A DNA stretch of 64,000 nt from Euzebya rosea (lineage in GTDB: Bacteria > Actinomycetota > Nitriliruptoria > Euzebyales > Euzebyaceae): assembly GCF_003073135.1 (NCBI RefSeq), contig NZ_PGDQ01000007.1:1-64000 (forward strand), written 5' to 3'. The notes below the pieces were generated by a model. That model made no database searches and was not told the origin of the DNA. It saw only the letters and a list, made by a program, of their open reading frames with translations. Within the stretch, counting starts at the first letter, position 1. Each line of letters begins with the position of its first letter. Below are positions 1-64,000 of the stretch, one piece after another. A program made the translations under genes and the position numbers.

Positions 1-40
1 CGGGGGTCTGGGGGCGAAGCCCCCAGTGTGAAGGGCCTGA
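1..40. repeat. Palindromic repeat element, copy 1
   Basis: This 40-bp unit recurs exactly at 94-133, 93 bp (31 codons) away. It contains a perfect 8-bp hairpin (CTGGGGGC, loop GAA, GCCCCCAG; 8-26). It begins at the window edge and may extend further. Both copies lie in the polymerase frame and encode RGSGGEAPSVKGL. I noticed no other copy in the window. Confidence 0.85.
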
Positions 41-1098
41 AGGAGGATCGAACCCCGAGCGTCCACGCGAGGGGTGAGGACCGGACGGAGGGCCGGGGGT
101 CTGGGGGCGAAGCCCCCAGTGTGAAGGGCCTGATGGTCGGGGGTGGGGGGCGGGTCAAGACGCGGCGTGACCTGCTGCTGGAGGTGGGGGAGCGGTGGAG
201 CGGGCTGAAGCGGCACGACCCCCGCAAGCCCGAGCAGCCGATCCAGCTGGGCCTGCTCGCCCCCGCCGAGGCGCCCGGCCTGCCGGAGTACCGCGCCAGC
301 GAACGGGTCCGGGCGGAGCTTGAGGTCGTCGGCATGGACGCCACCCGCCATGTCGTCACCTTCTACGACACGCTGCTGGACACCGTCGGGGTCACCCGGG
401 CAAGCGACCTGCTGGACTGCCGCGAGAACCAGCGCGTCCGCATCGCCGGGGTCAAGGTCGCCACCCAGACCCCGCCGGTGAAGTCGGGCCAGCGGATCAT
501 CTTCCTGTCCCTCGACGACGCCACCGGCATCGGCGACGCCACCTTCTTCGAGTCCGTGCACGACCGCTGCGCCTGGACGGTCTTCCACACCTGGCTGCTG
601 GTGGTGGAGGGGGTCGTGCACCGCACCGGCAGGCGGGGGGTCACCGTCACCGCCGACCGGGCCTGGGACATGCGGCGCCTGATGACGGCATGGCAGCAGG
701 GCTGGCTGGACGAGGCGCTGGCCGAGCAGGGTCGCCCCACCGACCAGGGCCACCGCGACTTCGGGGACGGGGCCCCGTCGGAGACCATCCGCGGCGCCGC
801 CGGCCGGTCGGGCATCGTCATGCCCGGCCGTGAGGGGGAGCACCTGCAGATGGTCGAGACGGTGCCCTACCGGCCACAGGACACCGACGATGCCCCGGGT
901 CGTCCGTCGCGCATCGGTCCCAACGGGGCGACCTGGGCAGACCCGGCGGGCCGGCATCCCGGTGTCGATCCGGGGGACACCCGGCGGCTGTCGCGCAACG
1001 ACCCACGCCACCCCGACAACGCCGACCCCGACCGGGCCAGCAACCCCGAGCCACCACGGAAGCTGTGGCACTCCTCCGGCGGATCGGCGGGTCGGTAG
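1..1098 (+). CDS. dnaE2: C-terminal part of a DnaE2-type error-prone DNA polymerase III alpha subunit (5' partial)
   Basis: The frame is open from the first base to TAG at 1096-1098, so the 5' part lies outside the window. From about base 160 the protein resembles the end of actinobacterial DnaE/DnaE2 alpha subunits: a TRRDLL segment, then an OB-fold nucleic-acid-binding domain (AGVKVATQTPP, IIFLSLDDATG, DATFFESVH), a Pro/Arg/Asp-rich disordered tail and the typical ending KLWHSSGGSAG. The PHP and polymerase domains are not visible, so catalytic competence cannot be judged. The family works in damage-tolerant DNA synthesis, usually with ImuA/ImuB, which would be upstream if present. Two copies of a 40-bp palindromic repeat sit in frame just before TRRDLL. 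If the frame is broken upstream, GTG at 121 or ATG at 133 could start a free OB-fold protein. Confidence 0.75.
   Translation, partial: RGSGGEAPSVKGLKEDRTPSVHARGEDRTEGRGSGGEAPSVKGLMVGGGGRVKTRRDLLLEVGERWSGLKRHDPRKPEQPIQLGLLAPAEAPGLPEYRASERVRAELEVVGMDATRHVVTFYDTLLDTVGVTRASDLLDCRENQRVRIAGVKVATQTPPVKSGQRIIFLSLDDATGIGDATFFESVHDRCAWTVFHTWLLVVEGVVHRTGRRGVTVTADRAWDMRRLMTAWQQGWLDEALAEQGRPTDQGHRDFGDGAPSETIRGAAGRSGIVMPGREGEHLQMVETVPYRPQDTDDAPGRPSRIGPNGATWADPAGRHPGVDPGDTRRLSRNDPRHPDNADPDRASNPEPPRKLWHSSGGSAGR
94..133. repeat. Palindromic repeat element, copy 2
   Basis: Second exact copy of the 40-bp unit, with the hairpin at 101-119 (8-bp stem, GAA loop). The spacing to copy 1 is a multiple of three, so both are read in the same frame and add the same 13-residue peptide twice. 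Confidence 0.85.
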
Positions 1099-1260
1099 GT
1101 GTCGACCGTCCCCCGCCCCGGCTCGGCCCCGCCCCGCGTGCCGCTCCCGGCCGGTCCCCGACGATGGCCTCGCTGCCCGGCGACCCATCCGGATGACGCC
1201 CCCACGCACCACCCGGATGTCGGTCCGGGACGTCCGGCCACGTCCGGCCGGCTCACCGAC

Positions 1261-2595
1261 TCAGCCGCCGACCTGCACGGTCGTGTACATCACGAAGCTG
1301 CCGCCGGTGTCGTTGCCGAAGACGACCACGTCGAAGAACCCGTCGGCGGGCACGTCGAGCTCCACCAGCTGGACGTTGTCGGCCACGATGCTGCCGAACG
1401 CCAGGATGTCGCCGTTCTGGCCGATACCGATCGTCGGCACGAACGTGGACGAGGCCACCAGCACGTGGATCCGTTCCCCGGCGAAGGCCTCGAGCTCGAA
1501 GGTGGTGATGTCCTGCGGGGCGACCGTGCCGCTGGGCACGTCGAGCAGCTCGAACTCCGCGAAGGTCTGCAACGTCATCGAGATCTGCCCGGGGGCACCG
1601 GTGGCGTTGAGCGCAGCGGCCAGGTACTGCCCGGCCACCGGGGCCGAGATGACGTTGGCCAGGGCGTTGGAGCCCGGTCCCATCATCGTGTCCTCGATGA
1701 CGAGGGCGTCGTCGGGCCCGAACACGAACAGGTCGGGGTCCTGCCCGCCGACGGCGCTCACGCTGACGGTGTCACCGACCTGGAGGTCGAAGACGACGAC
1801 CGCGACCTGGTCGACGCCGACGTCGAGCGTCGCCTCCTGGAACGGCGCGACCGGAAGCGCGATGGCCCGAAGGTCGCTGAGGTCGCCGTCGCTCATCCCG
1901 GCGTCCTGCATCGGCTGGGGCAGGGGAGTGGCGGCTGGCTCGAACGGGGCCGGCTCGGGCGGTGCTTCGGGCATCGCGCCGAGCGGCTCGGGGCGCACGG
2001 CCTCGGTCTGCGCCGCCTCGGGATCGGGGGTTGCCAGCGCATCGGTCATCGACTCGGCCATGCTGCCGGCGTTGGCAGCCTCGGTCGGCTCCACCGACGA
2101 CATGGCGTCGACGAGGTCGTCGGTCTCGTCCTGCCCGCCGTCCTGGCCCTCGTCCTGCGTCGCGTCGGTTCCCTCGCCGAGGGCGACCTCGCCGTCCCCG
2201 CCGTCACGGGCGAGCAGGAACACGATCACGCCGACCCCGACGATCAGGACCAACGCGAGCGGCACGAAGAACGCCGGTCGCTGGATCAGGGGCTTCTTCG
2301 GCGGCTGCCATCCACCCCCACCACCGAGTCCCGGGGGACCCTGGAATCCCGCGGGTCCGGGCTGGCCGCCGTAGCCGGGTTGACTGCCGTAGCCGGGCTG
2401 GCCCTGATAGCCGGGCTGGCCGCCCCAGCCGGGCTGTGCCGGGGGGCCGGGTTGGCTCGGAGGTGCGGGTTGTCCCTGCGGGCCCGGTTGGCCGCCCCAC
2501 CCGGGCTGCCCGCCCTGCCCGGGTGGCTGCTGCCAGCCCTGCGGACCACCCTGTCCGGGTTGGCCGGGAGGCCCCTGCCACGGGTTGTTCGACAT
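1261..2595 (-). CDS. Membrane-anchored protein with Pro/Gly/Gln-rich N-terminus and PPC-like domain
   Basis: A 444-residue protein. ATG at 2595 is chosen because GAGGGGA lies just upstream. Residues 1-95 are low complexity, built from Q-P-G-W/Y-G-G-Q-P units. One membrane helix (PLALVLIVGVGVIVFLLA) follows at about 100-125, then an acidic Asp/Glu/Gln linker to about 180 and an Ala/Pro/Glu-rich stretch to about 230. The C-terminal 200 residues contain two beta-sandwich-like segments; the first (VFDLQVGDTVSVSAVGG, DPDLFVFGPD) resembles the bacterial pre-peptidase C-terminal (PPC) fold, which in other proteins follows secreted peptidases. No peptidase domain is present. Predicted topology is cytoplasmic N-terminus and external PPC-like region. 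Exact function unknown. It is followed at 2596-2700 by nothing recognisable apart from its own leader. Confidence 0.7.
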   Translation of the reverse strand: MSNNPWQGPPGQPGQGGPQGWQQPPGQGGQPGWGGQPGPQGQPAPPSQPGPPAQPGWGGQPGYQGQPGYGSQPGYGGQPGPAGFQGPPGLGGGGGWQPPKKPLIQRPAFFVPLALVLIVGVGVIVFLLARDGGDGEVALGEGTDATQDEGQDGGQDETDDLVDAMSSVEPTEAANAGSMAESMTDALATPDPEAAQTEAVRPEPLGAMPEAPPEPAPFEPAATPLPQPMQDAGMSDGDLSDLRAIALPVAPFQEATLDVGVDQVAVVVFDLQVGDTVSVSAVGGQDPDLFVFGPDDALVIEDTMMGPGSNALANVISAPVAGQYLAAALNATGAPGQISMTLQTFAEFELLDVPSGTVAPQDITTFELEAFAGERIHVLVASSTFVPTIGIGQNGDILAFGSIVADNVQLVELDVPADGFFDVVVFGNDTGGSFVMYTTVQVGG

Positions 2596-2700
2596 GCCGT
2601 CCCCTCTGTTCTGCTCCCACGCGGTGAATGCAGCGTAGAAGAGCGTGGGGCCGGGGTGGGGAACGATTTCATTGCGCCCGGGCAACCGACGCCCGAGGGC

Positions 2701-4263
2701 TCACTCGGCGGCAACCGCCGGGGCCTGCTCCATCGACGACCACGCCGCCAGCCAGACGCTGAACGTGGCGCCACCCCCGGGTGTTTCGGTCACCTCGACC
2801 CGGCCGGCGTGGGCCTCGGCCAGCGCCTGGACCACGTACAACCCGAGGCCCAACCCGCCACGTTCGTAGGGGTCGGCCCCCCGGGTGAACTTGTCGAACA
2901 GCGCCCGTCGCATGGCTGGGTCGATCCCCTCGCCGTGGTCCACCACGTCGATGCGCAGCCCACGGGCCTCCTCCGAGACCCGCACGGTGATGGGGGAGTC
3001 CGCCGGCGTGTACTTCAGGGCGTTGGACAGCAGGTTGTCGACGATGCGGAGCAGCACGTCGGAGTCGAGCACGCGCACGAGGCCGTCTGGCACCTCGCAG
3101 CGCACCGCACGATCGGGGGTCGACTGGTCGATCGCGCGGACGGCCGAGCGCACGACACGATCGACGGGGGTGATCTCCGGATGGATCTCCAGGGCGCGCC
3201 GCTGGGACCGGGACGAGTCCAGCAGGTCGCCGATCAGCCGGTCGAGGCGCCAGCCCTGCGTCTGGGCGATGCCGGCGAACTCAGTGATCTGGTCGGGGGT
3301 CAGCGAGGAGGCCCGGGTCGACATCGTGCTCAGCAGGCCGATCATCGACGTCAGGGGCGTCCGCAGCTCGTGGGTGACCAGCGTCAGGAACTCGTCCTTG
3401 GCCTGGTCGGCATCCAGCAGGCTGGCCACACGGCCGAGCTGGTCCTCGTAGGACCGGGCGTTGGCGATGGCGGCGGCCGCGGCGTTGGCGAAGACCGATA
3501 CGCCCCGCAGGTCGAACTCGGTGAAGGCCTCGCGGGCCGTGCCCGCCGCCACCTGCAGCACCCCGACCAGCTGCCCCCGCACCTCCATCGGCACGGCGAT
3601 CATCCCACCCGTGACCCCGGTCCGACGGCCGCGGGGATGGTCCTCGGTGGACAGCAGGGCATCGCGTTCGCGCATGGCTCGGCCCGCGAGGCCGGCATCC
3701 ACCGGCTCGACGGTCCCGACGTCGACACCCGCGGGGCCGTGCACGGCGACGGCTGCGAGCTGGTCGGGACGCGAGCCGTCCAGCAGGTACAGCACGACCG
3801 ACTCGGCACGAAGCAGGCCCGCGGCGGAACGCGAGATCTCCGCCAGCACGTGCGGCAGGTCCAGCGCCGCGTTCATGGCCCGGGTGGCGTGGAGCAGCAG
3901 GTTCAGCTCCTCGACGCGGTTGACGAGCGACGCCGTCATCACGCGCTCCTCCACCAGCAGCGAGGTCAGGCGGCGCAGGGTGATCTCCCGCTCGGCGACA
4001 TAGCCCATGACGACGACCAGCATCGCCAGCATCGCCAGCCGTGCCGTGCGCAGGTCGACGGTCTGTCGGAGGACGTCGGGCAGCCCATCGAGTCCCACGG
4101 CGACCATGATCGCGGGCACGCCGACGGCGACCAGCAACGACAACCCCCAGAGCTGTGCCCGTCGACGGTCCACCTCCTCCAGGCGCGGCACATGGATCTG
4201 TCGCAGGCCCGCGGTGCGCGCGAGCGTCCGTCGGTCGACGGATGCGGGAACGGAGGACGGCAT
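2701..4263 (-). CDS. Membrane sensor histidine kinase with GAF domain (orphan)
   Basis: A 520-residue kinase from ATG 4263. Two hydrophobic segments (about 36-55 and 74-92) are followed by a short coiled region, a GAF domain (about 120-280) and a HisKA domain with the phospho-acceptor His298 in THELRTPLTS. The HATPase domain has the N box (VDNLLSNALKY, about 408), G1 (DHGEGIDP, about 443) and G2 (GLGLGLYV, about 472). It should autophosphorylate in response to a ligand or redox cue sensed by the GAF domain, or by the membrane part. No response regulator gene is adjacent, so the partner must lie elsewhere. It is divergent from dinB, with about 127 bp between starts. I see no clear Shine-Dalgarno at this start, and an upstream GTG is possible. 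Confidence 0.88.
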   Translation of the reverse strand: MPSSVPASVDRRTLARTAGLRQIHVPRLEEVDRRRAQLWGLSLLVAVGVPAIMVAVGLDGLPDVLRQTVDLRTARLAMLAMLVVVMGYVAEREITLRRLTSLLVEERVMTASLVNRVEELNLLLHATRAMNAALDLPHVLAEISRSAAGLLRAESVVLYLLDGSRPDQLAAVAVHGPAGVDVGTVEPVDAGLAGRAMRERDALLSTEDHPRGRRTGVTGGMIAVPMEVRGQLVGVLQVAAGTAREAFTEFDLRGVSVFANAAAAAIANARSYEDQLGRVASLLDADQAKDEFLTLVTHELRTPLTSMIGLLSTMSTRASSLTPDQITEFAGIAQTQGWRLDRLIGDLLDSSRSQRRALEIHPEITPVDRVVRSAVRAIDQSTPDRAVRCEVPDGLVRVLDSDVLLRIVDNLLSNALKYTPADSPITVRVSEEARGLRIDVVDHGEGIDPAMRRALFDKFTRGADPYERGGLGLGLYVVQALAEAHAGRVEVTETPGGGATFSVWLAAWSSMEQAPAVAAE

Positions 4264-4390
4264 GGAGTAGGGGCCTGGCGAACGGAGAAGCAGCGGTGGT
4301 TGAGGTGTCGGTACGCCGGGACCCCGTCTGTAGGAGAAATCCGTGACGAGTCCCGAATCGGGAACCCGACACGCACAATGGGGGGTCGCC

Positions 4391-5554
4391 ATGTCCATCG
4401 CTGAACCCATCCTCCATGTCGACATGGACGCCTTCTATGCGTCGGTGGAGGTCCGCGAACGCCCCGAGCTGGCCGGACGGCCGGTCCTCGTCGGCGGTAC
4501 CGGCGGACGCGGCGTGGTGGCCAGCGCGTCCTACGAGGCGCGGGCCTTCGGCATCCGCTCGGCGATGCCCATGGCGCGGGCGCTGCGGTTGTGCCCCCAC
4601 GCCGTGGTCGTCGGCTCGAGCTTCGACCTGTACGGCGAGGTGTCCGCCCAGCTGCGAGAGATCTTCGAATCGGTCACCCCGATGGTCGAGCCGCTGTCGC
4701 TGGACGAGGCGTTCCTCGACGTGAGCGGCAGCATCCGGCTGTTCGGCGAACCCGTCACCATCGGCGAGATGCTGCGCGAACGGATCCGCGAGGAGCTGCG
4801 GCTGCCGGCAAGCGTCGGCGTGGCCCACAACAAGTTCCTCGCCAAGCTGCTGTCGGGCAAGGCCAAGCCCGACGGCCTGCTCCACCTGCCGACCGAGGCG
4901 GCGCTGGACTACATCGCGCCGCTCGGGGTGCGCGACCTCTGGGGTGTCGGCGCCAGGACCGCCGAACGGCTGGAGAAGTTCGGCATCCGTACCGTCGCGG
5001 AGGTGCGGGCGGTGCCGCGCGACACGATGGTGCGCATCGTCGGTGAGGTCGGGGCGTCCCACATCGCCGACCTGGCGATGGCCCGGGACCCGCGGACGGT
5101 GTCGCGCCACGAGTCGACCAAGGGCATGGGGGCCGAGGAGACCTTCGACGCCGACATCGACGACCCCGACGTCCTGCGACGCGAGCTGCTGCGCCTGTCG
5201 GAGAAGGTGTCGCGCCGGCTGCGCAAGCACGGGGTCGCCGGTCGCACCGTCACCCTGAAGCTGCGGTACGCCAACTTCTCCACCATCACCCGCAGCAAGA
5301 CGGTGGATCGCCCCCTCGACGACGCCACCCAGCTGCACCGGACCGTCGCGCAGCTGCTGGACGCCCTCCGCCTGGAACGGGTCCGGGTCCGGCTGGTCGG
5401 GGTGCGCGTCACCAACCTCGTGCCCGCTGGCGCGGCCCGCCAGCTCAGCATGACCGCCGACGACCGGTGGCAGCAGCTGGAACGGGCCGCGGACTCCGCC
5501 CGCGATCGGTTCGGTGACGGGTCGGTCACCCGCGGCGCGCTGCTGGACGAGTAG
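4391..5554 (+). CDS. dinB: DNA polymerase IV (Y-family)
   Basis: A 387-residue Y-family polymerase that copies past damaged bases. The start at 4391 gives the family N-terminus ILHVDMDAFYASVE. Catalytic metal ligands Asp11 and Asp105/Glu106 (SLDEAFLD) are present, as are the fingers motif SASYEARAFGIRSAMP and the palm segment SVGVAHNKFLAKLLSGKAKP. The helix-hairpin-helix (LWGVGARTAERLEKFGI) and a full little-finger domain follow. The C-terminus lacks an obvious beta-clamp peptide. With the DnaE2-type tail 3.3 kb away, two error-prone polymerases sit close together. No LexA box was evident in the 127-bp upstream gap. Confidence 0.95.
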   Translation: MSIAEPILHVDMDAFYASVEVRERPELAGRPVLVGGTGGRGVVASASYEARAFGIRSAMPMARALRLCPHAVVVGSSFDLYGEVSAQLREIFESVTPMVEPLSLDEAFLDVSGSIRLFGEPVTIGEMLRERIREELRLPASVGVAHNKFLAKLLSGKAKPDGLLHLPTEAALDYIAPLGVRDLWGVGARTAERLEKFGIRTVAEVRAVPRDTMVRIVGEVGASHIADLAMARDPRTVSRHESTKGMGAEETFDADIDDPDVLRRELLRLSEKVSRRLRKHGVAGRTVTLKLRYANFSTITRSKTVDRPLDDATQLHRTVAQLLDALRLERVRVRLVGVRVTNLVPAGAARQLSMTADDRWQQLERAADSARDRFGDGSVTRGALLDE

Positions 5555-5581
5555 GGCCGTCCCGAGGGGGCGGGACGGCCC
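5554..5581 (+). terminator. Terminator-like hairpin after dinB
   Basis: A perfect 10-bp stem (GGGCCGTCCC / GGGACGGCCC) with an 8-base loop begins at the dinB stop codon. No T-run follows, as is common in high-GC actinobacteria. Confidence 0.6.
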
Positions 5582-5609
5582 CGATGGGGTCCGTCCCACG
5601 GCTCGGGGG

Positions 5610-5615
5610 TAGTCT
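5610..5615 (+). promoter_or_regulatory. Putative -10 box (TAGTCT) for the crotonase gene
   Basis: TAGTCT fits the actinobacterial TAnnnT -10 pattern. Transcription from about 5622 would give a leader of about 23 bases containing GAGGA before ATG 5645. Confidence 0.4.
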
Positions 5616-5644
5616 CGGGCGCCCCCGTCCCGAGGAGCCCCCAG

Positions 5645-6439
5645 ATGAGTGATCGCGTTGTGTTCGAGGCCGCCGAGGATGGTGTCGGCACCGTCACGCT
5701 GAACCGCCCCGACAAGCTCAACGCGATGGACCAGGGGGTCTTCGACGGCCTGCACGACGCCACCGATCGGGCACGCCAGGCCATCGACGCGGGCACGGTC
5801 AGGGCGGTCCTCGTCCGTGCCGAGGGGCGGGCGTTCTCCAGCGGGCTCGATGTCAGCCTCTTCGGCCAGCAGGCCTCGGGCGACACCCCCGCCGACGACT
5901 GGATCGCCTACCTGCAGCAGGCGTTCACCGGCCTGGAGGACCTGCCCGTGCCCGTCGTCGCCGCCATCCGGGGGGTCGCCTTCGGGGCGGGCTGCCAGCT
6001 GGCCCTCGCGGCCCACATGCGGCTCGCCGCGCCGGATGCCGAGATCGCGCTGCTGGAGGCCAAGTGGGCGCTCGTCCCCGACCTCGGTGGCCTGACCCGC
6101 CTGCCGCGGGTCGTCGGCCTGGGCCGTGCGGCGGACATGTCGATGACCGCCCGCCGGGTCGATGCCGCCACGGCCCTGGCGTGGGGGCTCGTCGACCGCG
6201 TGCTGCCCGCCGAGGACTTCGACGAGGCCAGCCGTGCCTTCGTTGCCGAGCTGGCCGCCGGTCCCACGGTCGCCATCGGCGCCGTCCCCGGATTGCTCCG
6301 TCGGTCCTACCGTGCGCAGCGCGAGGACATGCTCGCCGCGGAGCGCCAGCACCAGCAGGCATGCCTCGCCTCGGCGGACTTCGTCGAGGCCGCGACGGCC
6401 GCGATGCAGCGTCGTCCCCCGGCGTTCACCGGACGTTGA
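5645..6439 (+). CDS. Enoyl-CoA hydratase/isomerase family protein
   Basis: A 264-residue crotonase-fold enzyme acting on acyl-CoA thioesters. The two oxyanion-hole segments are clear: FSSGLDVSLFG (about 58) and GVAFGAGCQLALA (about 109). At the active-site turn it has VPDLGGLTRLPR; an Asp here resembles dienoyl-CoA isomerase-type members more than classical hydratases, so isomerase activity is a fair alternative. GAGGA upstream supports the start. It is preceded by the dinB hairpin and its own -10 box, so it is probably transcribed alone. Substrate cannot be deduced, since no beta-oxidation genes flank it. Confidence 0.85.
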   Translation: MSDRVVFEAAEDGVGTVTLNRPDKLNAMDQGVFDGLHDATDRARQAIDAGTVRAVLVRAEGRAFSSGLDVSLFGQQASGDTPADDWIAYLQQAFTGLEDLPVPVVAAIRGVAFGAGCQLALAAHMRLAAPDAEIALLEAKWALVPDLGGLTRLPRVVGLGRAADMSMTARRVDAATALAWGLVDRVLPAEDFDEASRAFVAELAAGPTVAIGAVPGLLRRSYRAQREDMLAAERQHQQACLASADFVEAATAAMQRRPPAFTGR

Positions 6440-6454
6440 CCGACGCCCCACGTA

Positions 6455-6469
6455 CTGAATAGCGTTCAG
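6455..6469. promoter_or_regulatory. Small inverted repeat upstream of the DUF3040 gene
   Basis: CTGAA-tagcg-TTCAG is a perfect 5-bp inverted repeat overlapping a TAGCGT -10-like hexamer (6460-6465). It lies about 150 bp before ATG 6617 and could be an operator; the evidence is slight. Confidence 0.25.
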
Positions 6470-6616
6470 AGTTTCGGCCCGGGCTGGCCCGGTGGTGCAG
6501 CCAGCGTCACAATGGGGCTGCGCCACGGGCGCTGGTGGGCCACAATCGGTCCACGCCTCCGACGCCGATCCATGCGGCTGCGGACACACCCACCCACCCC
6601 AGCGGAGACCGCCACC

Positions 6617-6985
6617 ATGCCCCTCTCGGATCGAGAACAACAGATCCTTTCCGAGATCGAGTCCCAGCTCGCCAACGAGGACTCCAAGTTCGTCAAGCGC
6701 ATCCGTCGGACCCCCGCGAGCCTCGGTCGTGTCCGCCTGCGCTACGCGATCATCGGCCTGGTCGTGGGACTGGTCATGCTGCTGGCCATCGCCATCAACC
6801 CGTGGGGGCCCTTCGTGGCCTTCGCCGGGTTCGTGCTGATGCTCGTCAGCGCCGTGGCAGCCGGCAACCAGCTCAAGACGCTGGGCGAGGATCGCGACAG
6901 CAACCTCGGCGGGCAGCTCAAGGGAGGGTTCAGCCGGTACATGGAGGGACGGCGCCACTCCGACGACGGGGACGACCGGGCCTAG
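6617..6985 (+). CDS. DUF3040 membrane protein
   Basis: A 122-residue protein beginning MPLSDREQQILSEIE, the hallmark of the actinobacterial DUF3040 family. The first 40 residues are cytoplasmic and charged (LSDREQQIL, IESQLANED), followed by two closely spaced membrane helices (about 48-66 and 70-86) and a polar C-terminal tail. The function of the family is unknown. ATG 6617 matches the family N-terminus, although longer frames start upstream. Its stop overlaps the stop of the convergent LysR gene: CTAG at 6982-6985 serves both. Confidence 0.9.
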   Translation: MPLSDREQQILSEIESQLANEDSKFVKRIRRTPASLGRVRLRYAIIGLVVGLVMLLAIAINPWGPFVAFAGFVLMLVSAVAAGNQLKTLGEDRDSNLGGQLKGGFSRYMEGRRHSDDGDDRA

Positions 6986-7857
6986 CGTCCCATCGCCCGG
7001 GCTGCGGCCAGGAAGGCATCGCGGGCCGGCAGGCGCTGACGATCATCGTTCCACGCCAGCGCCACGGTGGCTGGGGGCGCATCCACGACGGGGACGACGA
7101 CGAGGTCGTCTCGCTCGAACAACGTCGACACCGACGACGGCAGGATCGTCAGGGCGACCCCCGTCGCGACGTACTCCAGCTTCTCCTCGAGGGTCCGCAC
7201 GATCGGCCCGGTCGGCACCGGCTTGCCGTCGGGCCTGGGGTCGATGTTGTGCTCGGCGTCCCAGCTGACCGCCACCGGCCCGTCATGACGCACCATCGGC
7301 TCGTCGGCCAGCTCGGCCAGCTGCACCGTCGATCGACGGGCCAGCCGATGGCTGGTGGGCAGCAGCACCATGCGTGACTCCGTCCACAGCGGCTCGACGC
7401 GGAGCCCCTCCCCGACGATGGGCAGGCGTCCCAGCAGCACGTCGGCCGCGCCGGTCCTGAGCACGTCGCCCTGCTCGTACCACTGCACGCGACGCATGCC
7501 GATGTCCGGCTCGTGGCCGTCCGCCCGGAGCGCGGCGACCACGGGACTCGGGCTGACCCCGGGCACGAACGCCACCTCCAGCCGCTGGTGGGCGGTCAGC
7601 CGCCGTCGCGCGGCCTCGGCCGCGACCAGCAGCGCCCGCGCGTCGGCGAGGAAGGTCTTGCCCGCGTCGGTCACCACGACCGAGCGGCTGGTGCGCTCCA
7701 GCAGGGCGACCCCGAGCTGGGACTCCAGTCGCTGGATGCGCCGGCTGACGGCGGACTGGGCCAGGTGGAGCCGTCCTGCTGCCCGACCGAAGTGCTCGGT
7801 GTCGGCCACCTCCACGAAGGTCCGCACCAACCCCAGATCGAGCTCCACGCCGGACAT
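6982..7857 (-). CDS. LysR-family transcriptional regulator
   Basis: A 291-residue regulator. The N-terminal winged helix-turn-helix ([36 protein letters not shown]) is followed by the linker helix and a two-lobed co-inducer domain (from about residue 90: [13 protein letters not shown]). The start at ATG 7857 gives the usual LysR N-terminus; longer upstream frames lack this match. It is divergent from an aldo/keto reductase with 108 bp between the starts, the classical LysR arrangement, so the reductase is the likely target. A 23-bp palindrome in that gap is the likely binding site. Effector unknown. Confidence 0.92.
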
Positions 7858-7891
7858 CGTACGCCCCCCGCGTCGCGGAGAAGTCGTCCCG

Positions 7892-7914
7892 ATCGATGCG
7901 TCGGGGGCATCGAT
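7892..7914. promoter_or_regulatory. Palindromic operator between LysR and aldo/keto reductase genes
   Basis: ATCGATGC at 7892-7899 and GCATCGAT at 7907-7914 form a perfect 8-bp inverted repeat with a 7-bp spacer. It contains T-N11-A (T7897, A7909), the minimal LysR-type box. It lies 34 bp before the regulator start and 51 bp before the reductase start. Confidence 0.65.
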
Positions 7915-7965
7915 GATCGACGACCGGCATGGATGGCGCAGCATCCGACGACAAGACTGCCCGAC

Positions 7966-8943
7966 ATGCACCGAACCACACTGTCCACGATGTCCACCTC
8001 CGCCCTCGGCCTCGGCTGCATGGGCATGACCTTCGCCTACGGGACCGTCGACCGCGACCGCAGCCTCCGGACCCTCGACCGTGCCCTCGAGGAGGGCATC
8101 ACCCTGTTCGACACCGCCGACATCTACGGTCCCCGCACCAACGAGGAGCTCCTGTCGGGGTGGCTCGCCGCGCACCGTGACGACGTGCAGCTGGCCACGA
8201 AGTTCGGGGCCTACTCACTCGAGATCGAGGGCCGCAGCCCCGACGGCCGTCCCGAGTACGTCGGGCGGGCCTGCGACGCCTCCCTGTCGCGGCTCCGCAC
8301 CGACGTCATCGACCTCTACTACCTGCACCGCGTCGACCCGTCGGTGCCCATCGAGGAGACCGTCGGCGCGATGGCCGAGCTCGTCACGGCCGGCAAGGTC
8401 CGCCACCTCGGCCTGTCGGAGGCCTCGGCCGACACCATCCGACGTGCCCACGCGACCCACCCGATCACCGCGCTGCAGACCGAGTACTCCTTGTGGACCC
8501 GCGACATCGAGGCCGAGATCCTGCCGGCCATCCGCGAGCTCGGCATCGGACTCGTGGCCTACAGCCCGCTCGGTCGAGGCATGCTGACGGGCACCATCAC
8601 CTCGCTGGAGGACCTCGCCGAGGACGACTGGCGCCGGTCCAACCCGCGGTTCCGGGGTGACAACCTGCAGCGCAACCTCGACCTCGTGGACGCCGTCACC
8701 GCCCTCGCGGAGACGAAGGGCACGACACCGGCGCAGCTGGCGCTCGCCTGGGTGCTGGCACAGGGTGAGGACATCGTGCCGATCCCCGGCACGACCCGGC
8801 CGGAGCGGGTCAGCGAGAACGTCGCCGCCCTCGAGGTGCCGTTGACCGGGGACGACCTCGCGGCCCTCGACCGGATCGCGCCCATGGGCGTGGCCGCGGG
8901 TGACCGCTATCCGGCAGGCGCCATGCGGATCCTCAACGGCTGA
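7966..8943 (+). CDS. Aldo/keto reductase
   Basis: A 325-residue (alpha/beta)8-barrel NADPH-dependent oxidoreductase. Family motifs: [14 protein letters not shown] near the N-terminus, [21 protein letters not shown] (catalytic Asp and Tyr), LATKFG (Lys), [16 protein letters not shown] (catalytic His), TEYSLWTRD, and [18 protein letters not shown] for cofactor binding. It is closest to the AKR13-like group of soluble reductases acting on aldehydes, but the substrate is unknown. ATG 7966 gives a slightly long N-terminus; ATG 7990 is an alternative. Likely controlled by the divergent LysR protein. Its 3' end overlaps the convergent transglutaminase gene by 11 bp. Confidence 0.92.
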
Positions 8944-11254
8944 GCGCCTCGAGGATCGCCAGCCGGGCCCGTGCGGTCCGGCTGGCCCGGCCCAGCAGTC
9001 GTGACCGGATGGTGCCCGCTGCGCCCTCGGCGGTACGCGCGTCGGCCACGGTGACGGCCGGCGCGAAGTCCGCCCGCGTCGAGGGTCCCGCGAGGGCCGC
9101 CCCCGACGGATGCCCGTCGGCCAGCCGCACGAAGTACTCGGCGTCGGTCTCGCCGGTCCGACGGGCACGCCCGACGGCCGCACCGACGCGCTCGGCCCGC
9201 AGCCGGGCACGCTCGATGCGTTCCTCCGGTGGGCGCTGCGGGGCCATGCGGCCACGTGCGCCGATCAGGGCCACGACGCCCACGCCCGCGAGGGCGAGCA
9301 GGACCAGCAGCCACGGCACCCCACCGTCCTCGGCGCCGCCCGACCCCGACCCGACGCTCGCGGGGGCCTCGCTGCCGAGCGGTACCAGCGGATCCTCCGC
9401 CGTGCGCGGGTCCTCGGTCTGCCGGGACTGCGGCAGCTCGCCGGGGCCGACCGGGTCGGGCACACCCTCGCCCTCGGCCTGCGCCATCGCGACGGTCCGG
9501 GTCGGGACCACCGACTCGCCGTCGGGCACCAGGACGTTGCCGTCGGTGCGGGGCGTCGGCTCGAACGCCACCCAGCCCAGGTCGCCGAAGTCGACCTCGA
9601 CCCAGGCGTGGGCGTTGGCGTTGGTGACCTCCCACAGTCCGTCGTCGCCCTGCGTGCCCGGGGTGTAGCCGACCGCCAGGCGGCTCGGGATGCCCATCGT
9701 GCGGAGCATCACGGCCATGGTCCCGGCGAACTGCTCGCAGTACCCCTGCTGGCCGTTGATGAAGCGCTCGATGAAGGTGCTGCCGTTGCCGAGCTGCGGC
9801 TGGGTGGAGTAGCTCCACGTCCGCAGGTGGTTCTGGATGGCCAGGGCACGGTCGAACATCGTGGTCGCGCCTGCCTCCGCGACGATCTGCTCGGCGAGGT
9901 CGTTGACCAGCTGCGGCACGTTGGCCGGCAGGGCGGTGTGGGGGCTGTTCGGATCGGGTTGCACCGCGCGGAGGACCTCCGCGTCGGGCTGCGGCAACGA
10001 GGCGGTGACGCGATAGCGGTCACCCCGGACCAGCGGGGTGTCACCGGGGACCGTGAGGGTCGCGAGGTCGGCGTCGTAGCGCATGTCGCTGGCCCGTGAC
10101 CCCGCGACCTCCGTGGTCAGGTACGGGGTGGGGGCCAGGATCGCACCGGTCTCGATCCCCTCGATCAGGACCTCGACCTGCACCGTCTCGGTCGGGATGG
10201 CCGGCGGGTCGGCGACGGTCCCGCGCACGTTGCTGCCGCCGATGGTGCCGTCGATGCCCCATTCCTCGCGGTCGTTGAACGTGTCGAGGGCCGTGGTGCG
10301 CATGTAGACGGGCCGGTCGGCGTCCACGCGCAGGACCGGGCCGGTGTTGGTGGCGACCAGGCGGTCCCGGATGTTGACGATCGGGTTGGTCGTGATCGTC
10401 GTGCCGCTGCCGCCCCGCACGTTGTAGACGGGGCGCTCCTGGAACCCCGGGAGGGCACCGGCCAGCAGGACCCCGCACAGCGCGGCGGCCGTCAGCATCG
10501 CCCATCCCATCAGGGGGACCGGACCGGACCGGGCCGACGAGGTACCGGCGAAAACCGGTGTGCCCCAGGTGCCCGTTGCGTTGGCGTTGCCGAGCAGCAG
10601 GAGCAGGCCGGCCGCGCCCAGCATCGCCAGGGACGGGACGACGATCGACTCCCCGCCGGGGGCCACGGCCAGCGGCACGCACCACAGCACCAGGGTGGCG
10701 GTGATGGCCGCCAGCGGTGAGCGCAGCACGAACATCATGCCGTCGGCGAGGTAGGCGATGAGCCACACGCCGGTCACGGCGAGCAGCAGCAGCCCGGCCT
10801 CGGCGAAGGTGGGGGAGGGGCGCAGGCTGACGAGCTCCAGCCCGTAGACGAACAGGTCCCGCAGCGCGTCGAGGGTTCGCAGCGTCGGCAGCAGCCCCGC
10901 CGCCGCGGTGGCCGGCAGGAACGCGATCGTCACGAAGACGAGCAGGCCGATGATCGACATCGCCAGGTGGGTCACCGGACCGACACGCAGCCGGCGGGAC
11001 CCCCAGCCGATGCCCAGCGCCAGCACGGCGCTGCCGATGACCGGTCGGACCCACTCGGTGCCGATGAAGACCCGGCGGAGCGGCAGCAGGGCGGCCAGCA
11101 CCAGCAGGGACAACCCGAGGGTCAGCAGGTCGTCGGACACCGCGGGCCGTGACGACACCGGCCGGTGCTCGGCCGGACCCGAGGTCGGGAAGGGGTCGGG
11201 CAGGGACGGCGGCCGTGCGGTGGAGGCGGGTCGGCGCAGGGTGGGGGTGCTCAT
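8933..11254 (-). CDS. TgpA-like membrane transglutaminase-domain protein
   Basis: A 773-residue protein with about seven N-terminal membrane helices (residues about 42-270), a long extracytoplasmic region with a transglutaminase core, one more helix (about 648-668: [18 protein letters not shown]) and a cytoplasmic tail resembling DUF4129. Active-site residues are Cys506 in [13 protein letters not shown] and His549 in NAHAWVEV. The third position reads FEPTP rather than DPT, as in many actinobacterial relatives. The start overlaps the DUF58 stop (ATGA), so translation is coupled. With MoxR and DUF58 it forms a conserved cluster thought to act in envelope protein maturation; the substrate is unknown. 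Confidence 0.9.
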
Positions 11255-12501
11255 CCGGTGGCTCCGGCCCGGGCACCGTGGCGCGACCGTGGCGTCATCA
11301 GCTCGACCCAGCGTGGCGCCAGCGGGGTGCCCGGGGTGATCAGCGTGGCCTGCCAGCCGGCGGCCACGAGCAGCTGGACGGTCCGGATCGCCCGCGGGTC
11401 GTCGTCCCGCGGCCCGGTCACGAAGGCCAGGCGCTGCCCGAACCCGCGGACGCCGAACAGCGCACGCATGTCGGGATGGTGGCTGGGGTCCTCGCGGCCG
11501 TCGGGCACGCCCACCACGGACACGAACAGGCCCTCGCCCCCGCGGGTGGCGGCCACCGACGGCCCCATCCCGGTGTTGTCGGACGGGTCGAGCAGCGCAA
11601 GGCGGTCCAGGCTCTGTGCCCAGGGCTGGGGGCCGCCACGACCGGTGTCGGTGTCGGTGACGAGCCGGATGGCGTAGCCGCGGTCGGCCAGGTGGTAGAC
11701 GAGCGATGCGGCGATGGACACGGCGTGCTCGAGGGTCCCGTCGGGGCCGCCGGTGTGGCTGGCGCGTCGGGTGTCGAGGTGCAGCGTCGCGTGGGCCTGC
11801 CACGGCTGCTCCATCTGGCGGACCATCATCGTCTGCCGGTGGGCGGTGGAGGGCCAGTGGACCATCCGCAGGTCGTCGCCGCGGACGTACTCGCGCATCG
11901 TGTAGAACTCGTCGCCCGTCGCGAAGACCCGTCGGCTGTCGCTGGACCCCGAGCCCATGTGGGTGCCGGAGACCTGCTGGTCGGGCAACCGTTCGATCCG
12001 GGGGTAGACCAGCACGTCCTGCACCGCGGTGTAGCGGCGGATCCGCTCGGCGACCCCGAACGGGTCGCGGATCCGGATGGTGACCGGACCCAGCTCGTGG
12101 CGACCACGCGCGTCGGCCTGCGCCCGGTACGGCGCGGTCGCGACCCGCCCGGGTCCAAGCCCGCCGATCACGAAGCGGGCCTCCCCGGGCAGCGGCTGGT
12201 CGGCGGCCCACAGCGATTCGGGCAGGTGCTCGCTGACCAGCAACGTCGGGGTCGGCACGCGACCGTCGTTGCGCAGCTCGATGGTGGCGTGCACCTCGCC
12301 GCCCGCGACGACGCGGTCGGTCTCGACCAGCCGTCGTGCGGCGACCGACGACGTGGTCTGCCGCACGTACAGCACGCCGAGGCCGAGGACGGCCCCGCTG
12401 GCCACGGCGACGGCGTAGAGCTCCGCGATGCCCAGCATGCGGCCGACCAACCACGACAGGACTGCCGCGAGGCCCACCGACACCCCTCGGCCCGTCAGCA
12501 T
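11251..12501 (-). CDS. DUF58 domain protein (MoxR-associated)
   Basis: A 416-residue membrane-anchored protein. Two helices at about 5-50 (VGLAAVLSWLVGRML, AVAVASGAVLGLGVLYV) are followed by a beta-rich region and the DUF58 signature VYPRIERLP then GDDLRMVHWPSTAH. The C-terminal part is von Willebrand A-like. DUF58 proteins usually pair with MoxR AAA+ ATPases, which matches the gene directly upstream (34-bp gap). ATG 12501 is the first good start codon in this frame; the sequence just upstream would translate to RVRALLPRDHP, which resembles the usual family N-terminus, so a non-canonical earlier start is possible. Confidence 0.88.
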   Translation of the reverse strand: MLTGRGVSVGLAAVLSWLVGRMLGIAELYAVAVASGAVLGLGVLYVRQTTSSVAARRLVETDRVVAGGEVHATIELRNDGRVPTPTLLVSEHLPESLWAADQPLPGEARFVIGGLGPGRVATAPYRAQADARGRHELGPVTIRIRDPFGVAERIRRYTAVQDVLVYPRIERLPDQQVSGTHMGSGSSDSRRVFATGDEFYTMREYVRGDDLRMVHWPSTAHRQTMMVRQMEQPWQAHATLHLDTRRASHTGGPDGTLEHAVSIAASLVYHLADRGYAIRLVTDTDTGRGGPQPWAQSLDRLALLDPSDNTGMGPSVAATRGGEGLFVSVVGVPDGREDPSHHPDMRALFGVRGFGQRLAFVTGPRDDDPRAIRTVQLLVAAGWQATLITPGTPLAPRWVELMTPRSRHGARAGATG

Positions 12502-12535
12502 CGGGTGGTCCCGGGGCAGCAGGGCACGGACACGG

Positions 12536-13501
12536 TCATCGGCGGGGGATGGGCACCTGGCCGAGCACGTCGGCGATGACGGACTCGGGGGTGACCTCGG
12601 CCATGCGGGCGTCGGGGGTGAGGATCAGCCGGTGGGACAGCACGTGCGGGGCCAGCGCCTTGACGTCGTCGGGGACGACGTAGTCGCGGCCGAGGCAGGC
12701 GGCTGCGGCCCGGCCCGCCCGCAGCAGCGCCAGACCCGCACGGGGGGAGCAGCCGAGCTCGACCGCCGGATGCTCGCGGGTTGCCCGCACGATGCCGACC
12801 ACGTACTCCTTCAGGGCGTCGGCAGCGTGCAGGTGCTTGACGACGTCGATGAGGCCGGCGATCTCCTGGGCGGTGGCGACGGGCTGCAGCGCCGCTGCGG
12901 CGTCCCCGGCCCCGTGGGTGTTGAGGACCTGCAGCTCCGCGTCGGAGGAGGGGTACCCGATCGTCACCCGCATCATGAAGCGGTCGCGCTGGGCCTCGGG
13001 CAGGGCGTAGGTACCGTCCAGCTCGATGGGGTTCTGGGTGGCGACCACCATGAACGGCACCGCGAGCGCATGGGTGGTGCCGTCGACGGTGACGGTGTGC
13101 TCCTCCATCGCCTCCAGCAGCGCCGACTGCGTCTTGGGGCCGGCGCGGTTGATCTCGTCACCGAGGACGATGTTGGCGAACACCGCGCCGGGCTTGAACT
13201 CCCAGTCGTGGGTCTCGGCGTTGTAGACCGTCGTCCCGGTGATGTCGCTGGGCAGCAGGTCGGGGGTGAACTGGACGCGTCGCACCGAGCAGGCGATCGA
13301 GCGGGCGATCGACTTGGCCAGCATCGTCTTGCCGACACCGGGCACGTCCTCGACCAGCAGGTGTCCCTCGGCGAGCAGGGCGATCAGCGCCAGGCGGATC
13401 ACCTGTGGCTTGCCCTGCACCACCCCGCTGACGTGCTGTTCGATCCGGTTGTAGGTGGCGGCGACGGTTTCGACCGCCGGTGCCGCTGGTCCTGCTGACA
13501 C
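12536..13501 (-). CDS. MoxR-family AAA+ ATPase
   Basis: A 321-residue AAA+ ATPase. Walker A is VEDVPGVGKTMLAKSI, Walker B is IVLGDEINRA, sensor 1 is VATQNP and the arginine-finger region is LPEAQRDRFMMR, all intact. MoxR proteins act as chaperone-like ATPases with DUF58/VWA partners, here encoded next in the operon. GTG 13501 is preferred because AGGAGAG lies about 10 bases upstream; GTG 13519 is an in-frame alternative. First gene of a three-gene minus-strand operon; it faces the peptide importer across a 354-bp divergent region. Confidence 0.93.
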   Translation of the reverse strand: MSAGPAAPAVETVAATYNRIEQHVSGVVQGKPQVIRLALIALLAEGHLLVEDVPGVGKTMLAKSIARSIACSVRRVQFTPDLLPSDITGTTVYNAETHDWEFKPGAVFANIVLGDEINRAGPKTQSALLEAMEEHTVTVDGTTHALAVPFMVVATQNPIELDGTYALPEAQRDRFMMRVTIGYPSSDAELQVLNTHGAGDAAAALQPVATAQEIAGLIDVVKHLHAADALKEYVVGIVRATREHPAVELGCSPRAGLALLRAGRAAAACLGRDYVVPDDVKALAPHVLSHRLILTPDARMAEVTPESVIADVLGQVPIPRR

Positions 13502-13711
13502 GTCGCGTGCTCTCCTCACCCTGTCGATGTGTTCGGCGCCCTGTGGATGCGCCCGGTCCCCTGCGCAGGATCGGCCTCGACATGCGCCCTCCCAACCCTG
13601 CCACGGTCCCGCGCGTCAAGCGATGCCGAAGTTCTTGGCCGTGACGTGCAGGAACATGGTCAACTCGTCGCGAAGCACCAACTCCATCTGCGCGGACCCG
13701 GTCCGGTGAGA

Positions 13712-13733
13712 GTCGTACGACAACGGTCGTACG
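13712..13733. promoter_or_regulatory. Paired palindromic sites overlapping the peptide-importer promoter
   Basis: GTCGTACGAC (13712-13721) is a perfect 10-bp palindrome. GTCGTACG recurs at 13726-13733, 14 bp further on. Both overlap the -35/spacer zone of the promoter whose -10 is TAGACT at 13740-13745, so a dimeric repressor bound here would block it. The regulator is not identified. Confidence 0.55.
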
Positions 13734-13739
13734 TTGGAC

Positions 13740-13745
13740 TAGACT
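13740..13745 (+). promoter_or_regulatory. Putative -10 box (TAGACT) of the peptide-importer operon
   Basis: TAGACT fits TAnnnT. ACGACA at 13717-13722 lies 17 bp upstream as a possible weak -35 element. Confidence 0.45.
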
Positions 13746-13855
13746 CAGCCGCGCTCGTGGTCCGAACGGATCACACCCCGGCCAGGCCGCTCGACAGCGA
13801 CATCCGGATCGACCGGCTGGCCACACCCCCATTCCAACCCAAGGGAGGAACACCC

Positions 13856-15589
13856 ATGCGCGCATCGTGGTTGCGTATGCTGGCGATCATCGCCGTACTG
13901 GCGCTCGCGGCAGCGGCCTGTGGCGGCAGCGAATCGTCCACCGAGGACACCGCTGACGACACCGTGTCCGACACCGAGGAAACCGACGCCGAGGAGCCCG
14001 CCGACGACGCGGACGCCGAGGACACCGAGGAGGAGCCCGCCGACGAGGTGGAGGAGACCGAGGACGACGCGGCCGAAGGCGAGCCCACGGGTGACAACAC
14101 CCTGGTGTTCGGTACCACCGAGCAGCCCTCGACCATCGACCCGGCCGACGTCTACGAGAAGCTGGCCTCCGACATCCTGTTCAACACCACCAACCGCCTG
14201 GTGGAGTTCTCCGCGGAGACCAACGAGATCGGGCCAGGCCTCGCCGAGTCCTACGACATCTCCGAGGACGGGCTGACCTACACGTTCAACCTGCGTCAGG
14301 GTGTCGTCTTCCAGGACGGCAGCGAGATGACGTCCGAGGACGTCGTCTGGTCGCTGAACCGGTCGCTGAACATCGCGCACCCCGACGGTGCGTCGTTCCT
14401 GATCGGCTCCATCACCTCCATCGAGGCCCCCGACGACTACACCGTCGTCATCACCATCTCCGAGCCGAACTCCACGTTCCTGGCCCGCCTGAACTACACC
14501 GTGGCCACGGTGCTGCCGTCGGACTCCGACGTCTACACCGCGCCGGACGCCAAGCTGGAGGCCCCCTCCGACGACGACGCCGGTGCCGAGACCCTGCTGG
14601 AGGAGGCCGAGTCCTACATCGTCTCCGACCAGATCGTGGGTACCGGTCCCTACCAGATGACCGACTACCAGCCCGGCGTCTCCATGACGCTGGAGCGCTT
14701 CGAGGACTACTGGGGCGAGGCCCCCGCCATCGACACGGTCCGCATCGTGTTCTACGAGTCCACCACCCAGATGCGCAACGCCCTGGCTGCCGGTGAGATC
14801 GACATGGCCGTCAACGACCTCGACCCGACCGAGACGTCCTCCCTCGAGGGCGAAGAGGGCATCGAGATCCTGACCGACGCCGGTGGTCGTACCTCCTACA
14901 TGGTGGTCGACGTCACCCAGCCGCCGTTCGACGACCCGGCCGTCCGCCGCGCCGTCGCCGCCACCATCGACCGCCAGCGCATCGTCGACGAGGCCTTCGA
15001 GGGCCAGGCGTCCCCGCTGTTCTCGATGATCCCCGAGAACTTCGACGTCTCCGCTGACCACATCTCCGACATCGAGGTCGAGCTCACCACCGACAGCCCG
15101 ATCGAGTTCGAGCTGTGGTACCCGGCCGACCGGTACACCAACCAGGCCGAGGTGGCCGAGATCATCAGCCGCTCGCTCAACGAGTCCGGCCTGTTCAACG
15201 TGACCACCAACACCTCCGAGTGGGCCACGGAGTACTCCACCCACCTCAACGACGGTGCCTACCCGATCTACCTGCTCGGCTGGTACCCCGACTACCTGGA
15301 CCCCGACGACTACATCGAGCCCTTCTACCACTCCGAGAAGACCTTCATCGGCTTCTACGGTTCCGAGGAGATGGACTCGCTGATCACCGCGGAGCAGGAG
15401 GCCGAGCCGGGTACCCCGGAGCGTGCCGAGATCTTCGACGAGATCCAGCAGCTGGCGGCGACCGACATGCCGTTCATCCCGCTGTACTCCGAGGGCCAGG
15501 AGGCCTACTTCAACGAGCGCGTGCAGGGCGTCGAGGACACCCTCGGTGCCGCGCAGCAGACCTGGTTCTACGTGCTCTCCCTGAGCTAG
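13856..15589 (+). CDS. Peptide/nickel-type ABC transporter substrate-binding lipoprotein
   Basis: A 577-residue family 5 solute-binding protein. ATG 13856 follows a strong AAGGGAGGA. The signal peptide ends in a lipobox-like LAAAAC, so Cys22 or nearby is probably lipidated. Residues about 25-75 are almost entirely Asp, Glu, Thr and Ala, an acidic tether. The mature domain has family features such as GLAESYDISEDGLTYTFNLR, FQDGSEMTSEDVVWSLNR and the C-terminal LLGWYPDYLDPDDYIEPF. It should deliver oligopeptides or similar solutes to the permeases encoded downstream. A strong hairpin separates it from the permease genes, suggesting it is made in excess. Confidence 0.93.
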   Translation: MRASWLRMLAIIAVLALAAAACGGSESSTEDTADDTVSDTEETDAEEPADDADAEDTEEEPADEVEETEDDAAEGEPTGDNTLVFGTTEQPSTIDPADVYEKLASDILFNTTNRLVEFSAETNEIGPGLAESYDISEDGLTYTFNLRQGVVFQDGSEMTSEDVVWSLNRSLNIAHPDGASFLIGSITSIEAPDDYTVVITISEPNSTFLARLNYTVATVLPSDSDVYTAPDAKLEAPSDDDAGAETLLEEAESYIVSDQIVGTGPYQMTDYQPGVSMTLERFEDYWGEAPAIDTVRIVFYESTTQMRNALAAGEIDMAVNDLDPTETSSLEGEEGIEILTDAGGRTSYMVVDVTQPPFDDPAVRRAVAATIDRQRIVDEAFEGQASPLFSMIPENFDVSADHISDIEVELTTDSPIEFELWYPADRYTNQAEVAEIISRSLNESGLFNVTTNTSEWATEYSTHLNDGAYPIYLLGWYPDYLDPDDYIEPFYHSEKTFIGFYGSEEMDSLITAEQEAEPGTPERAEIFDEIQQLAATDMPFIPLYSEGQEAYFNERVQGVEDTLGAAQQTWFYVLSLS

Positions 15590-15615
15590 TAGCCAGCCAG
15601 GTGACCTGAACGCCC

Positions 15616-15655
15616 GCAGCCGGGCTCCTCGGAGCCCGGCTGCCGGTGTTTTGTG
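15616..15655 (+). terminator. Strong hairpin between binding-protein and permease genes
   Basis: Perfect 12-bp stem (15616-15627 with 15632-15643), loop CTCG, followed by a short T-run within cggtgttttgtg. It could partly end transcription or protect the binding-protein mRNA. Confidence 0.75.
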
Positions 15656-15726
15656 TCCCGTACGATGATCCGCCCGCCGGCCGGTTCGGCCCAGGACCGG
15701 CCAACTCCCCCCACGAGGACATGCCC

Positions 15727-16758
15727 ATGTCAACGAAGACCTCGGGATCCAGCCTCGGCAAGTACATCGCGGTACGTGTGGCCCTGGCGCCCGTGTTCCT
15801 GCTGCTGCTGCTGACGGTCCTGTTCATCCTCCTCAGGATCCTCCCCGGTGACATCGTCACCGCGTCGCTGGCCGGTCGGGCCAGCGAGGAACGCATCGAG
15901 CAGGCCAGGCAGGCGGCTGGTGTCGACCGGCCCATCACGGTGCAGTACGTGGAGTACCTGACGGACCTCGCGAGGGGTGACTTCGGGCAGCCGCTGACCG
16001 ACCCGCGCAGCACCAGCGAGCTGCTCGCCGACGTGCTGCCGGCGACCTTCGAGCTGACGATCGTCGCGATGCTGATCGCGATCCCGCTCGGCATCGTGCT
16101 CGGGGCGCTGTCGGCGAGGTTCCGAGACACGCCCCTGGACGGGGCGGCCAGGTTGTTCGGCATCGTCAGCTTCTCCCTGCCGGTCTTCTGGCTGGGCATC
16201 CAGGCACAGCTGATCTTCTCGGTCTGGCTGAAATGGCTTCCGACCGGCAACCGGATAAGCGGGCGCATCGTCCCGGTCAACGGGCCGACCGGGTTCTACG
16301 TCCTCGACGGGTTCCTGGCCGGCAACTCCGAGTTCGCCATCACCGCACTCAAGCACCTGATCCTCCCGGGAGCGACGCTCGGGCTCGTGATCTCGGGCAT
16401 CTTCATCCGGCTCGTCCGCGTCAACATGCTGCAGACGCTCCGCGCCGACTACGTCGAGTCCGCCCATGCCCGCGGCGTCCACGAACGGCCGGTGCTGTTC
16501 CGCCACGCCTTCAAGAACGCCCTCGTGCCCGTCATCACCATCATGGGCCTGCAGTTCGCGCTGCTGCTCGGCGGGGCGATCCTGACCGAGACCACCTTCT
16601 CCTGGCCGGGCATCGGCAGCAAGCTCGTGGACTTCATCAACGCCCGTGACTACGTCGGCGTGCAGGTCCTGGTGACGGTGATCGCCATGCTCATCACCGT
16701 GACCTCGCTCCTGATCGACATCCTCAACGGGCTCATCGACCCGCGGGTGAGGTACTGA
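15727..16758 (+). CDS. Peptide ABC transporter permease, DppB/OppB type
   Basis: A 343-residue inner-membrane permease with about six helices. The first (LAPVFLLLLLTVLFILLRILPGD) ends in the LPGD typical of DppB-type subunits, followed by the periplasmic domain (RPITVQYVEYLTDLARGDFG). The cytoplasmic coupling motif is ESAHARGVHERPVLFRHAFKNALVPV. It forms a heterodimer with the next protein. ATG 15727 is preferred since GAGG lies 8 bases upstream; ATG 15721 is in frame but too close to it. Confidence 0.93.
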   Translation: MSTKTSGSSLGKYIAVRVALAPVFLLLLLTVLFILLRILPGDIVTASLAGRASEERIEQARQAAGVDRPITVQYVEYLTDLARGDFGQPLTDPRSTSELLADVLPATFELTIVAMLIAIPLGIVLGALSARFRDTPLDGAARLFGIVSFSLPVFWLGIQAQLIFSVWLKWLPTGNRISGRIVPVNGPTGFYVLDGFLAGNSEFAITALKHLILPGATLGLVISGIFIRLVRVNMLQTLRADYVESAHARGVHERPVLFRHAFKNALVPVITIMGLQFALLLGGAILTETTFSWPGIGSKLVDFINARDYVGVQVLVTVIAMLITVTSLLIDILNGLIDPRVRY

Positions 16759-16759
16759 C

Positions 16760-17911
16760 ATGGCAACCCCTGACCCCACCCGGACCGACTCGACCGAGAC
16801 CGGAACGACTGACGTGACCGACACCGCGTCCCCGCGCAGCGGCGTCCGCGCCCGCATCGAACACGCGCTGCGGCCGTGGCGGCGGGCCAACCCGGGTGCC
16901 CGCTACCTCGTGATCGCGGGCACCGTCATCACGCTGGTGTTCCTCGTCATGGCGGTCTTCGCCGACAGCGTCGCGCCCTTCGGCGAGAGCCAGTACTGCC
17001 CCGACGAGTTCTTCGACCCGACCGTCGGCGCGACGGGCACCTGCATCGGGGCCCCGCCGGACGCCCAGATCCCGGCCCGGGTCGCACCCAGCGCCGAGTA
17101 CCCGTTCGGCACCACCGACACCCGGTTCGACGTGCTCAGCCGTGTGATCCTCGGCGCGCGGATCGCGTTCCTCGTCGTGGCGTTCTCCACGGCGTTCGCC
17201 ATGCTGATCGGGGTGCCGCTCGGGCTGTTCAGCGGCTATATCGGCGGCCGGCTCGACCGCGTCCTGGTCCTGATCATGGACACGATCTACGCCTTCCCGT
17301 CGCTGCTGCTGGCCATCCTGATCGCCTTCGCGCTGCGGCTGCGGCTGGAGCAGTGGGGCATCGATGCCCCGTTCGTGCCGGCGGCGATCTCCGTCGGCAC
17401 CGTCTACATCCCGCAGTACTTCAGGGTCATCCGCAACCACACCCTGTCGGTCAAGGAGGAACCCTTCGTCGAGGCGGCGCGCTCGCTCGGCGCCAAGCGG
17501 CGGACCGTGGTGTTCCGCTACATCTTCTTCAACGTCGTGTCCTCCATCCCGGTGCTGTTCACCCTGAACGCCGCCGATGCCGTGCTGACGCTGGCGGCGC
17601 TGGGCTTCCTCGGGTACGGCATCAAGTTCCCCACCGCCGAGTGGGGGCTGGACGTCAACCTGGGCCTTGCCGACTCCGTCGGCGGCTTCTGGTGGACCGC
17701 CTTCTGGCCGGGTGTGGCCATCACGCTGCTCGTCACCGGGCTCTCGCTCATCGGTGAGGGGCTCAACGACATCGTCAACCCGTTGCTCCGCGTGAAGGGC
17801 TTCAAGGGCAAGGTGAAGGGGGCCCGCGCCGCGATGAAGGCCGCGGGCGACCGCCGCGAGCAGCCGCTGGACGCCGAGTCGACCGTGCTGGCCGAAGGGG
17901 ACGTCCGATGA
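16760..17911 (+). CDS. Peptide ABC transporter permease, DppC/OppC type
   Basis: A 383-residue permease starting one base after the previous stop. A 45-residue Thr/Ser/Asp-rich cytoplasmic leader precedes helix 1 (about 50-70). A loop of about 55 residues containing two Cys (QYCPDEFF, GTCIGAPP) follows, then the conserved FGTTDTRFDVLSRVILGARI. The coupling motif is VEAARSLGAKRRTVVFRYIFFN. The Cys pair in the external loop could form a disulfide; such an insertion is longer than in common DppC proteins. The C-terminal tail overlaps the next start (ATGA). Confidence 0.92.
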   Translation: MATPDPTRTDSTETGTTDVTDTASPRSGVRARIEHALRPWRRANPGARYLVIAGTVITLVFLVMAVFADSVAPFGESQYCPDEFFDPTVGATGTCIGAPPDAQIPARVAPSAEYPFGTTDTRFDVLSRVILGARIAFLVVAFSTAFAMLIGVPLGLFSGYIGGRLDRVLVLIMDTIYAFPSLLLAILIAFALRLRLEQWGIDAPFVPAAISVGTVYIPQYFRVIRNHTLSVKEEPFVEAARSLGAKRRTVVFRYIFFNVVSSIPVLFTLNAADAVLTLAALGFLGYGIKFPTAEWGLDVNLGLADSVGGFWWTAFWPGVAITLLVTGLSLIGEGLNDIVNPLLRVKGFKGKVKGARAAMKAAGDRREQPLDAESTVLAEGDVR

Positions 17912-18909
17912 CCGACGCAACACCAGTCCTGTCCGTCCGCGACCTCCGCGTCGCCTACGGCACCCCGGCAGGGATGCTGCACGCCGTCGACGGCGTCTCC
18001 ATCGACGTCGCCGCGGGTGAGTCCCTCGGCCTGGTCGGCGAGTCCGGCTGCGGCAAGTCCACGATGGGCAAGGCGCTGATGCAGCTGCTGCCGCCCGGTG
18101 CGGAGATGTCCGGCTCGGTGAAGCTGCAGGGGGAGGAGCTCGTCGGCATCAGCCCCCGCGCCCTCCGGAAGGTCCGGGGCGAGGACATGGCCCTGGTCTT
18201 CCAGGAACCCATGACTCGCCTCGACCCGCTCATGCGCGTCAGCGACCACTTCGTGGAGGCCATCCGGGCACACCGGCCGGGCACCAAGAAGGACGAGGCC
18301 CGGGCGATGGCCCGTGAGGCGCTGATGCAGATGGGCATCCCGCCCACCCGCGCCGACAACTACCCCCACGAGTTCTCCGGCGGCATGCGCCAGCGCATCA
18401 TGATCGCCCTCGGGATCGTCATGCGCCCCTACCTCGTCATCGCCGACGAGCCGACGACGGCGCTCGACGTCATCGTCGAGGCCCAGATCCTGGACCTGCT
18501 CGACCGCCTTCGCCGCGAGGAGGACCTCGGGCTGATCCTCATCACCCACAACCTCGGCATCGTCGCCGAGACCTGCGACCGGGTGGCGGTCATGTACGCC
18601 GGACGGATCGTCGAGGTCGGCCCGGTCGAGGAGGTCTTCACCGACCCCAAGCACCCCTACACCCAGGGGCTGCTGCGATCGGTCATCAGCGTCGACACCG
18701 AGGAGCTGGCGTCCATCGACGGCTTCCCGCCCAACCTGCTCGACCCCCCGACCGGGTGTCGGTTCGCCCCCCGCTGCGACCAGCGGTTCGAGCCGTGCAC
18801 CACCGTCGACCCGAGCCTCACGCCGGTCAGCGACGCCACCCGCGCGGCCTGCCTGCTGTACCCGGGTGCCGAAGCCGGCACCGACGCGACCCACGAGATG
18901 GCCCGATGA
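17908..18909 (+). CDS. Peptide ABC transporter ATP-binding protein, DppD/OppD type
   Basis: A 333-residue ATPase. Walker A GESGCGKSTMGK, Q-loop VFQEPM, signature SGGMRQRIMIA, Walker B LVIADEPTTALD and the H-loop ITHNLG are all intact. The C-terminal oligopeptide-type extension has the Cys pattern TGCRFAPRC ... EPC characteristic of OppD/DppD proteins, which in some members binds an iron-sulfur cluster. Starts and ends in 4-bp ATGA overlaps with its neighbours. Confidence 0.94.
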   Translation: MTDATPVLSVRDLRVAYGTPAGMLHAVDGVSIDVAAGESLGLVGESGCGKSTMGKALMQLLPPGAEMSGSVKLQGEELVGISPRALRKVRGEDMALVFQEPMTRLDPLMRVSDHFVEAIRAHRPGTKKDEARAMAREALMQMGIPPTRADNYPHEFSGGMRQRIMIALGIVMRPYLVIADEPTTALDVIVEAQILDLLDRLRREEDLGLILITHNLGIVAETCDRVAVMYAGRIVEVGPVEEVFTDPKHPYTQGLLRSVISVDTEELASIDGFPPNLLDPPTGCRFAPRCDQRFEPCTTVDPSLTPVSDATRAACLLYPGAEAGTDATHEMAR

Positions 18910-20246
18910 GCGTGACGTCACCCAGCGAGTCCCCCACGACCGGCACCCTCGACGACCCCACGCCCGGGGTCGACACCACCGACACCGACGGCATCCTGCT
19001 GCGGGTCCGCAACCTCCACACCCACTTCGGCACGTCCCACGGCATCTTCAGCCGCGGCGACAAGAAGGTCGTCAAGGCCGTCAACGACGTCAGCTTCGAC
19101 CTCAAGCAGGGCGACATCTTCGGCCTGGTGGGGGAGAGCGGCTCGGGCAAGACGACCCTCGGCCGCAGCATCCTCGGCCTGGCACCCGTGACCGACGGGG
19201 CGGTGTGGTGGCGGGGCCAGAACCTGGCCGAGCTGTCCGAGCGGCGCTTCCGGCCGCTGCGCCGGCAGATGGGCATGGTGTTCCAGGACCCCAACGCCTC
19301 GCTGAACCCCGCGATGACGATCGTGCAGGGCGTCGGCCACCCGCTGCGGATCCACGGCTTGGCCTCCAGCCGGGCGGAGGTGCGGACGAAGGTCGCCGCG
19401 ATGCTGGAGCGGTGCGGCCTGACCCCCGCGGAGCGGTACCTCGACAGCTATCCCGAGGACGTCTCGGGTGGCCAGAAGCAGCGCGTGGTGATCGCCCGGA
19501 CCCTCATCACCGAACCAGAGCTCGTCGTCGCCGACGAACCGGTCGCGGCGCTCGACATGTCCATCCGGGCCAAGGTGCTCGAGCTGATGCTCGACCTCAA
19601 GGACGAGCTGGGCCTGACCTACGTCTACATCACCCACGACCTGACCTCCGGCCGGTTCGTGTGCGACCAGATCGGGATCATGTACCTCGGCGAGCTCGTG
19701 GAGTGGGGCGACGCGGCGGCGATCTACGACGATCCGCAGCATCCCTACACCGACGCGTTGCTCGGCGCGGTCCCGCTGCCCGACCCGTCGCGCAAGGGGC
19801 GGGAGAAGAACCTGCCGTCCGGGGAGATCCCCGACGCGCTCGATCCCCCGTCGGGCTGCCAGTTCCACCCGCGGTGCCCCCGTGCCTTCGAGCCGTGCGG
19901 CTGGGAAGGCGACGACCTCGTCGACTTCCTCGAGCAGCGCTGGACCGAGGTGGACGCCGACACGTTCGAGAAGGAGATCGGGGCGACCGGGCCCCTGACT
20001 GCCGTGCGGACCAGCCGGCACGAGGCCCGGTTCACCGACGGCCACAACCCCGACCTGCTGGCGCTGATCGAGGACCTCAGGGCCTCGGACCGGCACCGGA
20101 TCTTCTCCGGGGTCTCCGACGTGGCGACCGAGGGGGGCGACGTCGTCGTCCGCTTCGGCGAGGGCCCGGCGCCGGCGCTGCAGCAGGTCCAGGGACGCAT
20201 GGTGGCCTGCCATCTGCACGGCATCGTCCGACGTCCCGGCGAGTGA
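18906..20246 (+). CDS. Peptide ABC transporter ATP-binding protein, DppF/OppF type, with C-terminal insertion
   Basis: A 446-residue ATPase, about 100 residues longer than common OppF proteins. Walker A GESGSGKTTLGR, Q-loop VFQDPN, signature SGGQKQRVVIA, Walker B VVADEPVAALD and H-loop ITHDLT are intact. After the Cys motif GCQFHPRCPRAFEPC there is an extra segment (about 340-430, rich in charged residues, beginning WEGDDLVDFLEQRW) before the usual end GRMVACHLHGI. The N-terminal 30 residues are Thr/Asp/Pro-rich. Last gene of the importer operon. Confidence 0.92.
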   Translation: MSVTSPSESPTTGTLDDPTPGVDTTDTDGILLRVRNLHTHFGTSHGIFSRGDKKVVKAVNDVSFDLKQGDIFGLVGESGSGKTTLGRSILGLAPVTDGAVWWRGQNLAELSERRFRPLRRQMGMVFQDPNASLNPAMTIVQGVGHPLRIHGLASSRAEVRTKVAAMLERCGLTPAERYLDSYPEDVSGGQKQRVVIARTLITEPELVVADEPVAALDMSIRAKVLELMLDLKDELGLTYVYITHDLTSGRFVCDQIGIMYLGELVEWGDAAAIYDDPQHPYTDALLGAVPLPDPSRKGREKNLPSGEIPDALDPPSGCQFHPRCPRAFEPCGWEGDDLVDFLEQRWTEVDADTFEKEIGATGPLTAVRTSRHEARFTDGHNPDLLALIEDLRASDRHRIFSGVSDVATEGGDVVVRFGEGPAPALQQVQGRMVACHLHGIVRRPGE

Positions 20247-20258
20247 ACCGCCGACTCG

Positions 20259-20280
20259 GAGTTGACGTGGGCGTCAACTC
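20259..20280. promoter_or_regulatory. Palindromic operator overlapping the -35 of the TetR gene
   Basis: GAGTTGACG (20259-20267) and CGTCAACTC (20272-20280) form a perfect 9-bp inverted repeat with a 4-bp spacer. TTGACG inside it is a good -35; 17 bp on is AGGATC (20285-20290) as a -10. The transcript would start at or within a few bases of GTG 20296, so the repressor probably regulates itself and its mRNA is leaderless or nearly so. Confidence 0.7.
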
Positions 20281-20295
20281 TGGCAGGATCAAGGC

Positions 20296-20940
20296 GTGAT
20301 CGATCCCCAGCACGTGACCCCGCGCGGCCGCAAGACCATGGCCAAGCTGCGCGTGGCCGCGCAGGAGGCGTTCGCCGACCTCGGCTGGCAGGAGACCCGG
20401 GTCCAGGACATCGCCGAACGGGCGGGTGTCAGCCACGGGACGTTCTACACCTACTACGAGAACCGGTCGGCGATCCTCATCGACCTCGTCACCGACACGA
20501 TGGCGGCCTTCATCAACCTCGTGTCGGAGCCGTGGGAGAGCGAGGACCCGCGGGCGGAGGTCGAGCGGATCGTGGGCGGTGTGCTCGACACCTACTCCGC
20601 CGACGCAGCGGTCATGAAGACGTGGATGCAGGCCTCGCGGGAGGACGCGGAGTTCGGCGAGCTGTACCTGGACCTGCGGCAGCGGTTCGTCGACCGCATC
20701 ACCGAGCAGCTCGACCTGGTCACCGATGCGGCGGGACGCCGCAGCAAGGTCCCGCCGCCGGAGACCGTGGCCTCCGTCCTCGCTGCCATGGTGGAGCACT
20801 TCGCCTACTGCCGGACGGTCCTGGGCGAGCAGCACAGCCGCGAGGCCGCGCTGGATGCCCTGCTCATGGTGTGGGGCGGCGCGATCAACGGGATGGCCGG
20901 GTTCGAGATCATCGACACCGCCCCCCGCCACGCCATCTGA
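20296..20940 (+). CDS. TetR-family transcriptional regulator
   Basis: A 214-residue regulator starting at GTG. The N-terminal helix-turn-helix (AAQEAFADLGWQETRVQDIAERAGVSHGTFYTYYENRSAIL) is canonical. The C-terminal ligand domain resembles the TetR_C groups of actinobacterial fatty-acid and steroid regulators only loosely. The operator palindrome 16-37 bp before the start indicates autoregulation. It lies 49 bp after the peptide importer in the same direction, so it might also control that operon, but I saw no copy of its palindrome upstream of 13856. Confidence 0.9.
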   Translation: MIDPQHVTPRGRKTMAKLRVAAQEAFADLGWQETRVQDIAERAGVSHGTFYTYYENRSAILIDLVTDTMAAFINLVSEPWESEDPRAEVERIVGGVLDTYSADAAVMKTWMQASREDAEFGELYLDLRQRFVDRITEQLDLVTDAAGRRSKVPPPETVASVLAAMVEHFAYCRTVLGEQHSREAALDALLMVWGGAINGMAGFEIIDTAPRHAI

Positions 20941-20994
20941 GCCGACCTGCCGGCGCGGTGCGAGGGGTGCGTCGTCCGGCCGACGGCCCGCTGG

Positions 20995-21000
20995 TAGGGT
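20995..21000 (+). promoter_or_regulatory. Putative -10 box (TAGGGT) for the HNH gene
   Basis: TAGGGT, the same hexamer that precedes several other genes in this window, lies about 74 bp before TTG 21074. Confidence 0.35.
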
Positions 21001-21073
21001 GACCGCGACCGGAACCGGACCGATCGTCCGCTGCCAGGGCGGGCCTCGGGGACGGCTGGTCGGAGGTGAACGG

Positions 21074-21676
21074 TTGAGTGCGCTGATTGCCCCCCACCCC
21101 GCGCCCCACGGGACGCGGGAGTCGCCATCGCCTCCGCCCGTGGCGCCCACCAGCGGGCCGGGCAAGGCCCTCGTGCTCAACGCCTCGATGGAACCCCTGT
21201 GCGTGGTCAGCGGTCGACGCGCCCTCGTCCTGCTGCTGACCGGCAAGGCCGACATGGTCCACGAGGGGGTGCATGTCTTCCACAGCGAACGCCTCGACCT
21301 GTCCGTCCCCTCGGTCGTCCAGCTCCGCCGATACGTACGGGTGCCGTACCGCCGGCGGGCCACCCTGACGCGTCGCGGCGTGTTCATACGCGACGGCCAC
21401 ACGTGCCAGTACTGCGGTGCCCCCGCAGAGAACATCGACCACGTCCACCCACGAAGCCGCAGCGGCGCGCACGAGTGGGAGAACGTGGTCGCTGCATGCA
21501 TGCGGTGCAACTCCCGCAAGGGCGACCGGACCCCTTCCGAGGCGGGGATGGCGCTCGTCCGCCAGCCGTTCGCCCCCCGGGCGGCTTTCTGGATGGTGGT
21601 CGCGGTGGGCCGGGTCCGGCCCGAGTGGGAGGTCTACCTCGGCGACGTGCACCGCCCGGAGCGCGCGGCGAGCTGA
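21074..21676 (+). CDS. HNH endonuclease family protein
   Basis: A 200-residue protein. The start is decided by GGAGGTGA (21062-21069), which sits ideally for TTG 21074; longer frames upstream lack a ribosome site. The C-terminal half has the HNH fold with paired zinc-binding Cys: CQYCGAP, IDHVHPRSRSG and NVVAACMRCNSRKGDRTP. The N-terminal half (LVLNASMEPLCVVSGRRALVLLLTGKADMV) is typical of the small chromosomal HNH proteins widespread in actinobacteria, whose role is uncertain. It is probably a housekeeping DNA-processing protein rather than a homing enzyme, as there is no intron or mobile element near. Confidence 0.9.
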   Translation: MSALIAPHPAPHGTRESPSPPPVAPTSGPGKALVLNASMEPLCVVSGRRALVLLLTGKADMVHEGVHVFHSERLDLSVPSVVQLRRYVRVPYRRRATLTRRGVFIRDGHTCQYCGAPAENIDHVHPRSRSGAHEWENVVAACMRCNSRKGDRTPSEAGMALVRQPFAPRAAFWMVVAVGRVRPEWEVYLGDVHRPERAAS

Positions 21677-21768
21677 CCCCGGGATCCTCGGGGCCGGGCA
21701 GGAATCCGGGGTGCTGGGGTCGAACGTGTCCGACAACCCCCATCGTCGGATACCCGGGAGCCATCCCC

Positions 21769-23709
21769 TTGCATCGTTCCAGTCGCCGCCAGTTCCTCCG
21801 CACCGCAGGCCTCACCGCCGGGGCCCTCGGCGTGGGCCTCGCCGGGCCAGCCAGCGCCCTCGGCGCCCTCGACAGCACCGGCACCGACCGTGCCGCCATG
21901 CTGGCCGGTGAGCCCCTCCGCATGGCCCGGGTCTGGTTGGCCCCTGACACCGCGCACCTCGTCGACGGCCTCGACGACACCCACCGCTCGTTCGGTGACG
22001 GGTCCTACGAGTTCCTGCTGTGGCCCGGAGACCTGGGCCGTCTGCTCCAGACCGGCCTGCGGTTCGAGATCACCGTCGAGGATGTCGTCGCCCGGGACCG
22101 TGCCCGGTCCGACTCCAGCGCGGCGCGGACCGTCGACCTGCAGCCCGGTGAGACGGCGACGGGGGAGTACCGCCGCCTGGCCGACTACAACGCCGACATG
22201 CAGGCGCTGGCCGACGACAACCCCGGGCTGGTCAAGCTCATCGAGCTGCCCTACAAGTCCATCGAGGAACGGACGGTCTACGGCCTGGAGATCTGCACCG
22301 ACGTCGACCGCAACGACGGCCGTCCCGTCTTCTACAACGACGGCGTGCACCACGCCCGCGAGTGGCCGGCCGGTGAGGTGCCGATCATGTGGGCCCACGA
22401 CCTCGTCGAGAGCTACCGCGCTGACGAGGCCGGTGAGGCAGACGCTGCCCAGAAGCGGATCGCCAACCTGGTCCGCAAGGTGCGCAACGTCATCGTCCCG
22501 ATCGTCAACGTCGACGGCTTCCACTTCTCCCGCGAGTTCCCCGTCGAGGCCGGGACCCACCAGGTCGGCGTCAGCATCCCGATCCTCGGCGGCAACTCCG
22601 CGACGGCGGCAGGCAACGGGTTCGGGCAGTACTGGCGCAAGAACCGCCGCCAGCTGACCGACGGTGGGATCGCCCGGGAGCAGAACGCCCCCGACGGCCT
22701 GACCGCCTACGGCGTCGACCCCAACCGCAACTACTCCTACCAGTGGGGCGGCAGCGGCTCGTCGAACTCCGAGACCAGCGGCACCTACCGCGGCGAAGCA
22801 CCGTTCAGCGAGCCGGAGAGCCGCAACGTCCAGTGGGTGCACCAGACCTACCAGTGCCTGACCGAGATCACCCATCACACCTCCGGCGACCTCGTCCTGT
22901 GGGCGTGGGGCGACACCTCCGCAGACGCGCCCGACGACGTGCTCCTGGCCCGCCTCGGCATCGCCTCGACGTTCTACAACGGCTACCAGCCGACGAAGTC
23001 GATCGACCTGTACGTGACCACGGGGACCTGCTCGGACTACACCTACGGCACGTGGGGGTCCATCAGCTACACCTTCGAGCACGCGGGTGACTCCTTCCAC
23101 CCGGGGTACGGCACGACGGTCCCGGCGATGTACGCCAAGAACCGCGAGGCGCTGACGTTGCTGGCCGAGGTCGTCTGCCTCGAGCCGGCGGACCGCGGCC
23201 TGCTGCGCGACGAGGTGGCCGCCAACGACGGGCTGCGCGACGCCCTCCAGGGCGAGTTCTCCCGTGTCATCGAGGGTCGCCTGTACGAGTACTCCACCGA
23301 CGCCGACCGCGTGGTCGACCTCGATGCCCGCTACCACTGCGTCCTCACCGGCCGCCTGGTCGACGGCGACGGCAACCCCGTGTCGGGCACGGTGCAGGTC
23401 GAGAAGGACTTCAAGAACTTCCTCTGGTTCCTCGGCGGCGGGCAGAACCCGCTGGAGACGAGCCACTGGCCCGAGCAGGGCCTGTGGAGCATCGACGTCG
23501 GCGAGGACGGGACGTTCCGCTGGTACGTCAACCCCTCCAGCCGTCCGGCCTACGCCGACGACCCCACGTTCAACGACGAGGAGCTGTACACCGTCACCTT
23601 CAGGACGGGAAACGCACCAGCCGCTGGCCAGGCCCGAACGGTGGCCGCTCGCGAGCTGACGTTGCGTCGCGGTCAGGTCCACGACTTCGGCGACGTCGTC
23701 GTCGCCTGA
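21769..23709 (+). CDS. Exported M14-family zinc carboxypeptidase (first of two paralogs)
   Basis: A 646-residue protein starting at TTG 21769; GGGAG lies 8 bases upstream and the paralog downstream begins with the same MHRSSRR. The Tat-type signal is SRRQFLRTAG followed by a hydrophobic stretch ending PASA. M14 residues: zinc ligands His195 and Glu198 (HHAREWP) and His370 (THHTSG), substrate-binding NRNYSYQWGG and YRGEAPFSEPE, catalytic Glu437 (YTFEHAG). The last 130 residues form a beta-sandwich-like module starting near CVLTGRLVDGDGNPV. It should remove C-terminal residues from peptides outside the cell, a possible feed for the peptide importer upstream. Confidence 0.92.
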   Translation: MHRSSRRQFLRTAGLTAGALGVGLAGPASALGALDSTGTDRAAMLAGEPLRMARVWLAPDTAHLVDGLDDTHRSFGDGSYEFLLWPGDLGRLLQTGLRFEITVEDVVARDRARSDSSAARTVDLQPGETATGEYRRLADYNADMQALADDNPGLVKLIELPYKSIEERTVYGLEICTDVDRNDGRPVFYNDGVHHAREWPAGEVPIMWAHDLVESYRADEAGEADAAQKRIANLVRKVRNVIVPIVNVDGFHFSREFPVEAGTHQVGVSIPILGGNSATAAGNGFGQYWRKNRRQLTDGGIAREQNAPDGLTAYGVDPNRNYSYQWGGSGSSNSETSGTYRGEAPFSEPESRNVQWVHQTYQCLTEITHHTSGDLVLWAWGDTSADAPDDVLLARLGIASTFYNGYQPTKSIDLYVTTGTCSDYTYGTWGSISYTFEHAGDSFHPGYGTTVPAMYAKNREALTLLAEVVCLEPADRGLLRDEVAANDGLRDALQGEFSRVIEGRLYEYSTDADRVVDLDARYHCVLTGRLVDGDGNPVSGTVQVEKDFKNFLWFLGGGQNPLETSHWPEQGLWSIDVGEDGTFRWYVNPSSRPAYADDPTFNDEELYTVTFRTGNAPAAGQARTVAARELTLRRGQVHDFGDVVVA

Positions 23710-23861
23710 TCCGATCCCCCACCACGATGGCCGGTCCCCACCGGGGCCGGCTGTCGTCGTTCCGGGATGTTCCTGACCGGATTCGTTGACGCGGAGGAGG
23801 AATCCCCGGCCCCCGCGTCGAACTGCTCGGGCACGACCCGTCCAACCCTGGAGAACTGCTC

Positions 23862-25790
23862 GTGCATCGCTCGTCCCGTCGTCACTTCCTTCGCACCTCA
23901 GGCCTCGGTGCTGGTGCGCTCGCCGTCGGCGTCGGCGTCGGCGTCGCCGGCCCGGCCGCGGCCCTCGACGCCCTCGCCACCGACCGGATCGCCACCGCCA
24001 GCGAGCTGCCGCTGCAGCTGGCCCGCGTCTGGGTCACCCGCGAGAACGCCCACCTGATCGGCGAGCTCGACGACACCCACAACGTCTTCGACGACGGGTC
24101 CGTGGAGATCCTGCTGTGGCCGGGCGACCTGGGACGCCTGATCCTCACGGGCCTGCCCTACGAGATCACCGTCACCGACCTCGCCAAGCGCGACGCCGAG
24201 GAGTGGGCGGCAGCCCCTGCACGCTCGGCCACGCTCAAGCCGCAGCCGGGCGAGACCGACGGTGGCTACCGCAACCTCGCCATGCACAACGCCGACATGC
24301 AGATGCTGGCCAGCGAGAACCCCGACATCTGCAAGCTCCTCGAGCTGCCGTTCACGTCCCTGCAGGGACGGACCGTCTACGGGCTGGAGATCTGCACCGA
24401 CGTCGAGCGCAACGACGGCCGGCCCGTCTACTACAACGACGGCGTGCACCACGCCCGCGAGTGGCCGGCGGCCGAGATGCCGATCATGTGGGCCTTCGAC
24501 CTGATCGACTCCTACCGGCGGGCCACCGGCGAATCGCAGCGCGCCTACTCCTCCAGCGAGCCCGACCCCCAGGACGCCCGCATGCGGGCGATCGTGGAGA
24601 AGTGCCGCAACATCATCGTCCCCGTCGTGAACCCCGACGGCTACGACTACTCCCGCACCGGTCCTGCCGGCACCGGCCGTGACGTGGCCGACACCTCGCT
24701 GACGGGCCTCGCCCCCGGTGCGTCCATGCAGTACTGGCGCAAGAACATGCGCGGCGCCCGAGTGGCCGGCAGCTCCTTCAACCCCGGCTTCGAGCACCAG
24801 ATCCCGCAGAACGGCGTGCTGCCCACCACGCCCGGTGCCCTGGGCGTGGACTGCAACCGCAACTACTCCTACCGCTGGGGCGGCAACGGGTCCTCCGCCA
24901 GCCTCAACTCCGAGACCTACCGCGGCCACGAGCCGTTCTCCGAGCCGGAGTCCCGCAACGTCCAGTGGATCCACCAGACCTGGCAGTGCGTGGCGGGCAT
25001 CACCCACCACACCTCCGGCAACCTGGTGCTGTGGGCCTGGGGCGACACCCACGACGACGCCCCCGACGACACGCTGCTGGCACGCATCGGCTTCGCCAGC
25101 GGCCACTTCAACGGGTACCGGCCCACCAAGTCCATCGACCTGTACGTCACCACGGGCACCTGCTCGGACTACACCTACGGCACCTTCGGCTCGATCTCCT
25201 ACACCTTCGAGCACGCCGGATCGAGCTTCCACCCCCGCTACGACAGCGTCGTCCCGCAGTTCTACGCCAACAACCGCGAAGCCCTCATGATGATGGTCGA
25301 GCTGGTCTGCTTCGGCAACGAGGACCGGGGCTTCCTGCACCAGGCAATCGCGTCGGACTCCGACCTGGACCTGTACCTCAACAGGCCGTTCCAGGAGGAG
25401 ATCTCCAACACCGACTACGACTACCGAAACGCGTTCATCGACGTGACGGCACGCCACAACTGCGTGGTGAAGGGCCAGCTGGTCGATGGGCAGGGCAACG
25501 GCGTCAAGGGGCTCGTGTCCAACATCAAGGCGTTCCAGAACCCGCTGTCGCCCGGCAACCCGATCAGCCAGGAGACCTGGGGCGAGATGTGGAACTCGAC
25601 CATCGAGACCGACGAGGACGGCGTCTTCGAGTGGACGGTCTACCCGACCACCCGCCCGGCCCTGGAGTTCGTCGGCCAGGAGGAGCGCGTGACCATCCGG
25701 GCGGAACGGCCCGACGGATCGGGCGCCACCGAGCAGCTGGTGTACCTGTCCCGCGGTGACGTGCAGGACCTCGGCACCATCACCGTCTGA
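23862..25790 (+). CDS. Exported M14-family zinc carboxypeptidase (second paralog)
   Basis: A 642-residue protein from GTG 23862 with GGAGA upstream. Tat signal SRRHFLRTSG and a hydrophobic stretch ending GPAAA. Same organisation and near-identical active-site segments as the preceding gene (HHAREWP, NRNYSYRWGG, YRGHEPFSEPE, THHTSGN, YTFEHAG), clearly a tandem duplication that has diverged elsewhere, including insertions at about residues 225-240 and 270-300 and in the C-terminal domain. The 152-bp spacer has no convincing terminator, so the two may share a transcript. Different substrate preference is plausible but unproven. Confidence 0.92.
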   Translation: MHRSSRRHFLRTSGLGAGALAVGVGVGVAGPAAALDALATDRIATASELPLQLARVWVTRENAHLIGELDDTHNVFDDGSVEILLWPGDLGRLILTGLPYEITVTDLAKRDAEEWAAAPARSATLKPQPGETDGGYRNLAMHNADMQMLASENPDICKLLELPFTSLQGRTVYGLEICTDVERNDGRPVYYNDGVHHAREWPAAEMPIMWAFDLIDSYRRATGESQRAYSSSEPDPQDARMRAIVEKCRNIIVPVVNPDGYDYSRTGPAGTGRDVADTSLTGLAPGASMQYWRKNMRGARVAGSSFNPGFEHQIPQNGVLPTTPGALGVDCNRNYSYRWGGNGSSASLNSETYRGHEPFSEPESRNVQWIHQTWQCVAGITHHTSGNLVLWAWGDTHDDAPDDTLLARIGFASGHFNGYRPTKSIDLYVTTGTCSDYTYGTFGSISYTFEHAGSSFHPRYDSVVPQFYANNREALMMMVELVCFGNEDRGFLHQAIASDSDLDLYLNRPFQEEISNTDYDYRNAFIDVTARHNCVVKGQLVDGQGNGVKGLVSNIKAFQNPLSPGNPISQETWGEMWNSTIETDEDGVFEWTVYPTTRPALEFVGQEERVTIRAERPDGSGATEQLVYLSRGDVQDLGTITV

Positions 25791-25802
25791 GGCAACCACG
25801 GG

Positions 25803-25808
25803 TAGGGT
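25803..25808 (+). promoter_or_regulatory. TAGGGT box 9 bases before the decarboxylase start
   Basis: TAGGGT followed by nine bases and ATG 25818. This spacing places the transcription start at or next to the start codon, consistent with a leaderless mRNA. Confidence 0.5.
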
Positions 25809-25817
25809 CGGCGCGCG

Positions 25818-27284
25818 ATGAGCACGCCGACCCCACCCCACGACCCCGCCGCCCTGCACTGGTCACCGGAGGAGTTCAGACGACACGGCCACGCCGCCGT
25901 CGACTGGCTCGCCGACCACATGGCCGGCATCGCCGACCTCCCCGTCCGCTCGCGCGTCGAGCCCGGGGAGGTCGCCGCGCGTCTGCCCCGCAGCGCCCCC
26001 GCGGAGGGGGAACCGTTCGACGCCCTCCTGCAGGACCTCGACGACGTCGTCATGGACGGGATGACCCACTGGCAGCATCCCTCCTTCTTCGCCTACTTCC
26101 CCGCCAACGCCAGCCCGCCGTCGATCCTGGCCGACCTGGTCTCCAGCGGCCTCGGCGCACAGGGGATGCTGTGGTCGACCTCGCCGGCCGTCACCGAGGT
26201 CGAGACGGTGGTGCTGGACTGGCTGGTCGACGCCCTCGGGCTGCCCGACGCCTTCCGCAGCGACGGGCCTGGGGGAGGGGTCATCCAGGACACGGCGTCC
26301 TCGGCCACGCTGTGCGCGCTGCTCGCCGCACGCGAACGGGTCCTCGAGGGCGCCGGCAACCGGGACGGCGCACCTGGCGGGCTGACGGTGTACGCCAGCG
26401 CCCACGCGCACTCGTCGTTGGAGAAGGCCGCCCGGGTGGCCGGGCTCGGCTCGGCGGCGCTGCGCAGCGTTGCCACCGACGCCGATCACGGCATGGACCC
26501 CGTGGCGCTCGCCGCGGCGATCGACGCCGACCTGGCGGCCGGCCTGCGGCCCGTCATGGTCATGGCGACCGTCGGGACGACCTCATCCACCGCCATCGAT
26601 CCCGTGGCCGCCATCGCGGAGGTGACGAGCGCCCGCGGGGTGTGGCTGCACGTCGACGGGGCCTTCGGCGGGTCCGCCACCGTCTGCCCCGAGCATCGCG
26701 ACATGATCACCGGGCTGGACCGGGCCGACAGCTATGTGATGAACCCCCACAAGTGGCTGCTGGTCGGCTTCGACTGCACCGCCTTCTGGGTTCGTGACGC
26801 GGCCGCCCTCACTGGCGCCCTCGGGATCCTCCCCGAGTACCTCGCCAACGCCGCCACGGCCAGCGGCGAGGTCATCGACTACCGGGACTGGCACATCCCC
26901 CTCGGGCGTCGGTTCCGCTCGCTCAAGCTGTGGTGGGTGCTGCGCACGTACGGCATCGAGGGGTTGCGGGCGCACATCCGCGCCCACGTGGCGATGGCGC
27001 AGGAGCTGGCGGGCTGGGTGGCCGAGGGCGACGATTGGGAGCTGGCGGCGCCCCACCCGCTGTCGCTGGTCTGCCTGCGCCACCGTCGCGACGACGACGT
27101 CGCCGCCCGGGCCATGGAGGTCGTCAACGCCAGCGGCAGCGCGTTCCTGACCCACACCCGCCTCGACGACCGGTACGTCGTCCGCGTCGCGATCGGGGGT
27201 TGGCGCACGTCCCTCGAGGACGTCCGTCGGGCGTGGGACGACCTCGTGGCGGCAGCGCGGCGCATCGAGGGCCGGACGGCCTGA
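25818..27284 (+). CDS. Group II PLP-dependent decarboxylase (aromatic-amino-acid type)
   Basis: A 488-residue PLP enzyme. The internal-aldimine lysine is Lys312 in MNPHKWLL; His197 (SAHAHSS) and Asp280 (HVDGAFGGSA) should contact the cofactor. The N-terminal WQHPSFFAYFPANASPPSILADLVSSGLG and TSPAVTEVETVVLDWL match aromatic-L-amino-acid/tyrosine decarboxylases rather than glutamate decarboxylases. It would convert an aromatic or related amino acid to an amine and CO2; substrate is not provable from sequence. No amine transporter is adjacent. It lies 27 bp after the M14 genes but has its own promoter box. Confidence 0.88.
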   Translation: MSTPTPPHDPAALHWSPEEFRRHGHAAVDWLADHMAGIADLPVRSRVEPGEVAARLPRSAPAEGEPFDALLQDLDDVVMDGMTHWQHPSFFAYFPANASPPSILADLVSSGLGAQGMLWSTSPAVTEVETVVLDWLVDALGLPDAFRSDGPGGGVIQDTASSATLCALLAARERVLEGAGNRDGAPGGLTVYASAHAHSSLEKAARVAGLGSAALRSVATDADHGMDPVALAAAIDADLAAGLRPVMVMATVGTTSSTAIDPVAAIAEVTSARGVWLHVDGAFGGSATVCPEHRDMITGLDRADSYVMNPHKWLLVGFDCTAFWVRDAAALTGALGILPEYLANAATASGEVIDYRDWHIPLGRRFRSLKLWWVLRTYGIEGLRAHIRAHVAMAQELAGWVAEGDDWELAAPHPLSLVCLRHRRDDDVAARAMEVVNASGSAFLTHTRLDDRYVVRVAIGGWRTSLEDVRRAWDDLVAAARRIEGRTA

Positions 27285-27330
27285 TCGGCGGTGTGCAGCG
27301 GGGGCTCGTGCGTGCGACCATGCGGGACCG

Positions 27331-29106
27331 ATGGCTGACCTCGTGCCCGCGCCCGTGACCGACCTGCCCGCCCCGATGTCCGGAAGCGCCGACGGTCGCC
27401 TGGATCCGGCCCAGCGCGCCAGGGCGCTGCGCACGATGGCCGCACAGCAGCTCGACGTCCTCGTCGTCGGCGGCGGCATCACCGGTGCCGGCACGGCGCT
27501 CGACGCGGCCGCACGGGGGCTGTCGGTCGGGCTGGTCGAGGCACGGGACTACGCCGCCGGCACGTCCAGCCGGTCCAGCAAGCTGATCCACGGTGGCCTG
27601 CGTTACCTCGAGCAGCTGAACTTCGCGCTGGTCCACGAGGCGCTCCACGAACGCACGTTGATGCTCGACCGGCTGTGCCCCCACCTGGTGCGGCCGATCC
27701 CGTTCCTGTACCCGCTGACCAACCGGGTGTGGGAACGCGCCTACGTGGGGGCCGGGATCGCGCTGTACGACGCGATGGCCGGACGCACCGGCATGCCGCG
27801 CCACCGCCACCTGACCCGCACCCAGGCGCTGCGCATCGCCCCGTCGCTGCGGGCCGACAAGCTCGTCGGGGCGATCCAGTACCACGACGCCCAGGTCGAC
27901 GACGCCCGGCACACCCTTGCGGTGGCTCGGACGGCCGCACGTCACGGGGCGGCGATCGCCACCTCGTGCCGGGTCGTGGACTTCGTCACCGAGGGGGAGC
28001 GGATCGTGGGTGCGAGGGTGCGCGACCTCGAGGGCGGCGAGGAGTTCGTCGTCCGGGCCCGCCAGGTCATCAACGCCACCGGGGTGTGGACCGACGACGT
28101 GCAGGCGTTCGCCGGCCGCGGCCGCATCAAGGTGCGGGCGTCCAAGGGTGTCCACCTCGTCGTGCCGCGCGACCGCATCCACTCCGACGCCGGCTTCATC
28201 ACCCGGACGGCGTCGTCGGTGCTGTTCGTCATCCCGTGGATGGCCCCGCCGTTCACCCGCCACTGGATCATCGGCACCACCGACACCGAGTGGGACCTCG
28301 GCAAGGCGCATCCTGCGGCCAGCTCCGCCGACATCGACTACCTGCTCGGCGAGGCCAACAAGTGGCTCAACATCCCGCTGACCCGGGAGGACGTCGAGGG
28401 GGTCTACGCGGGGCTCCGGCCGTTGCTGACCGGCGAGTCGGAAGCCACCTCCAAGCTGTCCCGCGAGCACGCGGTCGTCCAGGGAGTCTCCGGCCTCATC
28501 ACCGTCGCCGGCGGCAAGTACACGACGTACCGGGTCATGGCCAAGGACGCCATCGACGCGGCCGCCCGCAGCATGAACCGTCGTGTCCCCGAGACCCCGA
28601 CCGATCGCCTGCCGCTCGTCGGCGCCGACGGCTTCCATGCCACCTGGAACCAGCGCGAACGCCTTGCTGCCGGGTCCGGTCTGCACGTCGCCCGGATCGA
28701 GCACCTGCTGCGGCGTTACGGGTCGGAGGTCCCGCGACTCCTCGAGGCGATCGCCGAACGGCCCGAGCTCGGCGCGCCCATCGACGGTGCGGCCGACCAC
28801 CTGATGGTCGAGGCGTGGTACGCCGCAGCGTGGGAGGGGGCGCTGCACCTCGACGACGTCCTGACGCGTCGCATGCGCATCTCCATCGAGACGTGGGACC
28901 GGGGCCTGACCGCGGCGAAGGCCGTCGTCGGGATCGTCGGCGAGGTCCTCGGATGGGACGAGGAAACCCGTGTCCGCGAGCTGTCGCACTACGAGGCGCG
29001 GGTCGAGGCCGAACGCGAGTCCCAGACGATGGCCGACGACCACACTGCGGACGCCGCACGCCTCGGTGCCCCGGACGTGCGGACGGGGTTCGCCACGCAG
29101 CGTTGA
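27331..29106 (+). CDS. glpD: FAD-dependent glycerol-3-phosphate dehydrogenase
   Basis: A 591-residue flavoprotein oxidising glycerol-3-phosphate to dihydroxyacetone phosphate and passing electrons to the quinone pool at the membrane. FAD-binding motif DVLVVGGGITGAGTALDAAARG; GlpD signatures GTSSRSSKLIHGGLRYLEQ, INATGVWTDDV, GLRPLLTGES and TVAGGKYTTYR. The C-terminal helical domain is complete. A 40-residue N-terminal leader precedes the FAD motif; ATG 27376 is an alternative start. No glpF/glpK nearby. Convergent with the sugar importer, with a shared hairpin between. Confidence 0.93.
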   Translation: MADLVPAPVTDLPAPMSGSADGRLDPAQRARALRTMAAQQLDVLVVGGGITGAGTALDAAARGLSVGLVEARDYAAGTSSRSSKLIHGGLRYLEQLNFALVHEALHERTLMLDRLCPHLVRPIPFLYPLTNRVWERAYVGAGIALYDAMAGRTGMPRHRHLTRTQALRIAPSLRADKLVGAIQYHDAQVDDARHTLAVARTAARHGAAIATSCRVVDFVTEGERIVGARVRDLEGGEEFVVRARQVINATGVWTDDVQAFAGRGRIKVRASKGVHLVVPRDRIHSDAGFITRTASSVLFVIPWMAPPFTRHWIIGTTDTEWDLGKAHPAASSADIDYLLGEANKWLNIPLTREDVEGVYAGLRPLLTGESEATSKLSREHAVVQGVSGLITVAGGKYTTYRVMAKDAIDAAARSMNRRVPETPTDRLPLVGADGFHATWNQRERLAAGSGLHVARIEHLLRRYGSEVPRLLEAIAERPELGAPIDGAADHLMVEAWYAAAWEGALHLDDVLTRRMRISIETWDRGLTAAKAVVGIVGEVLGWDEETRVRELSHYEARVEAERESQTMADDHTADAARLGAPDVRTGFATQR

Positions 29107-29108
29107 CC

Positions 29109-29139
29109 GGGGGCGGGCCGACGGCGTCGGCCCACCCCC
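29109..29139. terminator. Bidirectional hairpin between glpD and the sugar permease gene
   Basis: GGGCCGAC/GTCGGCCC (8 bp, loop GGC) extended by GGGGG/CCCCC across one mismatch. It lies between converging stop codons and could terminate both transcripts. Confidence 0.6.
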
Positions 29140-29146
29140 GCTGGGA

Positions 29147-30124
29147 TCAGCCCTTGACCGAGCCTGCGGTCAGGCCACGGACGAAGAACCGCTGCAGGCC
29201 GAAGAAGACGGCCAGCGGGATCGTCATGGTGATGAACGCACCGGCGGTCAGCAGGTGCAGCTGTTCACCGAACGTGCCCTGCAGGCCGGCCAGGTAGGTG
29301 GTTGCCACCTGCCCCTCGGCGGCGCTGTTCAGCATGATCAGCGCGACGAGGAAGTCGTTCCAGGTCCACAGGAACTGGAAGATCGCGAACGCTGCCAGCG
29401 CCGGCACCGACAGCGGGATGATCAGGCGCCAGAACGTCTGGAAGTGTCCCGCCCCGTCGACCTTGGCCGACTCGATGACCTCCTTGGGGAGCGCACCGAT
29501 GTAGTTGCGCAGCAGGTAGACGGCCAACGGCATGCCGAACCCGGCGTGGGCCAGCCAGATGGCCAGGAAGCTGCCGTTGAGGGTGAAGTTGGACAGCCCG
29601 AGCGTGCCCTGCAGGAACGAGTCGATCTGGACCTGCAGCTGGATGATCGGGATGAAGGCCACCTGCAGCGGCACGACGAGCAGCGCGACGAAGAGGATGA
29701 ACAGCGGCTCGCGCCCCTTGAACTCCATCCACGAGAACGCGTAGGCGGCGAACGCCGCGATGAGGATCGGGATCACGGTCGCCGGGACGGCGACGACGAT
29801 CGAGTTGACGAACGCCTCGGCCAGCGTCGACCCACCGGACGTGGCGCTGAGCACCTCGCTGTAGTTGCTGAGCTGCAGGCCGCCCTCGGAGAAGACGGTC
29901 CACCAGCCGGAGTCGTTGGCGGCCGCGGGGGTCCGCAGCGACGTGACCAGCAGGCCCACGGTGGGCAGCAGCCAGATGGCGACGACGGCGAGCAGGACGA
30001 TGCGGGTGAACCAGCCGCCGGAGTTCTCCTCGCCGGGGCCCTTCGCGGTGAAGGCCTTGGTGAGGAACCCCGGTGACTTGCTGGGCACCGTGGGGCTGTC
30101 GGGGGTGGTGGTTGTGGTACTCAC
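29147..30124 (-). CDS. Sugar ABC transporter permease, MalG type
   Basis: A 325-residue permease with six helices after a polar 35-residue leader. The coupling (EAA) loop reads EVIESAKVDGAGHFQTFWRLIIPLSVPAL, typical of MalG-like subunits. GTG 30124 overlaps the previous stop (GTGA) and AGGAGG lies inside the end of the upstream gene, so translation is coupled. Last gene of the sugar-uptake operon. No ATPase follows, so energy must come from an ATPase encoded elsewhere, as in actinobacteria that use a shared MsiK. Confidence 0.93.
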   Translation of the reverse strand: MSTTTTTPDSPTVPSKSPGFLTKAFTAKGPGEENSGGWFTRIVLLAVVAIWLLPTVGLLVTSLRTPAAANDSGWWTVFSEGGLQLSNYSEVLSATSGGSTLAEAFVNSIVVAVPATVIPILIAAFAAYAFSWMEFKGREPLFILFVALLVVPLQVAFIPIIQLQVQIDSFLQGTLGLSNFTLNGSFLAIWLAHAGFGMPLAVYLLRNYIGALPKEVIESAKVDGAGHFQTFWRLIIPLSVPALAAFAIFQFLWTWNDFLVALIMLNSAAEGQVATTYLAGLQGTFGEQLHLLTAGAFITMTIPLAVFFGLQRFFVRGLTAGSVKG

Positions 30125-31308
30125 CGTGCAGCCTCCTGTTCGCGGAACCGCTTGACGTTGATCAACATGAACGGGATGGTCGCGAGGACCAGCAGGACGA
30201 CGAGGACGCCGGCGCTGCCGTAGGCCCCGTTCTCGAAGTTGGTGAAGAACAGGTTGGCGACGACCTGGGTGTCGTCGCGACCGTTGGTCAGGACGCGCAC
30301 GATGTCGAAGACCTTCAGCACCGTGATGAGGATGGTCGTGAGGACGACCACGATCGTCGAGCGGATCTGCGGGACGACCACACGCCAGAAGATCTGCCAC
30401 TCGTTGGCACCGTCGATGCGTGCCGCCTCGATGGTGTCCTCGGGGACCGACTTGATCGCCGCCGACAGCAGCACCATCGCGAACCCGGCCTGCAGCCAGA
30501 TCATGATGACCATCAGGGCGAAGTCGTTGAACGCCTCGCGTTCCAGCCAGGCGATGGGTTCGGCGTTGAAGAGGTTGACGACGATGGCGTTGAGGATGCC
30601 GGTCTGCTCGCCGGTGGTCTCGATCGCGTAGACCAGCTGCCAGACGACGGAGGCGCCGACGAAGCTGATCGCCATCGGCATGAAGATCATCGACTTGGAG
30701 ACGTTCTCGAGCCGTGGCGGCAACCGGTCGGCCAGCACCGCGACCAGCAAGCCGATGGCCACGGCGCCCGACGGCACGACGAGGATCCACAGGACGTTGT
30801 TGTAGATGGCTGCCCAGACGGGGCTGTCCCCGGTCAGGGACCCCTCGTCCACCACGTTGATGACGAAGGTGGCGAGCAGGCCGAGGCCGAGGACCGCGAA
30901 GGTCCAGGTGCGCATGCGTGCGCCCCGTGCGTCGCCGGGGGGCATGCGGTTGGTGATCCCCACGACGACGCCGATGACGATCGCCGCCACCGCAAGGATG
31001 ATCGCGATGGGCGGGATGCCGTCCCCGGTGATCGCGTCGGCGTAGTTGTCCAGTCCGACGAACGGTCGTTCGCCGTCGACGAACCGGTCGCCGTAGAAGC
31101 TGCGCCTGATGGTGTCGATCATCGGGTACAGCAGGTAGACGGTCACGACGAACAGCGCCGGGAGGATGAAGACGTAGGGACGTACCCGTTCGCCGGCCTC
31201 CTTCGGCAGGACCCGTTCGGTGATCAGGTTGCCGACCCAGTAGAACGCCGCGGCCCCACCCACGCCGATGATGATGATGACCAGTGCTCTGAGCAGTGTG
31301 CCGCCCAT
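30121..31308 (-). CDS. Sugar ABC transporter permease, MalF type
   Basis: A 395-residue permease, about 80-100 residues longer than simple MalF-like proteins. It has an N-terminal helix (LVIIIIGVGGAAAFYWVGNLI), then FILPALFVVTVYLLYPMIDTIRRSF, then an extra pair of helices (about 100-160) before the core. The coupling loop is DTIEAARIDGANEWQIFWRVVVPQI. GGAGGG precedes ATG 31308. The extra N-terminal helices are shared by some alpha-glucoside permeases. Confidence 0.92.
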   Translation of the reverse strand: MGGTLLRALVIIIIGVGGAAAFYWVGNLITERVLPKEAGERVRPYVFILPALFVVTVYLLYPMIDTIRRSFYGDRFVDGERPFVGLDNYADAITGDGIPPIAIILAVAAIVIGVVVGITNRMPPGDARGARMRTWTFAVLGLGLLATFVINVVDEGSLTGDSPVWAAIYNNVLWILVVPSGAVAIGLLVAVLADRLPPRLENVSKSMIFMPMAISFVGASVVWQLVYAIETTGEQTGILNAIVVNLFNAEPIAWLEREAFNDFALMVIMIWLQAGFAMVLLSAAIKSVPEDTIEAARIDGANEWQIFWRVVVPQIRSTIVVVLTTILITVLKVFDIVRVLTNGRDDTQVVANLFFTNFENGAYGSAGVLVVLLVLATIPFMLINVKRFREQEAAR

Positions 31309-31332
31309 TTGACCCTCCTCGCTCGTGCTCGA

Positions 31333-31367
31333 GGCCCCGGGCCGGTCTGGTTGACCGGTCCGGGGCC
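31333..31367 (-). terminator. Long hairpin between sugar-binding protein and permease genes
   Basis: A 15-bp stem with one mismatch (31333-31347 with 31353-31367) and a 5-base loop. It probably attenuates transcription or stabilises the binding-protein mRNA, as in the peptide importer. Confidence 0.65.
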
Positions 31368-31377
31368 GACCGCCTGG

Positions 31378-32751
31378 CTAGCCCTCCTTCACCTCGGCAT
31401 ACAGCTCGTCGATGCTGGTGAGGGATTCCTCGAGCTCCTGGTCACCGGAGATCCATTCGGTCATCTCCAGCCAGAACGAACCCTCCTGCGAGCTCGACCC
31501 GACATCACCGGGCATCAGGTCGGAACCGTCGAAGCGGAAGAAGTCGGCCTCGGCCAGCAGCGTGCCTGCGGTACGTGCGGACTCCGTCGGGTAGATGGAG
31601 GTGTCGAAGCTCGTGAACGGTGACAGGAATCCACCCTGCGCTGCCCATCCTTCGCCGGACTCGGGCGTGGCGAGGAACTCCATGAAGGCCTTCGCCGCCT
31701 CGTTGTCGGTGTACAGCGCCGCGATGTCACCGGCGCCCAGGGCGGGCGAGCCGACGGACTCGTCGATCGGCGGCAGGTAGAAGAAGTTGTAGTCCGTCCC
31801 GAACTCCGCGTCCGGGTCGTTCTCGGCGATGAAGCCCTCGATGAAGGTGGCCTGGCGGTGCAGGACGCAGTCGCCGTCGGTACCCCCCAGGATCCCGATC
31901 ACCGAAGTACCGAAGTTCTCGCGGGCGATGTTGGCCCGACCACCGCTGACGAAGTCGTCGTTGGTCCAGATCGGGACGATGTACTCCTCGATGGCGCCCT
32001 GCACCTCGGGGGAGGCGAAGGCGAGGTCGCCGGCAACCCACTGGTCGTAGGCGTCCGGACCGATGGTGCGCAGCAGCACGTCCTCGACCCAGTCGGTGGA
32101 CGGCCACCCGGTTGCGTCGCCGGACTCGATGCCGATGCACCACGGGGCGTAGGTGCCGTCGTCGGCGATCTGCTGGGTCAGGGCCATCATGTCGTCCCAG
32201 GTCTCCGGGATCTCGTAGCCCGCTTCCTCGAAGACCGGCTGGTTGTACCAGACGAGGCTCTTGAAGCTGAGTCGCAGCGGCAGGCCGTAGTTGGTGCCGT
32301 CGAAGGTCGTCAGGTCGAGCAGGCCGCCGACGAGGTCACCGCGAAGGGCCTCCTCGTCGAGGAAGTCCAGCGGCTGGACCGCGCCCTGGCTGACGAAGTC
32401 CTCCAGCAGGCCGGGCTGGGGGTGCAGGATGACGTCCGGCGGCGTGCCGGACCCGATGCGGGTACGGGCCAGCGACTCGAAGTCGTTGGACCCCTCGTCG
32501 TTGACCGTCACCCCGGGGTTGGCTTCCTCGAAGGCGTCGATGACGGCGGCAAGGCCGGCGACGTCGGCCTCACCGGTGAAGGCGTGCAGCATCGTCACCT
32601 CGCCGCTGAGTTCGCCGTCGCCGCCGGTGTCGCCGCTGGCGTCCCCGGCGTCCTCCGAGGCGTCGCCGCCCCCGTCGTCACCGCCGTTGCATGCCGCCGC
32701 GACCATCGCGAGCACCAGGAATAGCGCGGCCAAGAGCTTGTTGCGTGTCAT
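31378..32751 (-). CDS. Sugar ABC transporter substrate-binding lipoprotein
   Basis: A 457-residue family 1 binding protein. The signal peptide ends in the lipobox-like VAAAC, so Cys21 is likely lipidated. A Gly/Asp/Glu/Ser linker (about 22-48) tethers it. Binding-protein features follow: VTMLHAFTGEADVAGLAAVIDAFEEANPGV, GTPPDVILHPQPG, YGLPLRLSFKSLVWYNQPVFEEAGYEIPETWDD. This resembles alpha-glucoside binding proteins, fitting the GH13 gene directly upstream. It is transcribed towards the two permeases. Confidence 0.92.
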   Translation of the reverse strand: MTRNKLLAALFLVLAMVAAACNGGDDGGGDASEDAGDASGDTGGDGELSGEVTMLHAFTGEADVAGLAAVIDAFEEANPGVTVNDEGSNDFESLARTRIGSGTPPDVILHPQPGLLEDFVSQGAVQPLDFLDEEALRGDLVGGLLDLTTFDGTNYGLPLRLSFKSLVWYNQPVFEEAGYEIPETWDDMMALTQQIADDGTYAPWCIGIESGDATGWPSTDWVEDVLLRTIGPDAYDQWVAGDLAFASPEVQGAIEEYIVPIWTNDDFVSGGRANIARENFGTSVIGILGGTDGDCVLHRQATFIEGFIAENDPDAEFGTDYNFFYLPPIDESVGSPALGAGDIAALYTDNEAAKAFMEFLATPESGEGWAAQGGFLSPFTSFDTSIYPTESARTAGTLLAEADFFRFDGSDLMPGDVGSSSQEGSFWLEMTEWISGDQELEESLTSIDELYAEVKEG

Positions 32752-32853
32752 GTGCCTGTCTCCATGTGTTGGGCCAGCGGGCTCGTGGGTTGGGGGGCGG
32801 AGCTGGCATCCCGCCCGGGGATGGACGTCAGGGGAGCAGAGGGTCGGATCGCC

Positions 32854-34578
32854 TCATCGAGCGAACCAGACGCAGGTGTCGCCCGGGACGACGCCGCGGT
32901 CGACGGACCGGCGGGACGGATCGGACACCAGCACGACGCGGCGTCCCTCGAGCAACCCGGGAGGAACCGGCAGGTCGGTGTCGGCGAGGTTCAGCACGAC
33001 CACGGCCTGCCCACGCGAGAACGCGATGGCGTCGGGACCGACGTCGTGCCACTCCAGGTCCAGTCCCCGGAGATCGGTCAGCTTGCGGCGGACGGCGACG
33101 GCGTCGCGATACAGGTGCAGGATGGAGCTGGTGTCGGACTCCAGGGCCTCGGCGCTGTGGCTGCCCCAGCCCTCGGGCTGCGGGAGCCAGGGTGCGGCGG
33201 ATCCCGGTCCGGGGGAGAAGCCATGGCTTCCCGTCGGGGCGACGGTCCACGGAAGGGGGATCCGGCACCCGTCGCGGCCCTTCACCCGACCGCCCGAGCG
33301 TTCGTGCACGGGGTCGGTCCTGACCTCGTCGGGCAGGTCGAGCACCTCCGGCAGGCCCAGCTCCTCCCCGGCGTAGAGGAAGACCGATCCGGGGAGCGCG
33401 AGCATCGCCAGCGCCGCGGCACGAGCCCGACGCAGTCCGAGGCGTTCGTCGACATGCGCCTCGGACGGCACGATGTTGCTGCGGTGTGCATCGTCGACCT
33501 GGGTGGCATCGGCACGGCCGTAGCGAGTGACCGCGCGTTCGACGTCGTGGTTGTTCAGCGTCCATGCCGGATACAGCCCATCGGGTCGCAGCACGTCGAG
33601 GGTGTCGTCGATCGCCCGACGCCACGCGTCTGCCCGCCACGCGGCGGTGGTCAGGTCGAAGGCGAAGGCCTGGTGGAACTCGTGGGGGTTGACGTAGTCG
33701 GCCAATGCCCCGGGATCGTCGGCGGTCCAGGCCTCGGCCAGCAGCAGGACGTCGCGGTCGTTGGTCCGGTTGTACTCGTCGACCAGCTGTCGCCATCGCC
33801 GCCACGCGATGTGACCGTCGGGGTGGTGGGTGAACAGGTGGCTGCCCTTCCCGAACGGCACCTCCGCCCCGTGGTCGGGCAGCCCCTCGGTCTTGCCCAG
33901 GAACGTCACCGCGTCGGCGCGGAACCCCTCCACGCCGCGGTCGAACCAGAACCGGAGCATCCGGTCGAACATCTCGGGGACGTCGGGGTGGTGCCAGTTG
34001 AGGTCGGGCTGATGGGGGGTGAAGACCCCCAGGTACCACTGCCCCGGACGTCCATCGGGTTCGGTGACGCGAGTCCAGGCCGACCCGCCGAAGATCGCCG
34101 TCCAGTCGTTCGGCGGCAGTGCCCCGTCCTCGCCACGTCCGTCGCGGAACCAGAACCGCTCGCGTGCGGCCGCCCCCGGACCGGCGGCCACCGCCTCGCG
34201 GAACCACGGGTGGTCGCTGCTGCAGTGGTTGGGGACCACGTCCATCAGCACCCGGATCCCGTACTGGCGGGCCTGCTCGACCAAGTCGTCGAAGATCGCG
34301 AGGGTGCCGTAGGCAGGGTCGATGTCGAAGTAGTCGGTGACGTCGTAGCCGTGGTCCCGCTGCGGTGAGGGATAGCAGGGGTTCAGCCAGATCGCGTCGG
34401 CCCCGAGGGCGGCGATGTAGGGGAGTCGACTGCGGACGCCCGCCAGGTCACCGATCCCGTCCCCGTCGCTGTCGGCGAAGGACCGGAGGTAGACCTGGTA
34501 GGTGACGGCGTGCGCCCACCACGGCATGTCCTCCTGGGGACGGGGCAAGGCCCCACCCTGCGGCTTCGGCTCTGGCAA
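32854..34578 (-). CDS. GH13 alpha-glucosidase
   Basis: A 574-residue glycoside hydrolase of family 13, oligo-1,6-glucosidase-like. Conserved regions: DVVPNH (110s), nucleophile Asp222 in GFRADAV, acid/base Glu282 in LLLAEAW, and His344-Asp345 in LNNHDVER. The N-terminal VTYQVYLRSFADSDGDGIGDLAGV is typical. No signal peptide, so it works in the cytoplasm on imported alpha-glucosides. TTG 34578 has GGGAG about 7 bases upstream; ATG 34527 has AGGAGG only 2 bases away and is less likely. LacI-type operators lie upstream. It probably heads the operon for the sugar importer. Confidence 0.92.
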   Translation of the reverse strand: MPEPKPQGGALPRPQEDMPWWAHAVTYQVYLRSFADSDGDGIGDLAGVRSRLPYIAALGADAIWLNPCYPSPQRDHGYDVTDYFDIDPAYGTLAIFDDLVEQARQYGIRVLMDVVPNHCSSDHPWFREAVAAGPGAAARERFWFRDGRGEDGALPPNDWTAIFGGSAWTRVTEPDGRPGQWYLGVFTPHQPDLNWHHPDVPEMFDRMLRFWFDRGVEGFRADAVTFLGKTEGLPDHGAEVPFGKGSHLFTHHPDGHIAWRRWRQLVDEYNRTNDRDVLLLAEAWTADDPGALADYVNPHEFHQAFAFDLTTAAWRADAWRRAIDDTLDVLRPDGLYPAWTLNNHDVERAVTRYGRADATQVDDAHRSNIVPSEAHVDERLGLRRARAAALAMLALPGSVFLYAGEELGLPEVLDLPDEVRTDPVHERSGGRVKGRDGCRIPLPWTVAPTGSHGFSPGPGSAAPWLPQPEGWGSHSAEALESDTSSILHLYRDAVAVRRKLTDLRGLDLEWHDVGPDAIAFSRGQAVVVLNLADTDLPVPPGLLEGRRVVLVSDPSRRSVDRGVVPGDTCVWFAR

Positions 34579-34611
34579 ACCAACACTCCCATCGCGGTAG
34601 TACGGGATGTC

Positions 34612-34624
34612 GGTTGAGTCAACC
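34612..34624. promoter_or_regulatory. Perfect palindrome with -35-like TTGACT upstream of the glucosidase gene
   Basis: GGTTGA-g-TCAACC is a perfect 13-bp palindrome. Read on the minus strand it contains TTGACT, a candidate -35; a convincing -10 was not found (TACCGC at 34594-34599 is weak). Confidence 0.4.
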
Positions 34625-34640
34625 GCGTTGCGCGACGTTG

Positions 34641-34654
34641 TGCAAGCGTTTTCG
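34641..34654. promoter_or_regulatory. LacI-type operator, site 1
   Basis: TGCAAGCGTTTTCG fits the LacI/CcpA-family consensus TGNAANCGNTTNCA at all but the last base. It lies exactly 60 bp from site 2, so the two would face the same side of the helix. Confidence 0.6.
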
Positions 34655-34700
34655 GCGACCTTTCTCTGTCACCGGTCAGGCACTCCGTGCAACGGGGCGC

Positions 34701-34714
34701 TGCAAGCGGTTGCA
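34701..34714. promoter_or_regulatory. LacI-type operator, site 2
   Basis: TGCAAGCGGTTGCA matches TGNAANCGNTTNCA perfectly, with palindromic TGCAA/TTGCA arms around a central CG. No LacI-family gene lies in the window. Confidence 0.7.
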
Positions 34715-34749
34715 CCGCTCGACGCGGTGCACGTCGCGTGAGGGAATGC

Positions 34750-35991
34750 CTACAGCTGGGCGTTCTTGCCGATGACGACGATCCCCTCGTCGGTGACCGT
34801 GAACCGCTTCCGGTCGGCGTCGAGGTCCACGCCGATCTGCGCCCCGGCCGGCACGTTGACGTTCTTGTCGATGATGGCGTTTCGGATGACGGCGTGGCGC
34901 CCGACGTTGACGTTGTGCATCAGCACCGACCCCTCGACCTGGGCGAAGGAGTGCACGTGCACACCGGGGGAGAGGATCGACCCGGTGACCGAGCCACCGC
35001 TGACGACGACGCCCGGGCAGACCATCGAGTTGATCGCACGCCCCGTGCGGTCCTCCTCGGCGTGCACGAACTTGGCCGGCGGCATGGGTGGCGACCACGA
35101 CAGGATCGGCCACTGCTGGTTGTAGAGGTTCAGCGTCGGCCTGACGGAGATCAGGTCCATGGAGGCGTCCATGTAGGCCTTGATGGTCCCGACGTCCCGC
35201 CAGTACCCCCGATCGCCCTCGGTCTGCCCCGGCCACGTGTTGGCGGAGAAGTCGTAGACGCCGGCCTCGCCGCGTTCGACCATCATCGGGATGATGTCGC
35301 CGCCGAGGTCGTGGTTGGAGTCGTCGTTGCGCGAGTCCTTGGTGACGGCTTCCACGAGGGCCTTGGTCGTGAAGATGTAGTTGCCCATCGACGCGTAGGC
35401 GACGGACGGGTCGTCCGGGGTGGGCTTGGGGTCCGACGGCTTCTCGCGGAACGCCTGGATGGTCCGTCCGTCGCTGGTGGGTTCGATGACTCCGAACTCC
35501 GTCGCTTCGTCCAGCGGCACGCGGATCCCGGCGACGGTCACGCCGGCGCCCGACTCGATGTGCTGGCGCAGCATCTGCTGGGGGTTCATCCGGTAGATGT
35601 GGTCGGCCCCGAAGACGATCACGTACTCGGGCTTCTCGTCACCCAGGATGTTGAGGTTCTGGTAGATCGCGTCCGCGGACCCGACGTACCAGTGCTTGCC
35701 CCGCCGCATCTGCGCGGGTACGGGCGTCACGTAGTGCCCCAGCAGCGGGGACAGTCGCCACGTCTGGTTGAGGTGGATGTCGAGGCTGTGGCTCTTGTAC
35801 TGCGTCAGGACGACGATCTTGGTGAAGTCGGCGTTCACCAGGTTCGACAGGACGAAGTCGATGATCCGGTACATGCCGGCGAACGGCACCGCCGGCTTGG
35901 CCCGGTCGGCGCTGAGCGGGGCAAGGCGTTTGCCCTCACCTCCAGCAAGGACCATGGCGAGGACACGCTTGGACACGAGGTTGTCGGGCAT
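34750..35991 (-). CDS. glgC: Glucose-1-phosphate adenylyltransferase
   Basis: A 413-residue enzyme making ADP-glucose for glycogen synthesis. N-terminal nucleotidyltransferase motif [25 protein letters not shown]; substrate-binding FREKP and the WRDVGTI segment; C-terminal left-handed beta-helix with hexapeptide repeats ([32 protein letters not shown]). Allosteric residues near the N-terminus are present. TAGGGT lies 8 bases before ATG 35991, so the mRNA is probably leaderless. It reads towards the glucosidase operon but is separated from it by the operator region. Confidence 0.96.
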
Positions 35992-35999
35992 CGGCGTGG

Positions 36000-36005
36000 A
36001 CCCTA
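36000..36005 (-). promoter_or_regulatory. TAGGGT box 8 bases before glgC
   Basis: On the minus strand TAGGGT is followed by eight bases and the glgC ATG, the spacing expected for a leaderless transcript. Confidence 0.5.
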
Positions 36006-36055
36006 CCGCGCCGACCGGAGAGGGAAACTCGATCCGACGAAGCTCCCCGGAAACA

Positions 36056-36087
36056 CCGACACCGCCCGGCGAACCGGGCGGTGTCGG
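36056..36087 (-). terminator. Hairpin terminator after the branched-chain-type binding protein gene
   Basis: Perfect 14-bp stem (36056-36069 with 36074-36087) capped by CGAA, placed 25 bp past the stop codon of the liv-type operon. No T-run. Confidence 0.7.
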
Positions 36088-36112
36088 CTGCGTCGGTCAG
36101 CCGATCAGGAGA

Positions 36113-37564
36113 TCACACGCCGCCCTCGTAGCAAGGGGCGTCGAACTCGTAGGAGGCCGCGGTCTCGCCCTCGTAGAAGCCCTGGCTCTCCAGGCCGCTG
36201 GGGACGGCGTCGGACGGGGTACCGATCGACGTGGCACGGACGGCCGCCGCGTTGGCGTCGCCCGACAGGTTGCCGGCACCAGCAGGGACCATGCCCTCGT
36301 AGTCGACCTCGGTGATCTGGCCGAGCGCGGTCGCCATGCCCTCACGGGTCAGGTCGCCGTTGGCCGCGGCCTGCTCGAGGACAGCCAGCAGCGGGTAGGA
36401 CCAGGCCCAACCGGAGGTGTAGCCGTCGTTGCCGGTGACGTCGCCCAGCGCCTCGCGCATGGCCTGGTGGCCGGGCGTGTCGGTCTGGAACGGCTCCCAC
36501 GGCCCGGCGACGGTCACCTGGGCGATGACCGCCGGGGCAGCAGGGGACTGCAGCAGGCCGGGGTTGAAGGCCGGGCTGTTGAACAGGAACCGTCCCTGGA
36601 ACCCACCGGCGGCCGCCTGGCCGACGATGGTGCCGGCGTCGGCAGGACCGGTCGTGATCACGACCACGTCGGCGCCGCCGCTGACGACCTGGTTGACGGC
36701 CTCGCCCTGGTTGTCCTGACCGGGGGTGGTCGGGACGTCGACGAACTCCGCACCGTTGGCCTCGGCCCAACGGCTTGCACCTGCTGCACCGTCGTCGCCG
36801 TAGTCACCGGGGTAGTGCACGGCCATGACCGTGCCGATCTCGGCCTGCTCGGCCAGGTAGTCCAGGCCGTTCTGGGACTCCACGCAGTAGGTGTTGCCGG
36901 ACTCGACGATCACGTCGCTGAACAGCCAGGCCGACGTCCACGACGCGGGGGCGGTGATCACGTTGTTGGCCTCGAGGTCGTCGAGGATGGCGAACGTGGT
37001 GGGGGAGCCCAGCGACTGTGCCAGCGCCAGGACCGAACCCTTGATCTCCTCGTACTGCTGGGAGTGGACCTCCGGGCTGTACTGGTTGTCGCGGGTGTAC
37101 TCGGAGGTGTTGACGTCGAAGCCGCCGATCCCACCGTTCTCGTTGACGCGACGCCAGAACGCGGTCTGTGCGTCGGTGATCGGCACCGCCAGGGCGGCGA
37201 AGGGACCGACCGTCAGGTCGGAGATGGTGCCGAGGTAGATGCAGCCGTTGTCGGCGTTCACCGCGTCGGGGCAGGCTTCCTCGGTCACGCCGACGTCGAA
37301 GGCGACGTCACCGGCGGGAGCGGCGTCGTCCCCCTCCTCGTCGGTGGCCTCGTCCGTCGCGTCGTCCGCGGTCTCCTCGGCGTCGTCGGTGGCCTCGTCG
37401 ACCTCGTCGGCGGCGTCATCGGCGGTGTCCTCGGCATCCGACACCGCGTCGTCGACCGCGTCCTGCGCGTCGTCGGCTGTCTCGTCGCCGCGGCAACCGA
37501 CGGCGAGGAGGGCGAGCACGGACAACATCAGGGCCAGCCTGGCCCAGCGGGATTGCAACCTCAT
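36113..37564 (-). CDS. Branched-chain-amino-acid-type ABC substrate-binding lipoprotein
   Basis: A 483-residue type I periplasmic binding protein. AGGAGA lies 6 bases before ATG 37564, which is preferred over ATG 37582. Lipobox LLAVGC gives a lipidated Cys at about 24. Residues about 27-80 are a near-pure Asp/Glu/Ala/Thr linker with a DDA/EDA rhythm. The mature domain carries DNGCIYLGTISDLTVGPFA, FWRRVNENGGIGG and the ligand-lobe motif GADVVVITTGPADAG. It serves the liv permeases encoded upstream in the same operon. Ligand unknown; the embedded acyl-CoA synthetase hints at an organic acid rather than an amino acid. Confidence 0.9.
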   Translation of the reverse strand: MRLQSRWARLALMLSVLALLAVGCRGDETADDAQDAVDDAVSDAEDTADDAADEVDEATDDAEETADDATDEATDEEGDDAAPAGDVAFDVGVTEEACPDAVNADNGCIYLGTISDLTVGPFAALAVPITDAQTAFWRRVNENGGIGGFDVNTSEYTRDNQYSPEVHSQQYEEIKGSVLALAQSLGSPTTFAILDDLEANNVITAPASWTSAWLFSDVIVESGNTYCVESQNGLDYLAEQAEIGTVMAVHYPGDYGDDGAAGASRWAEANGAEFVDVPTTPGQDNQGEAVNQVVSGGADVVVITTGPADAGTIVGQAAAGGFQGRFLFNSPAFNPGLLQSPAAPAVIAQVTVAGPWEPFQTDTPGHQAMREALGDVTGNDGYTSGWAWSYPLLAVLEQAAANGDLTREGMATALGQITEVDYEGMVPAGAGNLSGDANAAAVRATSIGTPSDAVPSGLESQGFYEGETAASYEFDAPCYEGGV

Positions 37565-37609
37565 GGTGTGTCTCCTGTTCATGGCGTCGCGGTGGACGCC
37601 GCAAGGTGA

Positions 37610-37615
37610 AACCTA
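37610..37615 (-). promoter_or_regulatory. Putative -10 box (TAGGTT) before the binding-protein gene
   Basis: TAGGTT on the minus strand, about 46 bp before ATG 37564, may give the binding-protein gene its own promoter inside the operon. The same hexamer occurs upstream of livF. Confidence 0.35.
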
Positions 37616-37668
37616 CTACCGAAGTAGCAGGGGTGTCGCGTGTGTTCGGGGGTTCAACTGCGCCGGCC

Positions 37669-38793
37669 CTAGTAGCTGAAGGGCCAGCCCTTCCAGTAGT
37701 TGCGGATGCGGATCCACACGCCGAACAGCCCCCGGGGCTCGAACAGCAGGAATCCGACGATGAGGAAGCCGTAGAGGATGGTCGAGACCTGGGCGGTGTT
37801 GAGCAGGCCGCCCTGCTGGCCGGGGCTCGGGATGAAGCTGAAGAAGCGGCTCAGCTCCTCGGCGAAGCGCAACACGACGGTCAGGAACACCGCACCGGCG
37901 ATCGACCCGCTGATCGTGGACGCGCCACCGATCAGGATGATCGCGATGAACTGCACGCTCATCACGAGGTTGAACGTCTCGGGGACGACCTGTCGGGTGA
38001 TCGTGTACAGCAGGGCGCCGGCGAGCCCGGCGAACGCCGAGGACACGGTGAAGGCCAGCACCTTGTGCTTGGTCAGCTCCACGCCGATGACCTCCGCCGC
38101 GATGTCGCGGTCACGGACGGCCTGGAACGCACGTCCGACCGCCGTACGGGCGATGTTGCGTCCCAGGATGGCGACGATGACCAGCATGACCAGGGCGAAC
38201 CAGTAGGTCTTCTGCTGACCGGTCATGGACGGACCGTTGTCGGTCAGGGAGATGCCGAAGACCGACGCGATCACGCCGGGACGGCCGACGCCGAACCCAC
38301 CGGTGATGAAGTCCGCCTCGCGGAAGACGTGGTCGCCGATGAACACCAGGCCGAGGGTCACGATCGCCAGGTACAACCCGCGCAGCCGTGTCGCCAGCGG
38401 CGCGACCAGGGCACCCACCGCCGCGGGCAGCAACGCCGCGGCCGGCAGCCAGACGATCATCGGCAGGCCGAACCCGAGCGTCCGCGCCTCGGGGTCGCCG
38501 CTGAGGGTGGCGGCCGTGAAAGCCCCGATGCCCACGAAGACGGCATGGCCCAGGGACACCTGGCCGGCGTAGCCGGTCACGAGGTTCAGCCCGATGGCGC
38601 CGACGGCGAAGGCGAACGCCCGGGACAGCAGGACGAGCAGGTCGTCGGCGAGGACGAACGGCAGCAGCGCGGCGAGGACGACGAGGCCCTGGACGCTCCA
38701 CAGCTTGGCCCGTGTGTTGAACAGCGCCATGTCGGCGTCGTAGCTGGTGTACAGCTCGGGACGTCCTCCGACGCCGGAACCTCCGAACAACAT
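37669..38793 (-). CDS. livM: Branched-chain-type ABC transporter permease, LivM type
   Basis: A 374-residue permease with about ten helices. LivM signatures: GLNLVTGYAGQVSLGHAVFVGIGAFTAA, LRGLYLAIVTLGLVF and GRAFQAVRDRDIAAEVIGVELTKHKVLAFTVSSAFAGLAGAL. C-terminal RGLFGVWIR is typical. ATG 38793 follows the livH stop by 5 bases; TTG 38802, overlapping that stop as TTGA with GGAGG further upstream, is an alternative. Confidence 0.92.
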   Translation of the reverse strand: MLFGGSGVGGRPELYTSYDADMALFNTRAKLWSVQGLVVLAALLPFVLADDLLVLLSRAFAFAVGAIGLNLVTGYAGQVSLGHAVFVGIGAFTAATLSGDPEARTLGFGLPMIVWLPAAALLPAAVGALVAPLATRLRGLYLAIVTLGLVFIGDHVFREADFITGGFGVGRPGVIASVFGISLTDNGPSMTGQQKTYWFALVMLVIVAILGRNIARTAVGRAFQAVRDRDIAAEVIGVELTKHKVLAFTVSSAFAGLAGALLYTITRQVVPETFNLVMSVQFIAIILIGGASTISGSIAGAVFLTVVLRFAEELSRFFSFIPSPGQQGGLLNTAQVSTILYGFLIVGFLLFEPRGLFGVWIRIRNYWKGWPFSY

Positions 38794-38798
38794 GCTGC

Positions 38799-39686
38799 TC
38801 AAACTCGCTCCACCTCCGGGGTACCGAACAGGCCGTAGGGCCGCACCAGCAGGACGACCAGCAGCAGGACGTAGGGGGACACCGCGGCGAAGCCGTTGCC
38901 CATCCACGGGAAGTACTCGGTCTGGTAGCTGGCCACCAGCGCCTCGACCACCCCGACCGCGAGGCCGCCGATGACCGCGCCGTTCACCGAGTCGAGGCCA
39001 CCGATGATGATCGCCGGCAACGCCTTGAGGGCGACGATCCAGGTCTGCTGGCTGATCCCTCCACCGCCGTCGACGAACATGCCTGCGACGGCAGCCAGGG
39101 CCCCGGCGAGCGCCCACGAGACCATGAAGACCCGACCGACGTCGATGCCCTGTGCGAGCGCCGTCTCCTGGTCGAAGGCGGCCGCGCGCATCCCGAGGCC
39201 GAAGCGGCTGTAGCGGAAGAACGCCGACAGCAGCGCGAGGATGAGCAAGGCGGTGAACAAGCGGGCGACGTCGCGCTGGTTGACCAGCAGGTCGCCCACC
39301 TGGAAGTTCTGCAGCCCCCAGGGGTCGCCGACGAACCGCAGGTTGGTCCCGATGAGGCGGTTCTGGATGACCCGCAGCACGATGTCGACACCGATGGTGA
39401 TGATCGCCACGACGAACGGCGGCTGGCCGATCATCGGGCGCAGGGTGGTCCGCTCGACCGTCATGGCCACGCCGGCGGTGCCGATGATGGCCAGCAGAAG
39501 GGCCGGCCAGAAGCCGATGACGTCGTGGAGGAAGACCACGAACAACGAGCCGGTGATCATCAGCGCCGGCTGGGCGAAGCTGATGACGCGAGTCGACTTG
39601 TAGATGATGACGAAGCCGAGGGCGACGAGCGCGTAGATGGAGCCCTGTCCGAGCCCGGAGATGATCGCCTGGAGGAACTGGGTCAC
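38799..39686 (-). CDS. livH: Branched-chain-type ABC transporter permease, LivH type
   Basis: A 295-residue permease with about eight helices. Signatures: GLGQGSIYALVALGFVIIYKSTRVISFAQ at the N-terminus, GLGMRAAAFDQETALAQGIDVGRV and the C-terminal VNGAVIGGLAVGVVEAL and VRPYGLFG. GTG 39686 overlaps the preceding stop (GTGA). Partners LivM in the membrane channel. Confidence 0.93.
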   Translation of the reverse strand: MTQFLQAIISGLGQGSIYALVALGFVIIYKSTRVISFAQPALMITGSLFVVFLHDVIGFWPALLLAIIGTAGVAMTVERTTLRPMIGQPPFVVAIITIGVDIVLRVIQNRLIGTNLRFVGDPWGLQNFQVGDLLVNQRDVARLFTALLILALLSAFFRYSRFGLGMRAAAFDQETALAQGIDVGRVFMVSWALAGALAAVAGMFVDGGGGISQQTWIVALKALPAIIIGGLDSVNGAVIGGLAVGVVEALVASYQTEYFPWMGNGFAAVSPYVLLLVVLLVRPYGLFGTPEVERV

Positions 39687-41668
39687 GAAGCCACCTCGGC
39701 CGGGGCGGCCGTCACGTAGGTCTTGCCGTCGGCACCGGTGCCGGCGGGCGGGCCGCCGTACATGCCCTCCACCAGGTCGGTGAAGATCTCGTACAGCGCG
39801 CTGCGCTTGACCTTCTGCGTGGCGGTCATCTCACCGTCCTCGTGGTCCAGCTCCTTGGGGAGCATGCGGAACTTCTTGATGCCCTCGACCCGGGAGAACT
39901 TCTCGTTGGTCCGCTCGACCAGGTCGGCGACGAGCGCCACGACCTCCGGCTTCTCGGCGAGGTCCCGGTAGGTGGTGTAGGGCAGTCCCTGGCGCTGGGC
40001 CCAGTCGCCGACGGTGTCGAGCTCGATGCCGATCAGCGCCGTCAGGTACTTGCGCTTGTCACCGATGACCACGGCTTCCTTGATGTACTCGGAGGCCTTG
40101 AGGGAGTTCTCGATCTCGCTGGGGGAGATGTTCTTTCCCCCGGCCGTGATGATGATGTCCTTGATCCGGTCGACGATGCGCAGGTGGGTGCCGTCGACCC
40201 ACTCGCCGACGTCGCCGGTGTGCAGCCACCCGTCGGCGTCGATGACCTTGGCGGTCGCCTCGGGCTTGCCCCAGTAGCCGGCGAACGTGCCGGGGTGCCG
40301 CGTGAGGATCTCGTTGGTCTCGGGGTCGAGCCGCACCTCCACGCCCGGGTGCGCCTCACCGACGGTGCCGAGCTTGATGCGGCCGGGGCGGTTGGCGGTG
40401 GCGACGGCGGAGTTCTCGCTCATGCCGTAGACCTCGTGCATGGGCACGCCGATGCCCATGAAGAACTTCAGCACCTCTGGGGCGATCGGTGCGGCACCGG
40501 ACGCCGCGTAGCGGACCCGCCGCATCCCGATGCGCTCGCGCAGTGCACGGAACATCATCACCCATCCCACGGCGTAGAGGATCCGGGTCTGCGTCGTGTG
40601 CTCCCCACCGTTGGCCACCAGCTGGTCACCGATCCGGTCGGCCATGCGCATCCAGAACCGGAACATGGCTCGCTTGACGCGGCTGGCGCCCTGCATGCGG
40701 ATGTTGACCCCGGCCAGGATCTTCTCCCAGATGCGGGGCACCGCGAAGAGGATGGTCGGCTGGACCTCCTTGAGGTTCTGCTGGACCGTCTCGATGGACT
40801 CGGCGAAGTTGACCTGGACGCCCACCGCGGCGTTGAACCAGACGGTGAAGATCCGTTCGGCAACGTGGCACAACGGCAGGTAGGACAGCACCATGTCGTC
40901 CTCGGTCGGCGGTGGGTCGGTGAACCCGCCGCCGTCCACGAGCGTGGTGATCGCGAACTCGCAGTTGGCGATCGTCAGCATCACGCCCTTGGGCGGGCCG
41001 GTGGTGCCGGAGGTGTAGACGAGCGTCATGACGTCGTCGGGCTCGGCCGCGGCCATGCGCTGCTCGACCATGCCGGCGTTGGCGGCCCGGTGTTCCCGGC
41101 CGTGCTGGAGGAAGTCCGTCCAGCTGATCAGCCGCGGGTCGTCGTAGCGGTGGTGGATGCCGCGCGGCTCGATGTAGACGATGTGGGACAGGTCGGGCAG
41201 GTCGTCGCTGACCTCCAGGGCCTTGTCCACCTGCTCCTGGTCCTCCGCGATCAGGACCTTGGCGCCCGAGTCGCTGAGCAGGTAGCGGACCTCCTCCGCC
41301 GGGTTGGTCGGGTACAGGCCGACCGTGATGGCCCGGCAGGCGACGGTGGCCAGGTCGCTGTACATCCACTCGCGTCGGTTCTCGGAGTGGATCGCGACGC
41401 GGTCGCCCGCCTCGACGCCGAGGGCGATGAGGGCGTGACCCACATCCAGGATCGTGTCGTAGTACTCGCGCCAGGTCACCTCCTGCCAGACACCGAAGTC
41501 CTTCTCGCGAAGGGCCACGCGATCGGGCAGGCGGTCGGCCCAGTCCCGGACGCGGGTGACGATCGTGGTCGTCCCGGTGCCCGAGGCGCCCGGACGCTCC
41601 ATGGTGGCGCCGGCCACGCTGGCGGTGCCCAGGCCGGCGAGGGGGTCGGGGAGGGGGAGGGGGCTCAT
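39683..41668 (-). CDS. Long-chain acyl-CoA synthetase (AMP-forming), embedded in the liv operon
   Basis: A 661-residue ANL-superfamily ligase of the FadD15/FAA type. AMP-binding motif LVYTSGTTGPPKGVMLT, A5 motif YGMSENS, A7 WLHTGDVGEWVDG, A8 IVDRIKDIIITAGGKNISP, and the C-terminal catalytic Lys region TATQKVKRSALYEIF. It joins a carboxylic acid to CoA with ATP. The start overlaps the livG stop (ATGA) and its stop overlaps the livH start, so it is an integral member of the transporter operon. It probably activates the imported solute or a related acid on entry. Confidence 0.93.
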   Translation of the reverse strand: MSPLPLPDPLAGLGTASVAGATMERPGASGTGTTTIVTRVRDWADRLPDRVALREKDFGVWQEVTWREYYDTILDVGHALIALGVEAGDRVAIHSENRREWMYSDLATVACRAITVGLYPTNPAEEVRYLLSDSGAKVLIAEDQEQVDKALEVSDDLPDLSHIVYIEPRGIHHRYDDPRLISWTDFLQHGREHRAANAGMVEQRMAAAEPDDVMTLVYTSGTTGPPKGVMLTIANCEFAITTLVDGGGFTDPPPTEDDMVLSYLPLCHVAERIFTVWFNAAVGVQVNFAESIETVQQNLKEVQPTILFAVPRIWEKILAGVNIRMQGASRVKRAMFRFWMRMADRIGDQLVANGGEHTTQTRILYAVGWVMMFRALRERIGMRRVRYAASGAAPIAPEVLKFFMGIGVPMHEVYGMSENSAVATANRPGRIKLGTVGEAHPGVEVRLDPETNEILTRHPGTFAGYWGKPEATAKVIDADGWLHTGDVGEWVDGTHLRIVDRIKDIIITAGGKNISPSEIENSLKASEYIKEAVVIGDKRKYLTALIGIELDTVGDWAQRQGLPYTTYRDLAEKPEVVALVADLVERTNEKFSRVEGIKKFRMLPKELDHEDGEMTATQKVKRSALYEIFTDLVEGMYGGPPAGTGADGKTYVTAAPAEVAS

Positions 41669-42549
41669 CGTTGCTCCTCGGGGGTGTCGGCGGGGGCCGT
41701 CACCTGGTCGCTGCCCAGGTAGGCCTTGATGACGTCGGGGTTGCGCTGCACCTCGGCGGGCAGTCCCGTCGCGACGTGCTGGCCGAAGTCGACGACCATC
41801 ACGCGGTCGGCCAGGTCCATGACCAGGCCCATGTCGTGCTCGACGAGGATCATCGGGATGTCCAGCTCGTCGCGGATGTCGAGGATGAACCGGGCCATGT
41901 CCTCGGTCTCCTCCACGTTCATCCCGGCCACCGGCTCATCGAGGAGCAGCAGCTTGGGTTCCATGGCGAGCGCCCGGCCGAGCTCGACGCGCTTCTGGAT
42001 GCCGTAGGGCAGCAGGCCCACCGGCAGCTTGCGGTAGGCCTCGATCTCGAGGAAGTCGACGATGTCCTCGACGACGGCCCGGTTGGCGATCTCCTCGCGA
42101 TGGGCCCTGCCGACGTAGAACATCCCGGCCAGGAAGCCGTACTTCACCTTCTTGTGGCGCCCCAGCATCAGGTTGTCGAGGACGGTGAGGTTCTCGAACA
42201 GCTCGATGTTCTGGAACGTGCGGGCGAGGCCCTTCTCGGCGATGCGGTGGGGGTTCTGGCCGAGGATGTTCTCGCCGCGGAACCGCACCTCGCCCTCCTG
42301 CGGGCGGTAGACGCCCGACAGCACGTTGAAGATGGAGGTCTTCCCCGCGCCGTTCGGGCCGATGACCGCGAACAGCTCACGCGGGCCCACGTGGAAGGAC
42401 ACGCCGTCGATGGCGGTCACCCCGGAGAAGGACAGGCGGACGGAGTCGAACTCGATGATCGGCGCACCGGTGTCCTCGACGTGCCCGCCGGGCAGGTGGT
42501 GCGGGGACGCCGCCGGATCGCCGGCACCGGGCAGGTCGGTCGCCGTCAC
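41665..42549 (-). CDS. livG: Branched-chain-type ABC transporter ATP-binding protein, LivG type
   Basis: A 294-residue ATPase. Walker A GPNGAGKTSIFNVL, Q-loop TFQNIELFENLTVLDNL, signature-like LPYGIQKRVELGRAL, Walker B LLLLDEPVAGMN, H-loop VEHDM. The signature reads YGIQKR instead of SGGQQR, as in many LivG proteins. GTG 42549 overlaps the livF stop (GTGA); GTG 42558 in frame is the alternative. A 30-residue Pro/His-rich leader precedes the nucleotide-binding domain. Confidence 0.93.
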   Translation of the reverse strand: MTATDLPGAGDPAASPHHLPGGHVEDTGAPIIEFDSVRLSFSGVTAIDGVSFHVGPRELFAVIGPNGAGKTSIFNVLSGVYRPQEGEVRFRGENILGQNPHRIAEKGLARTFQNIELFENLTVLDNLMLGRHKKVKYGFLAGMFYVGRAHREEIANRAVVEDIVDFLEIEAYRKLPVGLLPYGIQKRVELGRALAMEPKLLLLDEPVAGMNVEETEDMARFILDIRDELDIPMILVEHDMGLVMDLADRVMVVDFGQHVATGLPAEVQRNPDVIKAYLGSDQVTAPADTPEEQR

Positions 42550-43331
42550 GACAGCCACCGCTTCCGCCGCTTGTAGTGCTTGACGTCACGGAAGGACTTC
42601 GCGTGGCCCTCGTCGGCGAGGCCCAGGTAGAACTCCTTGACGTCGTCGTCCTCCAGCAGCTCGGCGGCTGGTTTGTCCATCACGACCTTTCCCGTCTCCA
42701 TGACGTAGCCGTGCTCGGCCACGCCCAGCGCCATCGCGGCGTTCTGCTCGACCAGCAGCACGGTGACGCCCTGCTGGTTGATCTCGATGATCAGGTCCCT
42801 GATCTGGTCGACCAGCTGCGGGGCGAGCCCCAGGCTCGGCTCGTCCAGCAGCAGGTACTTGGGGTTGGACATCAGGGCCCGCCCCATCGACAACATGGTC
42901 TGCTCACCGCCCGACAGGTACCCGGCGGTGGCCTTTCGGCGGTCCCGCAGCACCGGGAAGAGGTCGTAGACCCGCTCCATGTTCGGCTTCATGACGCTGG
43001 GGTCGGTGTGGGCGCCGACCCGCAGGTTCTCCTCCACGGTGAACTCCGAGAAGATCCGGCGGCCCTCCAGGGCCTGCTTCACCCCCGCGGCGACGATCCG
43101 CTCCGGGGGGAGGTCGTGGATCGGGGTCCCGTCGAGCGTGATCGATCCCTTCGTCACCTCGCCCTCGTGGACGTCGAGCAGGCCGGAGATGGCCCGCAGC
43201 AGGGTGGTCTTGCCGGCGCCGTTGGCGCCCAGCAACGCGACGATGCGCCCTTCGGGTACCTGCAGGCTCACGCCGCGCAGCACCAGGACGACGTCGTCGT
43301 AGACGACTTCGAGGTTCGACACCTCGAGCAT
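42546..43331 (-). CDS. livF: Branched-chain-type ABC transporter ATP-binding protein, LivF type
   Basis: A 261-residue ATPase from ATG 43331 with GGAGGG upstream. Walker A GANGAGKTTLLRAI, signature LSGGEQTMLSMGRAL, Walker B LLLDEPSLGLAP, H-loop LVEQNA. It extends about 25 residues beyond simple LivF proteins with a Lys/Arg-rich end (KHYKRRKRWLS). First gene of the liv-fadD operon. Confidence 0.93.
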   Translation of the reverse strand: MLEVSNLEVVYDDVVLVLRGVSLQVPEGRIVALLGANGAGKTTLLRAISGLLDVHEGEVTKGSITLDGTPIHDLPPERIVAAGVKQALEGRRIFSEFTVEENLRVGAHTDPSVMKPNMERVYDLFPVLRDRRKATAGYLSGGEQTMLSMGRALMSNPKYLLLDEPSLGLAPQLVDQIRDLIIEINQQGVTVLLVEQNAAMALGVAEHGYVMETGKVVMDKPAAELLEDDDVKEFYLGLADEGHAKSFRDVKHYKRRKRWLS

Positions 43332-43661
43332 GTGCCCTCCAACTCGGTTTGTCGTGTGTACGTCGATCACGACGCCTTCGGCTTCGGCGCGTGTCGGGTG
43401 GGTGGCTCTGTCCAGGCAGTCAGCGGCCCGGTCCGTCCCGTGGTGCGGGAGCGGGATGGCCCGTCCGCGAAGGGGTGGTCGCGGCGGTGACGCCCTGTCG
43501 TGTTCGGGTGAAGCACAACCTAATCACAATCCGTGTCCGTGTCGTCGAGGTTCGGGCGAAAGCTGCGCCATTTTCGGGTCCAGAACCTGTCGAAAACACG
43601 AGATGAGACCGGATCTCGGCTGCCGAACCGGGGCCTCGTCAGGGCGACGTATGGTGTAGAG
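43332..43661. other. Divergent intergenic region between livF and nitrobindin
   Basis: A gap of 330 bp without a credible gene. It holds a TAGGTT -10-like box for livF on the minus strand (43517-43522) in a locally AT-richer stretch, and a TATGGT box (43650-43655) for the nitrobindin gene. The rest is GC-rich without recognised motifs; no -35 elements are convincing. Confidence 0.5.
43650..43655 (+). promoter_or_regulatory. TATGGT box 6 bases before the nitrobindin GTG
   Basis: TATGGT fits TAnnnT and is followed by six bases and GTG 43662, which points to a leaderless transcript. Confidence 0.5.
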
Positions 43662-44132
43662 GTGACGCATCCGGACATCGCCCCCCTGGAGTTCCTCGTC
43701 GGCACGTGGCGTGGCCGCGGTCGAGGGGACTACCCGACGATCGAGGGCTTCGACTACCTCGAGGAAATCAGCTTCTCGACCATGCCGAAGCCCTTCCTCG
43801 CCTATCAACAGCGGACGAAGCGCGCCGACGACGGTCAGCCGCTCCACGCCGAGGCCGGCTTCGTCCGTCCGGTTGCCGACGGGCCCGAGCTGGTCATCTG
43901 CCAGCCCACGGGCATCGTGGAGGCCCATCGCGGCCAGCTGGAGGGACAACGTGTCGTCTGGGATTCCCACAGGGTCGCCATGACCCCCACCGCGGAGTCA
44001 CACAGGGTGACAGAGGTGCGTCGAGAGGTCGTCGTCGAGGGCGACGAGCTGCACTACGAGCTCCACATGGGTGCGGTCGGACATCCCCGGCAGCTGCACC
44101 TCCGGGCGACGTTGCACCGCGTCGAGGGCTAG
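43662..44132 (+). CDS. Nitrobindin-like heme-binding beta-barrel protein
   Basis: A 156-residue FABP-like protein. The family motif at the N-terminus is FLVGTWRGRGRGDYPTIEGFDYLEEI; the C-terminal strand HLRATLHRVEG carries the His expected to bind ferric heme. Nitrobindins bind heme and nitric oxide or isomerise peroxynitrite. Length fits the family exactly. GTG 43662 is the start because the GTWRG motif must lie close to the N-terminus. It is followed after three bases by a small membrane-anchored protein gene, so the two are co-transcribed. Confidence 0.9.
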   Translation: MTHPDIAPLEFLVGTWRGRGRGDYPTIEGFDYLEEISFSTMPKPFLAYQQRTKRADDGQPLHAEAGFVRPVADGPELVICQPTGIVEAHRGQLEGQRVVWDSHRVAMTPTAESHRVTEVRREVVVEGDELHYELHMGAVGHPRQLHLRATLHRVEG

Positions 44133-44135
44133 GAC

Positions 44136-44690
44136 ATGGGTCGTGTGGTCCTCGTGGTGGCGCTGGTCACCACGGTCTTCCTGGCCGGCTTCGTCGCGGG
44201 TCGGGCCAGCCTGTCCAGGCCGTCGGACGACGTTGCCGTGGATCCCGACGCCGCCGCGACGCGGCCGGGCAGCGAGGCCGATCCCATCGAGCTGGGCACC
44301 CCGGCCGCCGTGGGCCCGTGGGAGGTCGAGGTCACCGGCTTCGACCCCGACGCCATCGACCGGGTGCTGGCCGCCAACCAGTTCAACGTCGAGCCGGCGG
44401 AGGGACAGACCTACGTCACGGTCGAGGTGTCGTTGACGAGGCGAGCCGCCGGGCCGGGCATCCTCCGCGGCTCCGTGGCGCCGGCGTTGGTGACGCCGGC
44501 CGGTCGGGCGTTCGCCCTCGGCAGCGACTGCGGCGTCATCTCGGCGCCCGTGGACGCCGAACGGCTGCTGGCCCAGGGCGAGGTCCTCGACGGCGAGTGG
44601 TGCTGGCGGGTCCCGGTCGCCGAGGTCGACAAGGTGGCCCTGCGGGTCGGCGGCACCGGTGGCGGCGCCGTGTGGTTCGCCGTTCGCTGA
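44136..44690 (+). CDS. Membrane-anchored or secreted protein, DUF4352-like
   Basis: A 184-residue protein with an N-terminal helix (VVLVVALVTTVFLAGFVAG, about 4-22) acting as an anchor or signal. The remainder looks like a DUF4352-type immunoglobulin fold: WEVEVTGFDPDA, EGQTYVTVEVSLTRRA, and a Cys pair (SDCGVI, EWCWRVP) that could form a disulfide outside the cell. No enzyme motif. Probable co-transcription with nitrobindin. Function unknown. Confidence 0.75.
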   Translation: MGRVVLVVALVTTVFLAGFVAGRASLSRPSDDVAVDPDAAATRPGSEADPIELGTPAAVGPWEVEVTGFDPDAIDRVLAANQFNVEPAEGQTYVTVEVSLTRRAAGPGILRGSVAPALVTPAGRAFALGSDCGVISAPVDAERLLAQGEVLDGEWCWRVPVAEVDKVALRVGGTGGGAVWFAVR

Positions 44691-44712
44691 GCGATCCCGT
44701 TCGCCCGGACGG

Positions 44713-45657
44713 TCACCGGCGGCTCTGCTGCACCCCTTCGCGGAGCGCGAGGACGCTGCGGTAGGCGAGGTCGACCAGGGCCGCGACGAGGGCACCGGCG
44801 GTCAGCAGGAACACCGCGCCGAGCTGGTTGGCGCGAGGCCATCCACGTGGCACCACCATCTCGCCGAGGGTGGGGATGGGGGCGGAGACGATGCCGGCGT
44901 TGGCGGTGTAGGCGACGTAGGGGAACGCCACGAACAGCAGCAGCACGGCGACGCCACCGGCGATGTACCCCGGACGTCCCCGGACGATCGCGAGGGCGAA
45001 GACCGCGAGGGCAACGGTGATGCCGCCGCCGGCCACCCCGGCAGCAGCCCGGAGCGCGTCGGCCCGGCTGGGATCGGCCCCGAGGAGCACCGACGTCTCG
45101 TTGGTGGCCACCCACAGGCGGCTGGCCATCTGCGCGATCACGGGCACCATCACGAGGACGATGACCGTGGTGGACACGGCGTCGGGCACCGGCCAGCGGG
45201 GTGCGGCGAGCCAGACCGGTCGGCGGGTCACGGGGATGGGTGCGGGCACGGCCAGTCGCTTCGATGGGCGGCGGGCCCGACGACGAAAGGGATTCCGCCG
45301 AGGGGGCTTGGGGATCCGTGGACGGCCGAGCAGGCCCGTGGGTGCGGTCGTGCTGGTCGTGGCCGGACGGTGCGCGGCCTCCGACGTCGTCCCATCCGCC
45401 GACGGGCCGGTGCTCGACGTCCTGCCGGACGACGCGGCCGCGGCTGCTGGACTGCGCGCGGCGGCGGGCTCCTGCGAGCGGGCGGGGGTGGCTTCCGGTG
45501 CCTCCACGCCGTGGCCGGCGCGGCCGTTGCCGTTGCTGGTGCCGTTGACGGCAGCGGGTTCCGGCGGCGCGACGTCCTCGATGTCTGCGGCAGCGCGCAA
45601 GGCGGCGAGGTCGCTGCGAAGGCGCTCAAGCCTGTCCCGGTTCACGTCCTGGCTCAT
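44713..45657 (-). CDS. Hypothetical four-helix membrane protein with long disordered N-terminus
   Basis: A 314-residue protein from ATG 45657 (GTG 45669 is in frame). A short coiled N-terminus (DRLERLRSDLAALRAAADIE) is followed by about 75 residues of Ser/Ala/Thr/Pro, a basic cluster (about 110-140, PPRRNPFRRRARRPSKR), then four helices: VSTTVIVLVMVPVIAQM, GGGITVALAVFALAIVRG, IAGGVAVLLLFVAFPYVAY and AVFLLTAGALVAALVDLAY. No known domain recognised. It is divergent from the sigma-factor gene but lacks the zinc motif of common anti-sigma factors. Confidence 0.65.
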   Translation of the reverse strand: MSQDVNRDRLERLRSDLAALRAAADIEDVAPPEPAAVNGTSNGNGRAGHGVEAPEATPARSQEPAAARSPAAAAASSGRTSSTGPSADGTTSEAAHRPATTSTTAPTGLLGRPRIPKPPRRNPFRRRARRPSKRLAVPAPIPVTRRPVWLAAPRWPVPDAVSTTVIVLVMVPVIAQMASRLWVATNETSVLLGADPSRADALRAAAGVAGGGITVALAVFALAIVRGRPGYIAGGVAVLLLFVAFPYVAYTANAGIVSAPIPTLGEMVVPRGWPRANQLGAVFLLTAGALVAALVDLAYRSVLALREGVQQSRR

Positions 45658-45728
45658 CTGTCCCACCAACGGTCCCGGCCACCGATCATGGCAATGATGG
45701 CCTCGTCCCCCTTATCATGACAGCTGGC

Positions 45729-45767
45729 GGAGTGGTCATCCGGAACCACTCCTGCGGGAAGGCAGTC
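45729..45767 (+). promoter_or_regulatory. Putative ECF-type promoter and inverted repeat before the sigma-factor gene
   Basis: GGAAC (45742-45746), 18 bases, then GTC (45765-45767) fits an ECF -35/-10 pattern; transcription would begin about 10 bases before GTG 45785. The -35 is embedded in a perfect inverted repeat, GGAGTGGT (45729-45736) and ACCACTCC (45745-45752), with an 8-bp spacer. This suggests autoregulation plus another DNA-binding factor. Confidence 0.5.
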
Positions 45768-45784
45768 GACGCGGTGGGGCCAAC

Positions 45785-46900
45785 GTGACAGCAGTTCATC
45801 CAGGGCAGCACACCCTGCCCGACGACGACAGCGGCCTGATCGAGGCGCATCTCATCGGCATCGAGGGGGCCTTCGACGAGCTCTTTCGTCGCTACCACCC
45901 TCGGCTCGTCACCTACCTGACCCACCGTGTGGGGGACGCCGCAACGGCCGATGACCTGGCCCAGGAATCCCTCATCCGTGCCATGCACGCCCTCGAGCGC
46001 TTCGACACCTCCCGTCCCGTGTGGCCCTGGCTGCGCCGGATCGCGACCAACGCCGCGATCGACTGGTCGCGGTCGACGACCCGTGCGCGGATGCTGGTCA
46101 ACACCCTCTCCCTCGAACCCGCGCGCACCCACGAGGGTCCCGACTTCGGGGAACGCGAGGTGATGGCGCGGGCGATGGAGGCAGTCCCGGACCGCCAGCG
46201 CCACGCGCTGGAGAAGTGCTACGTCGAGGGATGGCGGCCGGTGGACGTCGCCGACCAGTTCGGCGTCGGCAGCAACGCCTTCGAGCAGCTGCTGCACCGT
46301 GCCCGCCGCAACCTGCGGCGTGCCTACGTGCGCCAGGACGACGGCGGCGATCGTGCCGCCGGGTTCATCTGGCTGGCGATGCTGGCCAGCCCGTTCGCCC
46401 GGGCCCTCAACGCGGTCAGGCGCCTCGGCGTTGCCGGGCCCCGCGTGCTGGAGGTGGCTGCCGCATCGGTCGCGATCGGTGCCGTGGTCGCCGTCGGGCC
46501 GACCGGTGCCCCGGCGCCCCGGACCGTGGTCGAGGCACCCGTGGACCGCGTCGAACGGACGACCGCGGCCCCCGACGCACCGACGGCCGCCCTGCCGTCG
46601 GCCGTGTCCGACGTCGGCGACACCGTCGAGGCGGCGGCCGCACCGGTCGGTGCACCGGCGCCCGCACCGCCCAGCGGCGCCGGGCGACCGGCCCCGGTGG
46701 CACCCGACGTCCCTGCTGCCGACGCTGGCGCCCAACGTCCCGTGGCGCCGCCGCTGGACGACACCCCCTTGGATCGCGGCGCGGAGCCCGAGTCGCCGTC
46801 CGCACCCGAGGATCCCCAGTCGGTCCCCGAGCTCATCGGTGGATGCGGCTCGGCCGTGCGCGGGGCCCTCTGCACGACGATCGGTGTGGTGAGCCAGTGA
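45785..46900 (+). CDS. ECF-type RNA polymerase sigma factor with membrane-spanning C-terminal extension
   Basis: A 371-residue protein, about twice the usual ECF length. Sigma region 2 is at about 28-95 (FDELFRRYHPRLVTYL, ADDLAQESLIRAMHALERFD, WPWLRRIATNAAIDWSR) and region 4 at about 130-185 (AVPDRQRHALEKCYVEGWRPVDVADQFGVGSNAFEQLLHRARRNLRR). A hydrophobic stretch follows (VLEVAAASVAIGAVVAVGP, about 220-240), then about 120 residues of Pro/Ala/Asp and a C-terminal pair of Cys (GGCGSAVRGALC). The extension looks like a tether with an external disordered tail, so the sigma factor may be held at the membrane. GTG 45785; the stop overlaps the next start (GTGA). Confidence 0.85.
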   Translation: MTAVHPGQHTLPDDDSGLIEAHLIGIEGAFDELFRRYHPRLVTYLTHRVGDAATADDLAQESLIRAMHALERFDTSRPVWPWLRRIATNAAIDWSRSTTRARMLVNTLSLEPARTHEGPDFGEREVMARAMEAVPDRQRHALEKCYVEGWRPVDVADQFGVGSNAFEQLLHRARRNLRRAYVRQDDGGDRAAGFIWLAMLASPFARALNAVRRLGVAGPRVLEVAAASVAIGAVVAVGPTGAPAPRTVVEAPVDRVERTTAAPDAPTAALPSAVSDVGDTVEAAAAPVGAPAPAPPSGAGRPAPVAPDVPAADAGAQRPVAPPLDDTPLDRGAEPESPSAPEDPQSVPELIGGCGSAVRGALCTTIGVVSQ

Positions 46901-47598
46901 GCTATCCCCGGAGAGACGCCGCCGACCTGCCGGCGGTGGACGAATCGGCCATGCGCGAGGTGGACCGTCGGATGGTCGAGGAGGTCGGCATCGACCTGCC
47001 ACGGATGATGGAGAACGCCGGCCGGCACCTCGCCGACGTCGCCGTCACCATGTTCGCCCCACGCCACGTGGTCGTCCTGTACGGCAGCGGCGGGAACGGG
47101 GGAGGGGCCCTCGTCGCCGCCCGCCACCTCGTCAACCGCGGTGTCGAGGTCACCCTCGTGCCCAGCAGCGGCGCCCTGACCCCCGTACCGGCGGTGCAGC
47201 ACGCGATCCTCGAGCGCATGGGCGTGCTCGAGTCGGCCGGGCGGACGCCGCCGTCCTGTGACGTCGTCATCGACGGCATGGTGGGGTACTCCCTGTCCGG
47301 TTCCCCGAGCGGCCGTGTGGCCGAGCTGGTCGGCTGGGCCGGCGCGCAGAAGGCACCCGTGCTGTCCCTCGACGTGCCCACGGGGTTCTCCGCCGCCAGC
47401 GGCACGACCGCCTCGCCCCACATCACGGCCGCGGCGACCGTCACGCTCGGACTGCCCAAGGCCGGGCTGGTCGGCAACGCCGCAGCCGGTCGGCTGTACC
47501 TCGCCGACATCTCCGTCCCGCCCATCGTCTGGGCCGACATGGCGCTGGACGTCCCGCGCGATCTGTTCGCGCCGGGCCAGGTCCTGCAGCTGGTCTGA
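46897..47598 (+). CDS. NAD(P)H-hydrate epimerase (YjeF N-terminal domain only)
   Basis: A 233-residue protein. Motifs: VDESAMREVDRRMVEEVGIDLPRMMENAGR at the N-terminus, the phosphate-binding YGSGGNGGGALVAARHL, the catalytic-site DVVIDGMVGYSLSGSPSG and LDVPTGFSAASG. It repairs damaged NAD(P)HX by interconverting R and S forms. The ADP-dependent dehydratase domain found fused in many bacteria is missing; it must be elsewhere or absent. Starts within the stop of the sigma-factor gene (GTGA), so the two are translated together. Confidence 0.85.
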   Translation: MSYPRRDAADLPAVDESAMREVDRRMVEEVGIDLPRMMENAGRHLADVAVTMFAPRHVVVLYGSGGNGGGALVAARHLVNRGVEVTLVPSSGALTPVPAVQHAILERMGVLESAGRTPPSCDVVIDGMVGYSLSGSPSGRVAELVGWAGAQKAPVLSLDVPTGFSAASGTTASPHITAAATVTLGLPKAGLVGNAAAGRLYLADISVPPIVWADMALDVPRDLFAPGQVLQLV

Positions 47599-47713
47599 GA
47601 CCGGTTCGGGCACCCTCCGTCCACGGCCTGCGACACGCCATCGCACCGACGGGCGGCTGGCGTGCGAGACTGTCACGGATGTCTACGTGGGATCGACCGG
47701 TCGGAATCGCCCG

Positions 47714-49222
47714 GTGAGCACCGAGAGCGCGGTGCTCGCCGATCGATATCGCCTGACCGATTCCATCGGTCGAGGCGGCATGGCCGATGTCTACGCCGCT
47801 GAGGACACCAGCTCCGGCCGCATGGTCGCGGTCAAGATCATGCGGGTCGGCGAGCAGGCGGACCCCGATCGGTTCGCCTCGGAGATGCGCATCCTCGACC
47901 GGCTGTCGCACCCCGCGATCGTGCGGCTCTTCGACAGCGGGACCACCGACGAGGCCAGCCCCTACTTCGTCATGCAGCTGGTCGACGGCGAGTCGCTGTC
48001 GGCCCGCCTCCGGGCCGAGGGGCCCCTGGCCGACGAGGACGCCGAGGACATCGGCGCCCGGGTGGCCAGCGCCCTCGCCCACGCCCACGACATGGGCGTC
48101 ATCCACCGCGACATCAAGCCCGCCAACATCCTCATCGACACCGACGGTGGCGCCTACCTGACCGACTTCGGTGTCGCGCGACTGGCCGATGCGACGCTCG
48201 TCACCCGCGCCGGGACCACCATCGGCACCGCCGCCTACCTCGCACCCGAGCAGCTCCAGGACTCCCAGGTGGGGCCAGCTGCCGACGTCTACTCCTTCGG
48301 CCTGGTGATGCTGGAGTCCCTGACGGGCACCCGCGCCTTCCGTGGCACCGGCGTGGAAGCCGCCATGGCCCGCCTCAGCCGCGATCCGGTCGTCCCCGAC
48401 GACCTGCAGGAGCCATGGACGCCGCTGCTCGTGGCCATGACACGCAGGGACCCGACCCTGCGGCCGACCGCCGCCGAGGTCGAGCTGATCATCCGTGGCG
48501 AGCTGCCCGCCCCCGACGTGCCGGAGGAGGAGATCGCCTCCCGAACCGGCGGGCCGCGCAACACCGACGAGGATCCCACCGCCGTTTCCCAACCCTTCGA
48601 CGGACCCTCCTCCGGGTCCGGACCGTGGGAACCGCCGAGCAGCGACTCGGCGTTGTCCGTGGCGGTCGTGCCACCCACGCCGCCGCCGACACCCGCGCTG
48701 GGCATCCCCGAGGCAGCCACACCGCCGCATCCGACCGTGCCGGCCCCCGCACCCTTCCTCGAGGACCTCCCGCGACGGGGGATGGACGCCATCAGGTCCA
48801 GGGCGTTGCTGGTCGGCCTGCTGCTCGGCGTCGCGGTCGTCCTTGGTGGCTTCGGTGTGTTCCGCCTGGTCCAGCCGGTCGACGAGACCGACATGGTGAC
48901 GGGCACCGATGCCGTCGACGAAGCCGCCCGTCAGGTGCTGGCCATCCTCGACGCCTCCGAACGCCTGCGGGCCGCCGACCCCTCCCTGCAGCGCGAGCTG
49001 GTCTCGTTGGCCGACAACATCGTGGAGTCCGTCAACGAGGACCGCTGGGACAGCGCCCTGCTCGGCGTCGTCGCCATGACCAGCGCCACCCGTGATGCCA
49101 TCGACACCCTCGACATCGAACCGGTCGCGCTGAACGGGCTCCTCGAGGCGTTGCGCGACCTGACACGCGAGATCGAGCTCCTGGCAGGGGCCGAGGCGTC
49201 GGGAACCGACCCACCCGAGTGA
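47714..49222 (+). CDS. Transmembrane Ser/Thr protein kinase
   Basis: A 502-residue Hanks-type kinase. Gly loop IGRGGMADVYAAED, Lys41 in VAVKIM, catalytic loop VIHRDIKPANIL (about 135), DFGVARL, and APEQLQDSQVGPAADVYSFG. A Pro-rich juxtamembrane segment (about 275-365) leads to a helix (LLVGLLLGVAVVLGGFGVFRLV, about 372-394). The external 105 residues are helical and acidic, with no PASTA repeats, so the ligand is not obvious. GTG 47714 is chosen; GTG 47687 is in frame. It follows the epimerase by 115 bp and may belong to the sigma-factor transcription unit. Confidence 0.92.
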   Translation: MSTESAVLADRYRLTDSIGRGGMADVYAAEDTSSGRMVAVKIMRVGEQADPDRFASEMRILDRLSHPAIVRLFDSGTTDEASPYFVMQLVDGESLSARLRAEGPLADEDAEDIGARVASALAHAHDMGVIHRDIKPANILIDTDGGAYLTDFGVARLADATLVTRAGTTIGTAAYLAPEQLQDSQVGPAADVYSFGLVMLESLTGTRAFRGTGVEAAMARLSRDPVVPDDLQEPWTPLLVAMTRRDPTLRPTAAEVELIIRGELPAPDVPEEEIASRTGGPRNTDEDPTAVSQPFDGPSSGSGPWEPPSSDSALSVAVVPPTPPPTPALGIPEAATPPHPTVPAPAPFLEDLPRRGMDAIRSRALLVGLLLGVAVVLGGFGVFRLVQPVDETDMVTGTDAVDEAARQVLAILDASERLRAADPSLQRELVSLADNIVESVNEDRWDSALLGVVAMTSATRDAIDTLDIEPVALNGLLEALRDLTREIELLAGAEASGTDPPE

Positions 49223-49262
49223 ACCGGGGTAAAAGGTACGGCGGTTACCACCGGCCGGTTGC

Positions 49263-49268
49263 TAGCAT
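49263..49268 (+). promoter_or_regulatory. Putative -10 box (TAGCAT) before the winged-helix gene
   Basis: TAGCAT fits TAnnnT. Transcription from about 49275 gives a leader of about 40 bases that includes the strong CAGGAGGAAAAG ribosome site before ATG 49316. Confidence 0.4.
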
Positions 49269-49315
49269 CCCGGGCGCCACCTCGACCGAGGTGGTGTCGA
49301 TTTCAGGAGGAAAAG

Positions 49316-49960
49316 ATGGTTCGCGGAGCTCGAGTCGCCGACGAGGCCGTACGTGCCTACATGGAGGCACTGCAGGACCCCAACACGGCCGTGGACTGGG
49401 ACGAGGTCGAGGAGCTCGCGGCACAGATCGCCGAGGCGACCGACCCCGTCCGTCGTGTGCTCCTTCGTGCGGAGTGGCGCCGGGCGTCCGACCCCGCCAC
49501 CTACATGCCCGACCTCGAGGCCGACTACATCGCCTTCGCGGCGCAGTGGGCCCAGGCGAACCGCGTGACCGGTGACGACTTCTTCTACGAGGGCGTCCCG
49601 TTGCAGGTGCTCCGCGAGGCCGGCCTCGGCATCTCCGAGGAAGCCCGTGCATACGCCGACGGCGACGACGACATGGACCTCGCCGACGACGACGCCCCGG
49701 CCGCTCCGGCTGCCGCGGCCGCCTCGGAGTCCGACGAGGACGGCCCCCTGTTCGAGGAGGGCAGCGCGATGGAGAGCGTCTACAACGCCATCGGCACCGA
49801 ACCCTTCACGATAAACGACCTGGTCGACCGGGCCGACGCCAGCCGCTCCACCGTTCGTGCCGTGCTCGACAAGCTCGAGGAAGCCGGCAAGCTCGAGGAG
49901 CTCGCACCGCTGGACACCGGCACCGCCGGTCGCGCGCCGAAGCGTTACCAGCTGACCTGA
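49316..49960 (+). CDS. Hypothetical protein with C-terminal winged-helix-like domain
   Basis: A 214-residue acidic protein. The start is fixed by CAGGAGG 6 bases upstream. Residues 1-115 look helical (DEAVRAYMEALQD, WDEVEELAAQIAEATDPVRRVLLRAEW). Residues about 118-148 are an Asp/Ala-rich disordered linker. The last 65 residues fit a winged helix-turn-helix (SVYNAIGTEPFTINDLVDRADASRSTVRAVLDKLEEAGKLEEL). The layout suggests a DNA-binding domain joined to an interaction domain; alternatively a nucleoid protein. No family recognised with certainty. The unusually good ribosome site predicts strong expression. Confidence 0.7.
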   Translation: MVRGARVADEAVRAYMEALQDPNTAVDWDEVEELAAQIAEATDPVRRVLLRAEWRRASDPATYMPDLEADYIAFAAQWAQANRVTGDDFFYEGVPLQVLREAGLGISEEARAYADGDDDMDLADDDAPAAPAAAAASESDEDGPLFEEGSAMESVYNAIGTEPFTINDLVDRADASRSTVRAVLDKLEEAGKLEELAPLDTGTAGRAPKRYQLT

Positions 49961-49966
49961 TCTCGG

Positions 49967-49972
49967 TAGGGT
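49967..49972 (+). promoter_or_regulatory. TAGGGT box 8 bases before the phosphoglycerate mutase gene
   Basis: TAGGGT, eight bases, ATG 49981: leaderless-type spacing. Confidence 0.5.
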
Positions 49973-49980
49973 CGTCGTCG

Positions 49981-51222
49981 ATGATCGACTTCGACCGCTA
50001 CACACCGCTGCTGCAGGACGGTGGCCGCATCCTCCTCCTCGTCGTGGACGGCCTCGGGGGGTATCCCGAGGCCGACCGCGGGTCGGAGCTGGAGGACGCA
50101 CACACGCCCAACCTCGACGCGCTTGCCGCCAGCGGGATCACCGGACTGACCGAGCCGGCCGGACCGGGCATCACCGTCGGGTCGGGCCCGGGCCATTTGG
50201 CCCTCTTCGGCTACGACCCGTGGCGCTACGACCTCGGACGCGGGGTCCTGGCTGCCGTCGGCACCGGCTTCCCGCTGCAGCCCGGTGACGTGGCTGCCCG
50301 CGGCAACCTCGCGTTCCTCGACGCCGACGGGCTGGTCGAGGATCGCCGTGCAGGGCGGATCAGCGACCACCGCGCCGAACCCCTCACCCAGCGAGTGCAG
50401 GAACGACTCGACGCCGACCCGCCGGTCGACGGGGTCGAGGTGTTCCTGCGGCACGTCAGCGAGCACCGGGTCCTGCTGGTGCTCCGGGGGGAGGGGCTGG
50501 ACGCCCGGCTGGCCGACATGGACCCCCAGGACACCGGCCTCGCGCCGCTGTCGGCACGGGCGCTCGGCTCGGCCGACGGCTCCACGGCAGCGGTCGTGGA
50601 CGCGGTCGACGCGGCGGTCCGGGCGGCCCTCGCGGCCGAGGAGGGCGACGAGCGGATGCCGGACGTCGCGCTGTTCCGGGGCTTCGACGGGCTGCGCGAG
50701 ATGCCGGACTTCGGCGAACGAACCGGACTGCGCGCTGCCGCGATCGCCAGCTACCCCATGTACCGCGGGGTCGCCCAGCTGGTCGGCATGGAGATCCTGC
50801 ACGGTCCCGACGGCCCCCCGACCAGCATGGCCCAGCAGATCGAGCTGGCCCGAGGTGCGCGCCGGACCCACGACTTCCTGTTCGTGCACTACAAGTACGC
50901 CGACGCCGCCGGTCACGACGGCAACCGGGAGGCCAAGGTCGAGGCGCTGGAGCAGCTGGACGTCGACCTTCCCGCCCTGCTCGAGGCTGCCGATGCCGAC
51001 GTGGTGGCCGTCAGCGGGGACCACGCATCACCAGCGGCGGCGTCGGGCCACTCGTGGCACCCCGTGCCGACGCTGGTCGCCGGCGGATCCGCGGGTGTGG
51101 ACGACGTGGCCACCTTCGGTGAGCGGGCGTGCGCCGGGGGCCTGTTGGGCCTGCGCCCCACCCAGCACCTGCTGCCGATCGCCCTCGGCGCGGCGGGACG
51201 GCTGGCGAAGTACGGCGCCTGA
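49981..51222 (+). CDS. apgM: 2,3-bisphosphoglycerate-independent phosphoglycerate mutase, archaeal (ApgM) type
   Basis: A 413-residue member of the alkaline-phosphatase superfamily, interconverting 2- and 3-phosphoglycerate. Metal/active-site motifs: LLLVVDGLGG, AHTPNLDALAASGITGL, the nucleophile Ser region ITVGSGPGHLALFGYDP, and the C-terminal metal ligands YADAAGHDGN, VSGDHASP and GHSWHPVP. The order and spacing match the archaeal-type enzyme rather than bacterial GpmI. It might act in a specialised phosphomutase role (homologs such as phosphonopyruvate decarboxylase-like proteins exist), but the motifs fit the mutase. Confidence 0.85.
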   Translation: MIDFDRYTPLLQDGGRILLLVVDGLGGYPEADRGSELEDAHTPNLDALAASGITGLTEPAGPGITVGSGPGHLALFGYDPWRYDLGRGVLAAVGTGFPLQPGDVAARGNLAFLDADGLVEDRRAGRISDHRAEPLTQRVQERLDADPPVDGVEVFLRHVSEHRVLLVLRGEGLDARLADMDPQDTGLAPLSARALGSADGSTAAVVDAVDAAVRAALAAEEGDERMPDVALFRGFDGLREMPDFGERTGLRAAAIASYPMYRGVAQLVGMEILHGPDGPPTSMAQQIELARGARRTHDFLFVHYKYADAAGHDGNREAKVEALEQLDVDLPALLEAADADVVAVSGDHASPAAASGHSWHPVPTLVAGGSAGVDDVATFGERACAGGLLGLRPTQHLLPIALGAAGRLAKYGA

Positions 51223-51246
51223 GCCGGCTCGACGCCGCCCTGTTGT

Positions 51247-52863
51247 TCAGGGCCCGGTGGCGGCGATCCAGCCGTCGTCGGGGACGTGGACCGGCAGCTC
51301 CAGCCGTCCGTCGTGGATCCGGACCGTCGTCGGGCGGTGGTCGGTCAGGTGCAGCCGATCGCCGTCCAGGCCGAGGTTGCGGTCGTGGTGCGGGAAGGCC
51401 CCGCCCGCGACGTGGACCCGCAGGCGGTTGCCGGCCCGGAGCTGATGGCCGACCGGGTGCAGCTCGACCGTGGCAGTGTGACGGCCGCGCAGGTCGCGGA
51501 GTCTGAGGAACCCGTCGCTGATCGACCGGGCCCGGCCGCTGACGTCGACCTCGGCGAGCCGTATCCACAGGTCGGTGTGACCGGTGTCGGCGAGCAGGTC
51601 GACGGTGACCGTCGGTCGCCCGACGACGACGAGGGGATGGGGGAGCGGTGGCCCTGTGAGCGTGACCACGTCGTCTCGGGCCGCCAGGTCGGTGCAGTCG
51701 ACGGGGCCGGCGTCGACCGACAGGATGCGGCCGCCCGCCTTGGGGGTGGGGGAGGAGGGGTCGAACACCAGGCGGTCGGTCGGCGATCGGAGATCGTCGA
51801 AGGGGATGGTCCGGGTCGTCGTGGCCGGCCAGCGGTCGCCCGTCCACCAGCGTTCGGCGCCGGCTATCCACAGCTCCACGGCGGGTCCCGCTCGGTCGAT
51901 CCCGCGGAGGTGGCGGTCGAAGTGGCGTCGCATCTCCGCGAAGGCCCTGACCTGGACGGCGCCGTCGAGGTGGCCCCACGGGCCGACGACCAACCGGTCG
52001 ACCCGTCCGGCCGACGACTGGCGGTCGACGTCGTCCAGGTGGCGGTCCACGAACAGGTCCCACCATCCGGTGAGGTGGCTGGTGGGGGCGACGCCGGTGA
52101 CGGCCGCGCTGAGGTTTCCCGGCTGCCAGAAGGGATCGTTGGCGTCGGGGTGTTCCGCCCAGGTCCGCCAGATGGGGGAGGGGCTGCCCAGGACCCGCTC
52201 GTCGAGCTCGAGGAGGGGGAGGTGGCTGAAGGCCTCGTCGTCGCTGGCCCCGGGCAGGCGGAACCGGACGAGGTTGGCCAGCCGGCGTGCGGCGGAGTCG
52301 TCCAGGCGTGCCATGGCGTCCAGGGACCGCAGCCAGCGCAGGCCGGTGTCGACGTACACGAGGCCGGTGGTCTCGGGGAGGCCGACGGCGGAGTGGGTGA
52401 TGCCGACCGAGAGGGCCCGCACCCGGTCGGGTGCGGCGACGGCCGCCGCCCACGCGGTGCCGCCGAGGTAGGACAACCCCCATGCGCCGATGGTCCCGTC
52501 GCTCCACGGCTGGTCGGTGATCCAGTCGATCGTCGCCCGGGCATCGGCGACCTCGTTGACCATCGGCACGAACTCGCCGGTGGAGTCGAACCGGCCTCGG
52601 ACGTCCTGGAGGACCACGGCGTAGCCGAGGGCGGCCAGCGCCTTGGCCTGGGCGACCATGGGGATGCCGGTCAGGCCGTTGCGTCCGTAGGAGGTGCGGA
52701 TCAGGACGGTCGGGACGGGCGCGTCCGTGCCTGGTCGGTGCACGTCGGTGGCCAGATGGTGGCCGTCGTGGGTTCGGATCCGAACGGTCGACGCACGCCG
52801 CACCCGCGCGAGGGCCTGCCCCGCCGGGCGGGGGAGGAGCGAGCCGAAGATCCGACGCTGCAC
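51247..52863 (-). CDS. CocE/NonD-family alpha/beta hydrolase (X-Pro dipeptidyl-peptidase-like)
   Basis: A 538-residue hydrolase. The alpha/beta core starts with the conserved VRIRTHDGHHLATDVHRP and IRTSYGR; the nucleophile Ser lies in GAWGLSYLGGTAW, with an Asp in WWDLFVD and His in VVGPWGHLD. The C-terminal 200 residues form the jelly-roll typical of CocE and X-Pro peptidases (VDCTDLAARDDVVTLTGPPL, HPVGHQLRAGNRLRVHVAGG). No signal peptide. Substrate could be an ester or an acyl-Pro peptide. GTG 52863 gives the usual N-terminus. Divergent from a lipoprotein gene. Confidence 0.88.
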   Translation of the reverse strand: MQRRIFGSLLPRPAGQALARVRRASTVRIRTHDGHHLATDVHRPGTDAPVPTVLIRTSYGRNGLTGIPMVAQAKALAALGYAVVLQDVRGRFDSTGEFVPMVNEVADARATIDWITDQPWSDGTIGAWGLSYLGGTAWAAAVAAPDRVRALSVGITHSAVGLPETTGLVYVDTGLRWLRSLDAMARLDDSAARRLANLVRFRLPGASDDEAFSHLPLLELDERVLGSPSPIWRTWAEHPDANDPFWQPGNLSAAVTGVAPTSHLTGWWDLFVDRHLDDVDRQSSAGRVDRLVVGPWGHLDGAVQVRAFAEMRRHFDRHLRGIDRAGPAVELWIAGAERWWTGDRWPATTTRTIPFDDLRSPTDRLVFDPSSPTPKAGGRILSVDAGPVDCTDLAARDDVVTLTGPPLPHPLVVVGRPTVTVDLLADTGHTDLWIRLAEVDVSGRARSISDGFLRLRDLRGRHTATVELHPVGHQLRAGNRLRVHVAGGAFPHHDRNLGLDGDRLHLTDHRPTTVRIHDGRLELPVHVPDDGWIAATGP

Positions 52864-52952
52864 GATGGGCCCATCGTGCCGCTCGGCAGGCCGCGGGGCG
52901 GCACGACATCCCGGAAATCCCTTCCGCGCCGCCGGTGCGACGCCGTCGGTCG

Positions 52953-52958
52953 TAGGAT
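52953..52958 (+). promoter_or_regulatory. TAGGAT box 7 bases before the lipoprotein gene
   Basis: TAGGAT, seven bases, ATG 52966: leaderless-type spacing in the 102-bp divergent gap with the CocE-like gene. Confidence 0.5.
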
Positions 52959-52965
52959 CGCCAGC

Positions 52966-53763
52966 ATGTCGCGCATGCTGGCCGTCCTGATCGCCGCCAC
53001 GCTTGCCCTGACTGGCTGCATCGGCGGGCCGGACACCACCGAGGCGGTCGCTGCCGCGACAACCTACGTGCAGGCCCTCGCCGCCGCGGACTACGACACC
53101 ATGGCGTCGGTCTCGACCGGATCGGCCAACGACGCAGCCCGGTACGGGCAGCAGGTCCTGCTGGCCGACCCCGAGGCGTTCAGCTCCCGGGACCTTGTCG
53201 TCCTCGAGCCGCTGATGGTTCCCGACCAAGGGGACGGAACGGTCCTGGACGGCGAGCTGGAGCTCTCCACGAAGGGGATCAGCGGCGCGCCGCTGCGGAT
53301 CGACACCATCACGATGCTGGCCACCGCGGATGGCTGGAAGGTCGACGGCTACGACCGCGACGGGCGCAACACCGCCGAGCTGTTCCACAACGTCACCACG
53401 GGTCCGCACCAGCTGGCGTTCGATGGCGTCGATGTGGCGTCGATCCACGCCACCGTGCTGCTGACCGACGCCGCTGAGGACGTCGTCCTGCTGCCCATCT
53501 CGGTGACCGCGGGTCCGCAGGCGGTCACGATCGTCCCCGAGCGCTCGACGTTCACCCTCGGTGGGCGCCGGATTCCGGTCTCCGACGTCATCGGCAGCGC
53601 GAGCGTGGAGCCGTTGCGCGAGCAGGTCGTCGTCCTCGTGGCGCGGCAGGCCCCGGCGACGACCGCCGGCGACGGCGACGCCGTGGGGATCGGTGTGGAA
53701 ACGGACGGGGTCGATGTCGGCCCCCTCGAGTTCGAGCTCCGCCCCCAGCCGTCGTCTCGGTGA
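52966..53763 (+). CDS. Putative lipoprotein of unknown function
   Basis: A 265-residue protein with a short signal and lipobox LALTGC (Cys18). The mature part begins with a segment (ATTYVQALAAADYDTMASVSTGSAND) resembling NTF2-like accessory domains of actinobacterial lipoproteins, then a beta-rich region with a hydrophobic LHATVLLTD-like strand pattern (IHATVLLTDAAEDVVLLPISV). No catalytic motif. It lies alone between the CocE-like gene and the amidotransferase. Function unknown. Confidence 0.75.
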   Translation: MSRMLAVLIAATLALTGCIGGPDTTEAVAAATTYVQALAAADYDTMASVSTGSANDAARYGQQVLLADPEAFSSRDLVVLEPLMVPDQGDGTVLDGELELSTKGISGAPLRIDTITMLATADGWKVDGYDRDGRNTAELFHNVTTGPHQLAFDGVDVASIHATVLLTDAAEDVVLLPISVTAGPQAVTIVPERSTFTLGGRRIPVSDVIGSASVEPLREQVVVLVARQAPATTAGDGDAVGIGVETDGVDVGPLEFELRPQPSSR

Positions 53764-53852
53764 CCACGAGACGTCGGTCGGATCGCCTCACCGCATCATT
53801 CCGGCTGATGCCTGTACGGCGAGACGCGCCTCGCCTCCATGCGTAGCAATTT

Positions 53853-53870
53853 ACATAATCTATGTTATGT
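53853..53870. promoter_or_regulatory. AT-rich palindromic operator/promoter upstream of the amidotransferase gene
   Basis: ACATAA (53853-53858) and TTATGT (53865-53870) are a perfect inverted repeat around TCTATG, in an AT-rich island of about 30 bp that stands out in this 70% G+C window. It lies 53 bp before ATG 53924 and probably combines a -10 region with a repressor site. Confidence 0.55.
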
Positions 53871-53923
53871 GCGCTGCGGGGTGTTGGGTTTGCCAGCAGC
53901 CCAGTGATGCCATGATGACCGAC

Positions 53924-54874
53924 ATGTGTCGAATCCTTGCCTACGTGGGCTCCGAGCTGCCGGTCCAGAGCCTCCTCGTGGATCCCGAGAACAGCCTGAT
54001 CAACCAAGCGCTGGATCCGGAGGCACATCCGCTGCTGCAGCTCGCCGGCTGGGGCTTCGGTGGCTGGAGCGAACACCTCCTGCGGCCCGAGGAACCTTTC
54101 CGCTACCGACGGCCGATGGCGGCGTTCTACGACGACAACGTCGAAGGGATCATCCCGAGCCTCTCGGCGAGCACCCTGATCGCGCACGTGCGCGCGGCCG
54201 CCTACGACGCCGGGGTGGCACTCGTGGACGAGAACTGCCATCCCTTCTCCTTCAGGGGTGCGCCGTGGCTCGTGGCCCACAACGGCGTCCTTCCCGGCTG
54301 GAAGCTTCTGCAGCGGGAGCTGCTGGCGCACTGCGAGGACCGCTTCCTGGAGCAGATGCGCGGCACGACCGACACCGAGTTCCTCTACGTCCTGCTCGCG
54401 TCGCTGATGAAGGGGGACGGCGATGACGACGTGCAGGCTGCCTTCGAGACGTCGCTGCAGCTCATCCTCGGCGCGATGCGGAAGCTGGACCTCGTCGCCC
54501 TGACGAAGATGAAGATGGCCCTGATCGCACCGAACCGGATGATCGGGGTGAACCTCGGGTTCGGGCACGAGGGCGAGACCGAGATGGACGCCGACTGGCG
54601 CGACCTGCGCACGGCAGACGCCGGCACCCCCGAGCACGATCTGTCGATGGTCCTCGAGCCCCTGTACCTGCTGACGGGTACTGGTTTCGAGGACTACGAG
54701 AACTCCTACGACGTGAACCCGACCCCACCGGAGGACGCGACGTCGGCGATCTTCGCCTCCGAGCCCCTCACCGACACCGCCGAGGACTGGACGCACATCG
54801 AGTTCGGGCAGATGGTCTCGGTGGAGCGCACGGGCGACGGTCTCCGCCGGCGCATCGTGGACCTGGATCTGTAG
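53924..54874 (+). CDS. Class II glutamine amidotransferase
   Basis: A 316-residue Ntn-type amidotransferase. ATG 53924 is chosen because it puts the catalytic Cys at position 2 (MCRILAYVG), exposed after Met removal; in-frame ATGs a few codons earlier would bury it. Other motifs: WGFGGWSEH, STLIAHVRAAAYD, ENCHPFSF, LVAHNGVLPGW and TDTEFLYVLL for glutamine and oxyanion binding. It resembles the YafJ-like group with no synthase domain attached, so the acceptor of the ammonia is unknown. Upstream AT-rich palindrome suggests tight regulation. Confidence 0.9.
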   Translation: MCRILAYVGSELPVQSLLVDPENSLINQALDPEAHPLLQLAGWGFGGWSEHLLRPEEPFRYRRPMAAFYDDNVEGIIPSLSASTLIAHVRAAAYDAGVALVDENCHPFSFRGAPWLVAHNGVLPGWKLLQRELLAHCEDRFLEQMRGTTDTEFLYVLLASLMKGDGDDDVQAAFETSLQLILGAMRKLDLVALTKMKMALIAPNRMIGVNLGFGHEGETEMDADWRDLRTADAGTPEHDLSMVLEPLYLLTGTGFEDYENSYDVNPTPPEDATSAIFASEPLTDTAEDWTHIEFGQMVSVERTGDGLRRRIVDLDL

Positions 54875-54895
54875 CCGGCTGGTCGGGCAACGGGG

Positions 54896-55666
54896 TCACT
54901 TGGGCAGAGTCAGGATCTCCGCACCGTCGTCGGTGATGGCGATGGTGTGCTCGCTGTGGGCGGTGAGGCAGCCGGTCGCGCTGCGGAGGGTCCAGCCGTC
55001 GTCGTCGGTGACCAGCTCGTCGGTGTCGGCCATGACCCACGGTTCGAGGGCGAGCAGCAGCCCGGGACGCAGCTTGTAGCCCCGTCCCGCCCGACCGTCG
55101 TTGGGGACGTGCGGGTCCTGGTGCATCGTCGACCCGACGCCGTGCCCGCCGAACTCGGTGTTGATCGAGTAGCCCGCCTCGGTGAGGACCGTGCCGATCG
55201 CGTGGGCGAGGTCGCCGATCCGGGCACCGGGCCCAGCTGCGGCGATGCCTGCATCCAGCGCCCGCCTGGTGGCGTCGATCATGGCGTCGGCGCCGGGCGG
55301 CCGCTGCTCCCCCACCACGAAGCTGATCGCGGAGTCCGCCACCACACCGGCGAGGGACACGGCAAGGTCGAGCGTCACCAGGTCACCGTCGGCGATGGTG
55401 TAGTCGTGCGGCAGGCCGTGGAGCACCGCGTCGTTGACCGAGGTGCAGATGTAGTGGCCGAACGGTCCCCGGCCGAAGGACGGTTCGTAGTCGACGTAGC
55501 ACGACTCGGCACCGGCGTCCTCGATCATGGCCTTCGTCCACCGGTCGATGTCCAGCAGGTTCGTGCCCGCGGCCGTCCGGGCCTTCATCGTCTGCAGGAT
55601 CTCGGCGACCAGCGCACCGGTGTCACGGGCACGGGTCAGCTGGTTGGCGGTCATGATCTCGAGCAT
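54896..55666 (-). CDS. map: Methionine aminopeptidase, type I
   Basis: A 256-residue metallopeptidase removing N-terminal Met from new proteins. The five metal ligands are visible: Asp in VTLDLA, Asp in VADSAIS, His in GHGVGSTMHQDP, Glu in LLALEPWV and Glu in AHSEHTIAI. AGGGGA before ATG 55666 supports the start; ATG 55654 is in frame. No N-terminal zinc-finger extension. Actinobacteria often have two map genes, and this may be the second, away from the ribosomal-protein cluster. Confidence 0.93.
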   Translation of the reverse strand: MLEIMTANQLTRARDTGALVAEILQTMKARTAAGTNLLDIDRWTKAMIEDAGAESCYVDYEPSFGRGPFGHYICTSVNDAVLHGLPHDYTIADGDLVTLDLAVSLAGVVADSAISFVVGEQRPPGADAMIDATRRALDAGIAAAGPGARIGDLAHAIGTVLTEAGYSINTEFGGHGVGSTMHQDPHVPNDGRAGRGYKLRPGLLLALEPWVMADTDELVTDDDGWTLRSATGCLTAHSEHTIAITDDGAEILTLPK

Positions 55667-55747
55667 CCACGTTCCCCTTCAGGCGGACGGGGATCGTAGC
55701 CGTCCCCGATGGAGGCCTCCATGTGTGGGTGTCGTCGCAGCGGGACC

Positions 55748-55769
55748 CGGACAGGTCCCGGACAGGTCC
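55748..55769. repeat. Tandem 11-bp repeat with palindromic units
   Basis: CGGACAGGTCC occurs twice in direct tandem (55748-55758, 55759-55769), each unit with GGAC/GTCC arms, followed by another GGAC. It lies between the divergent map and cell-wall-binding genes and could be a pair of operator sites. Confidence 0.55.
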
Positions 55770-55798
55770 GGACGGCCATGGGCATGGTTCGAAAGGAC

Positions 55799-55804
55799 TA
55801 GTGT
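55799..55804 (+). promoter_or_regulatory. Putative -10 box (TAGTGT) for the cell-wall-binding protein gene
   Basis: TAGTGT fits TAnnnT and lies 45 bp before ATG 55850. The leader has no clear Shine-Dalgarno sequence. Confidence 0.4.
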
Positions 55805-55849
55805 CCGCGATACGGCCAGTTCCCTTTCTACGAAAGTCGACCCACACAC

Positions 55850-56965
55850 ATGTTCACCCCCTCTCGGCGGCTGCTTGGCTCCGCTGTGTCCTGTGCACTT
55901 CTCACGGGACTTCTCGCCAGCCCGGCAGCCGCAGATGATGCGCGGCTGGCCGACTCCCTCGATCCGACGATCGCCTCCGTCGAGCTGGCCCTGGACATGT
56001 TCGCGCCCGGCAGCGTCGACGTGCTCGTGCTCGGTCGCAACGACCAGTTCGCCGACAACCTCGGCGGATCGGCGCTCGCAGGAATGCTCGGCGGGCCGCT
56101 GCTGCTGACCGACGGCGGGCCCAATGCGGCGCTGCGCCCGGAGGTCCTGGATGCCGTCGGAACGCTGGTCCCCCGCACCGAGGGCCTCGTGAACTGTGAC
56201 CACCATCCGGTCGACGTGTACGTCCTCGGCGGCGAGAACGCCGTGTCGGTGGGCGCTGTCGAGGAGCTCGCCCTGGACGGGTACTGCCCGGCGCGCGTCG
56301 AGGGCGCGAGCCGGGTCGAAACGTCCGTGGCGGTCGCCCAGCAGATGCAGGCGCTGGGTGCAGGACAGCACTTCTTCCTGGCGCGAGCAGACAACTTCGC
56401 CGACTCCGCCGCCGCCGGTGCGTTCGGGGCGCTCATCGGACTCCCCATCCTGCTGACGCCACAGGACAGCGTGCACCAGGCTGTGTACGACTACATCTAC
56501 CCACCGGACAGCGGAGAGGGTGAGGTCTGGGACGGGAGCGTCAACATCCTTGGGGGCACCGGGGCGATCTCGCAGGCCGTGGAGGACGAGCTCAACCAGT
56601 ACCTGCCGGGCAACTCGGTCGGTCGCACGGCAGGTGCGACGCGGGACGAGACCTCGACGGTGATCGCTGACCGGTTCGTCGGACACCACCGGCCGGACGG
56701 CGAGGTCTCCAACGCCGTCGGCCTGGTCAACGGGTTCGCCGACGACGGCTGGGCGTACGCCCTGATCGGTGGTGCCGTCTCGCCGCTGACCAACGCCCCG
56801 ATCCTGTACGTGCAGGCCGACGGCATCGGTGACCCAGTGGCCCGGTTCCTCGACACCCAGAAGCCCGCGTCCATCCTCGTGTTCGGCCCGGGCGAGCGCG
56901 TGAGCGACGAGACGGCCGCTGAGGCCCGCGTCCTTGCCGGTGAGGTCATCAGCAAGGAATCGTGA
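55850..56965 (+). CDS. Secreted cell-wall-binding repeat 2 protein
   Basis: A 371-residue exported protein. The signal peptide (SAVSCALLTGLLASPAAA) is likely cut before DDARL. Three cell-wall-binding repeat 2 units follow, with the family pattern of VLVLGRNDQFADNLGGSALAG, FLARADNFADSAAAGAFG and a degenerate third unit (VGLVNGFADDGWAYALIGG) and companion strands such as VYVLGGENAVSVGAVEEL and VNILGGTGAISQAVEDEL. Such repeats attach proteins to the wall of Gram-positive bacteria by non-covalent binding. No catalytic domain is fused, so this looks like a stand-alone surface protein. Confidence 0.88.
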   Translation: MFTPSRRLLGSAVSCALLTGLLASPAAADDARLADSLDPTIASVELALDMFAPGSVDVLVLGRNDQFADNLGGSALAGMLGGPLLLTDGGPNAALRPEVLDAVGTLVPRTEGLVNCDHHPVDVYVLGGENAVSVGAVEELALDGYCPARVEGASRVETSVAVAQQMQALGAGQHFFLARADNFADSAAAGAFGALIGLPILLTPQDSVHQAVYDYIYPPDSGEGEVWDGSVNILGGTGAISQAVEDELNQYLPGNSVGRTAGATRDETSTVIADRFVGHHRPDGEVSNAVGLVNGFADDGWAYALIGGAVSPLTNAPILYVQADGIGDPVARFLDTQKPASILVFGPGERVSDETAAEARVLAGEVISKES

Positions 56966-56973
56966 CCTGACGT

Positions 56974-57003
56974 CCGGTGGTCGCGTGTACCCGTGACCAC
57001 CGG
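56974..57003 (+). terminator. Hairpin after the cell-wall-binding protein gene
   Basis: CCGGTGGTC and GACCACCGG form a perfect 9-bp stem with a 12-base loop, 9 bp past the stop codon. It could instead be an operator for the dehydrogenase gene downstream. Confidence 0.45.
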
Positions 57004-57100
57004 GCCCCGGTCCCGGGTGTGACCGTCCATTGGGCGCGGCGCGTTTGCCGGCCCCTGCAGCGGGCAGCACAGCGGCACACGCCGATTCCCAGGAGACCCC

Positions 57101-58474
57101 ATGGCCACCAGCACCACCGTGAACCCCGCCACCAACGAGGACATCGCGACCTACACCCACCACACCGACGCCGAGCTGACCCAGCTGATCGACGCAGCCG
57201 ACGACGCCTTCGACAAGTGGCGCCGCGAGTCGTTCGAGACCCGCGCCACCGCGCTCCGCACGCTCGGCCAGCTGCTCCGCGACAACGTCGACGAGCTGTC
57301 GCAGCTGATGTCCACCGAGATGGGCAAGGTCATCCGCCAGGGCCCGAGCGAGGTGGAGCTGTGCGCGGCCATCTGTGACTGGACCGCCGACAACGGCGCG
57401 GCGATGCTCGCCGACGAGGACCGCGAGCTCGACGGCGGCCGGGCGATCGTGACCCACCAGCCCGTCGGCGTCATCTACGGCATCCAGCCGTGGAACTTCC
57501 CGATCTACCAGGTCATCCGCTACTCCGTCCCGCAAATCATGGCCGGTAACACCGTCCTGCTGAAGCACGCGCAGAACGTGTGGGGCATGGCCGAGCGCCT
57601 GCAGGAGCTGTACGAGGAGGCTGGGCTGCCCAAGGGCGTCTTCACCGCCCTGAAGATCTCCCACGACCAGTCCGACGAGGTCATCGCCAACCCGAAGGTC
57701 CGGGGTGTCACCCTCACCGGATCCGACGGGGCCGGGCGCCACGTCGCCGCCGTCGCCGGCAAGCACCTGAAGAAGACCGTGATGGAGCTCGGCAGCAACG
57801 ACGCCTACGTGGTGCTGTCCGACGCCGACGTCGAGCAGGCCGTGAAGACCTGCGTCCAGGGTCGGATCGTCAACAACGGCGAGACCTGCGTGGCGGCAAA
57901 GCGGTTCGTCGTCGTCGACGACGTCTACGAGGCCTTCCGCGACGCCTTCGTCGAGCGGATGTCCGCCATCGAGCCGGGCGACCCCACCGACCCGAAGGCC
58001 AAGCTGGGGCCGATGGCCCGAACCGAGCTGAGGGACACCCTGCACCAGCAGGTCACCGAATCCGTGGAGAAGGGCGCGACGTTGCTGGTCGGCGGCGAGG
58101 TCCCCGACCGTCCCGGGGCCTGGTACCCCGCCACAGTCCTCGAGGACGTCGCCCCGGGTCAGCCCGCCTACGACGACGAGCTGTTCGGCCCCGCCGCGGC
58201 GCTGATCCGCGTCACGGACGACGCCGAGGCGATGCGTGTCGCCAACGACTCCCGCTACGGACTGGGAGGTGGCATCTTCTCCGCTGACGTCGACCGGGCG
58301 ATCGAGCTCGCCCGCACGGAGTTCGACACCGGCATGGTCAACATCAACGGCTACAACCTGGCCAAGCCGAACCTGCCGTTCGGCGGGGTCAAGGACTCCG
58401 GCTACGGCCGGGAGCACGGCGGCTTCGGCATCCGCGAGTTCGTCAACGCCAAGGCCGTGATGATCGTCGAGTAG
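57101..58474 (+). CDS. NAD(P)-dependent aldehyde dehydrogenase (succinate-semialdehyde type)
   Basis: A 457-residue enzyme oxidising an aldehyde to the acid. Catalytic Cys263 (NNGETCVAAKRF), general-base Glu229 (VMELGSNDAYVV), Asn132 (QPWNFPIYQ) and cofactor Lys155 are present. The short length and GKVIRQGPSEVELC and GFGIREFVNAKAVMI segments match the succinate-semialdehyde dehydrogenase group (GabD/YneI). AGGAGA lies just before ATG. No GABA transaminase nearby, so its source of substrate is unknown. Confidence 0.92.
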   Translation: MATSTTVNPATNEDIATYTHHTDAELTQLIDAADDAFDKWRRESFETRATALRTLGQLLRDNVDELSQLMSTEMGKVIRQGPSEVELCAAICDWTADNGAAMLADEDRELDGGRAIVTHQPVGVIYGIQPWNFPIYQVIRYSVPQIMAGNTVLLKHAQNVWGMAERLQELYEEAGLPKGVFTALKISHDQSDEVIANPKVRGVTLTGSDGAGRHVAAVAGKHLKKTVMELGSNDAYVVLSDADVEQAVKTCVQGRIVNNGETCVAAKRFVVVDDVYEAFRDAFVERMSAIEPGDPTDPKAKLGPMARTELRDTLHQQVTESVEKGATLLVGGEVPDRPGAWYPATVLEDVAPGQPAYDDELFGPAAALIRVTDDAEAMRVANDSRYGLGGGIFSADVDRAIELARTEFDTGMVNINGYNLAKPNLPFGGVKDSGYGREHGGFGIREFVNAKAVMIVE

Positions 58475-58489
58475 CCGTCAGCGGACGCA

Positions 58490-58525
58490 GCACAGGGCCC
58501 CGGGGTATCCCCCGGGGCCCTGTGC
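58490..58525. terminator. Perfect 16-bp hairpin terminator
   Basis: 58490-58505 pairs perfectly with 58510-58525 around a TATC loop, followed by gtgttgtc. It lies between converging genes and can serve both strands. Confidence 0.85.
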
Positions 58526-58543
58526 GTGTTGTCGCGCCTGTCG

Positions 58544-59107
58544 TCAGGCCGCGGTGTCCAGCCGGAGGTCACGAACCTGGATGCGCCACTTCCCGTCGCG
58601 CTCCAGGACCATCGTGTCCCGGTACACCCCGGTGCTCTGCACGATCGGCCCGTCGGCCGGATCGGCGACCACGAGCAGGGTCAGGTAGGACGTCACCTGG
58701 ACCGTCGTGCGATCGATCCGGTCGATCTGGCTGTTGCTCATCACGTGGCGACGCTGGTCGTCCTGGGACTCCAGCGCGTCGAGGAACAGCCCCATGACCT
58801 CCTCGATGCCCTCGAACACGAGCGGTTCGTCGAAGGCGGGCGAGGCGTAGACGAACGTGGCGTCGTCGGTGAACGCGTCACGCATCAGCTCGGGGTCGTT
58901 CTCGTCGTAGGCCTCGGCCCACTGGTACAGCGTGTCGAGCACGGCTTGGCTGTCGACCTTGGGGCCCTGCGCCTGGGACTGGCCGTGTCCGCCACGGTCG
59001 GCGGTGCTGGACTCGGCCGTCGGCGGGACGACCACGAAGAGGAGGGCCAGGCTCGCGACGATGGCGAGGGCAAGCAGCGCGAGCGGGCGGTACCGGACGT
59101 TGACCAT
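58544..59107 (-). CDS. Membrane-anchored NTF2/SnoaL-like protein
   Basis: A 187-residue protein from ATG 59107, with GGAGGA upstream. An N-terminal helix (LALLALAIVASLALLFVVV, about 9-28) anchors or exports it. From about residue 50 it has an NTF2-like fold (VLDTLYQWAEAYDENDPELMRDAFTDDATFVY, then VQVTSYLTLLVV, KWRIQVRDLRLDTA), in the SnoaL-like superfamily of ketosteroid-isomerase relatives. No ligand can be assigned. The leader has AT-rich -10-like sequence (tattcatacgcataatac). Confidence 0.85.
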   Translation of the reverse strand: MVNVRYRPLALLALAIVASLALLFVVVPPTAESSTADRGGHGQSQAQGPKVDSQAVLDTLYQWAEAYDENDPELMRDAFTDDATFVYASPAFDEPLVFEGIEEVMGLFLDALESQDDQRRHVMSNSQIDRIDRTTVQVTSYLTLLVVADPADGPIVQSTGVYRDTMVLERDGKWRIQVRDLRLDTAA

Positions 59108-59168
59108 GATGTTCCTCCGTATTATGCGTATGAATAGCCCGCACCCTACGGCAGCCCGGAGGATTGCA

Positions 59169-60440
59169 CTAGTCCTCGTCGAGTGATTCCTCGACGGGCA
59201 CGAGCCGGACCCGCTCAACGCGCCGCGTCGTGGCGTCGACGACCTCGATGTCCCAGCTCCCGACCCGCACCCGGTCGCCACGTTCGGGGATGCGGTGCAG
59301 CTCGGCCAGGACCAGCCCGCCGATGGTGGTGTAGTCCCCCCGTGGCAGGTCGACGTCGATGTCGACGAGGTCGTGCACCGGATAGGACCCCTCCAGCAGC
59401 ATCGACCCGTCCGGGTCGATCTCGACGCCCCGGACATCGGGATCGGCCTCGTCCCAGATCTCGCCGACCAGCTCCTCCAGCAGGTCCTCGACGGTGACGA
59501 TGCCGGCGGTACCCCCGTGTTCGTCGATGACGACGACCATCTGCTGGCGCTCCTCCTGCATGCGGTGGAGGGCATCGAGGCAGCCGACGGATTCGGGCAG
59601 CACCAGGACCTCCCGGACGTGGTCGGCCAGCAGCCCCTCGGCCCCTACGAGATCACGCAGGTGGACCGTACCGATGACCTCGTCGAGGTCGCCGGTGTGC
59701 ACCGGGACTCGGGTGTGGCCGCTCTCGGCCATCACGGCCGAGGCCGCAGCGGCGTCGTGGTCGTGTGGAAGGGCCACGACCTCGACCCTCGGCACCATCA
59801 CCTGTCGCAGCGTGTGGTCGGCGAACTCGAAGGCGCCGTCGATGATGCGACGTTCGTGCTCGGTGAGCTCCGGCTGCACCGCGACCATGTCTCGCAGGTC
59901 GTCCTCGGTGAGCTCCTCGCGTTGCTGTGCGGGATCTGCCCCGAGCAGCTTCACCACGAGGTCGGTGGAGATGCCGAGCAGCCACACCACCGGTCGGGTG
60001 ACGGTGGCGAGTCCGGCAAGGGGACGCGCCGCGAGCAGTCCCCACGACTCGGTGCGCTGCAGCGCGACGCGCTTGGGCGCCAGCTCGCCGAACACCAGGG
60101 TGAGGAAGGTCAGCGCTGCCGTGACCAGGACGATGGACACGGGCCGGGCGGCCGCACCGAGGACGGCCTCCAGCGGGGCCTGGAGCGGTTCGGCCAGCGA
60201 CACCGCCGCCGTGGCGGATGCCAGGAAGCCGGCAAGCGTGATGCCGATCTGGATCGTCGCGAGGAACTGGTTGGGTTCCCGGGCCAGCCGGGCGAGCAGC
60301 GCGCCCCGCCCACCCTGCTGCTCGAGCTTCGCGAGCTGGGCCTCACGGAGGCTGACCAGCGCCATCTCGCTGCCGGCGAACAAGGCGTTGAGGGTGACCA
60401 GCACGCCGACCAGCCCGAGCTGTAGCCATATGGAGTTCAT
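59169..60440 (-). CDS. CNNM/CorC-family membrane protein with CBS domains
   Basis: A 423-residue protein. An N-terminal DUF21/CNNM membrane domain with about four helices ([65 protein letters not shown]) is followed by a CBS pair (about 205-330: [60 protein letters not shown]) and a CorC/HlyC transporter-associated domain (about 340-415). Homologs mediate magnesium homeostasis. Start ATG 60440 has a CATACT box 7 bases upstream. It follows the DUF808 gene by 26 bp, so the two are probably co-transcribed. Confidence 0.9.
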
Positions 60441-60466
60441 CGCCGCCAGTATGCGGCGGGTTGCGC

Positions 60467-61408
60467 CTAGTGGCTCGGTGCCTCGCCCCGCAGCTTGGCC
60501 CAGGTCATCTGGCCACCGACGAGAACGGCGCCGAAGACCAGGCCGAGCACAGCGGATCCGGCGGTGTTCACCAGCCAGGCCAGCAGACCACCCAGCCCGC
60601 CCTCGACGGCCTCGTGGACCGACTCCTCCCAGCCGTGCACGAGGTCGTAGGGGGCGGTCAGCCCCAGCTCCTCCAGGCCGATCAGCTCGATGTGGCCGCC
60701 CACCCACAACATGGCGGCGGTGCCGATGATGCCCAGCGCCGACAGGACCTTGGGCATGGCGCCCACCAGCCGCCTGCCGAACGTGGCCATGCCGTTCTCG
60801 CGGGTCTCGGCCAGGTGCAGGCCGACGTCGTCCATGCGCACGAGGAGCGCCACGACGCCGTAGATGAGGATGGTGATGCCGATCGCGACGACGACGAGGA
60901 TCAGGCCCCGGCTGACCAGCGGCTCGTCGGCCACCTCGTTGAGCGCGATCGTCATGATCTCCGCGGACAGGATGAGGTCGGTGCGGATGGCGCCGGACAC
61001 CACCTCGTCCTCGGACTTCATCTTCTCGGTGGTGGCTTCGCCGTGGTCGTGCCCGGCGACGACCGCCCAGATCTTGTGCACCGCCTCGTAGCAGAGGTAG
61101 GCCCCGCCCAGCATCAGCAGGGGTGTGAGGAGGACCGGGAGCAGCTCGCTGAGGAGCAGCAGGACCGGGACGACGAACAGCAGCTTGTTGCGGAACGACC
61201 CCTTCGCGATCTTCTTGATGATGGGCAGCTCACGGTTGGCCGCGAGGCCGTGCACGTACTGCGGCGTCACCGCAGCGTCGTCGATCACCACACCCGCCGC
61301 CTTGGACGTTGCGCGACCCGCGGCGGCGCCGATGTCGTCCAGGGACGTCGCGGCCAGCTTGGCGAGCGTCACCACGTCGTCGAGGAGCCCGACCAGTCCA
61401 CCGGCCAT
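60467..61408 (-). CDS. DUF808 (YedI-type) membrane protein
   Basis: A 313-residue membrane protein. The N-terminus [26 protein letters not shown] and the [10 protein letters not shown] motif identify the DUF808/YedI family. About six helices follow ([72 protein letters not shown] and a C-terminal pair). The function is unknown. ATG 61408 is chosen from the family N-terminus; a longer frame upstream does not match. First gene of a likely two-gene operon with the CNNM gene. Confidence 0.9.
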
Positions 61409-61580
61409 CAGCCAACCCCGCCCGTGGTCGAACGGTGGGACTCGCGGCAGGCAACGAACATCGTGGCTCCCGGGGTTGGGATCGTCGGGGGGCGTTGGCC
61501 CGCAGTATTCCATCCCGTCCGGCGTCCGGACAGCCGCCAGGACGCCGCACGCCCCGGCTGACGGCCCGACCGAACCGGGC

Positions 61581-61586
61581 TAGCGT
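61581..61586 (+). promoter_or_regulatory. TAGCGT box 7 bases before the glutathione peroxidase gene
   Basis: TAGCGT, seven bases, ATG 61594: leaderless-type spacing. Confidence 0.5.
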
Positions 61587-61593
61587 GCCGGCC

Positions 61594-62094
61594 ATGAACG
61601 TCTACGACATCGCCATCGCCGGCCTCGAGGGTTCCCCCGCCACAGTGCTCGACGAGCAGCGCGGCCGGGCGACCCTGATCGTGAACGTGGCCTCCCGGTG
61701 CGGCCTGACCCCGCAGTACGACGGCCTCGTGGCGCTGGCCGACCGCTACGGCGACCGTGGGTTCGGCGTGGTCGGTGTGCCGTGCAACCAGTTCATGGGG
61801 CAGGAACCGGGGACGCCGGAGGAGATCCTCGAGTTCTGCAGCACCACCTACGGCGTGGACTTCCCGCTGACGGAGAAGGTGGACGTCAACGGTGCGGAGC
61901 GGCACCCGCTGTACGAGGCGCTCGTCCCAGCCGCGGATGCCGAGGGACACGACGGGGACATCCGCTGGAACTTCGAGAAGTTCCTCGTGGCCCCCGACGG
62001 CTCGATCGTGGACCGCTTCGGCCCGAAGGTCGAACCGCTGGACCAACGTGTCCTGTCCGCCATCGAAGCCGTGCTGCCCGACGCGCAGACGTGA
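61594..62094 (+). CDS. Glutathione peroxidase family protein (Cys type)
   Basis: A 166-residue thiol peroxidase. Catalytic Cys36 is in NVASRCGLTPQY; Gln and Trp of the active site are in CNQFMGQEPG and IRWNFEKFLV. The resolving Cys is probably the one in LEFCSTTYGVDFPL. In actinobacteria, which lack glutathione, these enzymes usually work with thioredoxin. Leaderless start likely. Its stop overlaps the start of a 55-residue zinc-ribbon gene (GTGA). Confidence 0.94.
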   Translation: MNVYDIAIAGLEGSPATVLDEQRGRATLIVNVASRCGLTPQYDGLVALADRYGDRGFGVVGVPCNQFMGQEPGTPEEILEFCSTTYGVDFPLTEKVDVNGAERHPLYEALVPAADAEGHDGDIRWNFEKFLVAPDGSIVDRFGPKVEPLDQRVLSAIEAVLPDAQT

Positions 62095-62258
62095 GCGTGG
62101 CCGACGACCACGGGCTGGATCCTCGTCGCCACGAACGCCGGGCGCCCGTCTGCCCGGCGTGCGGCGTGACCACCCTGCCCCAGGAGGTCGCCGATCCCGA
62201 CGGTGGGTTCCGCTGCGAGAACCCCGACTGCGAGCTGTTCGACGAGCCCGTCGGCTAG
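62091..62258 (+). CDS. Small zinc-ribbon protein
   Basis: A 55-residue protein from GTG 62091, overlapping the peroxidase stop. It has CPACGVTTLPQEVADP and RCENPDCELF, two Cys pairs (CxxC and CxxxxC) that can bind one zinc. The close coupling to the peroxidase and the clean Cys spacing support a real gene, although it is easily missed because of its size. Function unknown; possibly a redox-sensitive zinc knuckle. Confidence 0.75.
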   Translation: MSVADDHGLDPRRHERRAPVCPACGVTTLPQEVADPDGGFRCENPDCELFDEPVG

Positions 62259-62271
62259 ATGGTGTGTCCAG

Positions 62272-62793
62272 CTAGGCGGCGACCGTGCGGCCCGACACGG
62301 GGTCGGCCGCCCGGACCTCCATGCCCCGACGGCCCGGGTTGCCCAGGTGGTCCAGGAGGTTGTCGGCGAACCGACTGCCACCCCCACGCATCGTGGCGAA
62401 CATCACGGCGGTGACCGGCCGCGACATCATGCGGGGCAGCGGCAGCTCGACGGTCGCGGTCAGGTCGATGGCGACCCTGGTCCGACCGTCGGCCTCCGGG
62501 GTGACCTCGAGGTGGCCGGTCGCCGACGCCCGTTCGTCGACGTCGGGGGCGGGACGGAACCGGATGGCGTCGGTGCCGATGTCCATCAGCGTGGTGAACC
62601 GGGCCGTGGCCGTCACACCCAGGGCCGAGACCTCCACCAGCTGCCACGTCCACCGATCGCCGTTGGTGTCGATCCGTGCCACGAGCGGCGTCAGGGTGGC
62701 CAGGCAGTCGGGGTCGGCGAGGACGTCGAAGACCCGGTCGTGCTCGACGTCGAGGACGTCGTTGGCGATCACGCGCTGTGCGAAACAAGTCAT
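62272..62793 (-). CDS. SRPBCC-family protein (polyketide-cyclase/dehydrase-like)
   Basis: A 173-residue protein of the START/Bet v 1-like superfamily. Features: the opening strand IANDVLDVEHDRVFDVLADPDCLATLTPLVARI, WTWQLVEVSALG, a conserved middle RTRVAIDLTATVELPLPRMMSRPVTAVMF and a C-terminal helix. It binds a hydrophobic ligand in a deep pocket. GGAG lies 5 bases before ATG 62793. No partner is evident. Confidence 0.8.
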   Translation of the reverse strand: MTCFAQRVIANDVLDVEHDRVFDVLADPDCLATLTPLVARIDTNGDRWTWQLVEVSALGVTATARFTTLMDIGTDAIRFRPAPDVDERASATGHLEVTPEADGRTRVAIDLTATVELPLPRMMSRPVTAVMFATMRGGGSRFADNLLDHLGNPGRRGMEVRAADPVSGRTVAA

Positions 62794-62888
62794 GGCGCTC
62801 CATGTACCCCCGACCCGCCCGACCCGACACATGTGAGACCCGGTATCAGCTCGTGGCCACGCTGGGACGCGATCTGCACACCCTGGGT

Positions 62889-62894
62889 TAGCGT
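62889..62894 (+). promoter_or_regulatory. Putative -10 box (TAGCGT) for the secreted-protein gene
   Basis: TAGCGT, about 65 bp before ATG 62959. The leader includes a strong GAGGAGG ribosome site (62945-62951). Confidence 0.4.
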
Positions 62895-62958
62895 GAGCGC
62901 CTCCGCGTCCAGAGCCGGACGCGGATGCGGGCCACGGGTCCGCTGAGGAGGCGCAGTC

Positions 62959-64000
62959 ATGAGTGCAGTCAGGACGGGGCAGCTGGCGTTGCTGATCGCG
63001 ATCGCGGTCTCGATGGCCGTGGCGACCACGGGGCCCGCAACGGCCTCGACGGCGGCTGGGAGCGGGGTGCCGTCGGTCGTGACCGGCCATCGGCCCGGGC
63101 CCGACGCCCTCCACCTCCCGCCCCCACGCGCACCGCAGCTGGAGAACACCGGGCCGTGGCAGGCCGATCCGCTGCTGATCTCGGGCGCACATGCCTACCG
63201 CGACGGGGAGTGGCTGTACCAGGACTTCCTGTTCGACGACCACGGCGCCACCGGCGTCCCGGATCCCGAGGACCCCTACGGCGTCTCGACGAACCTCTAC
63301 TCCCCCTCCGCAGGCACCTTCACCTATCCGACCGCCGAGGCCTACCGGCACAACGCCGCAGACCTCGTCGAGCTGCGGATCACCCGCGTGGCCGACGCCA
63401 CGGCCCTGCGGGTCACCCTCAACACCCTCGTCGACCCGGCCCTGACCGCCGTCACCATCGCGCTCGGCGACACCGGCAGCCATGACTGGCCGCACGGCGC
63501 CGGGGCGGCCTCCCTCGCCGAGGTCTTCCTGACCACGCACGGGGGGACCGCCGAGCTCCTCGACGCCGCGACCGGCGAGGCCCTCAGCCCCTCCCCCACG
63601 GTCACCGTCGACCTCGAACGCCGGCAGCTCGACCTGCGGATCCCAGACGCCGCATGGAACCCGGGGGCAGTCGAGGTCCCCGTCACGGTCGGCGTGGGAC
63701 TGTGGGACGTCGAAGCAGGCACCTACCTGGCCCCGCAGCCCGGGCCCGCCACCGAGGACACCCCCGGCGGCGGCAGCGTCCTCGGCAGCGCGCTGGTCAA
63801 CGTCGGTCCCCGGCTGGACGAACCGACCCCCTTCATCGCCGGTGTCACCATGGCCGACACCGCCGTCGGCGCCCGCGCGCTGGCCCCCTGGTGGCGCGAG
63901 CGACAGCAGTCGCTGCAGCTGACCGCCCGGGACCTCTCCCCCTTCTCCACCAGCGTCGACTTCGGCAACCTCGGCGCGGCCGGGGTCACCGACGAGTCCA
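62959..64000 (+). CDS. Secreted protein of unknown function (3' partial)
   Basis: The frame is open from ATG 62959 to the window end (347 residues visible, no stop). GAGGAGG is 7 bases upstream. The signal peptide (LALLIAIAVSMAVATTGPATA) is followed by a mature protein with SGAHAYRDGEWLYQDFLFDDHGA, then FTYPTAEAYRHNAADLVELRITR and LRVTLNTLVDPALTAVTIALG. The Asp-rich opening plus a YP-containing strand faintly resembles glucodextranase-C-like/DOMON sugar- or heme-binding folds, but I cannot confirm it. A second, similar beta-rich part follows. It may be an N-terminal module of a larger secreted enzyme beyond the window. Confidence 0.6.
   Translation, partial: MSAVRTGQLALLIAIAVSMAVATTGPATASTAAGSGVPSVVTGHRPGPDALHLPPPRAPQLENTGPWQADPLLISGAHAYRDGEWLYQDFLFDDHGATGVPDPEDPYGVSTNLYSPSAGTFTYPTAEAYRHNAADLVELRITRVADATALRVTLNTLVDPALTAVTIALGDTGSHDWPHGAGAASLAEVFLTTHGGTAELLDAATGEALSPSPTVTVDLERRQLDLRIPDAAWNPGAVEVPVTVGVGLWDVEAGTYLAPQPGPATEDTPGGGSVLGSALVNVGPRLDEPTPFIAGVTMADTAVGARALAPWWRERQQSLQLTARDLSPFSTSVDFGNLGAAGVTDES

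Follow-up and report, generated by a model that had tools for sequence, protein, structure and literature searches.

Three neighbouring genes in the 64,000-nucleotide stretch of Euzebya rosea DNA analysed here (the window), encoding a sigma factor that bears an extended C-terminal tail, a YjeF_N protein and a membrane Ser/Thr kinase, raise two questions: whether the sigma factor is held at the membrane by its own tail, and whether the three genes work as a unit. An earlier note, made from the sequence alone, had proposed both, describing a self-contained redox or envelope stress module that included the kinase.

The locus

The genome measures 5.5 Mb, has 54 sigma region-4 matches and carries the window on contig 7. 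The positions that had been given for the three genes proved correct (Table 1); the sigma gene starts with GTG and stops with TGA, and the YjeF_N gene likewise starts with GTG. Below, G000 denotes the window genome and G001, G002 and G003 the other genomes of the genus, of which G003 holds the orthologs.

Table 1. Features of the locus (window coordinates) and tailed paralogs (coordinates after the locus name). Conservation of the sigma tail is that of one ortholog pair (G000/G003), a single close ortholog.
Feature	Position	Strand	Remarks
Perfect palindrome GGAGTGGT-8-ACCACTCC, 8-bp arms	45729..45752	.	only exact copy in genome; identical in G003
ECF-like promoter candidate GGAAC-N18-GTC	45742..45767	+	about 17-18 bp before GTG start
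ECF sigma factor, 371 aa, C-terminal extension	45785..46900	+	Pfam; G003 ortholog 85%
Sigma aa 186-219, basic juxtamembrane stretch, predicted helix 191-213	46340..46441	+	33/34 identical to G003
Sigma aa 220-240, hydrophobic, probable single membrane helix (marginal)	46442..46504	+	21/21 identical to G003
Sigma aa 241-346, Pro/Ala-rich, predicted disordered, fast-evolving	46505..46822	+	63% identical to G003
Sigma aa 347-371, conserved end, Cys354 and Cys363	46823..46897	+	21/25 (84%) identical to G003
YjeF_N protein, stand-alone; start overlaps sigma stop	46897..47599	+	Pfam PF03853, TIGR00197
Hanks-type Ser/Thr kinase, 502 aa; one membrane helix, external four-helix bundle	47714..49222	+	
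Kinase membrane helix and external sensor domain	48782..49219	+	predicted four-helix bundle, genus-restricted
Kinase 3' neighbour in 4/4 genus genomes	49316..49960	+	gene-order comparison
Tailed paralog L077	6061-7200		ends CSGSGAIPVLSC plus few residues
Tailed paralog L104	608-1690		ends CDVVAVAPDPVSC plus few residues
Tailed paralog L090	5426-6589		ends CELVDPVPDALVDC plus few residues
Tailed paralog L092	5483-6532		without Cys

An ECF sigma factor with a marginal membrane segment

The core of the sigma factor is matched by Pfam Sigma70_r2 (aa 33-100, 6.4e-18) and r4_2 (aa 126-177, 4.3e-9), and the protein scores 76.5 bits against TIGR02937 (cutoff 42.9). With sigma2 and sigma4 and without sigma3, it belongs by its predicted domains to the ECF (sigma70 group IV) factors. 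Its best solved relative is SigL (6dv9), and AlphaFold2 modelled the core with confidence as an ordinary ECF. The core is 94% identical between G000 and G003.

Beyond sigma4, residues 220-240 are the best membrane candidate within the protein, with an estimated insertion energy of about +1.2 kcal/mol (the scale and its position weighting are approximate); the kinase helix gave -1.3 and soluble controls +2.0 to +7.4. The hydrophobic segment that had been described is present and conserved, but weaker than claimed, about +1.2 being marginal. Four synonymous codon differences separate the segment in G000 from that in G003, and the protein is unchanged. The Pro/Ala-rich tail with two terminal cysteines is real as well, at ~130 aa; Cys354 and Cys363 lie 17 and 8 residues from the C-terminus, both are kept in G003, and aa 146-353 contain no cysteine at all. 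AlphaFold2 placed helices at 191-213 and 219-234 with low confidence, left the tail disordered and gave no folded external domain. Searches with Pfam found neither a zinc-finger nor any other known domain after sigma4.

In layout, the protein resembles ECF52 (SCO4117, Streptomyces coelicolor), ECF48 and ECF53, which are likewise actinobacterial and combine an ECF core with a C-terminal membrane segment and a proline-rich external extension; where these groups have their membrane helix, the window sigma factor has one marginal, conserved segment. It differs from all three in that no ZAS-type zinc finger separates sigma4 from the membrane segment and the tail ends in a short Cys-pair tip, and from ECF52 in having no carbohydrate-binding module: no Pfam match to one was found at its end, where the tail is predicted disordered. 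The described membrane-tailed ECFs carry a recognisable anti-sigma (zinc-finger) domain (PMC8999054, PMC5826349). Members of ECF52 and ECF243 are thought or shown to be released from the membrane by proteolysis (PMC8999054, PMC5826349), the release being a proposal in the case of ECF52 (PMC5826349, PMC8999054). IutY of Pseudomonas putida (ECF243) likewise unites a sigma core and a membrane tail in one polypeptide, here a fusion with a membrane anti-sigma, and is set free by proteolysis (PMC8999054); however, its anti-sigma domain is complete and it works within a cell-surface signalling system, and neither was seen for the window protein. The tail is best read, from its sequence, as a variant of the known membrane-fused ECFs.

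Cysteine-ended tails recur within and beyond the genome

Four other sigma factors of G000 (L077, L104, L090 and L092) share this layout, with a hydrophobic segment and a tail rich in Pro, Ala and Thr, and in all but L092 the tail closes with a Cys pair of the form C-x(10-12)-C. The three Cys-ended ones, too, have no zinc-finger anti-sigma domain. The orthologs of L104 and L090 in G003 keep the pairs, with linkers only 48% and 24% identical. The hydrophobic segments of the paralogs are unrelated in sequence and more hydrophobic (-0.43 kcal/mol in L092; hydropathy 2.2-2.6 in L077, L104 and L092). The membrane-type tail on a sigma factor that the earlier note described thus stands as an architecture that recurs in paralogs and whose segment is conserved.

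These comparisons also bear on another reading, in which the tail would be soluble and cytoplasmic, its Ala/Gly/Val-rich helix packing on the core or on a partner and exerting conformational control with no membrane involved. Several ECF groups, e.g. ECF41 and ECF56, do use soluble C-terminal extensions (PMC8999054), and the marginal hydrophobicity agrees with such a tail. However, no folded domain is predicted, no SnoaL-type extension of the ECF41/ECF56 kind was matched by Pfam anywhere in the sigma factor, and the equivalent segments of the paralogs are clearly more hydrophobic in spite of their unrelated sequences. We consider a soluble tail unlikely.

Outside the genus, a tailed sigma relative in G050 carries CEGTGATAC, and a relative in a Frankiaceae MAG ends in VCQLPGVQCSAH (VCQLPGVQC). 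A named-genome scan with generic ECF motifs gave, among the matches listed, one useful locus, L133, where a similar Cys pair is present. In G050 (L076), two sigma relatives stand in tandem (5939-6685 and 6928-8094), one tail-less and one with a membrane-type tail and a Cys end. A plasmid search for sigma relatives returned generic ECFs only. Elsewhere in the phylum, ECFs with a TM tail are common, with tails that differ from the window type: L221, L225 and L226 have a Cys-rich, zinc-finger-like stretch ahead of the helix, in some others the external region is larger, and several lack the terminal Cys pair. Two phylum relatives (L219:1456-3042 and L229:631-2238) combine a sigma core and a membrane helix with a long linker rich in Pro and one more external region, which contains a CxC motif.

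In a tree of the cores, the window sigma factor groups with G003, G050, L133 and L077 (support 100/95), while the L090/L104 types form another supported clade (97/94). Only clades were taken from this tree, as the tail-less row L092_6651 had been labelled TM and the count of changes was therefore set aside. TM-tailed sigma factors fall into several separate clades and Cys-ended tails into two supported ones; therefore, the Cys-ended tail would either have arisen more than once or have been lost often.

The candidate promoter

Upstream of the sigma gene, an ECF-like promoter had been proposed within a palindrome, with autoregulation as its consequence. The motif is present, overlaps the palindrome and is conserved in G003, but it occurs at chance frequency: the window holds 10 copies of GGAAC-N17-19-GTC, with 9.96 expected. 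Intergenic DNA here is rich in perfect 8-bp inverted repeats (40 listed, many in overlapping registers). A 39-bp run identical to G003 spans both palindrome and motif (P about 0.03 on shuffling 16 differences over 127 bp). Genome-wide, no further exact or close copy of the block was found in G000 or G003, near-matches looking like scattered degenerate repeats, and with no second copy in the genome it was dropped as a regulon marker. The regions upstream of the paralog pairs gave no shared GGAAC/GTC. Position and conservation make the candidate promoter, and with it autoregulation, plausible.

A second YjeF_N protein with an altered glycine loop

The GTGA overlap between the sigma and YjeF_N genes, also described before, is as stated and is kept in G003. 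The YjeF_N protein matches PF03853 with 123 bits and TIGR00197 with 112 (cutoff 88.6), and it keeps, 45 residues from its end, Lys188, a lysine reported to be catalytic in NAD(P)HX epimerase (PMC5938422). In family match and in the position of this lysine it is like the NAD(P)H-hydrate epimerases (TM0922 N-domain, mouse AIBP); it differs from them in standing alone and in its glycine loop, GSGGNGGGA rather than GxGNNGGDG. The genome also encodes a normal fused epimerase-dehydratase (G000:C6) with the loop GKGNNGGDG, flanked, on our reading of the sequences, by acyl-carrier-protein synthase-like and alanine racemase-like genes; such neighbours of the epimerase-dehydratase have been described (PMC5938422). 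The window protein is accordingly, to judge from sequence, a divergent second copy beside the normal fused enzyme. Because of this, the name 'NADHX epimerase' given to it holds, on family match and lysine, as a family-level label only.

The replacement of GNNGGDG by GGNGGGG or GGNGGGA marks a stand-alone YjeF_N subfamily. GGNGGG takes the place of GNNGGDG at the subfamily loci L078, L079, L080, L081, L083, L084 and L085, and elsewhere members adjoin debranching-enzyme-, glucosidase-, sugar-kinase- or G6P-dehydrogenase-like genes (from a reading of N-termini).

Might the locus then be an NAD(P)HX repair unit, whose sigma factor would sense redox or metabolite damage and induce the translationally coupled epimerase? 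The overlap conserved in both genomes and the catalytic-type lysine (PMC5938422) speak for it. On the other side stand the fused enzyme with the standard loop already present in the genome, the GGNGGG of the window copy and its whole subfamily, and the subfamily's sugar-metabolism-like rather than sigma-factor neighbours elsewhere. We regard such a unit as improbable.

The kinase forms no conserved unit with the sigma factor

By reading, the motifs of the kinase are intact (GRGGMADVY, AVKIM, HRDIKPAN and DFG), and it has one strong hydrophobic segment. The model of its external domain is a bundle of four helices, with block pLDDT values of 77-96, and a fold search against the PDB returned generic helical bundles, with nothing below E 0.1. 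The sensor is present in 4/4 genus genomes and in 0/57 others of the class; the phylum sample outside the genus gave one weak partial match. The external domain, called novel-looking in the earlier note, has no Pfam match. The protein shares with PknB-like membrane Ser/Thr kinases a kinase domain, one membrane helix and an external sensor; unlike theirs, its sensor is predicted as a small four-helix bundle, found in this genus only, and not as PASTA repeats. Against the PASTA kinase model for PknB/Stk1 (NF033483) it scored 254.6 bits, below the cutoff of 450, with no PASTA match.

We then compared the gene order in the four genus genomes, a small sample in which the two that bear the sigma-YjeF pair are close relatives. 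The two genes occur together only in G000 and G003, and the sigma gene lies next to the kinase in these 2/4. In G001 and G002, the kinase directly adjoins the divergent membrane-protein gene that lies at 44713-45657 in the window, with no sigma or YjeF_N gene between, and has the same gene downstream as here. That downstream gene has a possible winged-helix C-terminus and is a candidate partner of the kinase. The closest sigma relatives elsewhere (G050 and the Frankiaceae MAG) have neither YjeF_N nor a kinase alongside.

The three-gene module is unsupported, since the kinase occurs with its sensor and downstream neighbour in genomes without the pair and the sigma relatives occur without both partners; the conservation of gene order on which the earlier note had staked its proposal fails for the kinase in G001 and G002. 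The kinase is, judged by synteny, an independent and older gene of the genus, adjacent to the sigma factor but outside any conserved unit with it. Because the locus stands without the pair in G001 and G002, the pair would have been either gained in, or lost from, an otherwise stand-alone kinase locus in some species.

The same comparison weighs on the possibility that the sigma factor is a phosphorylation substrate of the kinase, as EcfP/EcfK of ECF43 are of PknT/PknS, the three genes then being one signalling unit. There, too, the ECF gene neighbours that of a Hanks-type kinase possessing a membrane helix, a precedent (PMC13147305) that joins the same-strand adjacency in G000 and G003 and the presence of Thr54 where the DxxD motif begins. 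However, in ECF43 this acidic motif is replaced by an uncharged QTTA-like sequence (PMC13147305), whereas the RNAP core-binding motif of the window sigma factor, TADDLAQE, keeps acidic residues in part. The window sigma factor also has a membrane-type tail. Nor do sigma factor and kinase co-occur as in ECF43: two of the four genus genomes pair them and other relatives do not, while kinase, sensor and downstream neighbour do without the sigma factor in G001 and G002. Moreover, the kinase starts about 115 bp after the YjeF_N stop, and the gap has well-conserved sequence of its own. With core-binding motif and synteny against it, ECF43-type activation by the kinase was marked down, and we hold it to be very doubtful.

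Discussion

We come back to the sigma factor, whose architecture suggests an ECF that its own C-terminal tail keeps at the membrane until, presumably, proteolysis releases it, a reading to which we give about an even chance. From membrane insertion and topology to proteolytic release, the role of the cysteines and autoregulation, we infer the following course. The sigma2-sigma4 core would be followed by a basic juxtamembrane helix, a short membrane helix (N-in, C-out), an external Pro/Ala linker and the Cys tip, and the tethered protein would presumably be unavailable to RNA polymerase. An envelope signal, possibly the redox state of the Cys tip or binding to it, would bring about a cut close to the membrane; the core, set free, would then transcribe its own sigma-YjeF pair from GGAAC-N18-GTC. 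It counts against tethering that Pfam finds no anti-sigma-like domain to account for inhibition. The weakness of the hydrophobic segment, its low confidence in the AlphaFold2 model and the chance frequency of the promoter motif also speak against this course.

A bolder reading, for which we see only a small chance as a whole, is that these proteins are one-protein transmembrane redox sensors, in which a disordered linker spans the wall between a membrane anchor and an external Cys pair whose oxidation state controls release, and that several ECFs of the lineage acquired this design independently and without an anti-sigma factor.

The locus illustrates that a striking neighbourhood of sigma factor, redox-repair enzyme and kinase can be a local juxtaposition and not a conserved module. 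A recurrent tail form of this kind, with a conserved two-Cys tip on a disordered external linker and no anti-sigma domain, would be a minimal transmembrane switch, and one would have to ask how its sigma factor is kept off.
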